A DNA stretch of 64,000 nucleotides. Origin: Candidatus Cardinium hertigii (GTDB lineage: Bacteria; Bacteroidota; Bacteroidia; Cytophagales; Amoebophilaceae). Under the pieces are notes generated by a model. It was not told where the DNA came from. It searched no databases and saw only the letters and a list, made by a program, of their open reading frames with translations. Below, piece by piece: positions 1-64,000 of this stretch. A program made the translations under genes and the position numbers. The DNA lies in contig NZ_CP029619.1 in NCBI RefSeq assembly GCF_003176915.1, positions 496,001-560,000 of the forward strand, given 5' to 3'. Numbering within the stretch: the first letter of the stretch is position 1; every line of letters begins with the position of its first letter.

Positions 1-42
1 TTATCTACAGAACAGATTAAGCAGATTACGCAATATTCCTAA
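1..42 (+). CDS. 3' end of a sixth Rpn-family nuclease gene (partial)
   Basis: The first 14 codons of the window, ending in TAA at 40-42, match the last codons of the five complete Rpn genes downstream (peptide LSTEQIKQITQYS). The 253-nt spacer that follows is the same as those between the later copies. This is therefore the tail of another array member, and the array extends left of the window. Confidence 0.9.
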   Translation, partial: LSTEQIKQITQYS

Positions 43-124
43 TGAAATACCAGCAATACTATAGACAGCATTGATGCATTGTAGCAAGCAGTCAGTAAGT
101 ATTGTAAATATCCTCTTCCCTATC

Positions 125-190
125 AAGCGAATCTTGCCAACCCAATAGAACGCATATTGTCCATTAAACGTACTAGCCATTGTAATGGCT
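125..190 (-). pseudogene. Antisense scrap of a symporter gene in the array spacer
   Basis: Read on the minus strand, this spacer resembles the ARLIENTSPIWLARLT part of the symporter at 6626-8143. Equivalent scraps in the other spacers (about 1358-1430, 4117-4188 and 5375-5446) read ARLMDDMRSIGLARFA. The plus strand keeps the cattgtaatggct signature in all of them. No function is expected; it marks where the Rpn unit and a symporter gene were joined. Confidence 0.6.
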
Positions 191-295
191 AAACCATTTA
201 GACACTCCCCTTACATTCTATAGAAAACTATTATCTTACAACATGTATTACGCTTATACAAGCTGTCGCTTTACAACTAAAAAATAGAATAAAGT

Positions 296-1276
296 ATGGA
301 AAAAATTACGCCAAAAATAGATTTGGCCTTTAAAAAAATCTTTGGGGTAGAAGAAAATAAGGATCTATTGATTGCATTAATAAATGCTACTGTTTCTCCG
401 GAGGATCAAGTGGTAGATCTTACCCTATTAAATCCCTATAACCCAAAAAATTTTAGAAGTGATAAACTATCCATACTAGATGTGAAAGCCATAGGAGAAA
501 CAGGGAAAAGGTTTAATATAGAAATTCAAATTACAGATGAAGCAGATTATGATAAACGCGCTTTATATTATTGGGCTAAGCTGTATACTGATCAATTAAA
601 ATCTTCTGAGACTTACTCCTCTTTAAACAAAGCAATAGGAATTCATATTCTTAATTTTATTTCTATAACAGATAGCAATAAGTATCATAATGTATTCCAT
701 ATCAGAGAACAAGAGAGTGGACTGCCCTACTTTACCGATCTGGAATTGCATACCATAGAGCTGATTAAGTTCAGTAACGATCCAAAGGAAAACCTAGAAA
801 CATTATTAAAAAAAATAAAGAATTCGTTAGACATTTGGATAGCTTTTCTTACCCGACATGACTTACTCAACAAAGATAATTTGCCCCAACCGTTAAATAG
901 CAACAGCTTAAAAAAGGCGTTGCATGTTTTAGATACGATAAACTTCACTGCTGAGGAAAGAATGGCTTATGAAGATCGCTTGAAATGGTTAAGGATAGAA
1001 GCGAATACGCTAGAGAAAGCTAGAAACGAAGGTAAAGCAGAGGGTAAAGCAGAAGGTAAAGCAGAGGGTAAAGCAGAAGGTAAAGCAGAAGGCATACAAG
1101 AGGGTATACAAGAAGGCATACAAATAGGTCAAAAGAAAGGCAAGCTAGAGGGAGAAAGGGAAAAAGCCTTTTCTATAGCTAAGGCTATGCTTCAGCATGG
1201 TTACCCTATAGAAGCTATTACCTCACTAACTGGATTATCTACAGAACAGATTAAGCAGATTACGCAATATTCCTAA
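296..1276 (+). CDS. Rpn family PD-(D/E)XK nuclease/putative transposase, copy 1
   Basis: A 326-aa protein of the Rpn (recombination-promoting nuclease, PDDEXK_2) family. It opens with MEKITPKIDLAFKKIFG, typical of the family, and a plausible active site is D62 with E76-x-Q78 in FNIEIQ. Family members are DNA endonucleases linked to RecA-independent recombination; that activity is inferred here. After about residue 240 comes a flexible acidic-basic tail with five KAEG and two IQEG repeats, encoded by 12-bp units from about 1031, then a conserved end with GYPIEAITSLTGLSTEQIKQI. The ATG at 296 aligns with all copies. A 14-codon upstream frame (243-287) ends in TAG because the A-tract before it has six A. 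Confidence 0.9.
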   Translation: MEKITPKIDLAFKKIFGVEENKDLLIALINATVSPEDQVVDLTLLNPYNPKNFRSDKLSILDVKAIGETGKRFNIEIQITDEADYDKRALYYWAKLYTDQLKSSETYSSLNKAIGIHILNFISITDSNKYHNVFHIREQESGLPYFTDLELHTIELIKFSNDPKENLETLLKKIKNSLDIWIAFLTRHDLLNKDNLPQPLNSNSLKKALHVLDTINFTAEERMAYEDRLKWLRIEANTLEKARNEGKAEGKAEGKAEGKAEGKAEGIQEGIQEGIQIGQKKGKLEGEREKAFSIAKAMLQHGYPIEAITSLTGLSTEQIKQITQYS

Positions 1277-1357
1277 TGAAATACCAGCAATACTATAGAC
1301 AGCATTGATGCATTGTAGCAAGCAGTCAGTAAGTATTGTAAATATCCTCTTCCCTAT

Positions 1358-1430
1358 CAAGCGAATCTTGCCAACCCAATAGAACGCATATCGTCCATCA
1401 AACGTGCCAGCTATTGTAATGGCTGTACCA
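1358..1430 (-). pseudogene. Antisense scrap of a symporter gene in the array spacer
   Basis: The minus strand reads approximately ARLMDDMRSIGLARFA, which aligns with ARLIENTSPIWLARLT of the downstream symporter. It continues to the sequence ggctgtaccat, which also occurs inside the intact symporter gene at about 7020. It is too short to be functional. Confidence 0.6.
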
Positions 1431-1530
1431 TTTAGACACTCCGCTTACATTCTATAGAAAACTATTATCTTGCAGTGTGTATTACGCTTATACAAGCTGT
1501 CGCTTTACGACTAAAAAAATAGAACAAAGC

Positions 1531-2475
1531 ATGGAAAAAATTACGCCAAAAATAGATTTGGCCTTTAAAAAAATCTTTGGGGTAGAAGAAAATAAGGATC
1601 TATTGATTGCGTTAATAAATGCTACTGTTTCTCCGGAGGACCAAGTGGTAGATCTTACCCTATTAAATCCCTATAACCCAAAAAATTTTAGAAGTGATAA
1701 ACTATCTATACTAGATGTGAAAGCCATAGGAGAAACAGGGAAAAGGTTTAATATAGAAATTCAAATTACAGATGAAGCAGATTATGATAAACGCGCTTTA
1801 TATTATTGGGCTAAGCTGTATACTGATCAATTAAAATCTTCTGAGACTTACTCCTCTTTAAACAAAGCAATAGGAATTCATATTCTTAATTTTATTTCTA
1901 TAACAGATAGCAATAAGTATCATAATGTATTCCATATCAGAGAACAAGAGAGTGGACTGCCCTACTTTACCGATCTGGAATTGCATACCATAGAGCTGAT
2001 TAAGTTCAGTAACGATCCAAAGGAAGACCTAGAAACATTATTAAAAAAAATAAAGAATTCGTTAGACATTTGGATAGCTTTTCTTACCCGACATGACTTG
2101 CTCAACAAAGATAACTTACCCCAACCGTTAAATAGCAACAGCTTAAAAAAGGCGTTGCATGTTTTAGATACGATAAACTTCACTGCTGAGGAAAGAATGG
2201 CTTATGAAGATCGCTTGAAATGGTTGAGGATAGAAGCGAATACGCTAGAGAAAGCTAGAAACGAAGGTAAAGCAGAGGGTAAAGCAGAAGGTATACAAGA
2301 GGGTATACAAGAAGGCATACAAATAGGTCAGAAGAAAGGCAAGCTAGAGGGAGAAAGGGAAAAAGCCTTTTCTATAGCTAAGGGCATGCTTCAGCATGGT
2401 TACCCTATAGAAGCTATTAGCTCACTCACTGGATTATCTGCAGAACAGATTAAACAGATTACGCAATATTCCTAA
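1531..2475 (+). CDS. Rpn family PD-(D/E)XK nuclease/putative transposase, copy 2
   Basis: Near-identical to copy 1, with DPKEDLE instead of DPKENLE near residue 164 and only two KAEG plus two IQEG repeats (from about 2276). I chose the ATG at 1531, which aligns with the other copies. However, an A-tract with seven A just upstream brings an 18-codon extension (GTG at 1477, MYYAYTSCRFTTKKIEQS) into frame, so a longer protein of 332 aa is possible. The same putative catalytic residues (D62, E76, Q78) are kept. It is intact and probably expressible. Confidence 0.9.
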   Translation: MEKITPKIDLAFKKIFGVEENKDLLIALINATVSPEDQVVDLTLLNPYNPKNFRSDKLSILDVKAIGETGKRFNIEIQITDEADYDKRALYYWAKLYTDQLKSSETYSSLNKAIGIHILNFISITDSNKYHNVFHIREQESGLPYFTDLELHTIELIKFSNDPKEDLETLLKKIKNSLDIWIAFLTRHDLLNKDNLPQPLNSNSLKKALHVLDTINFTAEERMAYEDRLKWLRIEANTLEKARNEGKAEGKAEGIQEGIQEGIQIGQKKGKLEGEREKAFSIAKGMLQHGYPIEAISSLTGLSAEQIKQITQYS

Positions 2476-2595
2476 TGAAATACCAGCAATAATACAGACA
2501 GCATTGATACATTATAGCAAGCAGTCAGTAAGTATTTTGAATGTACTCTTCCCCACCAAAGACAAATTTTGAAATTTGAGGAGCGTTACGTTTTA

Positions 2596-2987
2596 TCAGG
2601 AGATACCCACCGCTGTTCCTGCTGGTTGCGGCAATAAGTAGTGGGTCACTAGCATGACTAAATCACTGGCTAACATGCAAAAAAAGGAACCATCCATACC
2701 AGTTATTGGTTTACTCCATCGGTTCCAAGCTAAAATAGCTAATATGCCAGTAATCACACCTATTAATGCTGTACAAGAGTTGCAGCGAAATCCAAAAAGC
2801 GCTAAGACGAAAGGTGCCGTTACAATAGGAACATATAAAGCTATAGCTAGCATTAATAATGCTAACAAATCCTTGCAACAAAAAGCCAATAACATAGCGC
2901 ATAAGCCTACCACTATAGAAGTGAGCCTTGCTAACCAAATAGGACTTGTATTTTCAATCAAACGTGCCAGCCATTGTAATGGCTAAA
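2596..2987 (-). pseudogene. 3' fragment of a symporter gene inside the Rpn array
   Basis: On the minus strand this encodes about 120 residues (MIENTSPIWLARLTSIVVGLC to LLPQPAGT) that match the C-terminal membrane segments of the symporter at 6626-8143. The final codons are frameshifted by one extra base (GTAVGIS instead of GTGWVSPDQ), and all N-terminal membrane segments are missing. The flanking sequence at 2476-2595 also matches 6516-6625, so a block spanning the Rpn 3' side and the symporter 3' end was duplicated together. Non-functional. Confidence 0.85.
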
Positions 2988-3090
2988 CCATTTAGACACT
3001 CCGCTTACATTCTATAGAAAACTATTATCTTACAACATGTATTACGCTTATACAAGCTGTTGCTTTACGACTAAAAAAATAGAACAAAGC

Positions 3091-4035
3091 ATGGAAAAAA
3101 TTACGCCAAAAATAGATTTGGCCTTTAAAAAAATCTTTGGGGTAGAAGAAAATAAGGATTTATTGATTGCATTAATAAATGCTACTGTTTCTCCGGAGGA
3201 CCAAGTGGTAGATCTTATCCTATTAAATCCCTATAACCCAAAAAATTTTAGAAGTGATAAACTATCTATACTAGATGTGAAAGCCATAGGAGAAACAGGG
3301 AAAAGGTTTAATATAGAAATTCAAATTACAGATGAGGCAGATTATGATAAACGCGCTTTATATTATTGGGCTAAGCTGTATACTGATCAATTAAAATCTT
3401 CTGAGACTTACTCCTCTTTAAACAAAGCAATAGGAATTCATATTCTTAATTTTATTTCTATAACAGATAGCAATAAGTATCATAATGTATTCCATATCAG
3501 AGAACAAGAGAGTGGACTGCCCTATTTTACCGATCTGGAATTGCATACCATAGAGCTGATTAAGTTCAGTAACGATCCAAAGGAAAACCTAGAAACATTA
3601 TTAAAAAAAATAAAGAATTCGTTAGACATTTGGATAGCTTTTCTTACCCGACATGACTTGCTCAACAAAGATAACTTACCCCAACCGTTAAATAGCAACA
3701 GCTTAAAAAAGGCGTTGTATGTTTTAGATACGATAAACTTCACTGCTGAGGAAAGAATGGCTTATGAAGATCGCTTGAAATGGTTGAGGATAGAAGCGAA
3801 TACGCTAGAGAAAGCTAGAAACGAAGGTAAAGCAGAGGGTAAAGCAGAAGGTAAAGCAGAAGGTAAAGCAGAGGGTAAAGCAGAGGGTAAAGCAGAAGGT
3901 AAAGCAGAGGGAGAAATGGCAAAAGCCTTTTCTATAGCTAAGGCTATGCTTCAGCATGGTTACCCTATAGAAGCTATTAGCTCACTAACTGGATTATCTA
4001 CAGAACAAATTAAGCAGATTACGCAATATTCCTAA
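3091..4035 (+). CDS. Rpn family PD-(D/E)XK nuclease/putative transposase, copy 3
   Basis: Nearly identical to copies 1 and 2 through residue 240, with DLILLNP instead of DLTLLNP at about residue 41. Its tail is distinctive: seven KAEG units (about 3836-3910) run directly into GEMAKAFS, so the IQEG/IQIGQKKGKLEG segment is absent. As in copy 2, a seven-A tract places an 18-codon upstream extension in frame (from 3037). The ATG at 3091 is the start shared by all copies. Putative nuclease residues D62, E76 and Q78 are present. Confidence 0.9.
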   Translation: MEKITPKIDLAFKKIFGVEENKDLLIALINATVSPEDQVVDLILLNPYNPKNFRSDKLSILDVKAIGETGKRFNIEIQITDEADYDKRALYYWAKLYTDQLKSSETYSSLNKAIGIHILNFISITDSNKYHNVFHIREQESGLPYFTDLELHTIELIKFSNDPKENLETLLKKIKNSLDIWIAFLTRHDLLNKDNLPQPLNSNSLKKALYVLDTINFTAEERMAYEDRLKWLRIEANTLEKARNEGKAEGKAEGKAEGKAEGKAEGKAEGKAEGEMAKAFSIAKAMLQHGYPIEAISSLTGLSTEQIKQITQYS

Positions 4036-4116
4036 TGAAATACCAGCAATACTATAGACAGCATTGATGCATTGTAGCAAGCAGTCAGTAAGTATTGTAA
4101 ATATCCTCTTCCCTAT

Positions 4117-4188
4117 CAAGCGAATCTTGCCAACCCAATAGAACGCATATCGTCCATCAAACGTGCCAGCCATTGCAATGGCTAAACC
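4117..4188 (-). pseudogene. Antisense scrap of a symporter gene in the array spacer
   Basis: Same remnant as in the other spacers: the minus strand reads ARLMDDMRSIGLARFA, similar to a short internal piece of the symporter. No start, no stop context and no function expected. Confidence 0.55.
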
Positions 4189-4288
4189 ATTTAGACACTC
4201 CCCTTACATTCTATAGAAAACTATTATCTTACAACATGTATTACGCTTATACAAGCTGTCGCTTTACAACTAAAAAATAGAATATAAT

Positions 4289-5293
4289 ATGGAAAAAATT
4301 ACGCCAAAAATAGATTTGGCCTTTAAAAAAATCTTTGGGGTAGAAGAAAATAAGGATCTATTGATTGCGTTAATAAATGCTACTGTTTCTCCGGAGGATC
4401 AAGTGGTAGATCTTACCCTATTAAATCCCTATAACCCAAAAAATTTTAGAAGTGATAAACTATCCATACTAGATGTGAAAGCCATAGGAGAAACAGGGAA
4501 AAGGTTTAATATAGAAATTCAAATTACAGATGAAGCAGATTATGATAAACGCGCCTTATATTATTGGGCTAAGCTGTATACTGATCAATTAAAATCTTCT
4601 GAGACTTACTCCTCTTTAAACAAAGCAATAGGAATTCATATTCTTAATTTTATTTCTATAACAGATAGCAATAAGTATCATAATGTATTCCATATCAGAG
4701 AACAAGAGAGTGGACTGCCCTATTTTACCGATCTGGAATTGCATACCATAGAGCTGATTAAGTTCAGTAACGATCCAAAGGAAGACCTGGAAACATTATT
4801 AAAAAAAATAAAGAATTCGTTAGACATTTGGATAGCTTTTCTTACCCGACATGACTTACTCAACAAAGATAATTTGCCCCAACCGTTAAATAGCAACAGC
4901 TTAAAAAAGGCGTTGCATGTTTTAGATACGATAAACTTCACTGCTGAGGAAAGAATGGCTTATGAAGATCGCTTGAAATGGTTAAGGATAGAAGCGAATA
5001 CGCTAGAGAAAGCTAGAAACGAAGGTAAAGCAGAGGGTAAAGCAGAGGGTAAAGCAGAAGGTAAAGCAGAAGGTAAAGCAGAAGGTAAAGCAGAAGGTAA
5101 AGCAGAAGGCATACAAGAGGGTATACAAGAAGGCATACAAATAGGTCAAAAGAAAGGCAAGCTAGAGGGAGAAATGGCAAAAGCCTTTTCTATAGCTAAG
5201 GCTATGCTTCAGCATGGTTACCCTATAGAAGCTATTAGCTCACTAACTGGATTATCTACAGAACAAATTAAGCAGATTACGCAATATTCCTAA
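4289..5293 (+). CDS. Rpn family PD-(D/E)XK nuclease/putative transposase, copy 4
   Basis: The longest copy at 334 aa, with seven KAEG and two IQEG units (about 5024-5145) followed by IQIGQKKGKLEGEMAKAFS. The last part matches the copy 3 tail, while the IQEG part matches copies 1 and 5, which suggests gene conversion between copies. The upstream tract has six A, so the 14-codon upstream frame is closed by TAG and translation should begin at the ATG at 4289. Catalytic-type residues are as in the other copies. Confidence 0.9.
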   Translation: MEKITPKIDLAFKKIFGVEENKDLLIALINATVSPEDQVVDLTLLNPYNPKNFRSDKLSILDVKAIGETGKRFNIEIQITDEADYDKRALYYWAKLYTDQLKSSETYSSLNKAIGIHILNFISITDSNKYHNVFHIREQESGLPYFTDLELHTIELIKFSNDPKEDLETLLKKIKNSLDIWIAFLTRHDLLNKDNLPQPLNSNSLKKALHVLDTINFTAEERMAYEDRLKWLRIEANTLEKARNEGKAEGKAEGKAEGKAEGKAEGKAEGKAEGIQEGIQEGIQIGQKKGKLEGEMAKAFSIAKAMLQHGYPIEAISSLTGLSTEQIKQITQYS

Positions 5294-5374
5294 TGAAATA
5301 CCAGCAATACTATAGACAGCATTGATGCATTGTAGCAAGCAGTCAGTAAGTATTGTAAATATCCTCTTCCCTAT

Positions 5375-5446
5375 CAAGCGAATCTTGCCAACCCAATAGA
5401 ACGCATATCGTCCATCAAACGTGCCAGCCATTGTAATGGCTAAACC
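5375..5446 (-). pseudogene. Antisense scrap of a symporter gene in the array spacer
   Basis: Same short remnant as in the other spacers, matching on the minus strand the ARLIENTSPIWLAR segment of the symporter at 6626-8143. It supports the view that the array unit itself includes the symporter-Rpn junction. Confidence 0.55.
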
Positions 5447-5546
5447 ATTTAGACACTCCCCTTACATTCTATAGAAAACTATTATCTTACAACATGTATT
5501 ACGCTTATACAAGCTGTCGCTTTACAACTAAAAAATAGAATATAAT

Positions 5547-6515
5547 ATGGAAAAAATTACGCCAAAAATAGATTTGGCCTTTAAAAAAATCTTTGGGGTA
5601 GAAGAAAATAAGGATCTATTGATTGCGTTAATAAATGCTACTGTTTCTCCGGAGGATCAAGTGGTAGATCTTACCCTATTAAATCCCTATAACCCAAAAA
5701 ATTTTAGAAGTGATAAACTATCCATACTAGATGTGAAAGCCATAGGAGAAACAGGGAAAAGGTTTAATATAGAAATTCAAATTACAGATGAAGCAGATTA
5801 TGATAAACGCGCTTTATATTATTGGGCTAAGCTGTATACTGATCAATTAAAATCTTCTGAGACTTACTCCTCTTTAAACAAAGCAATAGGAATTCATATT
5901 CTTAATTTTATTTCTATAACAGATAGCAATAAGTATCATAATGTATTCCATATCAGAGAACAAGAGAGTGGACTGCCCTACTTTACCGATCTGGAATTGC
6001 ATACCATAGAGCTGATTAAGTTCAGTAACGATCCAAAGGAAGACCTAGAAACATTATTAAAAAAAATAAAGAATTCGTTAGACATTTGGATAGCTTTTCT
6101 TACCCGACATGACTTGCTCAACAAAGATAACTTACCCCAACCGTTAAATAGCAACAGCTTAAAAAAGGCGTTGCATGTTTTAGATACGATAAACTTCACT
6201 GCTGAGGAAAGAATGGCTTATGAAGATCGCTTGAAATGGTTGAGGATAGAAGCGAATACGCTAGAGAAAGCTAGAAACGAAGGTAAAGCAGAGGGTAAAG
6301 CAGAGGGTAAAGCAGAAGGTAAAGCAGAAGGCATACAAGAGGGTATACAAGAAGGCATACAAATAGGTCAAAAGAAAGGCAAGCTAGAGGGAGAAAGGGA
6401 AAAAGCCTTTTCTATAGCTAAGGCTATGCTTCAGCATGGTTACCCTATAGAAGTTATTAGCTCACTAACTGGATTATCTACAGAACAGATTAAGCAGATT
6501 ACGCAATATTCCTAA
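5547..6515 (+). CDS. Rpn family PD-(D/E)XK nuclease/putative transposase, copy 5
   Basis: The last array member, 322 aa, with four KAEG and two IQEG units (from about 6282). It has I-to-V and A-to-V type substitutions near the end (PIEVISSL). The start ATG at 5547 follows a six-A tract, so no N-terminal extension is possible. It converges on the symporter gene (minus strand), whose stop is about 110 nt downstream. The sequence after the stop matches that after copy 2, so copies 2 and 5 share the ancestral right-hand junction. Confidence 0.9.
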   Translation: MEKITPKIDLAFKKIFGVEENKDLLIALINATVSPEDQVVDLTLLNPYNPKNFRSDKLSILDVKAIGETGKRFNIEIQITDEADYDKRALYYWAKLYTDQLKSSETYSSLNKAIGIHILNFISITDSNKYHNVFHIREQESGLPYFTDLELHTIELIKFSNDPKEDLETLLKKIKNSLDIWIAFLTRHDLLNKDNLPQPLNSNSLKKALHVLDTINFTAEERMAYEDRLKWLRIEANTLEKARNEGKAEGKAEGKAEGKAEGIQEGIQEGIQIGQKKGKLEGEREKAFSIAKAMLQHGYPIEVISSLTGLSTEQIKQITQYS

Positions 6516-6625
6516 TGAAATACCAGCAATAATACAGACAGCATTGATGCATTATAGCAAGCAGTCAGTAAGTATTTTGCATGTACTCTTCCCCACCAAA
6601 GACAAATTTTGAAATTTGAGGAGCG

Positions 6626-8143
6626 TTACGTTTGATCAGGAGATACCCACCCTGTTCCTGCTGGTTGCGGCAATAAGTAGTGGGCCGCTAGCATGGCTAA
6701 ACCATTGGCTAACATGCAAAAAAAGGAACCATCCATACCAGTTATTGGTTTAATCCATCGGTTCCAAGCTAAAATAGCTACTATACCAGTAATCATACCT
6801 ATTAATGCTGTTTGGGAACTTCCACGAAAACCAAAAAGCGCTAAGACGAAAGGTGCCGTTACAATAGGAACATATAAGGCTATAGCTAACATTAATAATG
6901 CTAACAAATCCTTGCAACAAAAAGCCAATAACATAGCGCATAAGCCTACCACTATAGAAGTGAGCCTTGCTAACCAAATAGGACTTGTATTTTCAATCAA
7001 ACGTGCCAGCCATTGTAATGGCTGTACCATAAACCGTAAAGAAGAAGACTGAAACAGAGGGATATTGCATTGCTTTATACTTTCTACTATATCATGGCTA
7101 ACCATTACAGAACAGGTATTTAACTTGGAATCAGCAGTCGACATGGTCATGGCTAGTAAACTGATACAAATACACCCTTTGAAAACAGAGGGGATATGGT
7201 TCATGATGTAAGGCCATACCTCTGCTGTAGATAATGTCGGCATGCTTACAAAAACAAATAAACTGGCTACAATAATACAACCGATCATTAGAAAACTAAA
7301 AAGACCGGAATAAAGAAAAACTTTATTAGCCTGCCTCGGACTAGAAGCCATATATATCCGTTGCATCGTAGTAGGATCTATAGCAGCCATAATACCTAAA
7401 ACCATCGATAGCATAATGAAAAGATTACGATCAAAATGAAATACATAGCTAAATTGAAATTTAGGCTGATTATGAATAAAAATGGCAATATCATTAATGG
7501 ATTTTCCTGTTTGCCTAAACATAAACCAGGTAAATAGAGGAATAACAGCAGAAAAAGTTACAAATTGCAATACGTCTGTAAAAGTAACCGCACGAATACC
7601 ACCGAAAGTAGAATAAAAAATAAGAATTAGCGCAGCAGCTACTGTAGTACAGCCAATATATATTGGCTGCTCTGTTTCTATGCACTTACTGATAGCCAAT
7701 GACATTACATTAATCTGACTAGCAATAATCGCTATAGAAGAAGCAATACCAGCTAAAGCAGTAATAAACCGTGGGTATTTTCCATATACGCTACCCATGC
7801 TTTCTGGCATAGAAAAGTGCTGTATAAAGCCCCCCATGCGTAAAGACAAAGGAATAAGTATCCATACATCCGCAAAGCTTAAACAGGAAAAAATCATCCA
7901 GTAAAGGCCACGGTCATAAACCTGCTCAACATCCCGTACTAACTGCCCCCCTCCCCAGCTAGTAGCTAATGTAGTAGCCACTAAAGTTAAAGTAGAAAAT
8001 TGCTTGTCCCCTACTGCATATGCTCGTAGCGTGGTTGTTTTATCGCTGTAGTAAAGGCCTACCAGTAGGGTTACAATTAAAAAAATCATAACCATACAAA
8101 GTGGTAGCTGATCAAATAATAGCATTAAAAACAGATTATTCAC
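6626..8143 (-). CDS. Sodium:solute symporter (SSS family), shortened paralogue
   Basis: A 505-aa integral membrane protein with about 12-13 hydrophobic segments. Family signs include ATTLATSWGGGQLVRDVEQVYDRGLYWM near the N terminus and the YSTFGGIRAVTFTDVLQF segment typical of SSS transporters. It probably imports a solute with Na+ across the inner membrane; the substrate is unknown. It is closely related to the N-terminal part of the fusion protein at 61068-64000. It stops at GTGWVSPDQT, just where the paralogue continues into a sensor region, so it looks like a transporter-only derivative. Its 3' end borders the Rpn array, and fragments of the same 3' end lie inside the array. Confidence 0.85.
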   Translation of the reverse strand: MNNLFLMLLFDQLPLCMVMIFLIVTLLVGLYYSDKTTTLRAYAVGDKQFSTLTLVATTLATSWGGGQLVRDVEQVYDRGLYWMIFSCLSFADVWILIPLSLRMGGFIQHFSMPESMGSVYGKYPRFITALAGIASSIAIIASQINVMSLAISKCIETEQPIYIGCTTVAAALILIFYSTFGGIRAVTFTDVLQFVTFSAVIPLFTWFMFRQTGKSINDIAIFIHNQPKFQFSYVFHFDRNLFIMLSMVLGIMAAIDPTTMQRIYMASSPRQANKVFLYSGLFSFLMIGCIIVASLFVFVSMPTLSTAEVWPYIMNHIPSVFKGCICISLLAMTMSTADSKLNTCSVMVSHDIVESIKQCNIPLFQSSSLRFMVQPLQWLARLIENTSPIWLARLTSIVVGLCAMLLAFCCKDLLALLMLAIALYVPIVTAPFVLALFGFRGSSQTALIGMITGIVAILAWNRWIKPITGMDGSFFCMLANGLAMLAAHYLLPQPAGTGWVSPDQT

Positions 8144-8620
8144 ATTGAACCACTGTTACCGTAACTAACGGTAGCTCAACCACAACTAAACCTATACGCA
8201 TAGGCTTTCCATGCCCGCCGGGGTAGTGGCTAAGTTATATATATATAACCGGTTATACAACAGTTGAACCGCTATGGCAATAGGGCTTCCCATACACAAC
8301 CTATACAAGCAACTGTTTCCCATTTATTGCATTAAGCAATGTAAGGAATAGATAAGTGTAAGAGGGAAAGAGGGAAAGGGGGAAGAGGGAAGCGAGATAG
8401 AAAATGGGGTTTACAACCTATAAATTTATGTTGATCAACATAAATTTAGTAACTTGTGAACGTTATACCTGTATGCCTTTAGCCACTGCAATGTATCTAC
8501 ATACATGTAGCAAGCAGTACTACAGCTGCTTTCTCTAGTTCAGGATAAACAGATGCAGCATTCTGCAATGTAACATACAAAGAAAAAAATTATTTACTCA
8601 AAAATATAGCGTATTAATCC
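8144..8620. other. Divergent intergenic region, symporter/dapF
   Basis: 477 nt without a convincing ORF between two divergently transcribed genes, so promoters for both are expected here. It holds a purine-rich stretch on the plus strand (about 8359-8408), an alternating TA run near 8236-8246, and a 28-bp perfect palindrome at 8421-8448. No tRNA-like fold was seen. Confidence 0.5.
8421..8448. promoter_or_regulatory. 28-bp perfect palindrome, possible operator
   Basis: The half-site taaatttatgttga is followed at once by its exact reverse complement, centred on TGATCA. It lies 172 nt upstream of dapF and about 280 nt upstream of the divergent symporter start. A gapless symmetric site of this length fits a dimeric regulator binding site, but no regulator gene is nearby, so the role is inferred. 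Confidence 0.45.
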
Positions 8621-9403
8621 ATGCAGCTTCCTTTTGCTAAATACCAAGCTATCGGTAATGACTTTATTCTAATTAATAATTTTGATAATCTCTTTAGGTA
8701 TACGCCTACCCTGGTTCAGCAGCTGTGCCACCGGCAATTTGGTATTGGTGCAGATGGTATTGTTACCATTGAAAAAAAGGAAGGGTACGATTTTTCTATA
8801 CTGCATTACAATGCAGATGGCAGTCGGGGCGGAGGGTTCTGCGGCAATGGGACCAGATGTGCCTTGCATTATGCCATACATTTGGGGCTCGTGCAGCAAG
8901 AAGCTTTTTTTGTAGCTTTTGATGGAATCCATACCGGGTATTTACGTAATGACCTGATCCATTTAAAGTTAAAAGATATCGATCATGCTATTCAACCATT
9001 GTATACAGGTTATTTCATTAATAATGGTACCAATCACTATGTAGAGATCGTAAGCAATGTAGCGCAAGTAAATATGATGACAATGGGTTTGGCTAAACGT
9101 AAAATGGTACCCTTTGAAAAGGAAGGCGTGAATCTTAGTTTCGTCCAATTAATGCATGATAGTATCTTCGTGCGTACTTGCGAATGTGGTCTAGAATATG
9201 AACCTTTATCTTGTGGTACCGGTGCAGTGGCTAGCGCATTGATAGCAAGCAGTTACTATGGCCTGAAAAGCCCTGTGAAAGTGGTAACAAAGGGAGGTGA
9301 TTGCTCGGTAACTTTTACATCACTGCCAGACGGAAAATTTAAGGATATTTATCTTAATGGACCTGTTTATCAGGTATTTCAGGGAATAATTCGATTAGAT
9401 TAA
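8621..9403 (+). CDS. dapF: Diaminopimelate epimerase
   Basis: A 260-aa enzyme that converts LL- to meso-diaminopimelate for lysine and peptidoglycan synthesis in the cytoplasm. The two catalytic cysteines are visible: C74 in GGGFCGNGTRC and C198 in LSCGTGAVAS. The N-terminal KYQAIGNDFILI is a family hallmark. Length is slightly short but normal for Bacteroidota. The ATG at 8621 gives MQLPFAKYQAIGND, the expected N terminus. Its retention suggests the symbiont still makes a peptidoglycan precursor. The DUF167 gene follows after 8 nt, so the two are probably co-transcribed. Confidence 0.95.
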   Translation: MQLPFAKYQAIGNDFILINNFDNLFRYTPTLVQQLCHRQFGIGADGIVTIEKKEGYDFSILHYNADGSRGGGFCGNGTRCALHYAIHLGLVQQEAFFVAFDGIHTGYLRNDLIHLKLKDIDHAIQPLYTGYFINNGTNHYVEIVSNVAQVNMMTMGLAKRKMVPFEKEGVNLSFVQLMHDSIFVRTCECGLEYEPLSCGTGAVASALIASSYYGLKSPVKVVTKGGDCSVTFTSLPDGKFKDIYLNGPVYQVFQGIIRLD

Positions 9404-9411
9404 CTCGTTTT

Positions 9412-9720
9412 ATGAATAAAGCGCATCATTTGTCTGTTTATGCGAAACCGAATAGCCGCTATAATAAAATAGAACAGTGGATATCAGTAAAAAATAAATA
9501 TTGGTTACAAGTTCGCGTTACAGCTAAGGCCCAATCAGGAGCGGCTAACCATGCCATTATATGCTTATTGGCTCAGACATTGGGCATTGCTAAAAGTCAT
9601 ATTTGCCTTCTACACGGCGCTACAGCACGGTACAAAATTTTTAAAATAACAGGATGGTCTGATTCCGTAGCAGAGAAACTACCCCCACCCGCTCCCCAAC
9701 TTATCCTTACCCTGTCTTAA
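9412..9720 (+). CDS. DUF167/YggU family protein
   Basis: A 102-aa protein of the UPF0235 (YggU/DUF167) family. This is recognised from VYAKPNSRYNKI near the start, VRVTAKAQSGAANHAIICLLAQTLGI in the middle, and the late GATARYKIFKITG; the usual pattern is V..KP.s....i, v.v.a.p..GkAN.al...la and l..G..sr.K.i.i. The family is small, cytosolic and of unknown function. It starts 8 nt after dapF and is probably in the same transcript. Confidence 0.85.
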   Translation: MNKAHHLSVYAKPNSRYNKIEQWISVKNKYWLQVRVTAKAQSGAANHAIICLLAQTLGIAKSHICLLHGATARYKIFKITGWSDSVAEKLPPPAPQLILTLS

Positions 9721-9907
9721 ATATAGGCAACAGCTCTGCTGTATGCTTTATGTATAAGGATAACCCACTATTGATCTATACCTATAAATGTTTTATACTA
9801 TATGTTGTGGGCTATGGTAGTATTCGACTAAAAGGACTCTTTTTATATTATATCTAAGAGCCAATTTTATACTAGGGGATACTGCTTTCTTACTGTACAT
9901 TAACTAT

Positions 9908-11143
9908 ATGCGCACCATGATACCTAACGTAAGTATAAGAAAATCATTTGGGATAAGCTTTATTTTCTTTCAGACAATCTTTGCTTGTAGCCCTCTCAAT
10001 TATTCTATGGATCCATCCCAAGCACAACCTATTGGAGAGAGAACCATAGCTGCTACCCTAGCCAATCCTACACTCCTACGCAAAAGCACACAAGCAACTT
10101 TTGGCATGGTACTGCTCCATGGCTTAAGCATGGATAGAAAAGAGATGCAAATGCTAGCCAATGAACTCTCAGAAAAGTATAAAGATAACCTATTGATCAT
10201 AAACTCATCCGTTAGAGAGCAGGGTATATCTGAAGACTATAGCATAGATCAACAAGTAGAAATGGTCTACCAAGAAATACAAACTACCCTAAGGACATAC
10301 CATAAAGACAGCCAATCCTTTCCTTTATTTATTTTAGGACAGAGCCAAGGTGGTATAATCGCTACGCTTATAGCAAAACGGTATAAGCATACTTTACATC
10401 TACTTGGATTTATTACCCATAACGCACCATTACAAGGTGCCGCTATACTGACACGTGGGCCGCTTGCCATACAGCACTTCAAAAACAAGGCAAAGAATGG
10501 TTTAAATATTATTGGAACTAAAGTAAATTGGAGTCTTTTTGCCCTAGCAGCACTAGCGAAAACAGCCGATTGCATCTATCCGCTGCTCCAGGGTATGGGT
10601 TATAAGAAATTCGCTGGTATAAAGGATACATTGCCTAACAGACCTTGTACATCAGCCGTATACCACTATCTGCGCAATAGCCAGCCCTCAGATAGAGTCC
10701 CTGGTTTATTGATTGCAGGTTACCAAAATGATTATGGGAGGCTTTTTCGCCACACCATAACAGCTTACAAAGAAGCGCATCAAGCCCTGAACATAAATGA
10801 AAAAGTGGACCAAGCTATACAAGCATTGAACGAGGCTACTGCTCTCCTAGTAACGGGAGAAACAGATGGACTACATGATCACTTAATTCCACTCCAATCA
10901 CAACTTTGCAGAGGGGATAGCCTAGAGGATCTTACCCACATTGGCAATACCCCTTATGCCATAGGGATGCCTGGTAACCCAGCTATTCAATGTTTTGTTA
11001 TAAGGGATATAACCCATTGTAACGATATATTCCCTATCTCTAGAAGAGAAATAGAAGCCGAAGAATATATGATGCATCCCCACCGCATGCTCCCACTCCT
11101 ATTCCAATTCATAGAAGAAAAATTAGCCGCATGCCAACCATAG
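9908..11143 (+). CDS. Lipoprotein alpha/beta hydrolase (lipase/esterase-like)
   Basis: A 411-aa protein with a lipoprotein signal: a hydrophobic stretch FGISFIFFQTIFAC places the lipid-modified cysteine at C27. The mature part shows an alpha/beta-hydrolase fold: FGMVLLHGLSMD (residues 65-76, strand and oxyanion loop) and nucleophile elbow GQSQGG with S146. A later TDGLHDHLIP segment (about residue 320) may supply acid and histidine residues. It probably hydrolyses an ester or lipid while anchored to the cell envelope; the substrate is unknown. The hydrophilic C-terminal half is longer than a minimal esterase. A secreted or envelope hydrolase in a host-restricted bacterium could act on host lipids, but that is speculation. 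Confidence 0.75.
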   Translation: MRTMIPNVSIRKSFGISFIFFQTIFACSPLNYSMDPSQAQPIGERTIAATLANPTLLRKSTQATFGMVLLHGLSMDRKEMQMLANELSEKYKDNLLIINSSVREQGISEDYSIDQQVEMVYQEIQTTLRTYHKDSQSFPLFILGQSQGGIIATLIAKRYKHTLHLLGFITHNAPLQGAAILTRGPLAIQHFKNKAKNGLNIIGTKVNWSLFALAALAKTADCIYPLLQGMGYKKFAGIKDTLPNRPCTSAVYHYLRNSQPSDRVPGLLIAGYQNDYGRLFRHTITAYKEAHQALNINEKVDQAIQALNEATALLVTGETDGLHDHLIPLQSQLCRGDSLEDLTHIGNTPYAIGMPGNPAIQCFVIRDITHCNDIFPISRREIEAEEYMMHPHRMLPLLFQFIEEKLAACQP

Positions 11144-11188
11144 TTCATTCATAGACGAATTTTCTTACCTTAGCTTGATTGTCTAAAC

Positions 11189-13999
11189 TTGGTAGTTGTG
11201 CAGACCATTACCTATACTCCTTTCCTAAGGCAAGTAGTAGCCTATTTAAATAGCCAAACAGCTGTTATGGTAGAACAATGTTTCATTGTTTTTCCTACAG
11301 CATTGTCTATTGATTATTTTCAATCTTTATGGTATGATAGGAATCCCTCCTCCCTGCCTACCTGCCTAACCCTGGATCAGCTAATCCAAAATCATAGTGG
11401 CCTGTCAGAAGCGCCTACCATAACTTTATTGCATGAATTGTATTTATCAGCCAGCCAATTATTTCCTAAACCATGCTCTTTTGAACAATTCTATCCCTTT
11501 GGAAAAATCCTCTTGCAAGATTTTAATGATTTGGATCAGTACCGCATCCCTGCTACGGATTGCTTGTTACAATTAAACCAACAAAAACAATCTGCCTTGC
11601 TTTTAAACCTTGGAGCGCCACAACATGCCTTCGAATCTAAATCAAAATGGGAAACCTTGTTTCAACAGCAAGAACCGCTTCTCCCCTGGGAACAATTACC
11701 GCTGCTTTATCAAATCTTTACAGAAAAACTGTTTCAAAAGGGAAAGGGATATAAGGGACTGTGCTACAAAATAGCATCCGATAAACCTGTAAGGGAGCCT
11801 TTTGCAAGCGAACTAATTTTTGCTGGATTTAATCTCTTAACGCCAGCTGAGGAAGCTTTTATTGCACAAATACAGGCTAAAATACCTTTGCGTTTTTATT
11901 GGGATAGCGATCCTCATTATATGGATAACCCGCTTAATGTAGCAGGAAACTACTTGCGTCAACACCAACAGAAGCCTTACTTTCAAAATCATTTTCCTAA
12001 GGTGTCTTCTAGCTATTTCCATGATAAAAATAAAGCAATCCTGGTTACAGAAGTGGATGCTACCCTAATACAGATTCAATCCATTGTAGAGCGTTTACAA
12101 GCGGTGACTGCTGAGGGAAAAGCGGTATTTCCCCTACCTCAAACAGCTATCGTGCTCAGTGGAAATCAATTACTGGTTCCTTTATTGGACAGACTAGCTG
12201 CATTAGCTATACCGCTGCATGGTAGGTTAGCCTATCCGCTTAATGCCACGCTAATCTATACCGCAGTGGTAAGCTTAACGGAATATTGGATGGAAAGTAG
12301 CAATACAGCTGCTCCGATCAGCCATAACCTAAAAAGGGGTTTGCGCTTACTACAGCCTTTTGTGGAAGATCATATGCAAACGAAAATGAAAAGCCTGGTA
12401 AAAGCATTACCCGAATATATTACCCACGCTGCCTTGTGTAGGGAATATGTAGGGCCACTCAAACAATGGTTGTCTGCAGCTAATAAGGGACTGCTGGATT
12501 TCCTGAAAACCATACTAAGGCTTATAGCAACTCATTTTGTTCCCAAACAGGATTTATTCCTGGATATAAATAAAACTGCTTTACAGCATATATTGGATGA
12601 AATAGCTGCTTTTTATAGCTTAGCTGAGGCAAATAACTTGGCCGCTGTTTTTCTAAATTTCTTAAAAGAAAGTAGCCTATCTTTCCATCAATACAATCCT
12701 TTAACAGGTCTCTATATTATAGAGGTTACGGAATCCCACAATTTGGATTTTGAGCAGCTCTTTTTTATAGATATGGCAGAAGGATCTTTCCCTACCGCAA
12801 GCCAGAGCCATTCTTTGCTCCCTTATAACCTACGTCAGCATGTTGGGCTACCTTTAAGAGAGCGGGTCATGGAAAGTATAACGGCTTATGGTTTTTACAG
12901 GTTACTACAACGTTCCCAACATAATTATTGTAGCTATACGAAACAAGACCATGGCAAGCAGCCAGCTGAAATAAGTCGCTTGCTGCTGCAATTATCTTTT
13001 GACAGTAAATTAAACATTACACAACGATTACGTTCCAGTTGCTATGCGCCGCTACCCATTGCGCCCATCTCTATGGAAAAAGATGCTGCTATAATGCAAC
13101 TGCTTGCTCAATTTGTGGTAAAAGGCCATACAAGTAGCGCCAGCCTAACAGCTTCCGCTTTAATAGCTTACCTGAGCTGTCCGCTGCAATTTTACTTTAG
13201 GTACTTACTCCAAATAAAACCAATGCCTCAAGAAAAAGAAGCTGCCGTAACAGTAGGGCAGCTTCTACATAAGGTGATGGCACAGCTGTATCGACCTTTT
13301 GTAGATAAGCAGCTAACTAAAGAAACACTACATCATATAGCATCAAAAATAAAACAAGAAACAGCGCTGGCTTGCTCCTCCTTAACTGGACAAACAGCTG
13401 CTGAATTAACGGTATATACTGCCTTGCTAGAAAAGATGCTGGAACGTCTCTTGACACTGGATGAAACAATGACGCCTTTTACACTGCTTGGTGTGGAAAT
13501 AAAGAAAAAGCAAAACATCTTTTTACATAAGGAACAGAAGATAGCCTTAAGTGGTGTGGTAGACCGAATAGATCATACAACTCATGGCATACGTATTGTA
13601 GACTATAAAACTGGTATAGCTAACGATAGGATTCCTTCTATAGCTGCACTGTTTAATCGTGCAACAGTTAAAAATAACTCTGCTATTTTTCAGTTATTCC
13701 TATATGCTTGGCTTGTGCTAACTGAAGGAAGTGAAACGGAACAACAGATTGTTATACCTTATTTGATTTCTATTCGGTCGCTGTTTTTAGATGGCTATGT
13801 GCCAGCTGTTTCTATACAATCGAATGAGACGAAAGCTTACGAACGGATCGAGGATGTGCGCCCTTTTATACAGGTATTTGAAAAAGACCTAAGGTCATTA
13901 CTTGTGGAGCTATTCAATCCAACTGTTCCTTTTACGCAAACAGAAGATAGGGAACTATGCTCCTATTGCTCCTACGCGGCTATCTGTAGGCGAAATTAA
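11189..13999 (+). CDS. AddB-like PD-(D/E)XK exonuclease subunit (RecB-family nuclease)
   Basis: A 936-aa protein resembling the AddB/RexB-type subunit of double-strand-break repair helicase-nucleases. The C-terminal third carries the RecB-type nuclease: SALIAYLSCPLQFYFRYLLQIK, TVGQLLHKVMAQLY, then VVDRIDHTTHGIRIVDYKTG with the DYK catalytic lysine. The last residues ELCSYCSYAAICRRN give the CX2CX5C part of the Fe-S staple, with the first cysteine in LSCPLQ. The N-terminal two thirds is a divergent, inactive helicase-like region. Start is TTG at 11189 or GTG at 11198. A partner AddA helicase is not in the window. Confidence 0.8.
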   Translation: MVVVQTITYTPFLRQVVAYLNSQTAVMVEQCFIVFPTALSIDYFQSLWYDRNPSSLPTCLTLDQLIQNHSGLSEAPTITLLHELYLSASQLFPKPCSFEQFYPFGKILLQDFNDLDQYRIPATDCLLQLNQQKQSALLLNLGAPQHAFESKSKWETLFQQQEPLLPWEQLPLLYQIFTEKLFQKGKGYKGLCYKIASDKPVREPFASELIFAGFNLLTPAEEAFIAQIQAKIPLRFYWDSDPHYMDNPLNVAGNYLRQHQQKPYFQNHFPKVSSSYFHDKNKAILVTEVDATLIQIQSIVERLQAVTAEGKAVFPLPQTAIVLSGNQLLVPLLDRLAALAIPLHGRLAYPLNATLIYTAVVSLTEYWMESSNTAAPISHNLKRGLRLLQPFVEDHMQTKMKSLVKALPEYITHAALCREYVGPLKQWLSAANKGLLDFLKTILRLIATHFVPKQDLFLDINKTALQHILDEIAAFYSLAEANNLAAVFLNFLKESSLSFHQYNPLTGLYIIEVTESHNLDFEQLFFIDMAEGSFPTASQSHSLLPYNLRQHVGLPLRERVMESITAYGFYRLLQRSQHNYCSYTKQDHGKQPAEISRLLLQLSFDSKLNITQRLRSSCYAPLPIAPISMEKDAAIMQLLAQFVVKGHTSSASLTASALIAYLSCPLQFYFRYLLQIKPMPQEKEAAVTVGQLLHKVMAQLYRPFVDKQLTKETLHHIASKIKQETALACSSLTGQTAAELTVYTALLEKMLERLLTLDETMTPFTLLGVEIKKKQNIFLHKEQKIALSGVVDRIDHTTHGIRIVDYKTGIANDRIPSIAALFNRATVKNNSAIFQLFLYAWLVLTEGSETEQQIVIPYLISIRSLFLDGYVPAVSIQSNETKAYERIEDVRPFIQVFEKDLRSLLVELFNPTVPFTQTEDRELCSYCSYAAICRRN

Positions 14000-14376
14000 A
14001 ATTTATATTGGTTAAAGAAAAGATAGTTTTCTATAGGTATGCATTATATCCACTTGAAATAGAATTTTAAATTACTTATTTTAGTAAATAAAACCAATAA
14101 ATGCAACTATGTTATGTTTACGCTCTGCCCAGGGGGACAATAAAGGGGGAACAAAGGGGGGACAATAAAGGGGGGGCGATAAAGGGGGGGCGATAAAGGA
14201 GGGGCGATAAAGGGGGGGCGATAAAGGGGGGACGATAAAGGGGGGGCGATAAAGGAGGGGCGATAAAGGAGGGGCGATAAAGAGGGGGCGATAAAGGGGG
14301 GAGAGAAGCAAGGAGAGGGAGGTAAGGGGATAAAAGGAGGAAGTTTTTTCATGCGTAGGATAAAAATAAAACAGTT
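14000..14376. other. Intergenic region before hslU
   Basis: No gene is seen. Apart from about 120 nt of A+T-rich sequence after the AddB stop, most of the gap is the G-rich minisatellite listed separately. A purine-rich leader (aaaaggaggaag, about 14332-14343) lies 34 nt before the hslU ATG. An ATG at 14351 is out of frame with hslU. Confidence 0.4.
14135..14315 (+). repeat. G-rich minisatellite, about 12 copies of a 14-bp unit
   Basis: The unit is cgataaaggggggg, with variants caataaaggggg and cgataaaggagggg, repeated in tandem about 12 times on the plus strand. The multiple runs of four to seven G at regular spacing could form G-quadruplexes in the sense strand or RNA. The tract ends about 60 nt before the hslU start codon, so it is probably transcribed or lies within the promoter region. 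Confidence 0.9.
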
Positions 14377-15756
14377 ATGGTTATACCAACGGGCAAGCAA
14401 ACGCTTACACCCAAAGAAATTGTACAAGAACTGGATAAATACATTATAGGGCAATCGGAAGCAAAATGCAACGTTGCTGTTGCCTTACGCAACAGATGGC
14501 GCAGAATGCAAGTCACGCAACAGTTAAAGGAAGACATTATGCCCCATAACATTTTAATGATTGGGCCAACTGGGGTAGGAAAAACTGAAATAGCCAGGCG
14601 TTTAGCTAAAATTGCGCATGTTCCTTTTATAAAAGTAGAGGCTTCAAAATTTACAGAGGTAGGCTATGTGGGCCGTGACGTAGAAAGCATGGTAAGGGAT
14701 TTAGTAGAGCGTGCCATAGCTATGGTAAAAGCAGAAAAAACGGAAGCACTACAAGTTACCATTCAACAGCAAATAGAAGAGCTTCTTTTAGATATCGTTT
14801 GTCCTTCTACCAAAGCAAAGGAAGGGACAGATACCAAATCAGATCGCCCGCAAAATATAGATGTTGTCCGGGCACATTTCCGTGAGCAATTAAGCAGTGG
14901 GTTACTGGAGCAGCAGCAAATAGAAATTCAAGTCAGCAACAATCCTACCTACCAGGGCAACCTAACGGGTATAGGGATGGGGCCTTCGACAGATGAAGGC
15001 ATAATCATGAACTTTCAAGATATGCTCAGTAGCTTTTTATCTAAACAAACCAAAAAAAGAAAAGTTACCATTGCAGAGGCAAGAAACCTATTGCTAGCGG
15101 AAGAGCTTGCTAAGCAGATTGATATGCATATAGTTAAAGAGGAGGCAATAGAAAGAGCCAGCAATACGGGTATTATTTTTATAGATGAAATAGACAAAAT
15201 TGCCCATACTACCCAAACGCATGGATCAGGTGTAAGCAGAGAAGGTGTACAACGTGATTTGCTTCCTATTGTAGAGGGGAGTGCCATACACACCAAATAT
15301 GGGATTGTCCATACGGATCATATTCTTTTTATTGGTGCAGGTGCTTTTCATATGGCTAAGCCATCTGATCTTATTCCAGAATTACAAGGAAGATTCCCTA
15401 TTCGTGTGACATTGGAGAATCTTTCTCAAACGCATTTTTATCAAATTCTAGATGAACCTAAGAGTGCTTTACCCATGCAATACCAAGCATTATTAGCGGT
15501 GGAAGGTATAACGCTACATTTTGATTTAGAAGCAAAAAAAGAAATTGCAGCTATGGCTTACCGCTTAAATGAAGCAATAGAAAACATCGGTGCAAGACGT
15601 TTGCAAACCGTTATGAGTCACCTATTGAATCCCATACTTTTTGATGTTCCAGATTGTATTGTACCTCCTATGGAACTCACCATTACGAAAGAAATGGTCC
15701 AAAAATCCTTGGCTAGTTTACTACAACACAAAGATCTCAATCAATACATTTTATAG
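14377..15756 (+). CDS. hslU: ATP-dependent protease ATPase subunit HslU (ClpY)
   Basis: A 459-aa AAA+ unfoldase that feeds substrates to the HslV peptidase. Visible features: TPKEIVQELDKYIIGQSEAK at the N terminus, Walker A GPTGVGKT at 63-70, the family-specific EASKFTEVGYVGRDVESMVRDL, an inserted I-domain of about 130 residues, Walker B IIFIDEIDK, and sensor-2 GARRLQTVM near residue 400. Length is normal. The partner hslV is not adjacent in the window, so it must lie elsewhere or be lost. The ATG at 14377 gives the expected N terminus. It is convergent with the ABC exporter gene, whose stop is only 12 nt away. Confidence 0.95.
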   Translation: MVIPTGKQTLTPKEIVQELDKYIIGQSEAKCNVAVALRNRWRRMQVTQQLKEDIMPHNILMIGPTGVGKTEIARRLAKIAHVPFIKVEASKFTEVGYVGRDVESMVRDLVERAIAMVKAEKTEALQVTIQQQIEELLLDIVCPSTKAKEGTDTKSDRPQNIDVVRAHFREQLSSGLLEQQQIEIQVSNNPTYQGNLTGIGMGPSTDEGIIMNFQDMLSSFLSKQTKKRKVTIAEARNLLLAEELAKQIDMHIVKEEAIERASNTGIIFIDEIDKIAHTTQTHGSGVSREGVQRDLLPIVEGSAIHTKYGIVHTDHILFIGAGAFHMAKPSDLIPELQGRFPIRVTLENLSQTHFYQILDEPKSALPMQYQALLAVEGITLHFDLEAKKEIAAMAYRLNEAIENIGARRLQTVMSHLLNPILFDVPDCIVPPMELTITKEMVQKSLASLLQHKDLNQYIL

Positions 15757-15768
15757 CGGCCTATTTTC

Positions 15769-17535
15769 TCAGATAATGGTCGGTTGGAGCTGGCACATAG
15801 CGGCATAGTAGGCATTTGTCCTAAGTAATAAATCATGCGATCCTTCAGCTATGATTTTACCATGCTCTAGCACTACAATGCGATCCATAGCGGACAGGGC
15901 AGATATCCTATGGGCAATTACAAGGGTAGTCCTTCCAGTCATAGCAATACGTAAGCTTTCTTGAATAGCATTTTCAGTAAGGGCATCCAAAGCTGATGTC
16001 GATTCATCTAGTATAAGAATGGGGGCATTTTTTAAAACGGCCCGCACAATGGCTATGCGCTGCCGTTGGCCACCGGATAGCTTCGCACCCCGCTCCCCTA
16101 CTAATGTCTGATAGTTGGCGGGCAGCTGCATAATAAAATCATGACATCCTACGCTTTGGGCCGCTGCTATAACTTCTGCCTCGGTTGCCCCTTGATGCCC
16201 ATAACGGATATTCTCTAGCACAGTGGTATGAAATAAAATGGTATCCTGCGGCACAAGCGAAATAGCAGCACGCAATGACGATTGGGTAACCGTAGCAATA
16301 TCCTGACCATTAATGGTAATGTTCCCTCCCTGTAAATCATAAAACCTAAGTAATAAATAGGCAAAGGTAGATTTACCACTCCCAGATAAACCTACTAAGC
16401 CTACTTTTTCCCCAGCTGCTATGTAAAGATCTTGTTGCTCAAATAAAGGAGCAGTACTCGAATAGGAAAAGGAAATCTGATTAAATGCAATCGCAGGAGC
16501 AGAAGGGCATTGCAACGTAGTAGCAGCAGGAAGATCTACAATAGCATGCTTCTGCTGTAGTAATTGCAACGCCTGACTGCAATAGCCTATCTCTTCAAAA
16601 AAAGCTGGAAAATCCGCTAATAAATCCCAAACTAAATTACAAAGATTGGTTCCTGTGGTAGCAATATAAACAATAGTAGGGATGTCTAATTTACCCAACT
16701 GCCAATAGTAAACCATCTGTCCTATAAGCCCTATGCCCATAAAGGCAATGGATAGTACCCCAATAATACAATGTAAATACATAATCATCCGTAAAACATG
16801 CTCATGTGCTTTTTGTTCGGCTTCTTGTGGTACGCTTAAATGGGCTGCATCTTTCTGATTAAATGCAAATAACTTCATGCTAAGTACATTGGTAAACCCA
16901 TCCATTATGCTACCAGAAAGAAGGCTTACTTTTTCCGCATGTACCATGGCGTAACGTGTAAATTTTTTAGCAAACAAATAGTAGATAAGGGTATAGAGTA
17001 GCAACCAAACCATTAGCATGATACCGAAAACAGGCTGTACAAGGGTAAACGAAAGGACGCCTAGTAGCATGGTACAGAAAGTAGGTAAAAAGGAATCAAT
17101 AATTCGCATCACTAGTTGGCTAACACCATCTGTGAGATTATCTATCCGTCTTACTAAATCACCAGAAAAATTCTCTGTAAACAACTGATAGGAATGGTTT
17201 TGTACATAGCTTACTATCCACATACGTACGCGAGCCTCGAATGTAGGAATGGTTCTGACCTTTAAATAATCAGAAAAGCGGGATAAAATATCTATGAAAA
17301 AAATTACAGCTAATAGCACGAACAGTGGCCAACCCAACTGTAGCCAGGCAGCTGTACGGTTATTGTCTAGGGTGTAGAGGCGATCAATGAATAGCTTATT
17401 AAAAGCAAAAGGCAACATTAAGTTGTCCAAAACATAATAAGCAGTATAGGAAACAGCCATGGCAGTAAAACGCCATCTATATTGCCCAACAAAATATAAG
17501 AGGAATTTTTGTAAATTTTTAGTAATGGGCTGCAT
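15769..17535 (-). CDS. ABC exporter, fused permease and ATPase (MsbA/lipid-exporter type)
   Basis: A 588-aa half-transporter. The N-terminal 310 residues hold about six membrane segments of the type 1 exporter fold. The C-terminal ATPase has Walker A GLSGSGKST, Q-loop SLVPQD, signature LSGGQRQR, Walker B ILILDEST and H-loop VIAHRIS. It works as a dimer in the inner membrane. The substrate is not evident; lipid, drug or peptide export are all possible. The gene is convergent with hslU and ends in TAA at 15769. The next gene upstream (trxA) is on the same strand about 180 nt away, so independent transcription is likely. Confidence 0.9.
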   Translation of the reverse strand: MQPITKNLQKFLLYFVGQYRWRFTAMAVSYTAYYVLDNLMLPFAFNKLFIDRLYTLDNNRTAAWLQLGWPLFVLLAVIFFIDILSRFSDYLKVRTIPTFEARVRMWIVSYVQNHSYQLFTENFSGDLVRRIDNLTDGVSQLVMRIIDSFLPTFCTMLLGVLSFTLVQPVFGIMLMVWLLLYTLIYYLFAKKFTRYAMVHAEKVSLLSGSIMDGFTNVLSMKLFAFNQKDAAHLSVPQEAEQKAHEHVLRMIMYLHCIIGVLSIAFMGIGLIGQMVYYWQLGKLDIPTIVYIATTGTNLCNLVWDLLADFPAFFEEIGYCSQALQLLQQKHAIVDLPAATTLQCPSAPAIAFNQISFSYSSTAPLFEQQDLYIAAGEKVGLVGLSGSGKSTFAYLLLRFYDLQGGNITINGQDIATVTQSSLRAAISLVPQDTILFHTTVLENIRYGHQGATEAEVIAAAQSVGCHDFIMQLPANYQTLVGERGAKLSGGQRQRIAIVRAVLKNAPILILDESTSALDALTENAIQESLRIAMTGRTTLVIAHRISALSAMDRIVVLEHGKIIAEGSHDLLLRTNAYYAAMCQLQPTII

Positions 17536-17717
17536 AGATAAAAAAACGCCCTAATGTAACGTTGATTTTATTCCTTGTTGATCCAGTAAAAAGTATTCAA
17601 AAATGGCAAAGAATGGTTAAAAATACATACATACTTTTCTTTTCTCATCCTATTACTTAAGGAAGCCAAACGCATAAAACAGGTAGCGTTTTAGAAGTAG
17701 CATTTTATTTTACCAAG

Positions 17718-18068
17718 CTACCCTTCAATAATATCTACTTGCTTAATCAAATAGTTATTCAGGATTTTTTGGATGGTTTCGAGGGGTAAACTACCCACCA
17801 TCCGCTCAACCTCAATTCCTTTACGGATAATCAACATAGTAGGAATGGTCCTAATAGCATATTTCGTTACCATTTCAGCGTCATCCTCTATATTAAGCTT
17901 CCCTATAAGGATCCTGCCTGCATAAAAAAAAGCCAACTCCTCTATAATAGGGCCTAATCTTAGACATGGACCACACCAAGGAGCCCAAAAATCAACAAAA
18001 ACCAGCTCATGCTGGTTGATAGCCTCCCTCAACTTATAACCTGAAAATTCTACAACGGCATTTTCCAT
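17718..18068 (-). CDS. trxA: Thioredoxin
   Basis: A 116-aa cytosolic thioredoxin. The active site is WCGPC at 31-35 within VFVDFWAPWCGPC. The cis-proline loop is TIPTMLI, and the end carries the expected GSLPLETI helix. It reduces protein disulfides and supplies electrons to reductive enzymes. The N terminus lacks a signal peptide. The start ATG at 18068 gives MENAVVEF. A pyrimidine-rich tract (purine-rich on this gene's sense strand) begins about 50 nt upstream. Confidence 0.95.
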   Translation of the reverse strand: MENAVVEFSGYKLREAINQHELVFVDFWAPWCGPCLRLGPIIEELAFFYAGRILIGKLNIEDDAEMVTKYAIRTIPTMLIIRKGIEVERMVGSLPLETIQKILNNYLIKQVDIIEG

Positions 18069-18120
18069 ACAATAATTATCTTCTTTCGTTTATTCTAGCC
18101 TTAATAAGCGCTGGAGATAC

Positions 18121-18290
18121 CTCTTTTTCTTCTCCTCCCCCTCCTCCTTCTCCTCCCCTCCTCCTTCTCCTCTCCTCCTCCTTCTCCTCCCCTCTCCCTT
18201 CTCCTCCCCTCTCCCTTCTCCTCCCCTCTCCTTTCTACCCCTCCTTATCTTCCCTCTCTTTTTTCTTTCTACCCCTCTATGGTTTTTGCT
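18121..18290 (-). repeat. Polypyrimidine/polypurine tract with 17-bp repeats
   Basis: The plus strand is almost pure C and T for about 170 nt. It includes roughly three tandem copies of cccttctcctcccctct and shorter tcctcc repeats before them. On the minus strand, which is the sense strand of trxA, it reads as G/A repeats (ggagaaggagg). It lies immediately upstream of the trxA start and downstream of alaS. Confidence 0.85.
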
Positions 18291-18426
18291 CCTTTGTCTT
18301 CGTTGGTTTTATTTGCTTCCCTCCCTCCTTGGTAAAAATAAAGAATCCTAACACCAGATACAACTTCTAGGAGGAGTTTATGTTGTATATCCTTCAGGAG
18401 GAAGAAAAATCACTTTTATTATTTAC
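18291..18426. other. Rest of the alaS-trxA intergenic gap
   Basis: Continues the 358-nt gap between alaS and trxA. A+T-rich with no ORF and no clear terminator recognised. The only notable feature in the whole gap is the polypyrimidine tract. Confidence 0.3.
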
Positions 18427-21045
18427 TTAGGTGGCCAAGGAAGCGTCCAGGAACAGCTGTCTTGCCATTTGCAAAGCTACGGGTATAGCAGCAGGATTGC
18501 TACCTCCAGCCGTTGCGACAAAAGGCTGTCCTCCTCCCTTCCCCTCTATAAGCGGAGCTATCGACTGCATAAGCAAATGCGCATTACAGGTAGCAGCCAA
18601 TGCCTCTGAACGCAAGATAAGCAACTGAGCCTTATGGGACAGCTCAGTAGCTAATACAATAAAAATTTTCTTATACCGCGCCTTAAATTGAAAAGCAACT
18701 TGCCGCAATGCATCCAAATGAGGCAGTATTACTGTTTGAATGAGGAGGTAAGCATCGCCTACCTGCTCTACCTCTACAGAGAGCTGCTGCGTTACCTGTT
18801 GAATGATATGGGTTTCGTAAGCCTGGCACTGTTTTTCCAGCTGTTTTTTTTCATGCAGTAAGCGCTCTACTACCTTGACTATATCTTTAGGTTGCCTCAG
18901 TAAGGTAGATAAAGTTACTAGCTTAGTCAGCTCTTGGTTTACAAATTCCGCTGCGTTACGTGCTGTAAGCGCTTCTATTCTACGTATACCACTTCCTATA
19001 GCGGTTTCACGTATAATTTTAAAGAAACCAATTTCCCCTGTAGTTTTGACATGCGTACCCCCACAAAGCTCCATAGAAAACTTTTCATCAAAGGTAATAA
19101 CCCTTACTTCAGCCGCATATTTTTCCCCAAATAATGCCTGTGCGCCCCTAGCCTTAGCCGTTTCCAAAGGCAGGTCCCGCTGCTCCAGACAAGGGATATT
19201 GGCTCTAATTTTAGCATTTACCATTGCTTCAATCGCTTCTATTTGTGCAGCGGTTAATTTAGCCACATGGGTAAAATCAAAACGCAAAGCGGAAGCAGTT
19301 ACCAAAGAACCTTTTTGGGATAGCTGTTTCCCCAGTAGGGCCCTAAGGGCAGCCTGTAAAAGATGGGTAGCTGTATGGTTTGCAGCGGTTTCCTTACGTG
19401 ACGGCTCATCCACACAAGCCGCTAGGGTTCCCTCTATTGGATCTGGTAAGCGATCAACTGTATGGATCAGTAAGCCATGTTCTTTCTGTACATCTAGCAC
19501 TGCAATCGATTCCGTCCCACAGTGTATAGAGCCCTTATCTGCTACTTGTCCCCCTCCTGCTGGATAAAAAGGCGTAACTGCCAATACCAATTGATAGCGT
19601 TTCCCTCTTTTATCGGTAAGGCTACGCCACTGCACAATAGAAGTAGTAGCTGTTAATTGATCATACCCTACAAAACGCGTAGTTACCCCTGGTTGCAGCT
19701 GATGCCAATCCCCATAGGTCACAGCCGCATCTTGCTGAGAACGGGCCTGTTGTGCTTGCAGAGCCACTTCAAAACCGGCCTCATCTAGGATGAGGTTTTT
19801 TTCTTTGGCAATTAATTTTGTAAGATCTAAGGGAAAGCCATAGCTATCATAGAGCTCAAAGGCTACTTTTCCCGCTAGCGTACCTTGCGGATTTAGGTAA
19901 TGCAGCCGCTGAAGCCCAGCTGCTAAGGTCTTTAGGAAAGCTTTTTCTTCGGTCTGTATGATTTCTTCGATAGTTGTTTGCTGTACCCTAAGGTTAGGGT
20001 AAGCGTCCCCCATCTGGGCTACCAAAGGCGCTACCAATTGATAAATAAAAGGTTCTTCTATAGCCAAGTAGCTATAACCATAACGGATAGCCCTACGTAA
20101 GATACGGCGCACTACATATCCTACTTTGGTAGCGGCAGGCAGCGCGCCATCGGCTATAGCAAAAGCTACCGCACGCAGATGGTCTGCAATCACCCGCATA
20201 GCCGCAGCAGTAGCGGTACTATCCGCATAGGCTTTCCCTGAAATCTTTTCTATTGCTTGTATAAGCGGTGTAAAAATATCCGTATCATAGGTAGCCATTT
20301 TTCCTTGTAGCACCATAGCCAATCGTTCCAATCCCATTCCTGTATCGATATGTTTATGGGGAAGCTCGACCAGCTTACCACTGTTTTTTCTGTTGTACTG
20401 CATAAAGACCAAATTCCACACTTCCAATACCTGGGGATTTTCTTGGTTTACCAGCTGGGCAGCTGCTATGGATTGGCGTGTTGCCTCTGGGCGTATATCT
20501 ATATGGATCTCTGAGCAAGGACCACAAGGACCTTGGGTTCCCATTTCCCAGAAGTTATCTTTTTTAGCAAAGGGTAAAATATGTGTTGGGGGCAAATAGT
20601 TGCGCCAAATAGCCGCTGTTTCCTTATCTTCTGGTAGGTTATCTTCTGGATCCCCTGCAAATGTAGTTACGTAGAGCCGTTCTTTAGGGAGTTGGTATAC
20701 TTCTGTGAGCAATTCCCAGGCCCACTGGATAGCTGCTTCTTTAAAGTAATCCCCAAAGGACCAATTACCCAGCATTTCAAACAACGTATGGTGGTAGCCA
20801 TCCACGCCTACTACTTCCAAGTCATTATGTTTTCCAGATACCCGCAAGCAGGGCTGTGCGCTTACTACCCGTGCTGTTTGTATAGGCTGGTATCCTAAGA
20901 TAATATCTTTAAAGGGGTTCATCCCTGCATTGACAAAAAGCAAAGAAGGATCCTCCTTATTTACAATAGGAGCTGCTATTTGGTGCTGGTGTCCCTTTTG
21001 TTGAAAAAACTGTATAAACTGGGCACGTATAGCGGAGGATTGCAT
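18427..21045 (-). CDS. alaS: Alanyl-tRNA synthetase
   Basis: An 872-aa class II aminoacyl-tRNA synthetase that charges tRNA-Ala. The catalytic core is recognised by SSAIRAQFIQFFQQKGHQ, PSLLFVNAGMNPFKDI and FEMLGNWSFGDYFK. The editing domain has NHTATHLLQAALR and CGGTHVKTTGEIG, which supply the zinc ligands. The C-terminal GGGQPFVATAGG is the C-Ala domain end. Length and order are normal. The start ATG at 21045 gives MQSSAIRAQF. It lies 66 nt downstream of the strong terminator that ends the preceding lipoprotein transcript, so it must have its own promoter in that short gap. Confidence 0.97.
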   Translation of the reverse strand: MQSSAIRAQFIQFFQQKGHQHQIAAPIVNKEDPSLLFVNAGMNPFKDIILGYQPIQTARVVSAQPCLRVSGKHNDLEVVGVDGYHHTLFEMLGNWSFGDYFKEAAIQWAWELLTEVYQLPKERLYVTTFAGDPEDNLPEDKETAAIWRNYLPPTHILPFAKKDNFWEMGTQGPCGPCSEIHIDIRPEATRQSIAAAQLVNQENPQVLEVWNLVFMQYNRKNSGKLVELPHKHIDTGMGLERLAMVLQGKMATYDTDIFTPLIQAIEKISGKAYADSTATAAAMRVIADHLRAVAFAIADGALPAATKVGYVVRRILRRAIRYGYSYLAIEEPFIYQLVAPLVAQMGDAYPNLRVQQTTIEEIIQTEEKAFLKTLAAGLQRLHYLNPQGTLAGKVAFELYDSYGFPLDLTKLIAKEKNLILDEAGFEVALQAQQARSQQDAAVTYGDWHQLQPGVTTRFVGYDQLTATTSIVQWRSLTDKRGKRYQLVLAVTPFYPAGGGQVADKGSIHCGTESIAVLDVQKEHGLLIHTVDRLPDPIEGTLAACVDEPSRKETAANHTATHLLQAALRALLGKQLSQKGSLVTASALRFDFTHVAKLTAAQIEAIEAMVNAKIRANIPCLEQRDLPLETAKARGAQALFGEKYAAEVRVITFDEKFSMELCGGTHVKTTGEIGFFKIIRETAIGSGIRRIEALTARNAAEFVNQELTKLVTLSTLLRQPKDIVKVVERLLHEKKQLEKQCQAYETHIIQQVTQQLSVEVEQVGDAYLLIQTVILPHLDALRQVAFQFKARYKKIFIVLATELSHKAQLLILRSEALAATCNAHLLMQSIAPLIEGKGGGQPFVATAGGSNPAAIPVALQMARQLFLDASLAT

Positions 21046-21115
21046 GCGGTGTAATTTTATTTTTTAGGATTAAGGCAAGGACCAGCATACCGATCAACCC
21101 AAAGGTAGATACAAA

Positions 21116-21150
21116 AAAAGTGGAACCCAGCAAAACTGGGATCCACTTTT
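21116..21150 (-). terminator. Intrinsic terminator of the 674-aa lipoprotein gene
   Basis: The arms aaaagtggaacccag and ctgggatccactttt (one mismatch) enclose a five-base loop. Read on the minus strand the stem is followed by a run of seven or more T. It starts about 45 nt beyond the stop of the 21194-23218 gene, exactly where an intrinsic terminator is expected. Confidence 0.85.
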
Positions 21151-21193
21151 ATACAAAGTACAAAAGAAAGTACTATACGAAACCTACCTAAAA

Positions 21194-23218
21194 TTAAGCA
21201 GCTGGAGTTGCTGGAGTTTCTGGTTGCTCGGTTTTTTTCTTAGCCTTTAAGTATTCGTGCCTAAAGCTGTCCAACTTGTCAATTACCGGATTCTGATCCA
21301 AACCTAAATCCGCATTTTGAATTCCGATCTCTGTTGCATAGTCTACAGTCTGGTTATCGTCTTGATATTTATAAAAAACGTTCGCCAATTTGTCTGGCAA
21401 AACCAGGAAAGCTTTCAGTAAATGATAAGTTTCTTCAACCCACTTATTAATAGGTTCAATGTCAAAACCTGTTGATTTTTTTATCTCTTCATAAGTACAA
21501 CTACGCTCCGTCCCTTTGTTTTCTTTTAGAATCTTATCGAATCTACATACCATCCCCTGAAACTTAACACCTAAAGATGTAAGCTTTGGTTTACCACCAA
21601 CAGTTATGCAAAGCAGATTCTCTTGCATTTTCTTACTTTCCAACATCTGCAAGAGTTCGTCTTTAAGTGTACCCACTGTAAAGCCTCCTTGTTGCTTTAA
21701 TTGACCCAATAAGATTGTATCACTCACAATCTGATTAGCAAGCCTACAGCTAATCAACTGTAAGGAATTACCGGAAGTTTGAGCATCAGATGTTTTGGTT
21801 ATTATTTCATCTAGCACTGTATCCACTCCATCCGCATCCACTCTATCTGGTATAGTTATACCTGTTGCACCTGTTGCACCAGCCCATTCTACCATCTTCT
21901 TTAACAGTTCAGTAGTAAAATTGGTGGCATTGCATAATGGAGCCTGAGAGGCATATTTACTGATCAGTTCTTCTAGTTGGGAACTTGCTTCACTTATATC
22001 AACAGACCACCATCCCTTAAGCGAATTGTTTCTTATTAAATCCGTTATATGAGTAACAAATAGATCAGGATTTTGTGCGTCACTAGCAAACTTTTTATAA
22101 GCATCAGGATTTGATTTTAACTTACCATCTTTTTTTCCGGAGGTGTCGCTTATCACACCAAAGATACCATTTTCAACCTTGGCATCTTTTTTAGACTCAA
22201 GGGTCCCCTTACAAAGCAAAAACAAAAGCTCTTTAAAAGTCAGCACTCGTGATCCTGATCGAAGGTCTACGCCTCCTGTAATTTTAGGTATATGAAAATG
22301 ATACGGCTTTTTTGTCTTATCGTTCCCCGCCTTAATGTCTCTTTGTACGTTTATCTCATCCAGGAGGGTATCTCCATTATTAGCATGGATCATTACATTA
22401 CCTACCTGCTCTTCCATTAGTTCGCTAGCACCACCTTCACCTTCACTAGACGAAGAGATGAGGAATGGAAGCAACTGTTCTGTATGTTCATCCAGTAATA
22501 TATCTTTTTTTTCTCCATTTTTAGCAACTGCTATTCTACTTGCAAGACCAAATTTATCTTTTATATAATTATTATAAAAGGTATCTAAATCTTCTTCTTT
22601 TGTTTTCCATTTAAAATTGATATCGTACTGACCTTTATGTATACTATCTTGCGTACTACGTAACTCTTGTATAAGAGAATAAAACGTATTATAAATGCAC
22701 ACAATTTGTTCTATAGCCTTCCCATAGTGTGGGAAGTATTTTTTTTGTTGAGTATGTGCTGAAACATTAGTTTTATTTTTAACATCAAGCCAACCTATTA
22801 GACTTGCTAAAGCAGTTTCCACGTTTTGTGTAATACCGCCATTAAGAGAGAAACGCTCTTTCAAGGATCGAACTCGTTCCTCTAAAAGTTTCGTCATCGT
22901 TTCCAGTGTTGTGCTTCTACTTATTGTATAAGTCTCAGGCAACATAGGATCAAGTTGTTTTTCCTTATTAAGAAAACAGGCATAACTCAGCTGCTTGCTA
23001 CCAAAAATAAAAGCCCACGCATCCCACCTAGCCTTGCTTAGCTCCGGAGAAAATTTCTTATCACTAACCTCATTTCCAACCTCAGCATCTCCCCCTGTCC
23101 CTGAAACAGCACCATTTTTCTTACCATTACAAGACCCCCCCAATACCATCCCAGCTAATAGCAAACTGGATAAAGAAGGGATATTATTTACAATCTTTTT
23201 ATAAACCATAATGCACAC
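21194..23218 (-). CDS. Large lipoprotein of unknown function
   Basis: A 674-aa protein of no family that I recognise. The N terminus has a basic start, a hydrophobic core (PSLSSLLLAGMVLG) and a lipobox ending GGSC, followed by NGKKNG, so it should be lipid-anchored in the envelope. The rest is soluble, mostly helical and charged, with a Gly/Thr-rich stretch (ATGATGITIPDR) near the middle. It ends in a Lys/Pro/Ala-rich tail (KTEQPETPATPAA). An inner ATG (the fourth codon) could also be the start. Such large anonymous lipoproteins are common in host-restricted Amoebophilaceae; surface or host interaction is only a guess. It is followed by a strong terminator. Confidence 0.75.
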   Translation of the reverse strand: MCIMVYKKIVNNIPSLSSLLLAGMVLGGSCNGKKNGAVSGTGGDAEVGNEVSDKKFSPELSKARWDAWAFIFGSKQLSYACFLNKEKQLDPMLPETYTISRSTTLETMTKLLEERVRSLKERFSLNGGITQNVETALASLIGWLDVKNKTNVSAHTQQKKYFPHYGKAIEQIVCIYNTFYSLIQELRSTQDSIHKGQYDINFKWKTKEEDLDTFYNNYIKDKFGLASRIAVAKNGEKKDILLDEHTEQLLPFLISSSSEGEGGASELMEEQVGNVMIHANNGDTLLDEINVQRDIKAGNDKTKKPYHFHIPKITGGVDLRSGSRVLTFKELLFLLCKGTLESKKDAKVENGIFGVISDTSGKKDGKLKSNPDAYKKFASDAQNPDLFVTHITDLIRNNSLKGWWSVDISEASSQLEELISKYASQAPLCNATNFTTELLKKMVEWAGATGATGITIPDRVDADGVDTVLDEIITKTSDAQTSGNSLQLISCRLANQIVSDTILLGQLKQQGGFTVGTLKDELLQMLESKKMQENLLCITVGGKPKLTSLGVKFQGMVCRFDKILKENKGTERSCTYEEIKKSTGFDIEPINKWVEETYHLLKAFLVLPDKLANVFYKYQDDNQTVDYATEIGIQNADLGLDQNPVIDKLDSFRHEYLKAKKKTEQPETPATPAA

Positions 23219-23696
23219 CTAAATTTTTAAAATTCTTATTAATCGCTTAACTAAACTTATAAGTTTTATAAGTTACTTGACTCAATCTCGTATTATATTG
23301 CTCTAGGTTATAGTTCAACCTAGACTCATAATTTAATAAATAATTTATTTAATTACAAAAGCTAGAAAGCGCTATAGATAGGTATACGCTCTCAACGCCT
23401 ACCCCTCTCCCAATAGCTGCCCTTTCCTCATTACCGCTGCTTCCTATTTATTCTAAATACCAACAATCATACCTTTACTAACGATCATTGCCTTTCTATC
23501 CAACAAATACACTCCTTCGCTTACTCAGCGGAAGCCATACCCCACCTTCTATCCACCCCACCAAATACTACATACCCTTAACTAAGGCTTACAACCTATG
23601 CAATAACCTTTTCCCCTTATCAGAAAAATTTTTATATCTCATCCACTCCTTTTAGCAATTACGGAAATAATTTGCTAACATCAAAAATTCCTTGAT
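23219..23696. other. Intergenic region, uvrA to lipoprotein
   Basis: 478 nt with no gene found. Near the lipoprotein start it contains a small palindrome, aaacttataagttt (23253-23266), and A+T-rich sequence where that gene's promoter should lie. The remainder, towards the uvrA stop, is unremarkable A+T-rich sequence. Confidence 0.35.
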
Positions 23697-26501
23697 TTAA
23701 TCTACGCAATGGATACGCCCATGTCTTGCATGGTAGGCCGTAACATTATCGGCTTCTTGTAGCAACGCCTCCGGCCTACCGGTAAATACAACCTGACCGC
23801 CTTCTGCTCCTCCACCAGGCCCTAAGTCAATAACCCAATCGGCATTGCTAATAATATCTAGATGATGCTCCATTACAATTACAGTATGACCCCGCTGTAC
23901 CAATGCATGTAAGGCCATAACCAATAGATGGACATCCCGTAAATGAAGCCCCGTAGTAGGTTCATCTAATATAAATAAGATGGATTGATCCTTTGTTTCC
24001 TTGGCTAAGTAATAGGCTAACTTAAGCCGCTGCCGCTCGCCTGCACTTAAGGAACGAAAGGATTGCCCTAAGGCAATATACGCTAACCCTATGGCCTGTA
24101 GGGCTTTGAATGACTGCATAAGACATGCATGATCCGCAAAAAAAACCAATGCTTCCGCTACGGTCATGTGCAATAGCTGGGTAATATTCTTACCACAATA
24201 GGTTACATCTAGTATCTCAGGCTTAAAACGATTGCCCTGACAGACCTCACAGGGCAATTCAATGGCTGCCATAAATTGCATTTCTATTTTTTGTATACCT
24301 TCCCCGCGGCAACTGCTGCATTGACCCTTGGCTGAATAAAAGGAAAAATGCCCGCGCTGGTAGTTGCGCTTGCGGGCTAAGGCGGTCTGCGCAAAACAGG
24401 TGCGTATATAATCATATAATCCTAAATAGGTAAGTGGATTGGAACGTGCCCACTTCCCTAACGCATGATGCTGCATATGCTCTACTGCCTGAATACAATG
24501 AAAATCACCTACTAATGTATCTTTTGACCCAGCGGACCTGCTTGCGCCTGCTAAATGCGCTACCAATGCGGGATACAATACGCCTGAAACTAAGGAGGAT
24601 TTGCCTGATCCACTTACACCTGTAACTACCGTTAACAGCTGTAAGGGAAAGGCTACGGTAACGTCCTTTAAATTATGTAGGCGGGCTTGCTTGATCCATA
24701 GACTATGGCACCAATCCCGCCGCTGCTTGGGTAGCGGAATTTGCTCGCTTCCCTTTAAATAACGGGCTGTATGGGTTGCTTCGGATTGTAATAGCTCTGA
24801 TAAATTGCCTTCAAAAACAAGATTCCCCCCGCCTATGCCTGCTTCAGGTCCTATCTCTATAATCCTATCGGCTACCTGCATCACCTGCGCTTCATGCTCT
24901 ATGACGATGACTGTATTGCCTTGCTCCTTTAAATGTACCAACTGCTGTGTCAACCGATGGATATCGCGTGGATGTAACCCAGCAGTGGGCTCATCCAAAA
25001 TATAGAGTACCCCGCAAAGGGGACTCCCTAATGCAGTAGCCAATCTAACCCGCTGATACTCGCCATTCGATAGCGTATCGATGGGCCTGTTTAACGTTAC
25101 ATACCCTAACCCTACGCTTACTAGGTAATGGAGCCTATTCTTAATTTCTGTTACAATTCTTTGGGCAACGCTGGCTTGCCATACGGTAAGAGGTAGCGCA
25201 GTGCAAAAAGCCAATACTTGTTGCAGGGGCAAGGTCAGAAGTTCCCCTAGGGCATACGGACCTATGCGTACATACTTAGTATCTACACGCATGCAGCTGC
25301 CCTGACAGAGCGGACACACTTTCTTAGAGCGGTAACGGGATAAAAGTACGCGATAGTGTATTTTATCAGTTTGCTTGGCACAAAACTCAAAAAAAGGCTC
25401 TATACCGATGAAATCTCCTTTCCCCTTCCAGATGATTTCTTTTTGATCGGCTGTTAAAGCGCTATAAGGCGTATGCAGGAGGAGGTCAAAGGTCTTCTGC
25501 TGCACCGAAAGGGGGGCTAACCATTTGCGCATGATGGGTCCTTGCCAAGGTGCTACCGCGCCTTCTGCTAGGGAAAGCGCCGAATTGGGAATAACTTTTT
25601 CTTCTGCTAGGTCTATTACATACCCCAACCCTGCACACTGCTTGCAAGCACCATAAGGGGTATTGCTATTAAAAAAAGGAACACTAGGGAGCTCAAATAG
25701 CATACCATCCCGCTCAAAGCGATCTGAAAAGAGGCGCTGCCCTCCCCCGATAACGCTTACTGCTATCCGACCATCCCCTTCTGTAAAAGCTACTTGAACG
25801 GAATCTGCTGCCCTACGCTGGCTATGGGGATCTTGTTTGCGCACTACTAGGCGATCTACTAGGCCATAAAGCGGCTGGTCAAGCCGTAAGGAAATCGTAC
25901 CTAAAAGAATTTCTTCTATAAAAAATAATTGATCGGCTTGCATAACCCGCGTAAATCCCTTCCCCTGCGCTGCGCTTAATTGCGCTAATAAAGCTTCCTG
26001 ATTGCTGCATGCTATAGGATACAGTAGCAATAGCTTGGTTCCCTCCTCCTGTTGATAGAGGTAATCTACCACATCTGTGACGCTGTCTTTTTGCACTACT
26101 TGACCGCTAAGGGGAGAATAGGTAATCCCTATACGGGCATAGAGCAAATAGAAATAATCCGCTAGCTCCGTAACGGTAGCTACCGTAGAACGTGGGTTTT
26201 TGTGTACGACACCTTGCTGAATGGCAATAGCAGGGCGTACGCCTTCTATGGAATCAACCGCAGGTTTTGCCATTTTCCCTAAAAATTGGCGCGCATGGGT
26301 GCTTAAACTCTCTATATACCTGCGCTGCGCTTCTACAAATAACGTATCTACTATTAAGGAAGATTTCCCAGAGCCTGATAACCCTGCTACCACTACTAGC
26401 TGGTTGTGTGGTATGGCTACGCTTATGTTTTTTAAATTGTGCGTGCGCGCACCACGAATAATAAGATATTCTCTAGGATTTAAATGGTCCAATGCAACCA
26501 A
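23697..26501 (-). CDS. uvrA: Excinuclease ABC subunit UvrA
   Basis: A 934-aa DNA damage recognition ATPase of nucleotide excision repair, normal length. It has two ABC ATPase modules: Walker A GLSGSGKSS near residue 45 and GVSGSGKSS near residue 630. Signature regions are TLSNGEYQRVRLA and SLSAGERQRLKLA, and Walker B motifs are YILDEPTAGLHPRD and FILDEPTTGLHLRD. Zinc-binding pairs are visible in CKQCAGLGY, CPLCQGSC and CSSCRGEG. The start gives MVALDHLNPREYLIIRGARTHNLKN, as expected. uvrB and uvrC are not in the window. It is monocistronic in appearance. Confidence 0.97.
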   Translation of the reverse strand: MVALDHLNPREYLIIRGARTHNLKNISVAIPHNQLVVVAGLSGSGKSSLIVDTLFVEAQRRYIESLSTHARQFLGKMAKPAVDSIEGVRPAIAIQQGVVHKNPRSTVATVTELADYFYLLYARIGITYSPLSGQVVQKDSVTDVVDYLYQQEEGTKLLLLYPIACSNQEALLAQLSAAQGKGFTRVMQADQLFFIEEILLGTISLRLDQPLYGLVDRLVVRKQDPHSQRRAADSVQVAFTEGDGRIAVSVIGGGQRLFSDRFERDGMLFELPSVPFFNSNTPYGACKQCAGLGYVIDLAEEKVIPNSALSLAEGAVAPWQGPIMRKWLAPLSVQQKTFDLLLHTPYSALTADQKEIIWKGKGDFIGIEPFFEFCAKQTDKIHYRVLLSRYRSKKVCPLCQGSCMRVDTKYVRIGPYALGELLTLPLQQVLAFCTALPLTVWQASVAQRIVTEIKNRLHYLVSVGLGYVTLNRPIDTLSNGEYQRVRLATALGSPLCGVLYILDEPTAGLHPRDIHRLTQQLVHLKEQGNTVIVIEHEAQVMQVADRIIEIGPEAGIGGGNLVFEGNLSELLQSEATHTARYLKGSEQIPLPKQRRDWCHSLWIKQARLHNLKDVTVAFPLQLLTVVTGVSGSGKSSLVSGVLYPALVAHLAGASRSAGSKDTLVGDFHCIQAVEHMQHHALGKWARSNPLTYLGLYDYIRTCFAQTALARKRNYQRGHFSFYSAKGQCSSCRGEGIQKIEMQFMAAIELPCEVCQGNRFKPEILDVTYCGKNITQLLHMTVAEALVFFADHACLMQSFKALQAIGLAYIALGQSFRSLSAGERQRLKLAYYLAKETKDQSILFILDEPTTGLHLRDVHLLVMALHALVQRGHTVIVMEHHLDIISNADWVIDLGPGGGAEGGQVVFTGRPEALLQEADNVTAYHARHGRIHCVD

Positions 26502-26847
26502 TCTATTAGCTATTTTGCTTTATATTTATGATAATCAGCTTTTCTTGTTTTATACGCAATAGATCCTAATATGCGCTAAGCAAAAGGGTACGCCCATACC
26601 TTGCCTACAACCTATACGCAAACAAGAGCTGCCTTTTTTATTTGCCGGTATACCTATTAAGTTAGTAAAATATACGTATAAGCTACCAAAAGCAATGGGA
26701 TGCCTTGTAAGCAAAGCTTATTCCATAAAGTGACGCTCTGTACTTATGGGAAACGGCACAGCGGTAAGCTACTATTTATTTATTAGAACAATGGATTTAT
26801 CTTTAGATGGGAAATCCGCTGATACCTATTGGTAGGGGAACATTACG
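26502..26847. other. Intergenic region, ruvX to uvrA
   Basis: 346 nt without a supported gene. It is A+T-rich near the uvrA start, where that gene's promoter should be, and otherwise unremarkable. No RNA gene or clear hairpin terminator was recognised. Confidence 0.35.
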
Positions 26848-27300
26848 CTATGCTTTAACAAACGTATCCAGCTGTTGCTGCCCGATACCATACAAGAAAG
26901 ACTGCAATATGATGGCTGCACTCATGGTATCTATATTGCCTTTATTTTGTCTATCTTTCTTACGGTAGCCGGCTTGATAAAGTGCTTTTGCAGCTAACTT
27001 AGAAGTAAAACGCTCCTCTTGGTAATAATACTGTTGCTGGGGAAAGCGCTGCTGCAATTGGACAGCCACACCTGCTACTGCGCTACCCATGACAGAAGGT
27101 TTGCCATCTGATCTCCTGGGCATGCCTATAACAAAGGTAGCAACTGCTTCTTTTTGTAAATAGTCTTCTAGAAAGGGAATCAAAGCAGCAGCGGGCAATG
27201 CTAACAAGGGAGCCGCAATAAGCTGCAGCGGATCTGTTGCGGCAAGACCTACCCGCTTAAGCCCATAATCTATGGCTATAATCCTACCTTCCGCTGCCAT
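26848..27300 (-). CDS. ruvX: RuvX/YqgF family putative Holliday junction resolvase
   Basis: A 150-aa RNase H-fold nuclease of the YqgF/RuvX family. The N-terminal strand and catalytic aspartate are in RIIAIDYGLKRVGLAATDP. A conserved middle motif is FVIGMPRRSDGKPS, and the end holds YYYQEERFTSKLAAKAL and NKGNIDTMSAAIILQSFL with the last acidic residue. Members process pre-16S rRNA ends and may resolve recombination intermediates. Length is typical. The next gene downstream on this strand is uvrA, about 346 nt away. Confidence 0.9.
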   Translation of the reverse strand: MAAEGRIIAIDYGLKRVGLAATDPLQLIAAPLLALPAAALIPFLEDYLQKEAVATFVIGMPRRSDGKPSVMGSAVAGVAVQLQQRFPQQQYYYQEERFTSKLAAKALYQAGYRKKDRQNKGNIDTMSAAIILQSFLYGIGQQQLDTFVKA

Positions 27301-27367
27301 ACTACTGTTTTAGCTACCGCTCTTCCTACCTTTATACCCAGCTACCTTTGCGCTATTAACGTTTCCT

Positions 27368-28282
27368 CTATAGCGTTCCCCTCTTGCTATCGAGCCAGCT
27401 ATCTATATCCTTCCATACGCCTTCCGCTGCTGCTGCACTCCTTGCTTTTACAGGTACTGGATTGCCCATGGCTGCTTCTACTATTGCGTCTGCTGCCATT
27501 TTTTGACCATCTACGTCCGTTTCTAATTCTTTCACTACTTCCCTTAGCACTTTTTCCTTTATTCCTCCTCCTGCTGCTTCTACTATTTTTCTTAATGCTG
27601 CTCCTACCATTTCTTCTTTTATTACTTTACGTACGCTCTTTTCTGCGTCTTCTGCTTTTTCTTTTACTTCCTTTGCTATTGCTTCTTTCCTTTTTGCTAT
27701 TTTTGGATCGGCTTCTATTATTGCTTTTATTGTTTGCTCAAATGCTTCGAATACGATACCTCCTGACCATGTGCCACATATTACAGAAGCTTGTTCACAT
27801 ACATGATTCCCTTCTATGTTTCTTTTAGCAGCTGCTTCTATTTTCGTTACTACTTTACTTGTTACTTCGTTTGGGTTTGCTTTTCTTATTCTTTTTACCA
27901 CTGCTATTGTTGCTCTTATTACACTTTGCCTTGTTATTACCATTGCTATTTTTTCTGCCTCCCTTGCGGTTACTTCCGCTGCTCTTTTTGCTAGTTCCGC
28001 TTTTATTTTTGCTGTTGCTGGATCTGCTTCTACCGCTGCTGTCTTACTTGCTGCTACTTCCGCTGCTCTCTTTGCTAACGCCGCTTTTATTTTTACTATT
28101 AATGGATCTGCTTCTACCGCTGCTGCTACGCGTTTCGCTATGTCACTCTTTACTGCTATTGCTCTGCTTTCTTCGGCTTTCCCAAATTCCTCCCCACAAC
28201 CACCTGCAAACACTACTGTAAAAAGAAACCATACATATACCATACCTTTTTTTAAATTTACCTGTTGCCTATTTTGATACAT
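27368..28282 (-). CDS. Ala/Lys-rich helical lipoprotein
   Basis: A 304-aa protein of unknown function. The signal peptide VYVWFLFTVVFAGGC ends in a lipobox with the cysteine near residue 29. The mature part is extremely rich in Ala, Lys and Glu and should be almost all helix or coiled coil. It has an internal duplication: AAVEADPLIVKIKAALAKRAAEV and AAVEADPATAKIKAELAKRAAEV lie back to back near residues 55-105, and EADPKIAKRKEAIAKE appears later as a third, looser copy. An inner ATG (codon 14) could also be the start. It may be a structural or surface protein; no enzyme motif is visible. Confidence 0.7.
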   Translation of the reverse strand: MYQNRQQVNLKKGMVYVWFLFTVVFAGGCGEEFGKAEESRAIAVKSDIAKRVAAAVEADPLIVKIKAALAKRAAEVAASKTAAVEADPATAKIKAELAKRAAEVTAREAEKIAMVITRQSVIRATIAVVKRIRKANPNEVTSKVVTKIEAAAKRNIEGNHVCEQASVICGTWSGGIVFEAFEQTIKAIIEADPKIAKRKEAIAKEVKEKAEDAEKSVRKVIKEEMVGAALRKIVEAAGGGIKEKVLREVVKELETDVDGQKMAADAIVEAAMGNPVPVKARSAAAAEGVWKDIDSWLDSKRGTL

Positions 28283-28503
28283 TTTAGTTAATTATTATAG
28301 TGTTATGGTTTATGCCTTATTTAAAAGTCTTGTAAGCTTCTCATAGAAGAAAAATCCCTTTTCTCTACATGCGCTTCCCACTTAGCGCCTTTACGTAAGG
28401 GTTTTGCCCTTTTTAACAAAAAAAACGCATACATTTAAAATATACCGCAAGGTTCCGCTATTGGGTTAGCTTTAATGCCAATTTATATATTTATTTGCAA
28501 ATA

Positions 28504-31188
28504 ATGAATCTATTTTCCACACCAAAACTTTTTTTACTAGATGGGTTATCGCTTATTTATAGGGCCTATTTTGCCCTTGCTAAGGCTGCTATGGTAACAG
28601 CAGCAGGCATCCCAACAGGCGCCATAGTTGGTTTTGTTAATACATTGCTAGAGATGATTCAAAAGGAAAAACCAACCCATATAATAGTAACTTTTGATTC
28701 CAAAGAAAAAACTTTTCGACACCGCTGGTTTCCTGCTTACAAAGCCCATCGCCAGGCTCAACCAGAAGCTATATCCATAGCCATTCCTTACATTCAACAG
28801 CTCTTAACTGCATGGGGTATCCTATGGATGGAATACAATGGTTATGAGGCGGATGATCTAATGGGTAGCCTAGCGAAACAAGCAGCTGCCTTGGATTGTT
28901 CTACCTATTTGATGTCTATGGATAAAGACCTAGCCCAGCTCGTAGGGAAAAATGTCTCCCTGTACAAACCTACACAACATGGTCAAAAAGCGGTAATATT
29001 AGGGGAGAAAGAAGTTTTAGCCCAATGGGGTATCAGCAAGCCTACCCAAGTATGTGACATCTTAGCACTGGAAGGGGATCCTACAGATGCTATCCCGGGA
29101 ATCCCTTCTATTGGAAGAATAACGGCTCAAAAACTCATAGCAAGATTCGAAACGTTAGAAAATTTATTAGAAAATACAAACCAACTCACAGATAAATTAA
29201 AAACCACCCTGGAACAATATGCCGATCAAGGTAAACTATCCAAGCAATTGGCTACCATTTGTACAGATATACCAGTTACTTTAGATCTCAACAGCTGTAC
29301 GTACCAACTACCCAGCCAAACTGCATTAGAGCCACTTTTAACGCAACTGGAATTGAAACAATTCAGCAAAAGGTTATTGGGGACTGCTTGGCAAGCGGGA
29401 GGCAATGCTTCTTTAGAAGCGGGAAATAATGCGCCTCCTCACCACTACCAAACGATCGAAACCCTATCCGACTGTCAAACCCTAGTACAAACGCTGCAGC
29501 AAGCCAACGTATGGGCATTTGACATAGCTACCCACGCATCCTCAGATCCCTATACAGCTCCCCTATTAGGCATTGCCTTTTCCTATAAACCGGGTGAAGC
29601 TTACTATGTGCCGCTCCCTACGGATGCAAACGATCGAAAACCTTTTATACAACTGCTTCAACCACTACTAGGCCAAACGCAACTGCTTAAAATAAGCCAT
29701 GACATTAAATATAAACTGATCGTTTTGCATCAGCATGGGCTTGCTTTGGCAACTCCTTTCTTTGATACTCTTATTGCCCATGCTTTGCTGGCAGCAGATG
29801 GGAAAAAGCAGCTAGCTGACCTACTAACAAGATATTTACATTATACGCCTAATCAGCCTTCCAAAGCATCTTCTCCTGCGGTGTCTGCTGCTACTAGTGG
29901 CACAAACGCCGCCTACCTCTTACAGCTGCATGAAAAGCTTGCCCTTGCCCTAGCAGCAGAAGCTGACCTATTCTATCAGGTGGAAATGCCGTTGATACCC
30001 ATATTGGCAGCTATGGAGCTAGCAGGCGTTGCCATTGATGTCCCCTTCTTACATAGCTTAAGCACACAATTGCAAGATAAGTTGAAAAAGTTACAAGCAG
30101 AGATCTATGCCTTAGCAGGCTGCTCTTTTAATATTGATTCTCCTAAGCAGCTGGGTAACGTATTATTTGAGCAATTAGCCCTTCCTACCAATCCACTTAA
30201 AACCAAGAAAGGCCACTACGCCACAGGAGAAAAAATATTAGAAAAACTTACCGCACCCATTGCATCAGCTATTCGGTCCTACCGCTCCCTACAAAAACTC
30301 CGCTCTACCTACGTAGAAGTATTGCCTACTCTCTTGCATCCCCTAGATCAACGGCTGCATACCTCCTACCAACAAGCTACTGTTGTTACAGGGAGACTAA
30401 GCGCTACTAACCCTAACCTGCAAAATATACCTATTAAAACTAAACAGGGAAGGGAATTAAGGAGGGCTTTTATACCTCATAATAAAGGAGATTTATTATT
30501 TTCTGCTGACTACTCCCAAATAGAATTGCGCATTATGGCTGCTTGTTCCCAAGATGCAACGATGCTACAAGCTTTTCAACAGGATCAAGACATCCATCAA
30601 ATTACAGCTAGTAAGCTCTTTAAAGTAGCTACCACAGCAGTGGATAACAGCATGCGCAGAAAAGCTAAAACGGCTAACTTTGGCATCCTCTATGGTATTT
30701 CTGCTTTTGGTCTGGCCCAACGCATGGATGCTATATCCCCTAAAGAAGCTGCCCAATGGATGGAAACTTACTTTGCTGAGTTTCCAGGTATTAAATCCTA
30801 TATAGACCAAACGATTGCCTCCGCAGAAGAAAAAGGCTACGTAACTACCTTATTGGGAAGGAAACGTTTTTTTCCGGATATTCACTCCCGCAATGCTATT
30901 TTGCGCAACACTGCCAAGCGCAGTGTCATCAATACAGTGATTCAGGGTAGTGCTGCAGAAATGATTAAATTGGCTATGATTAACATCTACCATTGGCTAC
31001 AAAGCCATGCTCTCCGCACACAAATGATTATGCAGGTACATGATGAGTTGGTTTTTAATGTGCCCCTAGAGGAAGTGCCTTCCTTACAGCAGCAGATACC
31101 TTCCCTTATGGCGGAGGCATTGCCATTGGCCCATGTGCCTATTAAGGTAAATTGCCACCTGGGTCCTAATTGGTTGGAGACAAGCTAG
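28504..31188 (+). CDS. polA: DNA polymerase I
   Basis: An approximately 894-aa family A polymerase for Okazaki-fragment processing and repair. The N terminus is the 5'-3' exonuclease (LFLLDGLSLIYRAYFAL, EYNGYEADDLMGSLA, GIPSIGRITAQKL). The middle 3'-5' exonuclease-like region is divergent. The polymerase domain shows NPNLQNIPIKT, SADYSQIELRIMA (catalytic Asp), RRKAKTANFGILYGISAFGL (O helix) and MQVHDELVFNVP. I prefer the ATG at 28504 (MNLFSTPK) over the TTG at 28495, which only adds three residues. Confidence 0.97.
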   Translation: MNLFSTPKLFLLDGLSLIYRAYFALAKAAMVTAAGIPTGAIVGFVNTLLEMIQKEKPTHIIVTFDSKEKTFRHRWFPAYKAHRQAQPEAISIAIPYIQQLLTAWGILWMEYNGYEADDLMGSLAKQAAALDCSTYLMSMDKDLAQLVGKNVSLYKPTQHGQKAVILGEKEVLAQWGISKPTQVCDILALEGDPTDAIPGIPSIGRITAQKLIARFETLENLLENTNQLTDKLKTTLEQYADQGKLSKQLATICTDIPVTLDLNSCTYQLPSQTALEPLLTQLELKQFSKRLLGTAWQAGGNASLEAGNNAPPHHYQTIETLSDCQTLVQTLQQANVWAFDIATHASSDPYTAPLLGIAFSYKPGEAYYVPLPTDANDRKPFIQLLQPLLGQTQLLKISHDIKYKLIVLHQHGLALATPFFDTLIAHALLAADGKKQLADLLTRYLHYTPNQPSKASSPAVSAATSGTNAAYLLQLHEKLALALAAEADLFYQVEMPLIPILAAMELAGVAIDVPFLHSLSTQLQDKLKKLQAEIYALAGCSFNIDSPKQLGNVLFEQLALPTNPLKTKKGHYATGEKILEKLTAPIASAIRSYRSLQKLRSTYVEVLPTLLHPLDQRLHTSYQQATVVTGRLSATNPNLQNIPIKTKQGRELRRAFIPHNKGDLLFSADYSQIELRIMAACSQDATMLQAFQQDQDIHQITASKLFKVATTAVDNSMRRKAKTANFGILYGISAFGLAQRMDAISPKEAAQWMETYFAEFPGIKSYIDQTIASAEEKGYVTTLLGRKRFFPDIHSRNAILRNTAKRSVINTVIQGSAAEMIKLAMINIYHWLQSHALRTQMIMQVHDELVFNVPLEEVPSLQQQIPSLMAEALPLAHVPIKVNCHLGPNWLETS

Positions 31189-31310
31189 CCTGCCCTCATG
31201 CACTAAACACCCTCCTCCCTTCTCGCTATGGCTCCTACACCTAATAAAGCCACAACGCTTGAAAAAGGAAAAAGCATATTTTTTCTTTCCTATAGTTTTT
31301 TATATCATTG

Positions 31311-31330
31311 CAAGAGAGGGGGGGGAATGG
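31311..31330 (+). repeat. G-homopolymer stretch before cdsA
   Basis: A gagaggggggggg run with nine consecutive G, about 75 nt upstream of the cdsA start on its sense strand. Too short to be a minisatellite, but a hotspot for slippage. Confidence 0.5.
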
Positions 31331-31402
31331 GGCCACTATGCCTAGGCTAGGCTCGCCTACACTCCAAAGACATATTTATTGAATAACTATCCTATATATT
31401 AT

Positions 31403-32245
31403 ATGTTAAGCACGCACAGCAATTTCATCCAACGCTTTATTTCTGCTATCTTCCTCACCCCATTGATTCTTTTTGCGCTTGTATGGTCTCCTTGGAGCTA
31501 TTTTTTTCTTTTCTTTTATGTAGTGCTGCTGACTATGCTAGAATTTTATAAATTAATTAAACAGGCATATGTTACACCTATGCGTTTATACGGTATTTTA
31601 TTTGGCTTGCTATGCTATACGGCAACTTTTGCTTACTATGTGCAGGACCATTTATCTCCATTGTTGGGTTATGCAGCGCTACTGCTGCTGGTATGTCTGC
31701 CTATTATTGCCCTCTATAGGCGCAGGTTTTCTAATCCTTTTTTAGATATGGCTGTGACACTTCTGGCTGTTTTATACATAGCGTTTCCCTGTAGTATGTT
31801 GCATCAGCTGGCTTTTTTCAAGGGAACTTATTCCTATGAGCTTATAGTAGGCCTACTGCTTATTGTCTGGAGCCAGGATATAGGAGCCTATTTTGTGGGA
31901 TCTACTATAGGCAAAAGAAAACTTTTTGAGCGTATCTCTCCCAATAAAACTTGGGAGGGTAGCATAGGAGGGGGAATATGCGCACTTATCGCAGGTTATA
32001 GCATCCCATACGTGTTGCATTTGTCTATTATAGCGCCCTGGCAATGGATGGCTATTGCCGTTCTGACTATCTTCACAGGAACCTACGGTGATTTGGTAGC
32101 TTCCCTGCTAAAAAGAAGCGTGGCCGTTAAGCATAGTGGTAGTACTATCCCAGGCCATGGCGGATTCCTAGATCGCATAGATAGCTTATTGCTAACAGTA
32201 CCTACTGTGGTCGCGTTTTTACACATCAGTGCCCTGTGGGCTTAA
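31403..32245 (+). CDS. cdsA: Phosphatidate cytidylyltransferase
   Basis: A roughly 280-aa polytopic membrane enzyme that makes CDP-diacylglycerol from phosphatidate and CTP. About eight hydrophobic segments are visible. The family signature is near the C terminus: GDLVASLLKRSVAVKHSGSTIPGHGGFLDRIDSLL, which matches the CDP-diglyceride synthetase pattern. The ATG at 31403 gives MLSTHSNFIQRFISA; a TTG at 31379 would add eight residues. psd follows 33 nt downstream, so together they form a short phosphatidylethanolamine route. Confidence 0.93.
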   Translation: MLSTHSNFIQRFISAIFLTPLILFALVWSPWSYFFLFFYVVLLTMLEFYKLIKQAYVTPMRLYGILFGLLCYTATFAYYVQDHLSPLLGYAALLLLVCLPIIALYRRRFSNPFLDMAVTLLAVLYIAFPCSMLHQLAFFKGTYSYELIVGLLLIVWSQDIGAYFVGSTIGKRKLFERISPNKTWEGSIGGGICALIAGYSIPYVLHLSIIAPWQWMAIAVLTIFTGTYGDLVASLLKRSVAVKHSGSTIPGHGGFLDRIDSLLLTVPTVVAFLHISALWA

Positions 32246-32278
32246 TAGAGTTCTGAATTGAACCATTGTTTTTAACAT

Positions 32279-32935
32279 ATGAAAATTCATAAAGAAGGAA
32301 AAAGTATCTTACTATGGACACCTGTTGTATTATGCCTCATTTACTATATTATTCACAAAAAAGTAGCGCTTAGCTACTACCAATCCATCGGCTGTGCTAT
32401 GCTAAGCGCTACCCTATACCTTTGGTTGATCTATTTTTTTAGGGATCCTTACCGTATTATTCATCAACAGGATCAATATATATTAGGTCCTGCTGATGGT
32501 AAGGTCCTGCGTATTGAACGGGTATATGAGGGGGAATACTTAAAGGAAGAACGCATTAGGATAAGCATTTTTATGTCTCCCTTTAATGTGCATGTCAATC
32601 GATTTCCAATGTCCGGCAAAATTGTATACTTCAAATACCATCCGGGTAAATATTTAGTGGCCTTCCACCCTAAGGCAAGTACCCATAACGAAAGAACAAC
32701 TATTGTAGTGGAAAATGAAAATGGACAGCAAATCCTCTTTAAACAAATCGCTGGCTTTATAGCCCGCCGCATTAAATTTTATTTTAAAGAGGGAGAAATG
32801 GTACAACAAGGCGAAAAATGTGGCTTTATTAAATTCGGATCTAGAGCAGAGGTTTACTTGCCTATAGATGCTACGATTCAAGTAAACACCGGCGATAAAA
32901 TAAAGGGGGGTATTACCGTACTGGCTAAAATATAA
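32279..32935 (+). CDS. psd: Phosphatidylserine decarboxylase (short proenzyme)
   Basis: A 218-aa pyruvoyl-dependent decarboxylase that converts phosphatidylserine to phosphatidylethanolamine at the membrane. The N terminus has two hydrophobic segments (residues 10-55), then FRDPYR and LGPADGKV. The self-cleavage site is in FIKFGSRAEVYLP, with the Ser of GS becoming the pyruvoyl group. FMSPFNVHVNRFPMSG carries the expected histidines. It belongs to the short, Bacteroidota-type Psd. It is probably co-transcribed with cdsA. A phosphatidylserine synthase is not in the window. Confidence 0.93.
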   Translation: MKIHKEGKSILLWTPVVLCLIYYIIHKKVALSYYQSIGCAMLSATLYLWLIYFFRDPYRIIHQQDQYILGPADGKVLRIERVYEGEYLKEERIRISIFMSPFNVHVNRFPMSGKIVYFKYHPGKYLVAFHPKASTHNERTTIVVENENGQQILFKQIAGFIARRIKFYFKEGEMVQQGEKCGFIKFGSRAEVYLPIDATIQVNTGDKIKGGITVLAKI

Positions 32936-33307
32936 AAGAACCGAACCCAATGCCTCTATAACAGCACTGCTGCCAAACACTGCTGTTGCATGAAGCTACT
33001 AGATTTGCAATCCCCTTTATTTAACAGACACAAATAATCTTCCAATTGGTTTTTTTTAAATAGGTCCCCTCCTCTAAAGTTTAATAAATCGGTCTTCCTA
33101 TTTTAAGTGCATTGCTTCTCCTTAGAAGTGAAGCTTCTTTTTTATTTATTTATAATACTATAATAATTATAATGCATCAACAGCTCTAGCAAGCAATAGC
33201 TTATTTTTTCTTGTTACTTTATGGAATTACTAGAGAATCCTATGTAATTAATGAGGCAATAAAGGGAAGTGTATTGGCCAATTACTCATCTAATTGGCCA
33301 ATTGGAG
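32936..33307. other. Convergent intergenic region, psd / binding protein-Grx
   Basis: 372 nt between convergent genes, no ORF supported. Near 33111-33151 the plus strand has a weak hairpin (cttct/agaag) and gaagcttctttttt, a possible terminator for psd. The right end carries a strong hairpin listed separately. Confidence 0.4.
33273..33302 (-). terminator. 12-bp perfect hairpin after the binding protein-Grx gene
   Basis: The arms attggccaatta and taattggccaat are fully complementary around a six-base loop (ctcatc), and end 5 nt beyond the stop codon at 33308. There is no T-run on the minus strand, so it is either an atypical terminator or a 3'-end stabilising hairpin. Confidence 0.55.
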
Positions 33308-35533
33308 TCAATTATCCATTTCTTTTTCTACTTGCTGAGCTGCTTTTTCTATTTCATCAAGGCGAATCAATTCGCTATACCCATTGACATGTGTTTTGCT
33401 TCCATCTTCATATAAGATGAAAATTTGTGGTACTGTTTTAACATTATATGTGGATTTTAGTGTATCAAATAGCGCTGGATTTTCGGTTACGTTCACTTCT
33501 TCATATTGTATACCTTTGTAGTTTAATACATTTTGATCTAAGAACTTTTTTGCATTTATACAATAGGGGCATGAAGGCATAGTGTACATTATTACTTTTA
33601 CTACAACTTTCTTTACTGCTTGCTTGGTTGTTTGTTTGGCTGATTCTTTCATAGATTTCATATGTTTTTTTAATTTTTCCTTCGTCTGATCCATCCCCGA
33701 CCTTGCTGTTTTCCCTGCTGATTTTAGCTTATGAACAGCTTTTTTCATTAACGCATTCTCCTCTGTTGGAATGGGTTCTTTCTTTTTTTTAGCTGCTAAC
33801 TTTTCTACCCTATCAACAGATATATATTGCGCTTCCCCCCAATTAAAATGGGGTATAACGCCTTTTACCCAATTGTGATACAATACCAAATGATGTGGTC
33901 GTGGCAACCATATAGCTGGTGCCAACTCTGCTACCATTTCATTTAATCGCCTACATAAGGCCACGCGCTCTGCTGTATTTTCCATACGTACTACATGGGC
34001 ATATAGTATGGGATAAATAGGATCTGAAAATAAAAAGGTAGCGGACGCTGGATCCCCTAACAAAGACAAAAAGGCAATGGGATCTGAATAAGCCACAGGC
34101 ACTTTTATAGCATGTACCATCGTTGCCTTTGCGTTAATTTTACGCTTTAATACAGAATCGGATTGTTCGATTATCTGCACACGAATCCCTAAATCTTTCA
34201 TACAATGGGCAAAAAATTCTGCCTGCCCTCTTATGACTCGACTATCCTCAAGCGGTATATCTAGTGAAATAGTAGGCAGCCCCACTCCATTAGGATAACC
34301 GGACTCCTCTAAATAGACTTTCGCCTTTTTTAGATTATAGCTACCATAGGGATTGGTATAAGCAGAGGTATGGGAATCTTTATCATCCTTTCCATGCTCA
34401 TCCAAACCAACTGGAATAATCGATTCTGGTAGATCCGCTAAGCCGTGGTAAAACGCTTTACGAAACTCCTCTCTATTAAAAGCCATAGCAATAGCTTGCC
34501 TTAACTTTGGGTTACCCTTAAATGGAAAAGCCTCACAGTTAAAAACATAATAATTACCCATTACGCTTGGCAGCTTACACAAATGTACCCCTGCACCTTC
34601 TACCACAGGCTTTAATTGACCTGCCTCTGTTACTTGCTTACATACATGGGGGAGATCTGTAATGGGCAATAGATCAACGGCTCTTTTTTTAAAGCTATCC
34701 CACGCCAATGCCTTTGGTAGGATGTGTATGACTACCCTATCTACCAAGGGAAGCTTCCGGGAAGTGCTTGACAAATACCTTAACCGAAAATTAGGATTCT
34801 TCTCAAGAATTAACTTTTTCCCACTAAACCAACTCTTTAATATAAAAGGACCTGTTCCCACTGGATGCTGACTAATGTTACGACCATAATGGTTCACAGC
34901 TTCCTTAGCTACTATATAAAAAGAAGGCATCGCCCAATAACTTAAAAATAAAGGAGAGGGCTCCCTTAATTTAATTTGAATCGTATACCTATCTATTAGC
35001 TTTAACCCTTCTATATCCTGCTCATAATCCGATGCTACCCCTCGCTGATAGGTTTCGCGCCATTGATCCAATCCTTTGATTTTACCTTTAATATAGGAAA
35101 ACCCACTTGCATTCGTCTGAACATGCGCTATACGCTTTAAGGTATAAGCGATATCCTCTGCCGTCAACTCTCTTCCTTTTTTATTAAGAAAACAAGGATC
35201 ATCCTGAAACCGTATACCGGGCTGAATCCTAAAAGTATACTCCAACTTATCACTAGAAATAAGCGGCATCTCAGCTGCTATATTAGCTACCAATTTGCTA
35301 TAGGGATGCTCGGCATCATAGGCTAACAGCCCTTCATATATCTGTGCCAAAGCCTGAGAGGCCTCTCTTTGCACTGCTGTAGCTGGATCTAAACTTCGAA
35401 TATCACTCACTAAAGCAATATCCAGCACTTTAATGGGCGCTTTTGCCGCATGGCCTACTGCAACCTTATGTGCCATGGCTATTACAATGATCCATTGCAA
35501 TCCCACCCTGAATAATTGTTTCCTATTGCTCAT
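33308..35533 (-). CDS. Oligopeptide-type ABC substrate-binding protein fused to glutaredoxin
   Basis: A 741-aa single reading frame. After a signal-like N terminus (QWIIVIAMAHKVAVGHA) it is a family 5 solute-binding protein: LDPATAVQREASQALAQIYEGLL, YTFRIQPGIRFQDD, PVGTGPFILKSW and KLRQAIAMAFNREEFRKAFYHG. It would bind peptides or similar solutes in the periplasm. At about residue 585 a Lys-rich linker (KKKKEPIPTEEN onward, about 60 residues) leads to a complete glutaredoxin-like domain: VIMYTMPSCPYC (CPYC at 655-658), then the cis-Pro loop VKTVPQIFI. Glutaredoxins are normally cytosolic, so the fusion is unusual. No permease gene is adjacent. A hairpin lies just after the stop. Confidence 0.85.
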   Translation of the reverse strand: MSNRKQLFRVGLQWIIVIAMAHKVAVGHAAKAPIKVLDIALVSDIRSLDPATAVQREASQALAQIYEGLLAYDAEHPYSKLVANIAAEMPLISSDKLEYTFRIQPGIRFQDDPCFLNKKGRELTAEDIAYTLKRIAHVQTNASGFSYIKGKIKGLDQWRETYQRGVASDYEQDIEGLKLIDRYTIQIKLREPSPLFLSYWAMPSFYIVAKEAVNHYGRNISQHPVGTGPFILKSWFSGKKLILEKNPNFRLRYLSSTSRKLPLVDRVVIHILPKALAWDSFKKRAVDLLPITDLPHVCKQVTEAGQLKPVVEGAGVHLCKLPSVMGNYYVFNCEAFPFKGNPKLRQAIAMAFNREEFRKAFYHGLADLPESIIPVGLDEHGKDDKDSHTSAYTNPYGSYNLKKAKVYLEESGYPNGVGLPTISLDIPLEDSRVIRGQAEFFAHCMKDLGIRVQIIEQSDSVLKRKINAKATMVHAIKVPVAYSDPIAFLSLLGDPASATFLFSDPIYPILYAHVVRMENTAERVALCRRLNEMVAELAPAIWLPRPHHLVLYHNWVKGVIPHFNWGEAQYISVDRVEKLAAKKKKEPIPTEENALMKKAVHKLKSAGKTARSGMDQTKEKLKKHMKSMKESAKQTTKQAVKKVVVKVIMYTMPSCPYCINAKKFLDQNVLNYKGIQYEEVNVTENPALFDTLKSTYNVKTVPQIFILYEDGSKTHVNGYSELIRLDEIEKAAQQVEKEMDN

Positions 35534-35707
35534 AAATAAAAATGTTATATAACAAACCCAAAATAGTATCTTAACACTTATCTCTTACTAAAGAGCCAAA
35601 TTTTTTAGCTATGTAACCTATAAACTCTTCCTTCCCCTATTTTAGGGGGTATCCAGCTAATATGCAACAACTAACTAGGAAATATTCCTATTTTATATAA
35701 AAAATCT

Positions 35708-36025
35708 TTAATCCCGAATAATAACATACAGATCTTCTTGCTTTTTCTTCATATAATATTTTTCACGTGCTAGTTGCTCTAAGCGTTCCTCCTCTTGAAG
35801 CAAGGCTTTGGTTTCTTCTTTTATTTTTTGAATATGCGTAGTATAATAGATGTGCTCTCTCTCTAACTTTTTACATTGCTTGTATACGTTATATTGTGCA
35901 CAAATATTTTGATCATCCAGAAAATACATCCATATAATAAAAAAAAAGGTTACTACACAATAGAAATCTACCAATACTTTTCTTATTTTCCCTATAATGC
36001 GTAGGATATGATCTCTGCCTTGCAT
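35708..36025 (-). CDS. Septum formation initiator, DivIC/FtsB-like
   Basis: A 105-aa bitopic membrane protein: a short basic cytoplasmic N terminus, one membrane segment (VVTFFFIIWMYFL, about 24-36), then a coiled coil (YKQCKKLEREHIYYTTHIQKIKEETKALLQEEERLEQLAREKYYMKK). The end REKYYMKKKQEDLYVI matches the arREkyy..k..Ed.y pattern of the family. It links early and late cell-division proteins. In Bacteroidota it often lies singly, as here. A divisome gene in a symbiont indicates binary fission is retained. Confidence 0.8.
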   Translation of the reverse strand: MQGRDHILRIIGKIRKVLVDFYCVVTFFFIIWMYFLDDQNICAQYNVYKQCKKLEREHIYYTTHIQKIKEETKALLQEEERLEQLAREKYYMKKKQEDLYVIIRD

Positions 36026-36522
36026 AAATAAACGCTCAACCTATAACTTTCTTATGGTTCTTTTCCCCGCCTCTTTTTCTTTTATATATTATACAATATA
36101 GCCTTAAAAACTATAACAGTTAACTGAAGGAGAAAGCATAGGTGCAAAATTTTGTGGGAAGCGCCTTACAACTTCCGTACAGGGGTAGTCGACTCTGATT
36201 TTTCCGCGGATACTAACTAGCTGTAGTCTTGTAGCACAAGTTGGGAGCGCTCTTTCTTACGTAAGGGAATCCCAATTGGCTCATTTTGGATTGAAGGAAT
36301 AAAATGATGAAATGGGAAGCCGGTTTTTGTAGGACAAAGGATAACTTCAAAGAAATGAATTATACGCAACACTGCTTAAGTATAGGCTACCTGGAACCCA
36401 CTTCCTTAGAGCATTGCTCATGTTATCAGAGTTTTTTCGTTTGAGGTTTTAATGGCTTTTTGTATGCTCTTGCCTAAACTGGCAGCTTACTGTCCTTTAC
36501 AAACAGCAAGCTGCTTACAGAG
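36026..36522. other. Intergenic region after the ribosomal operon
   Basis: 497 nt with no supported gene. A 45-codon ORF from 36305 on the plus strand (MKWEAGFCRTKDNFKE) has no recognised relative, and may be the remnant of a mobile element or chance. The right end holds a hairpin listed separately. No tRNA fold was recognised. Confidence 0.35.
36482..36514 (-). terminator. Hairpin after rplQ, probable ribosomal operon end
   Basis: gcagctt-a-ctgt pairs with acag-c-aagctgc around a nine-base loop (11 pairs, one internal mismatch). It begins 9 nt beyond the rplQ stop. The minus strand after it has only a weak T-stretch, so termination efficiency is uncertain. Confidence 0.5.
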
Positions 36523-37017
36523 CTATACCCCCTCCTCTACTTTCTCGGTATTTATTTCCTGTGTATCCGTATCTACAGCAACAGGAAGGTTGCTTTTCTT
36601 TTTGCTTCGCCTGGTAGTTTTCGTACGTTTTTCTTCTTTTTTAGCTTTAACATACAGCGTATTATAATCAACCAATTCTACCATAGCCATAGCAGCACAA
36701 TCTCCTGCACGAGGTCCTAACTTAATAATACGCGTATAGCCACCCGGCCGCTGCGCAATCTTTTCAACAATATGATTGAACAATTCCTTTACGGGTTCCT
36801 TATCCTGAAAACTAGAAAAAACCATCCTCCTACTATGGGTGGTATCCTGCTTAGCCCTAGATAGAATAGGCTCAATAAACTGACGCAATACCTTTGCTTT
36901 TGCTACAGTTGTTACCATACGCTTATGCATAATAAGCGACTTAGCTAAATTTCTAAGCAAAGCCTTTCTATGACCTACCGGCCGACCCAACTGATTTAGT
37001 TTATTTCTATGCCTCAT
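36523..37017 (-). CDS. rplQ: 50S ribosomal protein L17
   Basis: A 164-aa large-subunit protein. It is recognised by [29 protein letters not shown] at the N terminus and [24 protein letters not shown]. After about residue 118 there is a charged extension ([16 protein letters not shown], then an acidic tail), as often seen in Bacteroidota. It is the last gene of the long ribosomal operon, 41 nt after rpoA, and is followed by a hairpin. Confidence 0.97.
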
Positions 37018-37058
37018 GATTGATAATACATAAGCTAATTATATACGCAAAATTACTA

Positions 37059-38042
37059 TTACTTTTCTAACTGATACTTAGAAATATCCATACCAATTTT
37101 TAAATTTCTTTCCGCTAAAAGCGCATCGATTTCATCCCGTGATTTACGACCAAAATTTCTAAACTTCATGGCATCAAAATCTTTTACTGTTACTAAATCG
37201 GATAAGGTCTCTATGCCTGCTGATTTAAGGCAATTTAACACACGAGAGGAACAATCTAATTCGTTAATATGCGTTTGGAGGGTTTTTTTTATCGCTATCT
37301 CTTCTGGGTTTAACAAGGAGGCTTCTGCATGATCTACCAGCTGTACAGCCATCTTCTCTCCAGATAGCAGCTGAAGATGCTGGATCATAAGTTGAGCAGC
37401 CTGCCGAATGCTTTCCTCCGGAGTAATAGAGCCATCTGTCTCTACTTCCATAGTTAACTGCTCATAATCTGTCCGCTGCCCAACCCGTACATTCTCTACC
37501 TGATAGGCAACCTTCACAATAGGAGAAAAAATAGCATCAATGGGGATCCTATCTATAACGTCTCCCTCTGGTTTATTCTCTTCTGCTGAAAGATACCCTC
37601 TGTTTCTAGCAATATGTAACTCTATATCAAAACTTTCAGATTCATCCAGGGTACAAATCAATAGCTCTTTATTGAGGACATCAAAAAAAGGCGTTGCTTT
37701 GGCAATATCACCCGCCCGAAACTCCGTTTTATGTACCCTTACTAAAATGACATCCTCTCCTTCTTCGGCAATTTTCTTTAATCGGACCTGCTTCAGGTTT
37801 AAAATAATCTCCACTAAGTCCTCTCGCACCCCATCCAGTGTAGAAAATTCATGGCGTACCCCTGGAATCTTAATCGCAACAATAGCATATCCTTTTAAGG
37901 AAGATAGCAGTATACGTCTAAGGGCATTACCAATAGTGGTGCCATACCCTTTCTCGAGGGGAAGAAAGCGAAACACACCCTGAAAAGGCGTTACTTTGTC
38001 TACAAAAACCTTTTCGGGCATTTGCAATGCTAATGATGACAT
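37059..38042 (-). CDS. rpoA: RNA polymerase alpha subunit
   Basis: A 327-aa subunit. The N-terminal assembly domain has LEKGYGTTIGNALRRILLSSLKGYAI and GVRHEFSTLDGVREDLVEIILNLK. The C-terminal DNA-binding domain (alpha-CTD) is complete: LDCSSRVLNCLKSAGIETLSDLV and FGRKSRDEIDALL. Gene order rpsD-rpoA-rplQ is the standard one. Keeping the alpha-CTD means upstream-element and activator contacts remain possible. Confidence 0.97.
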   Translation of the reverse strand: MSSLALQMPEKVFVDKVTPFQGVFRFLPLEKGYGTTIGNALRRILLSSLKGYAIVAIKIPGVRHEFSTLDGVREDLVEIILNLKQVRLKKIAEEGEDVILVRVHKTEFRAGDIAKATPFFDVLNKELLICTLDESESFDIELHIARNRGYLSAEENKPEGDVIDRIPIDAIFSPIVKVAYQVENVRVGQRTDYEQLTMEVETDGSITPEESIRQAAQLMIQHLQLLSGEKMAVQLVDHAEASLLNPEEIAIKKTLQTHINELDCSSRVLNCLKSAGIETLSDLVTVKDFDAMKFRNFGRKSRDEIDALLAERNLKIGMDISKYQLEK

Positions 38043-38098
38043 ATGGTACTTTATATTTGTACAATTGAATGAATAGAAATCAAATACGCAACCTATCG

Positions 38099-38707
38099 CT
38101 ATTTGGAATAAAGTTCTACAATACTTCGCTCATTAATTTTTTCTGGAATATCAGAACGCTGTGGGAATGTAACAAATTTTCCTACCATTGACGGGGCATC
38201 CCACTCCAACCAATTGTATTTAGTAGAGGGATGATTCGTTACATTGGTAGTGATCACTTCCATTTCCTTCGACTTCTGTGCTACCCCTACCAAATCTCCC
38301 GGCTTTAAGGTATAAGAAGGAATGTTAACTACCTTGCCATTCACTGTAATATGGCGATGGGTTGTCAGCTGTCTTGCTTCTCTACGTGTGGAAGCAATCC
38401 CTAACCTATAAACCGTATTATCCAAGCGTGCCTCTAAACGCTGTAGCATTACTTCACCTGTAATACCTTTACTTTTAGCCGCTTTTACAAATAAATTGTA
38501 AAATGGGCGCTCCAACAAACCATACGTATATTTGGCCTTCTGCTTCTCAATTAACTGAAGCGCAAAGGGAGAACGCCTCTTACGCCCCTTCCCATGCTGC
38601 CCAGGTGCATAATTCTTCTTTTGTAATACCTTATTAATAGACAGGCCAAAGATAGGATCATTATATCTTCTTGCGATCCTAGCTCTTGGACCATGATACC
38701 TCGCCAT
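38099..38707 (-). CDS. rpsD: 30S ribosomal protein S4
   Basis: A 202-aa primary rRNA-binding protein. MARYHGPRARIARRYNDPIFGLS at the start and the S4 RNA-binding domain LEARLDNTVYRLGIASTRREARQLTTHRHITVNGKVV are clear. It lacks zinc-ligand cysteines in the N-terminal part, so it is the zinc-free form. It lies 58 nt after rpsK in the operon. Confidence 0.97.
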   Translation of the reverse strand: MARYHGPRARIARRYNDPIFGLSINKVLQKKNYAPGQHGKGRKRRSPFALQLIEKQKAKYTYGLLERPFYNLFVKAAKSKGITGEVMLQRLEARLDNTVYRLGIASTRREARQLTTHRHITVNGKVVNIPSYTLKPGDLVGVAQKSKEMEVITTNVTNHPSTKYNWLEWDAPSMVGKFVTFPQRSDIPEKINERSIVELYSK

Positions 38708-38765
38708 ATGCTAATTCCCTCTATTATATTGCTATCATTATATTCATAACACTACGCGCTTCCCA

Positions 38766-39158
38766 CTAAGGCCGCCTGCGCTTAGGAGGCCTACAGCCAT
38801 TGTGCGGCAAAGGCGTAACATCTTTAATAGAAATAACTTCTAAGCTATTATCTTGCAATGCACGAATAGCTGATTCTCGTCCAATGCCTGGCCCCTTAAC
38901 AAAAACATCCACACGCCGCAACCCACACGCATATGCTTCCTTCGCGCAGCTGGCAGATGCTATTTGCGCAGCATAAGGCGTATTTTTTTTAGATCCCTTA
39001 AAACCCATCTTACCAGAAGAAGACCAAGCAATTACTTGACCCAATTCATTCGTAATCGAAATGATGAGATTGTTAAAGGTCGCTTGAATGTGTGCTTGCC
39101 CCTCCCTGCTAACCTTTACTACTCGTTTCTTAATCTTATTTTTCGCCGTATGCTTCAT
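38766..39158 (-). CDS. rpsK: 30S ribosomal protein S11
   Basis: A 130-aa protein of the small-subunit platform. It has [43 protein letters not shown] and ends with the invariant [17 protein letters not shown]. The N terminus is basic. It follows rpsM by 36 nt in the operon. Confidence 0.97.
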
Positions 39159-39194
39159 ATGTAACTTGCCGTAGAATTGCTCTATGCCTTAAAC

Positions 39195-39572
39195 TTACTT
39201 AGTGGCTTTCTTTTTGTTTGCAATAGTCTTTGGTTTCCCTTTACGTGTCCGCGCATTGGTTCTCGTGCGTTGACCCCGAACAGGTAACCCCAACCGATGC
39301 CTAATGCCTCTATAACAATTAATTTCTATTAGACGCTTAATATTTAAACGAATTTCAGATTTTAAATCACCCTCTATTTTATATATACCACGAATGGCCT
39401 CTCGGATAGCTTTTAAGTCATCATCTGTCCAAGTAGAAGCACACCGGTTCTTATCAATTTGAACAGCCGCAAGAATCTTATCTGCCCTGCTCCTGCCAAT
39501 GCCATATATATAGGTGAGTGCAATCGCACCTCTTTTGTTACCTGGAATATCTACACTTAATACCCTAACCAT
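39195..39572 (-). CDS. rpsM: 30S ribosomal protein S13
   Basis: A 125-aa head protein that contacts tRNA and forms intersubunit bridges. It is recognised by [32 protein letters not shown] and the C-terminal [22 protein letters not shown]. Only 3 nt separate it from rpmJ, so they are surely co-transcribed. Confidence 0.97.
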
Positions 39573-39575
39573 ACG

Positions 39576-39692
39576 CTACCCTTGCCTTTGTTTAAACTTA
39601 GGGTTCTTTTTATTGATGATAAACAATACCCCCCTTCTGCGTACCACCTTGCAATCTGAACTTCTTTTTCTAACAGATGCTTTCACCTTCAT
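39576..39692 (-). CDS. rpmJ: 50S ribosomal protein L36, cysteine-poor form
   Basis: A 38-codon gene: it begins [20 protein letters not shown] and ends with the invariant NPKFKQRQG, at the usual place between infA and rpsM. Standard L36 has three Cys and one His that bind zinc. Here only one Cys remains and the ligand His in NPKHKQRQG is Phe, so it cannot bind zinc in the usual way. ATG at 39692, TAG at 39576-39578. Confidence 0.95.
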
Positions 39693-39710
39693 AATTCTTA
39701 TATAGTTTCC

Positions 39711-39938
39711 TTACTGTGTTGCCTTATACCTGTGTACGATCCTAGCCTGAGTTAAATCATAGGGTGTTAACTCCATCCTAACAGAATCACCAGGCAATAT
39801 CCTGATGTAATTCTTCCGCATTTTTCCGGAAATATGCGCTCGGACAACATGGCCATTCTTTAACACAACCCTGAATACCGCATTCGGCAAAGCTTCCTGT
39901 ACTATTCCATCTTGCTCAATCGGAGGTATCTTGGCCAT
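39711..39938 (-). CDS. infA: Translation initiation factor IF-1
   Basis: A 75-aa S1-fold protein that occupies the ribosomal A site during initiation. It reads [24 protein letters not shown] through [39 protein letters not shown] chose the ATG at 39938 because this gives the normal N terminus; a frame open to 39983 would add 15 unusual residues. The gene before it in the operon is secY, but a 527-nt gap with a minisatellite intervenes. Confidence 0.96.
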
Positions 39939-39983
39939 ATTATCTTTTACCTTACCTAATCGTATCTTACCAAAACCACTCAA

Positions 39984-40465
39984 CTGGCTTTGGGCTCCAC
40001 TTACCTGCTTCCCCTAGCCTTAACAATAAACCCACAAACACACCCCTTTTGCCTTCTTCTTTAACCCCTAATCCTCCTTATCTCCCCCTTTTTGCTTGTT
40101 TCTCCTTATCTCCCTCTCTTGCTTATCTCCCTCTCTTGCTTGCTCCCTCTCTTGCTTGCTCCCTCTCTTGCTTATCTCCCTCTCTTGCTTGCTCCCTCTC
40201 TTGCTTGCTCCCTCTCTTGCTTGCTCCCTCTCTTGCTTGCTCCCTCTCTTGCTTGCTCCCTCTCTTGCTTGCTCCCTCTCTTGCTTGCTCCCTCTCTTGC
40301 TTGCTCCCTCTCTTGCTTGCTCCCTCTCTTGCTTGCTCCCTCTCTTGCTTATCTCCCTCTCTTGCTTGCTCCCTCTTGTTTGCTTTTAGGTTTATCCGGC
40401 AGCTACTAAATATACTAAAAATATATTTAAATGCATAAAACTAAAAATCCATTTACGCTTAGGAA
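39984..40465. other. secY-infA gap where map is usually found
   Basis: In most Bacteroidota map (methionine aminopeptidase) lies between secY and infA. Here no trace of map is seen. Most of the gap is the 16-bp minisatellite, which leaves all three plus-strand frames open, so the Leu/Ser-rich ORFs there are repeat artefacts. A further A+T-rich stretch leads to the secY stop at 40466. Confidence 0.6.
40096..40385 (-). repeat. 16-bp minisatellite, about 17-18 copies
   Basis: The plus strand repeats ctccctctcttgcttg in tandem. Variants in which gct is replaced by atct (17 bp) occur near both ends (about 40100-40190 and 40350). The sense strand of the operon is therefore purine-rich (gggagcaagcaagaga). 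The array sits between secY and infA and should be transcribed as part of the operon mRNA unless infA has its own promoter. Confidence 0.95.
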
Positions 40466-41764
40466 TCATCTAATCCTAGCTCCTTTATTGATGATCAACT
40501 CATATCGACGCATCAACAAATAGCTTTCCATTTGTTGGATAATCTCTAACATGGAACCAACCATGATTAGTAGGGCAGATCCTCCATAAAATTGCGAAAA
40601 ATTCGGACTTAAGCCAGCCATACGGGCAAAAAGCGGAAGCACCGCAATCACAGCTAAAAAGATAGCACTATAAAAAGTTATGCGCTCCAGCACATTATCC
40701 AAAAAACAAGCCGTAGCATTCCCAGAGGCAATACCTGGAATAAAACTACCATTCCGCTTCATATCCTCTGCTATCTGCACAGGATTAACTGTAAAAGCCG
40801 TATAAAAGAAAGTAAAAAGAATAATCAACAAGCCAAATAAAACATTATACAGCCAGCTTGTAGCATCCTGTAGCTTATTGCTTATATCCATAAGCCATGC
40901 AAATTTACCCCCTAGCCATTTGATGCGCAACAAAAGCGTAACAAGGAAAACCAACATATTGGCAAATATAATAGGCATCACGCCTACGCTATTTAATTTA
41001 AAGGGCAAATATTGACGCTGCCCGCCATATACGGTACTACTGCTTAGTTGTTTAGCATACTGAATGGGAACCTTACGCGTAGCCTGCGTAAAAGCAACTA
41101 CTACAACCAGTATAAAAAACAACAGCAACAGCTCTAACATAAATACAAACATGCCTTTGCTACCTCGAAACCGCGCTTCTTCATACAAAGCAGCCGGGAA
41201 AGAAGATACAATACCTACCATAATGAGCATGGTAACACCATTTCCAATCCCTCTATCTGTAAGCTGCTCTCCTATCCACATACAAAACAGCGTTCCCGCC
41301 GTTAAAATAATGATAGCCATAACCATAAAAAGTGTCTGATTAATGGCTACAACCCCCTCCCTAGAAGTAAACAGTATGTATTGGAAAGACTGAAAAATAG
41401 CAATAAAAATAGTAAGCTTCCGGGTAATCTGTGCGATTCTACGCCGTCCTACCTCCCCTTCTCGTTGTATTTTTTGAACCTTAGGCCAAGCAATAGCCAA
41501 CAGATGCATTACAATAGAAGCAGAAATATAGGGGGCCACACCAAGCGCAAATACAGAGGCTTTACTAAAGGAAGAACCTAAGAAACTATCTAACAATCCT
41601 AGCATACCTTTGACATTGCTAGAAAGGCGTTCCATATTTATCCCAGGTAACACAACAACTGTGCCTGCACGAAAAAATAACAAAAAGAAAAACGTATTCC
41701 TTACTCGGACCCTTAGCTCCTTTATCTGGTATATGTCCTTAATGGTTTGAAACAACTTATTCAT
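40466..41764 (-). CDS. secY: Preprotein translocase subunit SecY
   Basis: A 432-aa channel protein with ten membrane segments. Signs: MNKLFQTIKDIYQIKELRVRVRNTFFFLL, the plug-region LGVAPYISASIVMHLLAI, and RKVPIQYAKQ. It forms the Sec channel with SecE and SecG. The ATG at 41764, which overlaps the end of rplO by 8 nt, gives the normal N terminus; an upstream in-frame start at 41794 would lie inside rplO. Its presence fits the many lipoproteins in the window. Confidence 0.96.
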   Translation of the reverse strand: MNKLFQTIKDIYQIKELRVRVRNTFFFLLFFRAGTVVVLPGINMERLSSNVKGMLGLLDSFLGSSFSKASVFALGVAPYISASIVMHLLAIAWPKVQKIQREGEVGRRRIAQITRKLTIFIAIFQSFQYILFTSREGVVAINQTLFMVMAIIILTAGTLFCMWIGEQLTDRGIGNGVTMLIMVGIVSSFPAALYEEARFRGSKGMFVFMLELLLLFFILVVVVAFTQATRKVPIQYAKQLSSSTVYGGQRQYLPFKLNSVGVMPIIFANMLVFLVTLLLRIKWLGGKFAWLMDISNKLQDATSWLYNVLFGLLIILFTFFYTAFTVNPVQIAEDMKRNGSFIPGIASGNATACFLDNVLERITFYSAIFLAVIAVLPLFARMAGLSPNFSQFYGGSALLIMVGSMLEIIQQMESYLLMRRYELIINKGARIR

Positions 41765-42221
41765 ATATAGGTAATATAACAACTTCTCCACCAATATGAC
41801 GAATGGCTTGCAAAGCAGAAACGGAACAACGGTGCGCTGTAACTGAAAGCTTAACCGTTAAGGAACCATCTCCCAAAATCTTATATTTCTCCTGCCTACC
41901 GATTATCCTATGCTTACGTAAAAAGATAGAATCTATGCAAGAAACGTTATACTTTTCGACTAATGCCTGCAACGTAGAAAGATTTAAAGGTGTAAATAGC
42001 TTTCTGTTAGGGCATTGAAACCCATACTTGGGCAAACGTCTTTGTAAGGGCTGCTGCCCTCCCTCAAAACCGAATTTTCTTTTATAACCAGTTCTCGACT
42101 GAGCTCCCTTACAACCACGCGTAGCCGTTCCCCCTTTGCCCGAACCTTGCCCTCTGCCTATCCGTTTCTTGCACTTGAAGGACCCTAATGCAGGCTGTAG
42201 CGTATGTAATTCCATAAACAA
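41757..42221 (-). CDS. rplO: 50S ribosomal protein L15
   Basis: A 154-aa protein (152 if the second Met is used). It has LQPALGSFKCKKRIGRGQGSGKGGTATRGCKGAQSRTG, with the glycine-rich signature, and GFEGGQQPLQRRLPKYGF. Starting at the third codon (42215) gives MELHTLQPALGS, the more usual N terminus. Its stop overlaps the secY start by 8 nt, indicating translational coupling. Confidence 0.96.
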   Translation of the reverse strand: MFMELHTLQPALGSFKCKKRIGRGQGSGKGGTATRGCKGAQSRTGYKRKFGFEGGQQPLQRRLPKYGFQCPNRKLFTPLNLSTLQALVEKYNVSCIDSIFLRKHRIIGRQEKYKILGDGSLTVKLSVTAHRCSVSALQAIRHIGGEVVILPIYE

Positions 42222-42226
42222 GTAAT

Positions 42227-42409
42227 TTAATTTATAAACTCTACCACAACCAAATGGTTAATTTTTTTTACCATACCTAATAGCTGAGGCGTGGCATTGT
42301 GCTCTACACACCTAGCCATTCGACCTAATCCAAGCGCTTTCATTGTATCCTTTTGGGATTTAGGACGCTTGATGAGGCTACGCACCTGCGTAATTTTAAT
42401 TTTCTGCAT
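42227..42409 (-). CDS. rpmD: 50S ribosomal protein L30
   Basis: A 60-aa protein: IKITQVRSLIKRPKSQKDTMKALGLGRMARCVEHNATPQLLGMVKKINHLV. This is the full-length short bacterial form. It lies between rpsE and rplO, with gaps of 11 and 5 nt. Confidence 0.96.
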   Translation of the reverse strand: MQKIKITQVRSLIKRPKSQKDTMKALGLGRMARCVEHNATPQLLGMVKKINHLVVVEFIN

Positions 42410-42420
42410 AACATCCAGCT

Positions 42421-42936
42421 TTACCCATTAAATAATTGCTCTAACGTGATACCCCGCTGCTTTGCTATGGTTAAAGGATCCCGCAATTGTACTAAAGCAT
42501 CAAAAGTTGCCTTAACTACGTTATGTGCATTAGAAGAACCTTGCGACTTGGATAGCACATTTTTAATGCCTACACTCTCCAGCACAATGCGCACACCACC
42601 CCCTGCAATAACACCTGTACCGGAAGCAGCCGGTTTAATCAAAACCCTTCCCCCACCATACTTCCCTATTGCATCATGTGGAATTGTTCCACGTAAAATA
42701 GGAATCTTAATCAGATTGCGCTTGGCTTCTTCCACTCCTTTGGCAATGGCATCCGTTAATTCCTTTGCTTTGCCCAGCCCATACCCCACTACCCCATTGC
42801 CGTTACCTACTACTACCACCGCAGAAGAGCTGAAACGACGCCCCCCCTCTACTACTTTGGTAACACGATGGGTGGCTACCACACGCTCCTCAAGGTTATA
42901 GTCACTAGCCTTGAGCTTGTTCCCACTTACTATCAT
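42421..42936 (-). CDS. rpsE: 30S ribosomal protein S5
   Basis: A 171-aa protein involved in translational accuracy. It has [45 protein letters not shown] and [39 protein letters not shown]. Gap of 5 nt to rplR. The order rplR-rpsE-rpmD-rplO is standard. Confidence 0.97.
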
Positions 42937-42941
42937 TATGA

Positions 42942-43298
42942 CTAAAATTTAAGACCTTTCTCCCGAGCACCTTCCGCAATTGCTCGTACCTTCCCATGGT
43001 AAATATAACCAGAACGATCCAATACAACCGTTGCAATACCTTTGGCTATGGCCTGCTCTGCAATAAACCGCCCTAATGCCAACGCAGCAGCAACATTATT
43101 CTGCTTCAGCTTTAATTGCTGAAGAGAGGAAGCCAACAACGTATGTCCTTGCACATCATCAATAAGCTGTACATATATATTTGTATTGCTCTTAAATATC
43201 GAGAGCCGAGGTCGTTCCAACGTACCAGCTAAATGCTTCCTAATGCGCTGCCGTACGCGCCACCTTCGTGCTACCTTACTATTTACTATTTTCTTCAT
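42942..43298 (-). CDS. rplR: 50S ribosomal protein L18
   Basis: A 118-aa 5S rRNA-binding protein with [38 protein letters not shown] and [27 protein letters not shown]. It is preceded by a 151-nt gap after rplF, unusually wide for this operon. Confidence 0.97.
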
Positions 43299-43449
43299 AT
43301 ACAGATAAACTAAAATAACTTCTGCGCAACACCATGGCTACATTATATAAGCTGTAAAGCGCTACCTGACAAGCTCCCTTACCCTCTACTGAATAACCTA
43401 AAACAGAGCTAACAGCTATACCAACCTAAAACCGTACAAGGCATCCCTA
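43299..43449. other. Wide gap inside the spc operon (rplF-rplR)
   Basis: 151 nt of non-coding sequence in an operon whose other gaps are mostly below 20 nt. No ORF, hairpin or repeat of note was recognised; it might hold an internal promoter. Confidence 0.35.
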
Positions 43450-44010
43450 TTATTTTTTAGTAGACTTACCAGCTTTGCGCCGCACGCGCTCCCCTAAAAA
43501 TCGAATACCTTTCCCTTTATAAGGCTCTACTTTACGTAGGGAACGAATTTTAGCAGAAACTTGACCAAGTAACTGCTTATCAATAGATTCTAAATGAATC
43601 AAAGGATTCTTTCCTTTAGCTACTTCCGTAGTAGCTGCTATTTCTTCTGGCAATTCAAAAACAATATCATGGGAATACCCCAAACTTAATTCTAATAAAT
43701 TACCCTGTAAATTAGCCCTATATCCAACCCCAACCAATTCTAAGGTATGCTTAAATCCCATACTTACCCCTATAACCATATTGTGGAGCAACGCCCTATA
43801 TAGGCCATGTAAAGCATTACAATGTTTCGTTCCACCTTCTCCTACAGGGAATACCCGAACCATGCCCGCTTCTACTTGCACACCAATAGTAGGATCTATC
43901 CACTGCTGCAATACGCCCTTTTTACCGCTAACCTGCACCATCCCTCCCTCCTTGGGTACTACCTCAACGTCCTGAGGTAAAGGAATGGGTTTTTTACCTA
44001 TCCTCGCCAT
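43450..44010 (-). CDS. rplF: 50S ribosomal protein L6
   Basis: A 186-aa protein with two similar domains. Signs: MARIGKKPIPLPQDVEV at the start, ALHGLYRALLHNMVIGVSMGFKHTLELVGVGYRA in the middle, and KVEPYKGKGIRFLGERVRRKAGKS at the end. It follows rpsH by 12 nt. Confidence 0.97.
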   Translation of the reverse strand: MARIGKKPIPLPQDVEVVPKEGGMVQVSGKKGVLQQWIDPTIGVQVEAGMVRVFPVGEGGTKHCNALHGLYRALLHNMVIGVSMGFKHTLELVGVGYRANLQGNLLELSLGYSHDIVFELPEEIAATTEVAKGKNPLIHLESIDKQLLGQVSAKIRSLRKVEPYKGKGIRFLGERVRRKAGKSTKK

Positions 44011-44022
44011 TTTTACTCAAGT

Positions 44023-44427
44023 TTAGTACACATAACAAAGCACTTCCCCCCCTACATGCATCTTACGCGCTTCTTTATCCGATAGGATGCCTTTGGAAGT
44101 AGACAATATGGCAATTCCTAATCCATTGATTACACTAGGCATAGTAGCTATGGTAGCATATTTACGCAACCCAGGCTTGCTAATGCGCTTTAATTTTACA
44201 ATGGCAGCTGCCTTTGTTTGCCTATCGTATTTTAATAGCACTTTTATAACGGAAGAAACCTTGCCCGGATTCGTATAAACTTTATGCTTGTATATATAAC
44301 CTTTTTCTTGCAATATCTCCGTTAACCGAACTTTTATTTTAGAAGCCGGGATCTCCACTACCTTATGCCCAGCAGCAATTGCATTCCTGATCCTCGTAAG
44401 ATAATCAGCTATTGGATCTGTAGTCAT
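44023..44427 (-). CDS. rpsH: 30S ribosomal protein S8
   Basis: A 134-aa 16S rRNA-binding protein that also regulates the spc operon in many bacteria. It begins [32 protein letters not shown] and ends with [32 protein letters not shown]. Confidence 0.97.
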
Positions 44428-44498
44428 TATAAATATATGAAATGCATTAACAAATAGAAATGAACCAACAATACGTATGAACCAAAGATTCCGCGCTA

Positions 44499-44768
44499 TT
44501 ACCAGCTAACTTTTTGTACCCCTGGCAGCTTTCCCTCTAGGGCCCACTGCCTAAATACCAATCGAGAAATGCCAAACCTTCTTATATAGCCACGGGCCCT
44601 CCCGGTTACACGACACCTATTCCGTAACCTAACAGGAGAAGCATTTTTAGGTAATTTATCCAGTGCAAGGTAATCTCCTTGTTCCCTGAATAGGATTCTC
44701 TTTACAGCATATTTATCCACTAATTTCCTTCTTTTCCTATCTCTTGCCTTAACTGATTCCTTTGCCAT
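44499..44768 (-). CDS. rpsN: 30S ribosomal protein S14, zinc-free form
   Basis: An 89-aa protein: [24 protein letters not shown] then [46 protein letters not shown]. The length and single Cys show the C-minus type, which needs no zinc. A 71-nt gap separates it from rpsH. Confidence 0.97.
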
Positions 44769-44779
44769 AACCTACTTAC

Positions 44780-45334
44780 TTAACCTTTTTCCATATTAAA
44801 GGGCATCCCTAAAGCTTTCAAAAGCTGTAAGGCGATTGCCTTATCTTGAGCAGTCGTAACGAAAGTTACATTCATACCGACCACTTTGGCAACCTTATCA
44901 ATACTAACTTCCGGGAATATAATTTGCTCTTGAATGCCTATGGTATAATTACCATTGCTATCAAACCCAGCAGTAGGTAACCCCCAAAAGTTCCTAATAC
45001 GTGGTAATGCAATGGCGATCAAGCGATCAAGAAATTCATACATTAACTGACTGCGTAGGGTAACTTTTACGCCAATAGGCATCCCTATCCGCAACTTAAA
45101 ATTAGATACCGCTCTTTTAGCATACGTAGCAACCGCACGCTGACCAGTAATAGCAGTTAGCTCTTCTATTCCTAACTGAATTAACTTCTTATTGGCTACA
45201 CCCTCCCCCAATCCCTGATTGATGCATATTTTTTGCAACCTGGGCACTTGCATAACAGAGGTATAACCAAGCTCCGCCTTAAGCTGAGGAACTACTTCCT
45301 TAAAATATTTTTCTTGTAACCTAGGCTTGCCCAT
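44780..45334 (-). CDS. rplE: 50S ribosomal protein L5
   Basis: A 184-aa 5S rRNA-binding protein: LQEKYFKEVVPQLKAELGYTSVMQVPRLQKICINQGLG, LRSQLMYEFLDRLIAIALPRIRNFWGL and YTIGIQEQIIFPEV. Its start overlaps the end of rplX by 14 nt. Confidence 0.97.
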   Translation of the reverse strand: MGKPRLQEKYFKEVVPQLKAELGYTSVMQVPRLQKICINQGLGEGVANKKLIQLGIEELTAITGQRAVATYAKRAVSNFKLRIGMPIGVKVTLRSQLMYEFLDRLIAIALPRIRNFWGLPTAGFDSNGNYTIGIQEQIIFPEVSIDKVAKVVGMNVTFVTTAQDKAIALQLLKALGMPFNMEKG

Positions 45335-45674
45335 TTTCTATAAAATTTCCCGTTTTTTTAGCATACCGCTGCAACTTCCCTGCTCCATTGTACTTCCTCC
45401 CTATACGGGTAGGTAACCCACTTCCTGGATCCACTAGCATCAAATTACTAATGTGTAATGAAGCCTCTTTTCGTACAATGGAACCTTTAGGGTTCTTAGC
45501 AGATGGCTTAAGATGTCGCGCTACTAGGTTTATACCCTCCACAAAAGCACGCTGTACGCTAGGTAATACGCGTAAGATAATACCTTGTTCGTTTCTATGC
45601 TTTCCCGCTATAATCTTTACCCGATCGCCTGTACGAATGGGGAGTTTTTTTCTTTTTTGTATTGTTTTACGCAT
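45321..45674 (-). CDS. rplX: 50S ribosomal protein L24
   Basis: A 117-aa KOW-domain protein that helps start 50S assembly. The KOW motif is IRTGDRVKIIAGKHRNEQGIILRVLPS, followed by VEGINLVARHLKPS. Overlap of 14 nt with rplE suggests coupled translation. Confidence 0.97.
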   Translation of the reverse strand: MRKTIQKRKKLPIRTGDRVKIIAGKHRNEQGIILRVLPSVQRAFVEGINLVARHLKPSAKNPKGSIVRKEASLHISNLMLVDPGSGLPTRIGRKYNGAGKLQRYAKKTGNFIENGQA

Positions 45675-45679
45675 GATAT

Positions 45680-46048
45680 TTATAGCACCTCATCAGCCAA
45701 AGAGGCTATCTTCATAAATTTTCTATCCCGCACTTCACGTGCAACAGGCCCAAAAACACCAGTCCCTTTTGGCTCATTGTTATTGTCAATCAAAACAATC
45801 GCATTATCTTCAAAGCGAATATAAGATCCATCCTTACGCCTCTTTTCTTTTCGCGCGCGAACTACCACCGCCTTAGAAAGCGTTCCCTTTTTAAGGGTAC
45901 TAGAGGGATTGGCTGATTTTACCGTTACCACAATCTTATCTCCTACACGGGCATAACGCTTACGCGTACCCCCTAAAACACGAATACAAAGCGCCGTCTT
46001 GGCACCACTATTGTCCGCTACTTTTACTATTGATTCCTGCTGTATCAT
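45680..46048 (-). CDS. rplN: 50S ribosomal protein L14
   Basis: A 122-aa protein: [27 protein letters not shown], then [44 protein letters not shown]. Gap of 5 nt to the rplX start. Confidence 0.97.
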
Positions 46049-46053
46049 CTTCC

Positions 46054-46308
46054 TTACTTAGCTCTCTCCATGATTTCAACCAATCTCCAACGCTTGCGCT
46101 TGCTTACAGGACGCGTTTCCATAATTTTTACTAAATCGCCCACATGGCATGCATTAGCTGCATCATGCGCCATAAACTTAGTGGTAGTTTTAACAAACTT
46201 ACCATAAACGGGATGAATCATCCTAGCATTCATAACAACTGTTATCGTCTTATCAGACTTATTACTTGTTACCCTTCCTATTTTTTCTTTTCTTTTATTT
46301 CTTAACAT
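46054..46308 (-). CDS. rpsQ: 30S ribosomal protein S17
   Basis: An 84-aa OB-fold protein: [44 protein letters not shown] and [24 protein letters not shown]. It overlaps rpmC by 14 nt. Confidence 0.97.
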
Positions 46309-46528
46309 GACATTGCTTTTCTACCGCTTCATAGGAATCCCTAAGGGCAATAGCCCGCTGCGCCGTCTTTAACCGCGCAATAAGCTTCCTAGCCTGCCTA
46401 ATTTTCATAGGTTGCTCAATAGGTGAAACGGCATGCGCAAACTTTAACTTTAGAAAATAATCTACCGTTTCCTGCAACTTAGCCTTGCCTGCTTCATAAG
46501 AAAGCGCTTGAATATCTTTATATTGCAT
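46295..46528 (-). CDS. rpmC: 50S ribosomal protein L29
   Basis: A 77-aa protein near the peptide exit: [56 protein letters not shown] used the ATG at 46528 because the open frame up to 46567 would add 13 hydrophobic residues not found in L29. Overlaps rpsQ by 14 nt. Confidence 0.94.
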
Positions 46529-46617
46529 TACAATAAAAACAAAAATAAACCACTCAACTTTATACATTCCATAGCCAACTGCTGCCTATGCGATCTTCCT
46601 TAACTTACCACCGTTAG

Positions 46618-47046
46618 CTATACAAGCGCAGAATCATAATCCTTACGCTTAATGAAATAAACCTTAATCGGTAGCTTATGCATCGCTAAACGCATGGCGT
46701 GCGCTGCTACTTCGTCCGAAACTCCATCTAATTCAAAAAGAATCTTACCAGGCTTCACAACCGCAACAAAACTATCTGGTGCTCCCTTTCCTTTACCCAT
46801 CCGAACCTCAGCTGGCTTCTTGGTTAAGGGCTTATCTGGGAAAATACGTGTCCAAACCTGCCCTTGACGTTTCATTGTTCTGGTCATAACCACACGCACT
46901 GCCTCAATTTGCCGAGCAGTAATGTAGGAAGGTTCCAATGCTTTTATCCCAAAGGTACCAAATTCTAAGGTATTACCCCGCATGGATAATCCTTTTATTT
47001 TCCCCTTCTGTGTTTTTCTATAGCGTACCCGCTTTGGCTGTAACAT
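46618..47046 (-). CDS. rplP: 50S ribosomal protein L16
   Basis: A 142-aa protein: [76 protein letters not shown]. Full length. A 129-nt gap separates it from rpsC. Confidence 0.97.
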
Positions 47047-47175
47047 GTCAATTATTATCTATACAAAAGTTAACATCGCTTCTACTTAGGCTTACCTCTT
47101 TGAAAAATCCGCCAAGACACTACCTATATTGCGCTTAGCCTCCTGTTAAAATTTACTATGCCTAACCGCCTAAAA

Positions 47176-47874
47176 TCAGGCCTTAGCAGGCAACACTTTC
47201 CCTGGCTTAATGCGATCCACGCTACTTATGAGCGGTCCCGCGACGGGTAGCGTAACTTCTCCCCGCGCAATCCATACCTTAATGCCTATTCTACCATAAA
47301 TAGTATGCGCTTCTACTATAGCATAATCTATATCATTGCGCAAGGTATGCAGCGGTACGGCTCCCTCCCTAAACTGCTCTGACCTAGCCATCTCAGCACC
47401 ATCTAACCTACCAGCTATTTTAATCTTTACGCCTTCTGCACCAGAACGCATAACAGCTGCAATGGTTTGCTTAACCACACGCTTAAAGGGCAAACGCCCC
47501 CTCACTTGCTGCGCAATCTGAGTGGCTACTAACTTTGCCTCTAGATCTAGCCGCTTTATCTCTACTATATTGACTTCGACTTCCTTGTTGGTCAACTGCT
47601 TAAGCGCCTCTTTTAGCTTATCTACTTCTGTACCTGACTTCCCAATAACTGAACCAGGTCGCGCCGTATGAATCGTAATGGTAATTTTTTTTCCCGCACG
47701 CTCTATCAATACCTTTGCAACACTGGCCCTGGCAAGCCGAACATCCAAATACATACGAATCTTATGGTCTTCCATTAAATTATCCGCATAATCCTTTTTC
47801 GACGAAAACCAACTGGCATCTGGTTTCCGAATAAACCCAAGCCTAAACCCAATAGGATGAACTTTTTGACCCAT
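47176..47874 (-). CDS. rpsC: 30S ribosomal protein S3
   Basis: A 232-aa protein with a KH domain: MGQKVHPIGFRLGFIRKPDASWFSSKKDYADNL, ITIHTARPGSVIGKSGTEVDKLKEAL and GRLDGAEMARSEQFREGAVPLHTLRNDIDYAIVEAHTIYGRIGIKVWI. Lies 72 nt after rplV. Confidence 0.97.
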   Translation of the reverse strand: MGQKVHPIGFRLGFIRKPDASWFSSKKDYADNLMEDHKIRMYLDVRLARASVAKVLIERAGKKITITIHTARPGSVIGKSGTEVDKLKEALKQLTNKEVEVNIVEIKRLDLEAKLVATQIAQQVRGRLPFKRVVKQTIAAVMRSGAEGVKIKIAGRLDGAEMARSEQFREGAVPLHTLRNDIDYAIVEAHTIYGRIGIKVWIARGEVTLPVAGPLISSVDRIKPGKVLPAKA

Positions 47875-47946
47875 AATTATCTATTTGTATGTATGATGCT
47901 ATGCAACATTATCGTTTACCTTTCGGATTGTTTATAAATGGCCAGC

Positions 47947-48309
47947 CTATCCAATGGCAAACTGCTCTACCTGACTGCCTACAACCACAACAACATGACT
48001 GGAACGCCTTCTAATTCTATGCGCAACACCCCTTGGAGCGGGCATGATTCTTTTAAGCATACCTGCCCTATCTACTGTTATTTTCTTTACAACCATAGGA
48101 GCCTCTTCTACAGCAGTATGGCTATGCTTCGCATACCAGTTGGCCATAGCAGAAAGCAACAGTTTTCTCAACTGTACGGCAGCCTGCTGGGGAGAGTTTT
48201 GCAAAGCAGCTAAAGCAATCGATACGCGCTTACCCCTAACAAGATCAGCCAATAGAGCTACCTTACGCGCAGATATAGGAAGATACTTTAACTTTGCTAC
48301 TGCCTCCAT
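47947..48309 (-). CDS. rplV: 50S ribosomal protein L22
   Basis: A 120-aa protein lining the exit tunnel: LKYLPISARKVALLADLVRGKRVSIALAALQNSPQQAA and VDRAGMLKRIMPAPRGVAHRIRRRSSHVVVVV. Gap of 8 nt to rpsS. Confidence 0.97.
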   Translation of the reverse strand: MEAVAKLKYLPISARKVALLADLVRGKRVSIALAALQNSPQQAAVQLRKLLLSAMANWYAKHSHTAVEEAPMVVKKITVDRAGMLKRIMPAPRGVAHRIRRRSSHVVVVVGSQVEQFAIG

Positions 48310-48317
48310 AATTCAAT

Positions 48318-48584
48318 TTATCTTTTTTTAAATGTATGTCCTTTAAACATTCTAGTTAAAGCAAATTCGCCTAACTTATGCCCTACCATTGCCTCTGTAA
48401 CGAAAACAGGAATAAATTTACGGCCATTATGCACGGCAAAAGTATGCCCCACAAAATCAGGTGTAATAGTAGAACGCCTAGACCAGGTTTTTACTACTGT
48501 TTTCTTATTGGATTCATTCAGCCTATCTATCTTATGCTGTAAATGATGGGCAACATAAGCGCCCTTTTTTATAGATCTGCCCAT
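48318..48584 (-). CDS. rpsS: 30S ribosomal protein S19
   Basis: An 88-aa head protein: [78 protein letters not shown]. Its ATG shares one base with the rplB stop (TAATG), a typical coupled arrangement. Confidence 0.97.
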
Positions 48585-49414
48585 TACCGTTTCTTTTTAC
48601 CAACGATCAGTTTAGTAGAATATTTATGCCGGTCTCTCGTTTTTTTACCCTTTGCATAGAGCCCCTTAGAAGATCTAGGATGACCACCAGAAGCTTTTCC
48701 TTCTCCTCCGCCCATCGGATGATCCACAGGATTCATAGCTACTGCCCTAACACGAGGTCTTCTACCAAGCCAACGGCTGCGACCTGCCTTTGCCATCGTA
48801 ACATGCACATGCGCACTGTTGGAAACAGACCCAATGGTAGCCATACAGCGATCTAATACCAAACGCCGCTCCCCAGAAGGCAGTTTAATGGTAACATACT
48901 TTCCACTCTTAGAAAGCAATTGCGCACTGGCACCAGCACTTCTAACCAGCGCAGCACCACGCCCTGGACTTAATTCAATGTTGTGAATCATGGTACCTAA
49001 AGGCATATCTTTCATCGCCATGGCATTCCCAACCTGTATGGGAACTCCTGAACCAGCCATCACCCGGGCACCTACCTGTAACCCCTCTGGAGCCAATATG
49101 TAAGCCTTTGCCCCATCTACATAATGCAGCAATGCAATATAAGCCGTACGCATGGGATCGTACTCAATAGAGTGCACTACGGCAGGTATTTCAAACTTTT
49201 GACGTTTGAAATCAATTAAACGGGCACGCCGCTTATGTCCCCCTCCTCTATGGGGAACTGTTATCCGACCCCGGTTATTACGGCCACCACTGCGCTTAGC
49301 CTTCCCTAAAAGAGACTTCTCAGGCTTATTAGTCGTAATAACTGTAGCAAAACTAGGGGCTACCCTAAATCGCTGACCTGGCGTAGTCGGATTTAATTTT
49401 TTTAACAATGGCAT
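48584..49414 (-). CDS. rplB: 50S ribosomal protein L2
   Basis: A 276-aa protein at the peptidyl-transferase centre: [42 protein letters not shown] and the C-terminal [30 protein letters not shown]. Full length. There is a 158-nt non-coding gap before it (49415-49572). Confidence 0.97.
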
Positions 49415-49572
49415 AACAAATGCTCAATCCATTAAACAGTTGCACTATATAACACTTAACACATGAAAGGGCGTTTTTCCCTCCTGAAAAATTAGCAACT
49501 TTTCTTTCCTATAGCTGCTATCGAGTAGCCCGAACAGCCCTCGACGCAACACACGCAGTTGACCTGCTAAAG

Positions 49573-49863
49573 TTATACAATATTACTATAAAAATCTATA
49601 CTTCCACCTTCTTTTAACGTTACAAACGCCTTTTTATAGGCAGGGCGCTTCCCCTTTGCAACAAAAGCAGCTGTACGTTTTATTCTTTTTTTACCTGCAT
49701 AACGCATGGTATGTATACTATCCACTTTAACGCTATAAAAACGTTCAATTTCCTTCCGTATTTGCTCTTTATTGGAGCGGCTATCTACTATCAAACCATA
49801 TACGCCCCGCTTATTCAGTAAAGATGCTTTTTCTGTTACCAATGGCCTTTTTAAAATGCTCAT
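49573..49863 (-). CDS. rplW: 50S ribosomal protein L23
   Basis: A 96-aa exit-site protein: MSILKRPLVTEKASLLNKRGVYGLIVDSRSNKEQIRKEIERFYSVKVDSIHTMRYAGKKRIKRTAAFVAKGKRPAYKKAFVTLKEG. Gap of 5 nt from rplD. Confidence 0.97.
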   Translation of the reverse strand: MSILKRPLVTEKASLLNKRGVYGLIVDSRSNKEQIRKEIERFYSVKVDSIHTMRYAGKKRIKRTAAFVAKGKRPAYKKAFVTLKEGGSIDFYSNIV

Positions 49864-49868
49864 TTCTA

Positions 49869-50495
49869 TTAGGTTAATTTCCTTACCATAGGCTCAATAG
49901 CACTCTCAACAATTAACAACTTGGCTGCCTGTAATAAATCATATGTATTTACATGATCTACGCAGCATACTTTTGCCTTTTTAATATTCCTACTGGATAG
50001 TACAATATTTTTATCCACACTAGGCAGCAATAGCAGTGTCCGTTCATCCAAACAGGAGAGATTCTGTAGGAAATCTAGGTAGGCTTTTGTTTTAGCCTGC
50101 TCAAAAGAAAAAGATTCCAATACAGCAATCGTACGAGCTCTTGCTTTATAGGTAAGGGCGGATTTCCTAGCCAGCTTCTTCACTTTAGCATTTAATTTAA
50201 ATCCATAATTCCTTGGCTTAGGACCAAAAATACGCCCCCCTCCTCTGAATAAAGGGGATTTGATATCACCAGCCCTAGCGGTACCGCTTCCTTTTTGGCG
50301 TTTGATCTTTCTTCTGGAACCACTAACCGCACCGCGTTCCTTGGATTGATGCGTCCCTTGACGCTTACCAGCTAGGATAGACTTAACATCTAAATGAACC
50401 ACATGTTCATTAGGCTCAATGTCAAAAATCTCCGGGGGCAATACAGCCATACGACCCGTCTCTTCTCCTGTATATTTTAATACCGATAGCTCCAT
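49869..50495 (-). CDS. rplD: 50S ribosomal protein L4
   Basis: A 208-aa protein: VVHLDVKSILAGKRQGTHQSKERGAVSGSRRKIKRQKGSGTARAGDIKSPLFRGGGRIFGPKPRNYGFKLNAKVKKLARKSAL. This is the tunnel-loop region. Gap of 1 nt from rplC. Confidence 0.97.
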   Translation of the reverse strand: MELSVLKYTGEETGRMAVLPPEIFDIEPNEHVVHLDVKSILAGKRQGTHQSKERGAVSGSRRKIKRQKGSGTARAGDIKSPLFRGGGRIFGPKPRNYGFKLNAKVKKLARKSALTYKARARTIAVLESFSFEQAKTKAYLDFLQNLSCLDERTLLLLPSVDKNIVLSSRNIKKAKVCCVDHVNTYDLLQAAKLLIVESAIEPMVRKLT

Positions 50496-50496
50496 G

Positions 50497-51129
50497 TTAT
50501 TTTTCCAAGATTACATAGCTATTGTGCGCACCAGGCACTGCCCCACAAAGCACAATTAAATCTTTTTCTGGTAATATTTTCATAACCTTGAGGTTTTTTA
50601 CTTTTACTCTATTACCCCCTGTTCTTCCTCCCATACGCATACCCTTAAATACACGAGAGGGATCAGAATTGGCACCAATAGAACCAGGCGCCCTCTCTCG
50701 ATTGTGCTGACCATGCGAACGACCACCCACTCCACTAAATCCATGCCGCTTCACAACGCCTTGAAAACCCTTTCCTTTGGACCTTCCCACCACATCAACA
50801 AACTCACCTTCTTCAAAAATATCCGCTAGACGAACCAGCTGACCCAATGCCAGCTGCTGTGGCCATGCCTCATCAGCATAGCTGAATTCAACCTGCTTTC
50901 GCTTCGGTGTAGTAGAAGCTTTGGAAAAATGACCTAAAAGAGGCTTCGTCGTATTCTTTTCCTTCTTATCGTCATACGCTAGTTGAACAGCCTGGTAGCC
51001 ATCTACAGAAAGCGTTTTAAGCTGTGTAACTACGCAAGGCCCCCCTTGGATGACGGTACAGGCCTGCTTATGCCCTTTTCCATCATACAGACTGGTCATC
51101 CCAATCTTTTTCCCTATAATTCCAATCAT
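50497..51129 (-). CDS. rplC: 50S ribosomal protein L3
   Basis: A 210-aa early assembly protein: [38 protein letters not shown] and [57 protein letters not shown]. It is the first gene of this operon in the window. rpsJ, which normally precedes it, is absent; the next gene upstream is rimM, 218 nt away. Confidence 0.97.
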
Positions 51130-51347
51130 GGTTCAATAAAGAAAAAAAATTAATGCTATCAATACCACTAACCCCAAAGCTCCCGCTTCTAAACTAAAAA
51201 GAAAATTTGAGGTAGTGTGCCTATTCAACCTTCTTTAAGAAGAACAATGCATTCACAATATAGGGAATTTATTTATCATAGAAAAACACCTAGCCAATAG
51301 TTACTGTCCCGCTGTAGCCAATATTGCCTACAACATCTACCCGCTCC

Positions 51348-51914
51348 CTATAGCATAACTGTTAGATAATCTTCTGGCAAAGCTACTGTAATGGTTTGCT
51401 GTTTATCGTTCACATCCACTAAAAAAGGTGCCTCATAAGGGATCAACAGCTCTTTACCTTTATAGGTTAGGGAAACAACATATTTATTCCGCATACAATG
51501 TATGCTCTCTACCTTACCAAGTTGACCCAATAGCTGATCCTCTACTACATAACCTACTATAGCTGCCAGCTCAGCGGACGACTCCTCTGTAGGCTGCAGA
51601 GGAAGGGGAAGGAAAAGAGGGAGATTGCGCAGCCAATAGGCTTCTGTTTTAGAGGAAATTCCTTTGAGCGTTAATACGCTTTGCTTTTCCGTAAGGGGTA
51701 TGCTGCGCTGAATAACATAAGGTACTTTTACATGATTCCTTTCTACAAAGAGCGCAGGTAATTGCAACAACACTTTATCTGCTAACGGGTATAACCAAGT
51801 CGCTAGGATCTCTCCATTTATACCAGTTGGCTTTCTTAAAAAACCTGTATGAAAATATTTTTCCTCCTGAATAGCAGTATAAAATAGTTCAATAGCAATA
51901 GAACGACGTGCCAC
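51348..51914 (-). CDS. rimM: Ribosome maturation factor RimM
   Basis: A 188-aa 16S processing factor for the 30S head. The N-terminal barrel has FHTGFLRKPTGINGEILATWL, and the PRC-barrel domain has IVGYVVEDQLLGQLGKVESIHCMRNKYVVSLTYKGKELLIPYEAPFLVDVNDKQQTITVALPEDYL. In many bacteria rimM lies with rpsP and trmD; here it is next to rplC and ssrA instead. Confidence 0.9.
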   Translation of the reverse strand: MARRSIAIELFYTAIQEEKYFHTGFLRKPTGINGEILATWLYPLADKVLLQLPALFVERNHVKVPYVIQRSIPLTEKQSVLTLKGISSKTEAYWLRNLPLFLPLPLQPTEESSAELAAIVGYVVEDQLLGQLGKVESIHCMRNKYVVSLTYKGKELLIPYEAPFLVDVNDKQQTITVALPEDYLTVML

Positions 51915-52051
51915 TTTGTTGTTTTTTTCTTCTAAGAAACGGCCAAACTTAACAAGCGAACCTCTTATTTTTCAGCCGTAGTAGCGGGATTTCTTTTCAA
52001 TTGTAATTTTTTATACTACGCGTTTTACGCCCACCATTGGGCAATAGTAAG

Positions 52052-52475
52052 TGGAGTTGGAGGGAATCGAACCCTCGTCCGAATAAGCAAACCTCAACGC
52101 TTTCTACATGCTTAGTTGCTGTTTATTTTCGACGCAACCAAGGTCAGCAACGTACCTCATGTTACGCTTATGCGTTAGTATACTTAAACAGCTATCACGC
52201 CACTAGCTGCCGCAGTCCTATGTACCGATGCCCTGATGCTAACTCCATAGTACGAAAGCCAGCAGGACAAACACCCCTTAATCTATCGATTAAGCAGCCA
52301 TACGCAATCCTTCCTCCTCTTCTTCATCTAGAAGGGCGAAGCTCTTGCGACGGCGAGCGTTGAGAACAGCTAAGTTGCCGTTTATTTGTTGCGTAAGTTT
52401 TTTTGTGCGGTAATTCTTACAACACCGCGCATGCTTACATTGGATTTTAACCTCTCGTCAATACCAAACAACCCC
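52052..52475 (-). ncRNA. ssrA: Transfer-messenger RNA (tmRNA)
   Basis: On the minus strand the RNA begins ggggttgtttggta (52475 downward). It ends with the tRNA-like T-arm gagggttcgattccctc and acceptor caactcca; ggggttg pairs with caactcc. CCA is not encoded. Between them is a single tag frame, 52379-52290, from GGC through GCT GCT TAA, ending MAA. It rescues stalled ribosomes with SmpB. The tag frame appears to be 29 codons plus stop, much longer than the roughly 9-codon tags usual in Bacteroidota. Length about 424 nt. Confidence 0.93.
52290..52379 (-). other. tmRNA tag reading frame
   Basis: Starting at the GGC that follows the conserved ACAAATAAAC context, the frame reads GNLAVLNARRRKSFALLD, then five Glu, then GLRMAA and TAA, 29 residues. 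The Ala-Ala end is the normal protease signal. The stop lies in a small hairpin (cttaatc/gattaag). The resume codon position is inferred from the sequence context of other Bacteroidota tmRNAs. Confidence 0.65.
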
Positions 52476-52557
52476 AATCTCATCTACTCTCTAAGTAATA
52501 TATAGCACCACTTAAAACTATACTCGAAGGTAATACTTCTTACTGGATTAACCAAAC

Positions 52558-54006
52558 CTAGCCCACGCTCCCCTCCAACGTTAAGGCAAGTAATTTTTGT
52601 GCTTCTACTGCAAATTCCATGGGCAATTGCTTCAAAACTTCTCGGCAGTAACCATTCACAATAAGCGCAATAGCCTGCTCCTGCTCAATACCACGCTGGT
52701 TGCAATAAAAAAGCTGATCCGCACTAATTTTAGAAGTAGTAGCTTCATGCGCAACCTGCCCCGTTGGGTTTTTTACTTCTATATAAGGGAAAGTATGGGC
52801 CCCGCAGTGGTTTCCTATTAATAGTGAATCACATTGAGAAAAATTAGTACTATGGGCCGCTGCAACTGTAAGCTTAACAAGACCCCTATAGCTATTGCTA
52901 GAGCACCCCGCCGCAATGCCCTTGGATACAATACGACTTTTTGTATGTTTCCCAATATGAATCATTTTTGTTCCGGTATCCGCTTGCTGTTTATTTTTGG
53001 TAACGGCAACGGAATAAAACTCTCCTATTGAATGATCCCCCATTAAAATACAGCTGGGATATTTCCAGGTAATGGCTGAGCCGGTTTCCACTTGGGTCCA
53101 AGAAATTTTAGCATGTGCCCCGGCACAAAGTCCTCGCTTCGTAACAAAATTATACACGCCTCCTACACCTTCTTTATTGCCAGGATACCAATTTTGAACG
53201 GTAGCGTACCTTACATGGGCACCTTTCGCTGCATAAATTTCTACTACAGCAGCATGTAATTGGTTTTCATCTCGCATAGGGGCCGTACACCCCTCTAAAT
53301 AGCTAACATAACTGTCCTCTTCTGCGATAATGAGCGTACGTTCAAATTGCCCTGTATTAACTGCATTGATACGGAAATAGGTGGAAAGCTCCATGGGACA
53401 ATGCACTCCCTTGGGAATGAAACAAAAAGAACCATCACTAAACACAGCGGTATTAAGCGCAGCAAAATAATTGTCCGTCATAGGCACTACCTTACCCAAA
53501 TAACGCTGTACCAATTCAGGATGCTCTTGCACTGCTTCACTAAAGGAACAAAAAATAATACCTAACCTGTTTAACGTCTCCTTAAAAGTAGTCGCAACGG
53601 AAACGCTATCTAATACAATATCCATCGCTACGCCTGCCAGCCTTCTCTGCTCCTCTAGGGAGATGCCCAATCGCTGAAAGGTAGCTAAAAGTAGAGGATC
53701 TGCTTCCTCTAAACTGTTTAATTTTACTTTCTGTTTGGGTTCCGCATAATAAATAATAGCCTGATAATCTATTGGGGGATAGTTAACTTTTGCCCAAGTA
53801 GGTGCTTTTAATTGCATAAAGTAATGAAAAGCCTGTAACCGCCGATCCAACAACCAAGCTGGCTCCTGCTTCCGCTCAGCAATCAACCGAATGGTATCCG
53901 CTGTTAAGCCTCTCGGGATCGTATCTACAGGGATATTACTCTCAAAACCGTACTGATACTCTGACGAACTGATGCTTTCTAATATATCTTTCGTTTGCTG
54001 TACCAT
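52558..54006 (-). CDS. sufB: Fe-S cluster assembly protein SufB
   Basis: A 482-aa scaffold protein of the SUF system, usually acting as a SufBC2D complex in the cytoplasm. Recognised by [78 protein letters not shown] and the C-terminal [15 protein letters not shown]-like segment. Normal length. sufC, sufD and sufS are not downstream here; the next feature is ssrA. The ORF stop TAG at 52558 is 83 nt before the tmRNA 5' end. Confidence 0.95.
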
Positions 54007-54335
54007 ACTCTACTTAACAAAATCACGCATAAAAAAGGAACCCAACAGCAAAAGTTACAATAAATATATTATAAAAAGTTATGAGGGAAATACCCAACAA
54101 CGAAAAGGAACCCAAACTGCCAATAATTCCTACCCCATTGTTGGTCCTGTTTTAAAATAAATTGGACTTATAGACATGCTTAAACTGTATTATATCTATA
54201 GCTTAAATAATTTTTTAGCTCAGCTTTTAGGGCTCACTCTACTATATTTTGGTTAAAATCTTTAATGGACTACCTTGAGCAAACAAATATAATCGATAAA
54301 CCTGCTCTGTATCCTAACTATACATCCATCGCTGC

Positions 54336-54524
54336 TTACAGTTTAGGTTTTATCTTTCTTGTTTGATTGCATAAGTGTAATATGTTTTTGGGAATATATA
54401 TAACAACAAAAAAATTTTTACACAATCTTTTCAAGTGACCCAAAGTAGCATCTACTCTATTAGTCATGATAGGTTCCCTAAGGTTTTCACTAGCTCCAAC
54501 AACCCTAGTTTCGTTTGATGATTT
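54336..54524 (-). pseudogene. C-terminal remnant of a mobile-element-like ORF
   Basis: A minus-strand frame with no start codon reads ETRVVGASENLREPIMTNR, then DATLGHLKRLCKNFFVVIYI, then PKNILHLCNQTRKIKPKL and a stop. It is about 80% identical at the DNA level over roughly 90 nt (54352-54440) to the plus-strand remnant near 60112-60197, in opposite orientation. The basic, aromatic C-terminal style suggests a decayed transposase end; the family is not identified. Confidence 0.55.
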
Positions 54525-54832
54525 TTAATGTAAGTTCATAACAATTGTTATTTATATTCTTATAATTTAAAACAATTGTCTGATTAAATTTCAACTTCTA
54601 TATTCTACATTTGAAGTCTGAGGAAGGAGCTGATGAAGTGGGAGACTGATAGCGTTTATTGAACACTTCCTATGGAAAATAATAACTATTTGTACCATAG
54701 TATTTCTATTTATTTTACTATAGTTAGATACATAAAGTATATAAAAATTTTAGCTACTACTTCTGATGATTTTAATACTAATTCATTCATAAGCAGTGAT
54801 AAAATTTAGTGCTTTACGGTGTTCTCCTCTTA

Positions 54833-54853
54833 TGAATAACTTACAGTTATTCA
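54833..54853 (-). terminator. Small hairpin after the kinase-like gene
   Basis: tgaataac and gttattca pair perfectly around a five-base loop, about 48 nt beyond the stop of the 54901-55509 gene. No T-run follows on the minus strand, so it is only a possible terminator or 3'-end hairpin. Confidence 0.3.
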
Positions 54854-54900
54854 CTTTTAGTATAATTATAATTCATAACGTACCCTATTAGGGTTTCTAG

Positions 54901-55509
54901 CTACAAAATAGGTTCTATTTCTTCTTGAAATACTTTCCATGGATCTCTACTTTTTATTTCCACATTCACTAACTGGATTCCTATCTCTTGCATAATAGGA
55001 TGTTCTTTAATACGCAAGAAACGATTCGAATCGCTTAAATATTTTTCTTGCGCATCCTTATATTCAAATTTTTTGCCAGCACGTTTTTCCGCTGCTATGT
55101 AATCCTCCGTAAGTATAATAGAAAGCAAGGGATAGGTATGATTTATATGTTTAGAAAATAGAAAAAAGAACTTCCTAGCCTCTTCCAGCTCCCAATCAGC
55201 TAGCTGATTGGGATAGCCAAAGGTTTCTAAAAAGGAACCTTTAGAGACTACTATATCGTGGTTATGCCAATCAATCTGATCAAATATTTCTTTACTACAA
55301 GTAAGGTAAAGCAAAGCTTCTGTAAAAGCAGATAGCGTGATAGCATGATTCACAACTATGTTATTAGCTAGCTTTCCATAGTTAGATCCTTTCGGATCCG
55401 CTATGCGAGTTACTTTTTTTTCTTTTTTTTTAAAATATTCTGCTATAAAATCTGTTATTTTTTGTCTGGGGGTACCCGAAATCCCATTAATAGCATATAA
55501 AAAAGCCAT
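54901..55509 (-). CDS. Thymidylate-kinase-like P-loop protein with altered P-loop
   Basis: A 202-aa protein whose layout resembles dTMP kinase. The N-terminal strand and loop FLYAINGISGTPRQK stand where FEGxDGxGKST is normal. The next segment EYFKKKEKKVTRIADPKGSNYGKL parallels the Lys-Val-TREPGGT part. IVVSKGSFLETFGYPNQL stands where the DRY motif lies. The Walker A GKS/T is absent, so ordinary phosphoryl transfer is doubtful. It lies divergently from the radical SAM operon with a 106-nt shared promoter region. It could be a recruited nucleotide-binding protein. Assignment is by pattern only. Confidence 0.5.
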   Translation of the reverse strand: MAFLYAINGISGTPRQKITDFIAEYFKKKEKKVTRIADPKGSNYGKLANNIVVNHAITLSAFTEALLYLTCSKEIFDQIDWHNHDIVVSKGSFLETFGYPNQLADWELEEARKFFFLFSKHINHTYPLLSIILTEDYIAAEKRAGKKFEYKDAQEKYLSDSNRFLRIKEHPIMQEIGIQLVNVEIKSRDPWKVFQEEIEPIL

Positions 55510-55615
55510 GCCGATTATATTGTATTTTATTTGAACTAAACTAGCTTATTAAAATATGTAATTTATTATTATAAGCATAACTAGCTTAGGGCTCCTCTAT
55601 CAAATAGGAAGCCTC

Positions 55616-56467
55616 GTGCCAAATCCTTTTAACCTAAACAAATTATCTATTTGCTCTATTGGTATAGCCTCCATATCTTTCTGTATATTAAATATAGGGT
55701 TGTCTGCTAAAGAAGGGTTATTTTGGTTCATATGCTTAAGCAATGCTACAATGACCATGTGTTTACAAGCATTGCGTTCCCAATATAGGCTACAAACTAC
55801 AGATTTTAAAAAAAGAATATTTAGAATTACAGGGTTTGTATGTGCTCCGTTCTTAAGTTTACCTAGCACGATTTGCGCAGCTATTGCTTTGTATGCATTA
55901 GCAGTTATTACACCATGGAATGGTAAAGAAAACATAGTAGAACGATATAAGTGGAATGCGGCTTGTACCATTATATTCATTCATCATCTTCATTACTTTT
56001 GTTACGTTTATTTTCTCGTATATAGGATAGTATATTGCTTAGCAAATAAGGAGCTATTCTTATATGGGGGGTACCTTTTTGCAGCGGGATGGATTTTTTA
56101 CGTATTGATACCCAAGGTAAATATTGCTTCATCACCGTATCATAATTTTATGGTAGGCCATTTCATACTATCCTTCATTTTATTTCTTTGCGGATTGTAT
56201 AGTGATAGAGCTGAAATAATTATTTTTTGCTGGGTTTTAGCTAGTCCTTTTGCCGGAACGATATTTGATATTGATACGATGTTTGGTAAAAAATATGGTA
56301 GAAAAACGGTCAGATATGCGGAAGCTATGGGACATGTATGGGGTAGCATAGTGGGAATGGTTCTATTTTCTTTGCTAAAAGATATAAAATATATTATGTA
56401 CGCTTCTGCATTAATCGCACATGCACTGCAAATCAAAAAATATATAATAAAAAAACGGAATATATGA
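55616..56467 (+). CDS. Unknown polytopic membrane protein
   Basis: A 283-aa hydrophobic protein with about eight predicted membrane segments and no family that I recognise. The start is GTG at 55616 (MPNPFNLNKLSIC). Conserved-looking polar bits are NAACTIIFIHHLHYFCYVYF, with paired histidines in the membrane, and FDIDTMFGKKYGRKTVRYAEAMGHVWGS. Its stop overlaps the MFS gene start (ATGA), so the two are translationally coupled. It may be an auxiliary transport protein or a membrane enzyme working on the radical SAM product; this is inference. Confidence 0.6.
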   Translation: MPNPFNLNKLSICSIGIASISFCILNIGLSAKEGLFWFICLSNATMTMCLQALRSQYRLQTTDFKKRIFRITGFVCAPFLSLPSTICAAIALYALAVITPWNGKENIVERYKWNAACTIIFIHHLHYFCYVYFLVYRIVYCLANKELFLYGGYLFAAGWIFYVLIPKVNIASSPYHNFMVGHFILSFILFLCGLYSDRAEIIIFCWVLASPFAGTIFDIDTMFGKKYGRKTVRYAEAMGHVWGSIVGMVLFSLLKDIKYIMYASALIAHALQIKKYIIKKRNI

Positions 56468-57807
56468 TTTCCTTTGTTCATGCACATGGCAATTTTATAA
56501 TTGCCAATCTTATATTTTTACTACTGTCCCTATCCCAGAATAGTATATCCTTATTGTTGCCTTCCATTCAAGAAGAAATGCTTCTTAGTGCAAATGATCA
56601 ACAATGGATTATTAATATCCCATTCGTTATAACTACAATTTTTATGACCCTATTGGGTAAAATAACAGACATTTGTAATAGAATGCCTATTGTTAGGTTA
56701 TCTTTACTATCCTTCTTATTAGGTAATAGCATAGCTGCGCTATCGACAACATTCTTCCCATTTTTTATAGGAAGAATGTTACAAGGTTTTGGTGCAGCTG
56801 TTCTGTTGCCCCAATCTTATGTACTTATCAAACAAGGAAAAAGAAAGGCTAATGATATATTATTTAGCTATTTTATGGGTATTACTACCCTATTCTTAAT
56901 AGTTGGACCAGGCGTGGCTGGAACAATATGTGCGCTATTAGGGTGGCGATGGGTGTTTTGGATAGGCGGAATATTTAGCCTTTTTATTTTACTGATTGCT
57001 ATTTATACGCCTGACTGTAAAACTTCTGAAAAAAAAATAGCTGAAAAAATAGATTACCTAGGAGCCCTATTAATGGCTGTATTATCTTTAAGCAGCATTT
57101 TTTGTATTAGCACCCTATCGCATTCCATCTTTTTGTTATGGGGATTGGTTGCTGTTATTTCGTTGCTTTTTTTAAAAAAGCATTTGGGTACCTGCTCATG
57201 GCCTATTATGGATGTTACGTTGTTTAAACGGGCGTCACTCTTTGTATATACAATGGTGCTCTGTTCTATGCAGATTACAATGGCTTCCACCTATATCGTA
57301 TCTTTTGCCTTACAACATATTTTTAACCTTAATCCAGCAGCAAGTGGCATCTTACTTACCATAACCATTGCGCCTAGCATACTTGTTTCGTTTTTAAGTA
57401 GCTATATTCAAAAGCGATTTAGAACAACCCAGATAATAAGAACTTCCTTAGTTATGCTTATCCTAGGGAATTTACTAATAGGTTGTGCTGGTTATTATCA
57501 TACGATCCATTTGTTAACCGTAAGCAGATTTATAATTAGTTTTTTTATTTCTATCCTTCTTTCAGTGGGAATGACAGTCATTCTAAATAAAGTTCCCATT
57601 GCACAACAAGGAACCGTTTCTTCTTTAGTTTATCAATTCAGAGAGTTTAGTAATATGTTTTGCGTAGCTGTTATGCATGCGATTGCTTTTTGTTCTCAGC
57701 AAAGCATACAAATAATGACAGGCACAAGATTTGCACTTTCTATGCTTATTCCTACCTTAGCTGCTTTTGTTGCCTTGCTATTTTTTCATAAAAATAAAGG
57801 CCATTAA
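56464..57807 (+). CDS. MFS transporter, drug-efflux (DHA2-like) type
   Basis: A 447-aa major facilitator with about 12-14 membrane segments. The N-terminal half has LLSLSQNSISLLLPSIQEEMLLSANDQQWIINIPFVITTIFMTLLGKITDI, close to the DHA drug:H+ antiporter opening. The motif-A-like loop LLGKITDICNRMPI and the motif-C-like GPGVAGTICALLGWRWVFWI (after TTLFLIV) support an exporter. It overlaps the preceding gene by 4 nt and ends 11 nt before the first radical SAM gene. The likely task is export of the compound made by the linked enzymes; the substrate is unknown. Confidence 0.8.
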   Translation: MISFVHAHGNFIIANLIFLLLSLSQNSISLLLPSIQEEMLLSANDQQWIINIPFVITTIFMTLLGKITDICNRMPIVRLSLLSFLLGNSIAALSTTFFPFFIGRMLQGFGAAVLLPQSYVLIKQGKRKANDILFSYFMGITTLFLIVGPGVAGTICALLGWRWVFWIGGIFSLFILLIAIYTPDCKTSEKKIAEKIDYLGALLMAVLSLSSIFCISTLSHSIFLLWGLVAVISLLFLKKHLGTCSWPIMDVTLFKRASLFVYTMVLCSMQITMASTYIVSFALQHIFNLNPAASGILLTITIAPSILVSFLSSYIQKRFRTTQIIRTSLVMLILGNLLIGCAGYYHTIHLLTVSRFIISFFISILLSVGMTVILNKVPIAQQGTVSSLVYQFREFSNMFCVAVMHAIAFCSQQSIQIMTGTRFALSMLIPTLAAFVALLFFHKNKGH

Positions 57808-57818
57808 ACCAAACCATA

Positions 57819-58943
57819 ATGAAACAGAAAATAGATATCATTTGGAATACTACCTTATTATGTATGTGGGATTGTCCAATATGTTGCGTGGATGCCGTAC
57901 ATGTTAGGAGCAAGGGAGATAACATCTATATTGCTTCTAAGGGACTTACTAAAATAGATGTTATTCCTAAAAGAAAAGAGCTATCGATATTTGATCAAGC
58001 ACTTACGTTTAGACAAACACAAGGATTAGAACTAAATCTGAAAGAAAAGCTTACCATTTTAGCGCATCTTTCTGCGTTCGATAGCAAGATTGATTTTTCT
58101 GGTGGTGATCCAATGGCTCTATCCGAAAATCTTGAAGTAATAAAGGAGGCGAGTAAAATGTTTGGACGTAATAATATAACTATGACCGCTACAGGTGCAG
58201 GCCTAGCACGTGTTGATCCCTCTAAAATAATAGATTTCATAGGAGAATTAAATATTACTTATGACCGAGCATCCTCTATTATAAATCAGGAGCGGCCCAA
58301 ACAATATGCTACTAGTAACCTAGTGTGGGGTAGAAAATATAAAGAACTTGGTATGAAAATTAGGGCTGAGATCCCATTAACCAGTGATAACCTTAACGAT
58401 GAAGCAGCACTTAAAAAATTATATGTGCATTTACATGAAGCTAACATAGATACGCTTTTAGTTATGCGTTTTTTTTCAGTTGGTAGAGGGCACAATTTAA
58501 CTGAAACAACGCCTACACCGAAACAATATAGGCAAGCCATTAACATCTTTAAATTACTAGAGAAAGAATATGGCTATCCAAAAATAAAGCTACAATGCGC
58601 ATTAAAGTTTTTTGACGATGACTATAAAGATACATTAAAGATAAATCCATGTGATGCAGTACGAACATCTTTTGGCTTAATGCCAGACGAAACGCTTTTG
58701 GCATCTCCTTGGGCAATAAATAATAGGGGGAAACCATTGGATGATGTTTGGATTCTTGGAAATCTTTTAAAAGAACCGCTAGAAAGTATTTTAGCGCAAG
58801 AAAAGGCTAAAGTTTTTTTACGCCGTCAAAATGAAAACTTTGGACAGTGTAAGATACATGCCTTCTTAGCTTCCAGAAAAGAAAAGAAAATAGATAGAAT
58901 ATTTGATACACAGGATCCATTATATGTGCATGCAGGAGGCTAA
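57819..58943 (+). CDS. Radical SAM enzyme with SPASM-like C-terminus
   Basis: A 374-aa protein. The radical SAM cluster motif is C15-MWD-C19-PI-C22, followed by another Cys, after IIWNTTLLCMWDCPICC. The S-adenosylmethionine GGE-type motif appears as FSGGDPMAL. The C terminus has CDAVRTSFGLMPDETLL, WILGNLLKEPLESILAQEK and GQCKIHAF, a spacing like SPASM/twitch auxiliary cluster regions but with only two clear cysteines. Such enzymes usually modify peptides or small molecules. It is the third gene of an apparent operon, 11 nt after the MFS gene. No small precursor-peptide gene was recognised next to it. Confidence 0.8.
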   Translation: MKQKIDIIWNTTLLCMWDCPICCVDAVHVRSKGDNIYIASKGLTKIDVIPKRKELSIFDQALTFRQTQGLELNLKEKLTILAHLSAFDSKIDFSGGDPMALSENLEVIKEASKMFGRNNITMTATGAGLARVDPSKIIDFIGELNITYDRASSIINQERPKQYATSNLVWGRKYKELGMKIRAEIPLTSDNLNDEAALKKLYVHLHEANIDTLLVMRFFSVGRGHNLTETTPTPKQYRQAINIFKLLEKEYGYPKIKLQCALKFFDDDYKDTLKINPCDAVRTSFGLMPDETLLASPWAINNRGKPLDDVWILGNLLKEPLESILAQEKAKVFLRRQNENFGQCKIHAFLASRKEKKIDRIFDTQDPLYVHAGG

Positions 58944-59042
58944 CGCTAGATTGCTTCGCTATACAAAATTTCACCCAATAGGTAATAGTTGGAGCAAAAT
59001 AAAAACACTTCCTATGATTGTATCCTGTTTTTCTCCATATGA

Positions 59043-59882
<840 letters not shown>

Positions 59883-60356
59883 CGCTAGTCGTACGTTTGT
59901 AGATAGGGTATTGCAATAGACTTTTAAGTTTTTGCCTAAAAGTGAGCACATTCCCTTTAAGTCTTTATACAAAAAGCCCAATCGCGTATTATTTCTGAGG
60001 GAGCATAGCTCTTTTTTATTTGCAGTTGTAACAAGCAACTACAACAAGTTTATCCGGATCAAAACAGAAATAAACTAAATAACATAATAAATCCAATAAA
60101 CCAACGGCTGGGTCTTTTGAAAAAATTGAGTAAAAAGTTTTTTGTTGTTATCTATATTAGCAAAAACCCATTACACTTATGCAACCAAAAAAGAAAGATC
60201 CAACTATCTTAAAATAGCCAGAGGATTATTTATACCATCAATAGCATTGAATCTGCTAATAGTCCGTTCCGAAAGGCTACAAAAAATAAAAGGGTCTTTC
60301 CTAATGATAAGCTGTTTTAAAATCTTATATTTAACCATGCCCATTCCCGCACAGAA
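59883..60356. other. Right border of the accessory island, largely non-coding
   Basis: 474 nt between the SPL-like gene and the minus-strand lipoprotein remnant. It contains the plus-strand mobile-element-like remnant listed separately. Nothing else with coding character was recognised. Confidence 0.5.
60039..60212 (+). pseudogene. C-terminal remnant of a mobile-element-like ORF (inverted partner)
   Basis: A plus-strand frame without a clear start reads VYPDQNRNKLNNIINPINQR, then LGLLKKLSKKFFVVIYI, then SKNPLHLCNQKRKIQLS and TAA. The last 35 residues closely match the minus-strand remnant at 54336-54524. Together they form an inverted pair that brackets the radical SAM/MFS/kinase island. Confidence 0.55.
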
Positions 60357-60829
60357 CTAGTCCATTGTTTCTTCTTTTGCTATCGCCGCTCTTTCCCTCC
60401 TATATTCTTCCCAAAACGCTGCCTTCCTTCTTTCTTCTTCTGCTGTTCTTCTTGCTGCTTCTTCTTTTGCTTTTTTGGGGAAAATAAAATTTATACAAGA
60501 ATCTATCTCATTTTTAATCCATTTTTTCATTCTTTGAGCTCCTTCTTTCAATTCTTCAGCTTCTTTTGGAGTCATACCTAATAAAGCAGCTATCCTTTTT
60601 ATGTGTCCTTCTAAATATTTTTCTCCTTCTTTTTTAGTAGGCATTTGAATTGCTGGAAACGATATGGTTCCTTCTGAGGGAGGAAGAGTTATAAAAATGA
60701 TTGGGATTGGTGGTTCAGGAGGAATATATACTCTTGGTTCTGTGCTTTCTTCTGGTCCTGGTATCAGCGTAAGGTCAGTAACAGAAAGCCCATTACCATT
60801 ACAAATGGTAAACTATTGAATAGTTTCAT
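60357..60829 (-). pseudogene. Probably frameshifted small secreted protein
   Basis: An intact frame (60357-60644) gives 95 aa starting MPTKKEGEKYLEGHIKRI, charged and helical. Upstream the same frame stays open as a Pro-rich stretch (LIPGPEESTEPRVYIPPEPP and onwards to FPAIQ). A second frame starting with ATG at 60829 encodes a signal-peptide-like MKLFNSLPFVMVMGFLLLT. It then ends in TGA near 60765, just where the Pro-rich frame takes over. One indel between about 60765 and 60800 would join them. It is either a real frameshift or an assembly error. Function unknown. Confidence 0.5.
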
Positions 60830-61067
60830 TATGAATAATAAAAAAGTAAATTAGCTTTTTTACAACTATCGCTACTAAATATACACTATTACTGTTATAA
60901 AAACAAATATTTATGTATCAACATTGTTGCAGGAAGGACCTTGATACAGTAGCTGTTGCATGAGGTAGTGCATAGCTGCTATTATGCAATAGGGTAAGAG
61001 GGGTATGATCAAAGTTATATTACACGCAATATATAAATACCCTTAAAGAGCCATTAAGGCTAATTCA

Positions 61068-64000
61068 TCAAATCGGTTTTGTAGGTTTATCCCCAGCCAA
61101 TGCTTCCTCCGCTGCGTGCTTCAACAGGATAGCCATACCGGGTTCTCCATAGCGCTGGGCCAGCTCCACGTCAATGGTTAAGCTTTCTTTGGCCATGGCT
61201 TGTACAATGGAAGGATCTTTGTAGCCGGAAGCATGCTTTAAGTCATATAACCGCTCTGCCAGCTTCACATAGAGTACAGAAATATGTTCTTTTTGCAAGG
61301 ATTCCTTAAAGCGGTTGGCAATAGCCAGCAGCGATTCCTCTAAACGCTTCCGGCTATCGATAGCGATTGTATTTTCTACAAAGCAGTAAACGATTAGGTG
61401 ATAATTGGCTTTGATATAGGAAAGCGGCAGGCGGGTATAGCGGACCAAGTCATACAGCAGCGTCGCATAAACCAGTTTAGCATGGCCATCTGTCCAGGCG
61501 GCTACCCACTCGGCAATCCCTACGGCCCGTACATAAAAAAGCTGCCCCGATGCATGCCGTTTAAATCCATAGCAACGCCGCAGTAAGAGCAGTATCTCTG
61601 CAATAAGGAAAGGATCTATACTTTCAAAGGAAGGAATCCAATCATGAAAAGCGGACAATGTTGCTAACGATGCGGTCTTTTCATGGGGCGTAATAGAGGC
61701 TTCCTCCTGCGTACCCGCTTCCCTTGGCAAGGAAAGCGCTAGCATTTCCTCTCTTACTTGGGACACATCCAGCGGGAGTAGGCAGACCAGCTGTTCTGCA
61801 TGCGGCAACAACAGAAACCCATAGTGCGCATACACAATCGATGCTAAATTTTCTTTGTGTAGGTTTACCTTTTGCGGAGATACAAAAGGATCCACTGGTT
61901 GGGTAGTGGAAGCGTCTTCTACGTCATATACTGCTTGTAGGGTAGGCATGCTTTTTTCTCCAACAAATATTAGCGCCAACGCAGGAAAAGAGATACAAGC
62001 AGGGGATCCATCCGCTTCAAGCGGTTCTCTCTTTTTGTAGCGCAATTGGGTAAGTTGCAGCTGTAGCGTAATAGGGGAACGAAAGGAAGCGCTGGATTGC
62101 CTTACATGGTTAAGAGCCAGGAAGAGAAGCCGTACCAACTGCTCCCTATCGCCTAGCATGGTATCGGGTATATGTACGACTTCCTCTACCCATAAACCAG
62201 GTAAGTAGCCTTTTTCTTTTTGGTAGGCCACCTCTCCTGCATCGATAAGCGCTTCTAACAGGATAATGCTTGGTTGTAAAAGGAGCTGGTCTTGGCGTTT
62301 AGCTCGCTGCTTTAAATAGTAGGCCCATTCTGCAAATTTATCTAGGATGCTTTGAAAGTCTTCTTTGAGAAAGGGGGTAGTACTGTCTACAAAGGCAATA
62401 GATTGCGTAACATTTTGGATGGCTTTTTCTAAAATAGTTCCCTCCTGGGCTAAGGTATTTTGGGGAGAAGCAGTAGGGAGTTCTTCACTATAGGCTAATT
62501 TTTTTAGTTCATAGGCTTCTTGTGTAGCTTGTTTCTGCAGGAAATAGGCTACCCGTTCCTGCTGAATTCTATTTTGTTTTTTAAAATACACAACTGACAT
62601 TACTAGAAATGAGCCCACTCCTACCAAAGGCAATACTATCATAGGATCAGGCCATACTACCGTTGCTTTACAACAGCAAATAGCTATTAGCATACCCCCT
62701 GTCGTAATAGCTAGCGCTCTTAGGCTCCAATAGAACGGAAGTGTCCACAATAGAACCGTTCCATGGGTAAAAAATAAAATAAAGGGAACTAAAAGTGTTT
62801 CGCAAAGACAACAGCTAAGGAGGAGATGGAAAGGGAATCCAACTAATACACTTATAAACCAATATTTGCCTATTGCTTCATCTGGGATTTTGTTAGCAAA
62901 GAAGGCTACATAGCCTATATGAGCAACCCCTAACATAAAAAAGGGAATACATGCCCATACTGTCTTTTGCGCGTTGTAATAACAGCTGCTAACTAAGCTA
63001 GATACAATTAAGTAAATCCCTACTAATACCAATGTAATTGCATTGGGTTTCAGCTTGGCTAAATTTTCTTTTGTGAAAAAAATAGTTCGTTCTTTTTTAT
63101 TACGTCTTGCGATTCTTTTCTTTTCCTGTTGCCTCTGTAGGTAAATTTTATCAGGAGGTAGCCAACCGGTTCCTGCTGGCTGTGGCAGTAGGTAGTGGGC
63201 AACTAGCATGGCTAAGCCGTTGGCTAGCATGCAAAAAAAAGAGCCATCGATATCCGTTGTGGATTCAATCCACTGTTTCCAAGCTAGAATAGCACCTATA
63301 CCAGTAGCCATTCCGATTAACGCTGTACGGGAACTGCCGCGAAACCCATACACCGCCAAGAGAAAAGGAGCGGTTACAACCGGCACAAAGAAATTAATCA
63401 GTAAACGCAATAATTCCAATAAATTATTATACTTAAAGGCCAAGAACATAGCGGATAGACCTACTACAATAGTGGCGCATCTAGCCAAGAGTAGGGGAGA
63501 TAGAACAGCTATCCTTTTTACATGCTGTAAACTTCCGTATACATCGTGACTGACTATAACGGAACAAGCATTCAAATCAGAATCTGCCGTAGACATAGCC
63601 ATAGCCAATAAGCTAATGGCAAGGAATCCTTTAAAGAAGGGTGGAATATGTTGCATGATATAGGTCCAGATTTCCGTACTGGGCAAAGTAGGGGCAGCTA
63701 TAAAAGCAGCTATGCCAATTAAAATAATACAAACTGTTATAATTAAACTAAAAATGCTGACATAACGACAAACCCGTTGTGCCTGCAGCACATCTGAAGC
63801 CATGTAAATACGTTGTATATTAGAATGTTCCATATATACTACTGAAAGCGATAGAGCCATGGAAAGGGTAGAAATTGATCTGGTATTACAATGGAATAAA
63901 CTACTTAGTTGAAATTGCGGTTGACTCTGTAAAAAAGGAATGATATCGGAAAAAGGTTTGTTTATTTTTTGGATCATAAAGATCGCTAAAAAAGGAATGA
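61068..64000 (-). CDS. Symporter / histidine-kinase-like / SpoT-HD-like fusion (5' end off window)
   Basis: At least 969 codons, with the frame open through the window end. The first 275 residues are the C-terminal half of an SSS symporter, closely matching the gene at 6626-8143 (RIYMAS, TADSDLNACSVIVSHD, LLPQPAGTGW). Then come about five further membrane segments (300-470), a coiled linker, and a region resembling a degenerate kinase ATPase (IPDTMLGDREQLVRLLFLALNHV, near 600). The end (about 800-955) resembles the HD domain of RelA/SpoT: VLYVKLAERLYDLKH and SLTIDVELAQRYG are close to the (p)ppGpp hydrolase pattern. The metal-binding HD is replaced (LLYDLV) and the upstream His is missing. 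It is probably a membrane sensor without hydrolase activity. Confidence 0.75.
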   Translation of the reverse strand, partial: IPFLAIFMIQKINKPFSDIIPFLQSQPQFQLSSLFHCNTRSISTLSMALSLSVVYMEHSNIQRIYMASDVLQAQRVCRYVSIFSLIITVCIILIGIAAFIAAPTLPSTEIWTYIMQHIPPFFKGFLAISLLAMAMSTADSDLNACSVIVSHDVYGSLQHVKRIAVLSPLLLARCATIVVGLSAMFLAFKYNNLLELLRLLINFFVPVVTAPFLLAVYGFRGSSRTALIGMATGIGAILAWKQWIESTTDIDGSFFCMLANGLAMLVAHYLLPQPAGTGWLPPDKIYLQRQQEKKRIARRNKKERTIFFTKENLAKLKPNAITLVLVGIYLIVSSLVSSCYYNAQKTVWACIPFFMLGVAHIGYVAFFANKIPDEAIGKYWFISVLVGFPFHLLLSCCLCETLLVPFILFFTHGTVLLWTLPFYWSLRALAITTGGMLIAICCCKATVVWPDPMIVLPLVGVGSFLVMSVVYFKKQNRIQQERVAYFLQKQATQEAYELKKLAYSEELPTASPQNTLAQEGTILEKAIQNVTQSIAFVDSTTPFLKEDFQSILDKFAEWAYYLKQRAKRQDQLLLQPSIILLEALIDAGEVAYQKEKGYLPGLWVEEVVHIPDTMLGDREQLVRLLFLALNHVRQSSASFRSPITLQLQLTQLRYKKREPLEADGSPACISFPALALIFVGEKSMPTLQAVYDVEDASTTQPVDPFVSPQKVNLHKENLASIVYAHYGFLLLPHAEQLVCLLPLDVSQVREEMLALSLPREAGTQEEASITPHEKTASLATLSAFHDWIPSFESIDPFLIAEILLLLRRCYGFKRHASGQLFYVRAVGIAEWVAAWTDGHAKLVYATLLYDLVRYTRLPLSYIKANYHLIVYCFVENTIAIDSRKRLEESLLAIANRFKESLQKEHISVLYVKLAERLYDLKHASGYKDPSIVQAMAKESLTIDVELAQRYGEPGMAILLKHAAEEALAGDKPTKPI

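Follow-up and report, generated by a model that had tools for sequence, protein, structure and literature searches.

The tmRNA of Candidatus Cardinium hertigii is probably a one-piece molecule of the working type whose tag reading frame is long, as it is throughout the Cardinium lineage, because it houses an extra RNA helix. The gene (ssrA) lies on the minus strand of the window, by which we mean the whole 64,000-nucleotide stretch of DNA analyzed here, which comes from a genome assembled as a single contig of 1,193,042 bases. The window holds one tmRNA. The Rfam model RF00023 matched positions 52475..52049 over its full length (model positions 1-374 of 374) with 117.6 bits (E 2.8e-45) against a gathering score of 47, and ARAGORN placed the same gene at 52051-52475; the terminal CCA is not encoded. 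On the same strand, the gene is flanked by sufB (52558-54006) and a rimM-type gene (51348-51914). No consensus sigma-70-type promoter was found upstream of the tmRNA gene; Bacteroidota promoters differ from this type. A search of a plasmid collection with the tmRNA returned short matches to the 3' end only. A 108-residue ORF running antisense to the tmRNA (52037-52363, plus strand; starting MGNSKWSWRESNPRP) was taken as a mechanical overlap, and gene evidence for it was not found; gene callers could wrongly annotate it.

In the alignment to RF00023, the resume codon of the model, which begins at position 93, fell on the GGC at 52379-52377, and the additional nucleotides of this tmRNA lay within the tag frame. 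The GGC follows pseudoknot 1 in the UA context, directly after a UAAAC pentamer (52380..52384, minus strand), and opens a frame of 29 codons that closes at the TAA at 52292-52290 (52290..52379, minus strand). The encoded peptide, GNLAVLNARRRKSFALLDEEEEEGLRMAA, contains a basic patch, RRRK (codons 9-12; 52344..52355), an acidic run, DEEEEE, with five consecutive Glu residues (codons 18-23; 52311..52328), and an MAA end. The first-pass annotation had described this frame, with its GGC resume context, RRRK patch, five Glu residues, and a retained MAA end at GCT GCT TAA, and both its coordinates and its reading were exact. It had also named, as the outcome that would leave only a short tag, a covariance model that moved the resume codon toward the end of the frame; the alignment gave no such downstream shift. 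Across the family, the resume codon is GGC, with GAY in a few members, and stands immediately after a UAANY pentamer at tmRNA position 87-103.

We compared the tags of the genus, of the rest of the family, and of other Bacteroidota. The tags of the eight genus genomes were 27, 29, 29, 31, 31, 31, 37, and 38 residues long and shared a common plan consisting of a GNLAVIN-like start (in most of them), a basic patch, 6-8 acidic residues, and a short AA end. The remaining family tags were 9 (L010/G001, which we take to be Amoebophilus), 11, 16, 16, 18, 20, 22, 24, 27, 33, and 34 residues long. Outside the family, all 120 Bacteroidota tmRNAs sampled at the order and phylum levels encoded tags of 8-11 residues. 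The earlier view that the 29-residue tag is long against the short tags typical of Bacteroidota was thus borne out, whereas its description as an insertion in one reduced genome has to be replaced by a genus-wide feature (8/8) within a family whose tags differ widely in length. In a ClpX tree, the eight genus members formed one group (100/100), close to which lay the two short-tag Amoebophilus genomes and another group, whose tags have 16-18 residues, and the deeper family branches carried tags of 20-34 residues. Since G010, G012, and G013 have tags of 38, 37, and 29 residues despite very similar ClpX proteins, the inner part of the tag turns over fast.

The Cardinium tmRNA resembles the standard one-piece Bacteroidota molecule (tags of the GETNYALAA or GESNYAMAA type) in its match to RF00023, its UAANY-GGC junction, its L/M-A-A end, and its stop-codon hairpin. 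It differs in tag length and in the residues at the C terminus, which are L/M-R-M/L-A-A in most genus members and Y/F-A-L/M-A-A in standard Bacteroidota. The Amoebophilus tmRNA is from the same family and shares the GN start and a stop hairpin accompanied by a short outer helix; unlike the Cardinium molecule, it has a 9-residue tag (GNNQVALAA) and no insert helix. This comparison of Cardinium and Amoebophilus ssrA genes, which the first-pass annotation had proposed, sets Cardinium-type tags of 27-38 residues against one of 9 residues.

The tag region of the window folded more strongly than each of 200 dinucleotide shuffles (z -3.27), and in six of the eight genus genomes this region folded better than 96-99.5% of synonymous recodings of its own peptide. 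The fold, on the minus strand throughout, consists of four parts. A small hairpin holds the resume codon (52365..52382; arms 52382-52377 and 52370-52365); one of its pairs had changed on both sides, and its outermost A-U pair was kept in only four of the eight genomes. The outer helix of the enlarged helix-5 domain (52270..52361; arms 52361-52355 and 52276-52270) joins codons 7-9 to bases past the stop codon, with 100% of cells paired and three pairs changed on both sides. In the insert helix (52297..52354; arms 52354-52345 and 52307-52297, with a single bulge at 52302), the RRRK codons (GCCGUCGCAA) pair with the LRMA codons (UUGCGUAUGGC); 87.5% of cells were paired, and four pairs had changed on both sides. 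The fourth part is the stop-codon hairpin CUUAAUC-GAUA-GAUUAAG (52277..52294), in which 100% of cells were paired across the eight genomes and one pair had changed on both sides.

Exchanging helix arms between species weakened both the outer and the insert helix, with arm-swap fractions (the share of permutations) of 0.0008 and 0.005, respectively. Over the whole fold in alignment A2, 93.2% of cells were paired, compared with 35-48% when the partners were slid, and nine pairs had changed on both sides, compared with 4.1 in shuffles, none of 500 of which scored as high; because the compared genomes are related, these shuffle and pair-change counts overstate independence and are not independent probabilities. 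The insert helix was weak in G009 and G010, and the claim rests mainly on the other six of the eight genus genomes. Outside Cardinium, the helix is only suggestive, since the synonymous-recoding test on long family tags was mostly not significant (z +0.6 to -2.2), and a helix rule for every long family tag was dropped. Derivation of the insert from a mobile element or a repeat was also rejected: its 100-base stretch is single-copy in the window's genome, where the search for a second copy gave only a 17-base chance match. The compensatory changes support the RRRK and LRMA codons as the two strands of one helix in the enlarged helix-5 domain, so that pairing at the RNA level accounts at least in part for this portion of the peptide pattern; in the Cardinium-type genomes, most of the additional tag codons are taken up by conserved RNA structure. 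The RRRK patch, noted at first as a feature of the peptide, is indeed present but is not simply that, since the codons that specify it form a conserved helix with those for LRMA. A helix within the mRNA-like region, helix m, had been predicted in 197 of 197 tmRNA sequences, with two to ten pairs and the longest, of ten pairs, in Mycoplasma pulmonis, on weak support from energy only (PMC1168896).

The tag frame was open in all eight same-genus genomes, and when this stretch was read in the other frames, 15 of 16 readings met a stop. From the resume pentamer to the stop hairpin, the length was a multiple of three in each of these genomes, and pS (0.45) exceeded pN (0.25) in the tag frame under a protein-guided alignment. 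In a frame-blind DNA alignment, variability at the three codon positions was coding-like for the acidic run and C terminus (0.15, 0.27, and 0.39) and not coding-like for the 5' helix arm (0.53, 0.29, and 0.35). Constraint on the peptide itself seems, from these patterns, stronger for the acidic run and the AA end than for the helix-arm codons. It is conceivable that helix 5 was enlarged purely for tmRNA stability or ribosome docking and that the added residues are a tolerated by-product, an explanation that we consider somewhat unlikely. The arms change letters yet keep their pairing, most clearly in G012, where nine of ten insert pairs are kept in the same register with several letters differing on both sides and where the tag has no Arg before its AA end; the noncoding-like pattern of the 5' arm and the differences of up to nine residues between tags of near-identical genomes point the same way. 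Against it stand the 6-8 acidic residues and AA end found in all eight tags and the coding-like pattern of the acidic run.

The window's genome encodes SmpB, ClpX, ClpP, and Lon. Its SmpB (G000:C1:570692-571096; E 6.6e-51) has kept a normal C-terminal tail, GKKIYDKRQTIKERDLER. Its ClpX aligns with the E. coli-type protein and has an intact GYVG pore loop and an intact GGRKHP (RKH) loop, the loops by which ClpX grips the ssrA tail, and the tag has the hydrophobic-AA type of end (MAA) that ClpXP reads. Both ClpX and ClpP were encoded in all eight genus genomes, and Lon was present in most genomes. A PF04386 (SspB) profile search found no match in the window's genome, whereas the E. coli and Caulobacter controls were positive, and an SspB-assisted tag was set aside. 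Given the conserved ClpX loops and the lack of an SspB match, the effect on ClpXP or adaptors envisaged in the first-pass annotation is speculative. Because SmpB, ClpX with intact loops, ClpP, and Lon are all encoded, ordinary trans-translation followed by ClpXP degradation is the likeliest route that we would predict. In G010 (L048), G011 (L043), and G013 (L046), smpB lies approximately 70-160 bases upstream of the tmRNA on the same strand; in the window's genome, unlike these three, the two genes are about 22 kb apart.

In the mechanism that we favor, an extra RNA helix in the mRNA-like/helix-5 region lies within the tag frame and would enlarge that frame. If the tmRNA is expressed, a stalled ribosome would pick up at the GGC and decode 29 codons as it passes through the folded region, and these codons, together with the non-encoded Ala of the charged tmRNA, would give a 30-residue tail ending in MAA, predicted to read (A)GNLAVLNARRRK...RMAA. 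ClpXP, with its usual ssrA-gripping loops, would most probably degrade the tagged product via the terminal AA. RNA pairing would largely account for the RRRK patch and for the LRM that precedes the AA, while the acidic run and AA end would be kept more at the peptide level; the acidic run may serve as a flexible, soluble spacer in addition to the degron. A dual-coded degron, in which the in-frame helix dictates much of the tag and the acidic segment has been selected as a new handle for a protease or adaptor, seems unlikely to us.

We give still less weight to an adaptive peptide whose basic and acidic segments together serve as a second signal, recognized by Lon, by a different protease, or by an unknown adaptor. 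The tmRNAs of Mesoplasma florum and Mycoplasma pulmonis also have long tags, in reduced genomes as in Cardinium. In mollicutes, which lack ClpXP, the AAA+ proteases are reduced to FtsH and Lon (PMC8138137), and Lon is the sole ssrA-degrading protease of M. florum (PMC10873288). This precedent, the presence of Lon in most genomes, and the acidic block conserved in the eight tags would fit such a signal. Unlike mollicutes, however, Cardinium has ClpX and ClpP with the ClpX loops intact, a draft genome without a full Lon match (G013) has the same tag type, and the basic patch is tied to RNA pairing. A Mesoplasma-like replacement of lost ClpXP by Lon, with a Lon-dependent long tag of the mollicute type, was rejected, as ClpX and ClpP are present.

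Equally improbable in our estimation is neutral lengthening during symbiont genome decay, with a drifting tag interior and no selection on length. Tag length does vary fast in both genus and family, and the lifestyle is obligately intracellular, but the helices show compensatory changes, the acidic content is constant, the frame is open, and the AA end is kept; moreover, A. asiaticus-like relatives of the same lifestyle keep tags of 9-11 residues. Finally, a short true tag, with resumption near the frame end and the upstream codons as untranslated structure, is very improbable: ARAGORN called the shorter EEEEEGLRMAA in the window and the upstream codons are structured, but the covariance model places the resume codon on the GGC, neither the UAANY-GGC context nor its spacing from the first pseudoknot varies within the family (including the 9-residue L010 tag), no stop interrupts the upstream frame in any of the eight genomes, and the ARAGORN calls for same-genus loci disagree with one another. 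The ARAGORN tag is a heuristic choice contradicted by the covariance model and by the family relatives, since their resume codons directly follow UAANY, and it serves as a warning that such calls are unreliable in Amoebophilaceae.

Known ssrA tags range from 8 to 35 residues according to a review (PMC8012679); the 37- and 38-residue tags of two Cardinium genomes exceed that range and would be among the longest in bacteria. A tmRNA database paper gives 10 residues as the commonest tag length, highlights extremely short tags only, and does not mention Cardinium in its text (PMC11915505). In the Cardinium papers examined, tmRNA figures as an annotation only, and the Cardinium tmRNAs may sit unremarked among the 97,179 sequences of the database. 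Although Bacteroidota tags are of almost constant length, those of this single family of intracellular symbionts run from 9 to 38 residues, and the lengthened Cardinium frame doubles as structured RNA. The family thereby offers a natural series bearing on the limits of tag length, on the reading of a folded mRNA-like region by ribosomes, and on the latitude for change in the inner tag as long as ClpXP still reads the terminal AA.

Two tags in the family end in VA rather than AA (G005, L077, ...VALVA; G006, L076, ...LLRMVA), and the ClpX RKH loops of both genomes are altered, with NKRHS and GRRNP, respectively, replacing GRKHP, as if tag end and unfoldase had changed together. G003 (L064) combines a ClpX loop of RRKNP with a tag ending in AAVAA. 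In G004 (L022, L078), the 22-residue tag ends in RLAA; for ClpX this genome yielded just a fragment at a contig, and for ClpP it yielded no strong match, so ClpXP may have been lost or may be missing from the draft assembly. The tag frame of the G016 tmRNA (L025) reads DEQPVH, an in-frame TGA, and then APEGAFMKVLPVEIPAAA and TAA; four other genes examined in this genome end in TAA or TAG, and the TGA may represent a sequence error, a premature stop, or recoding.
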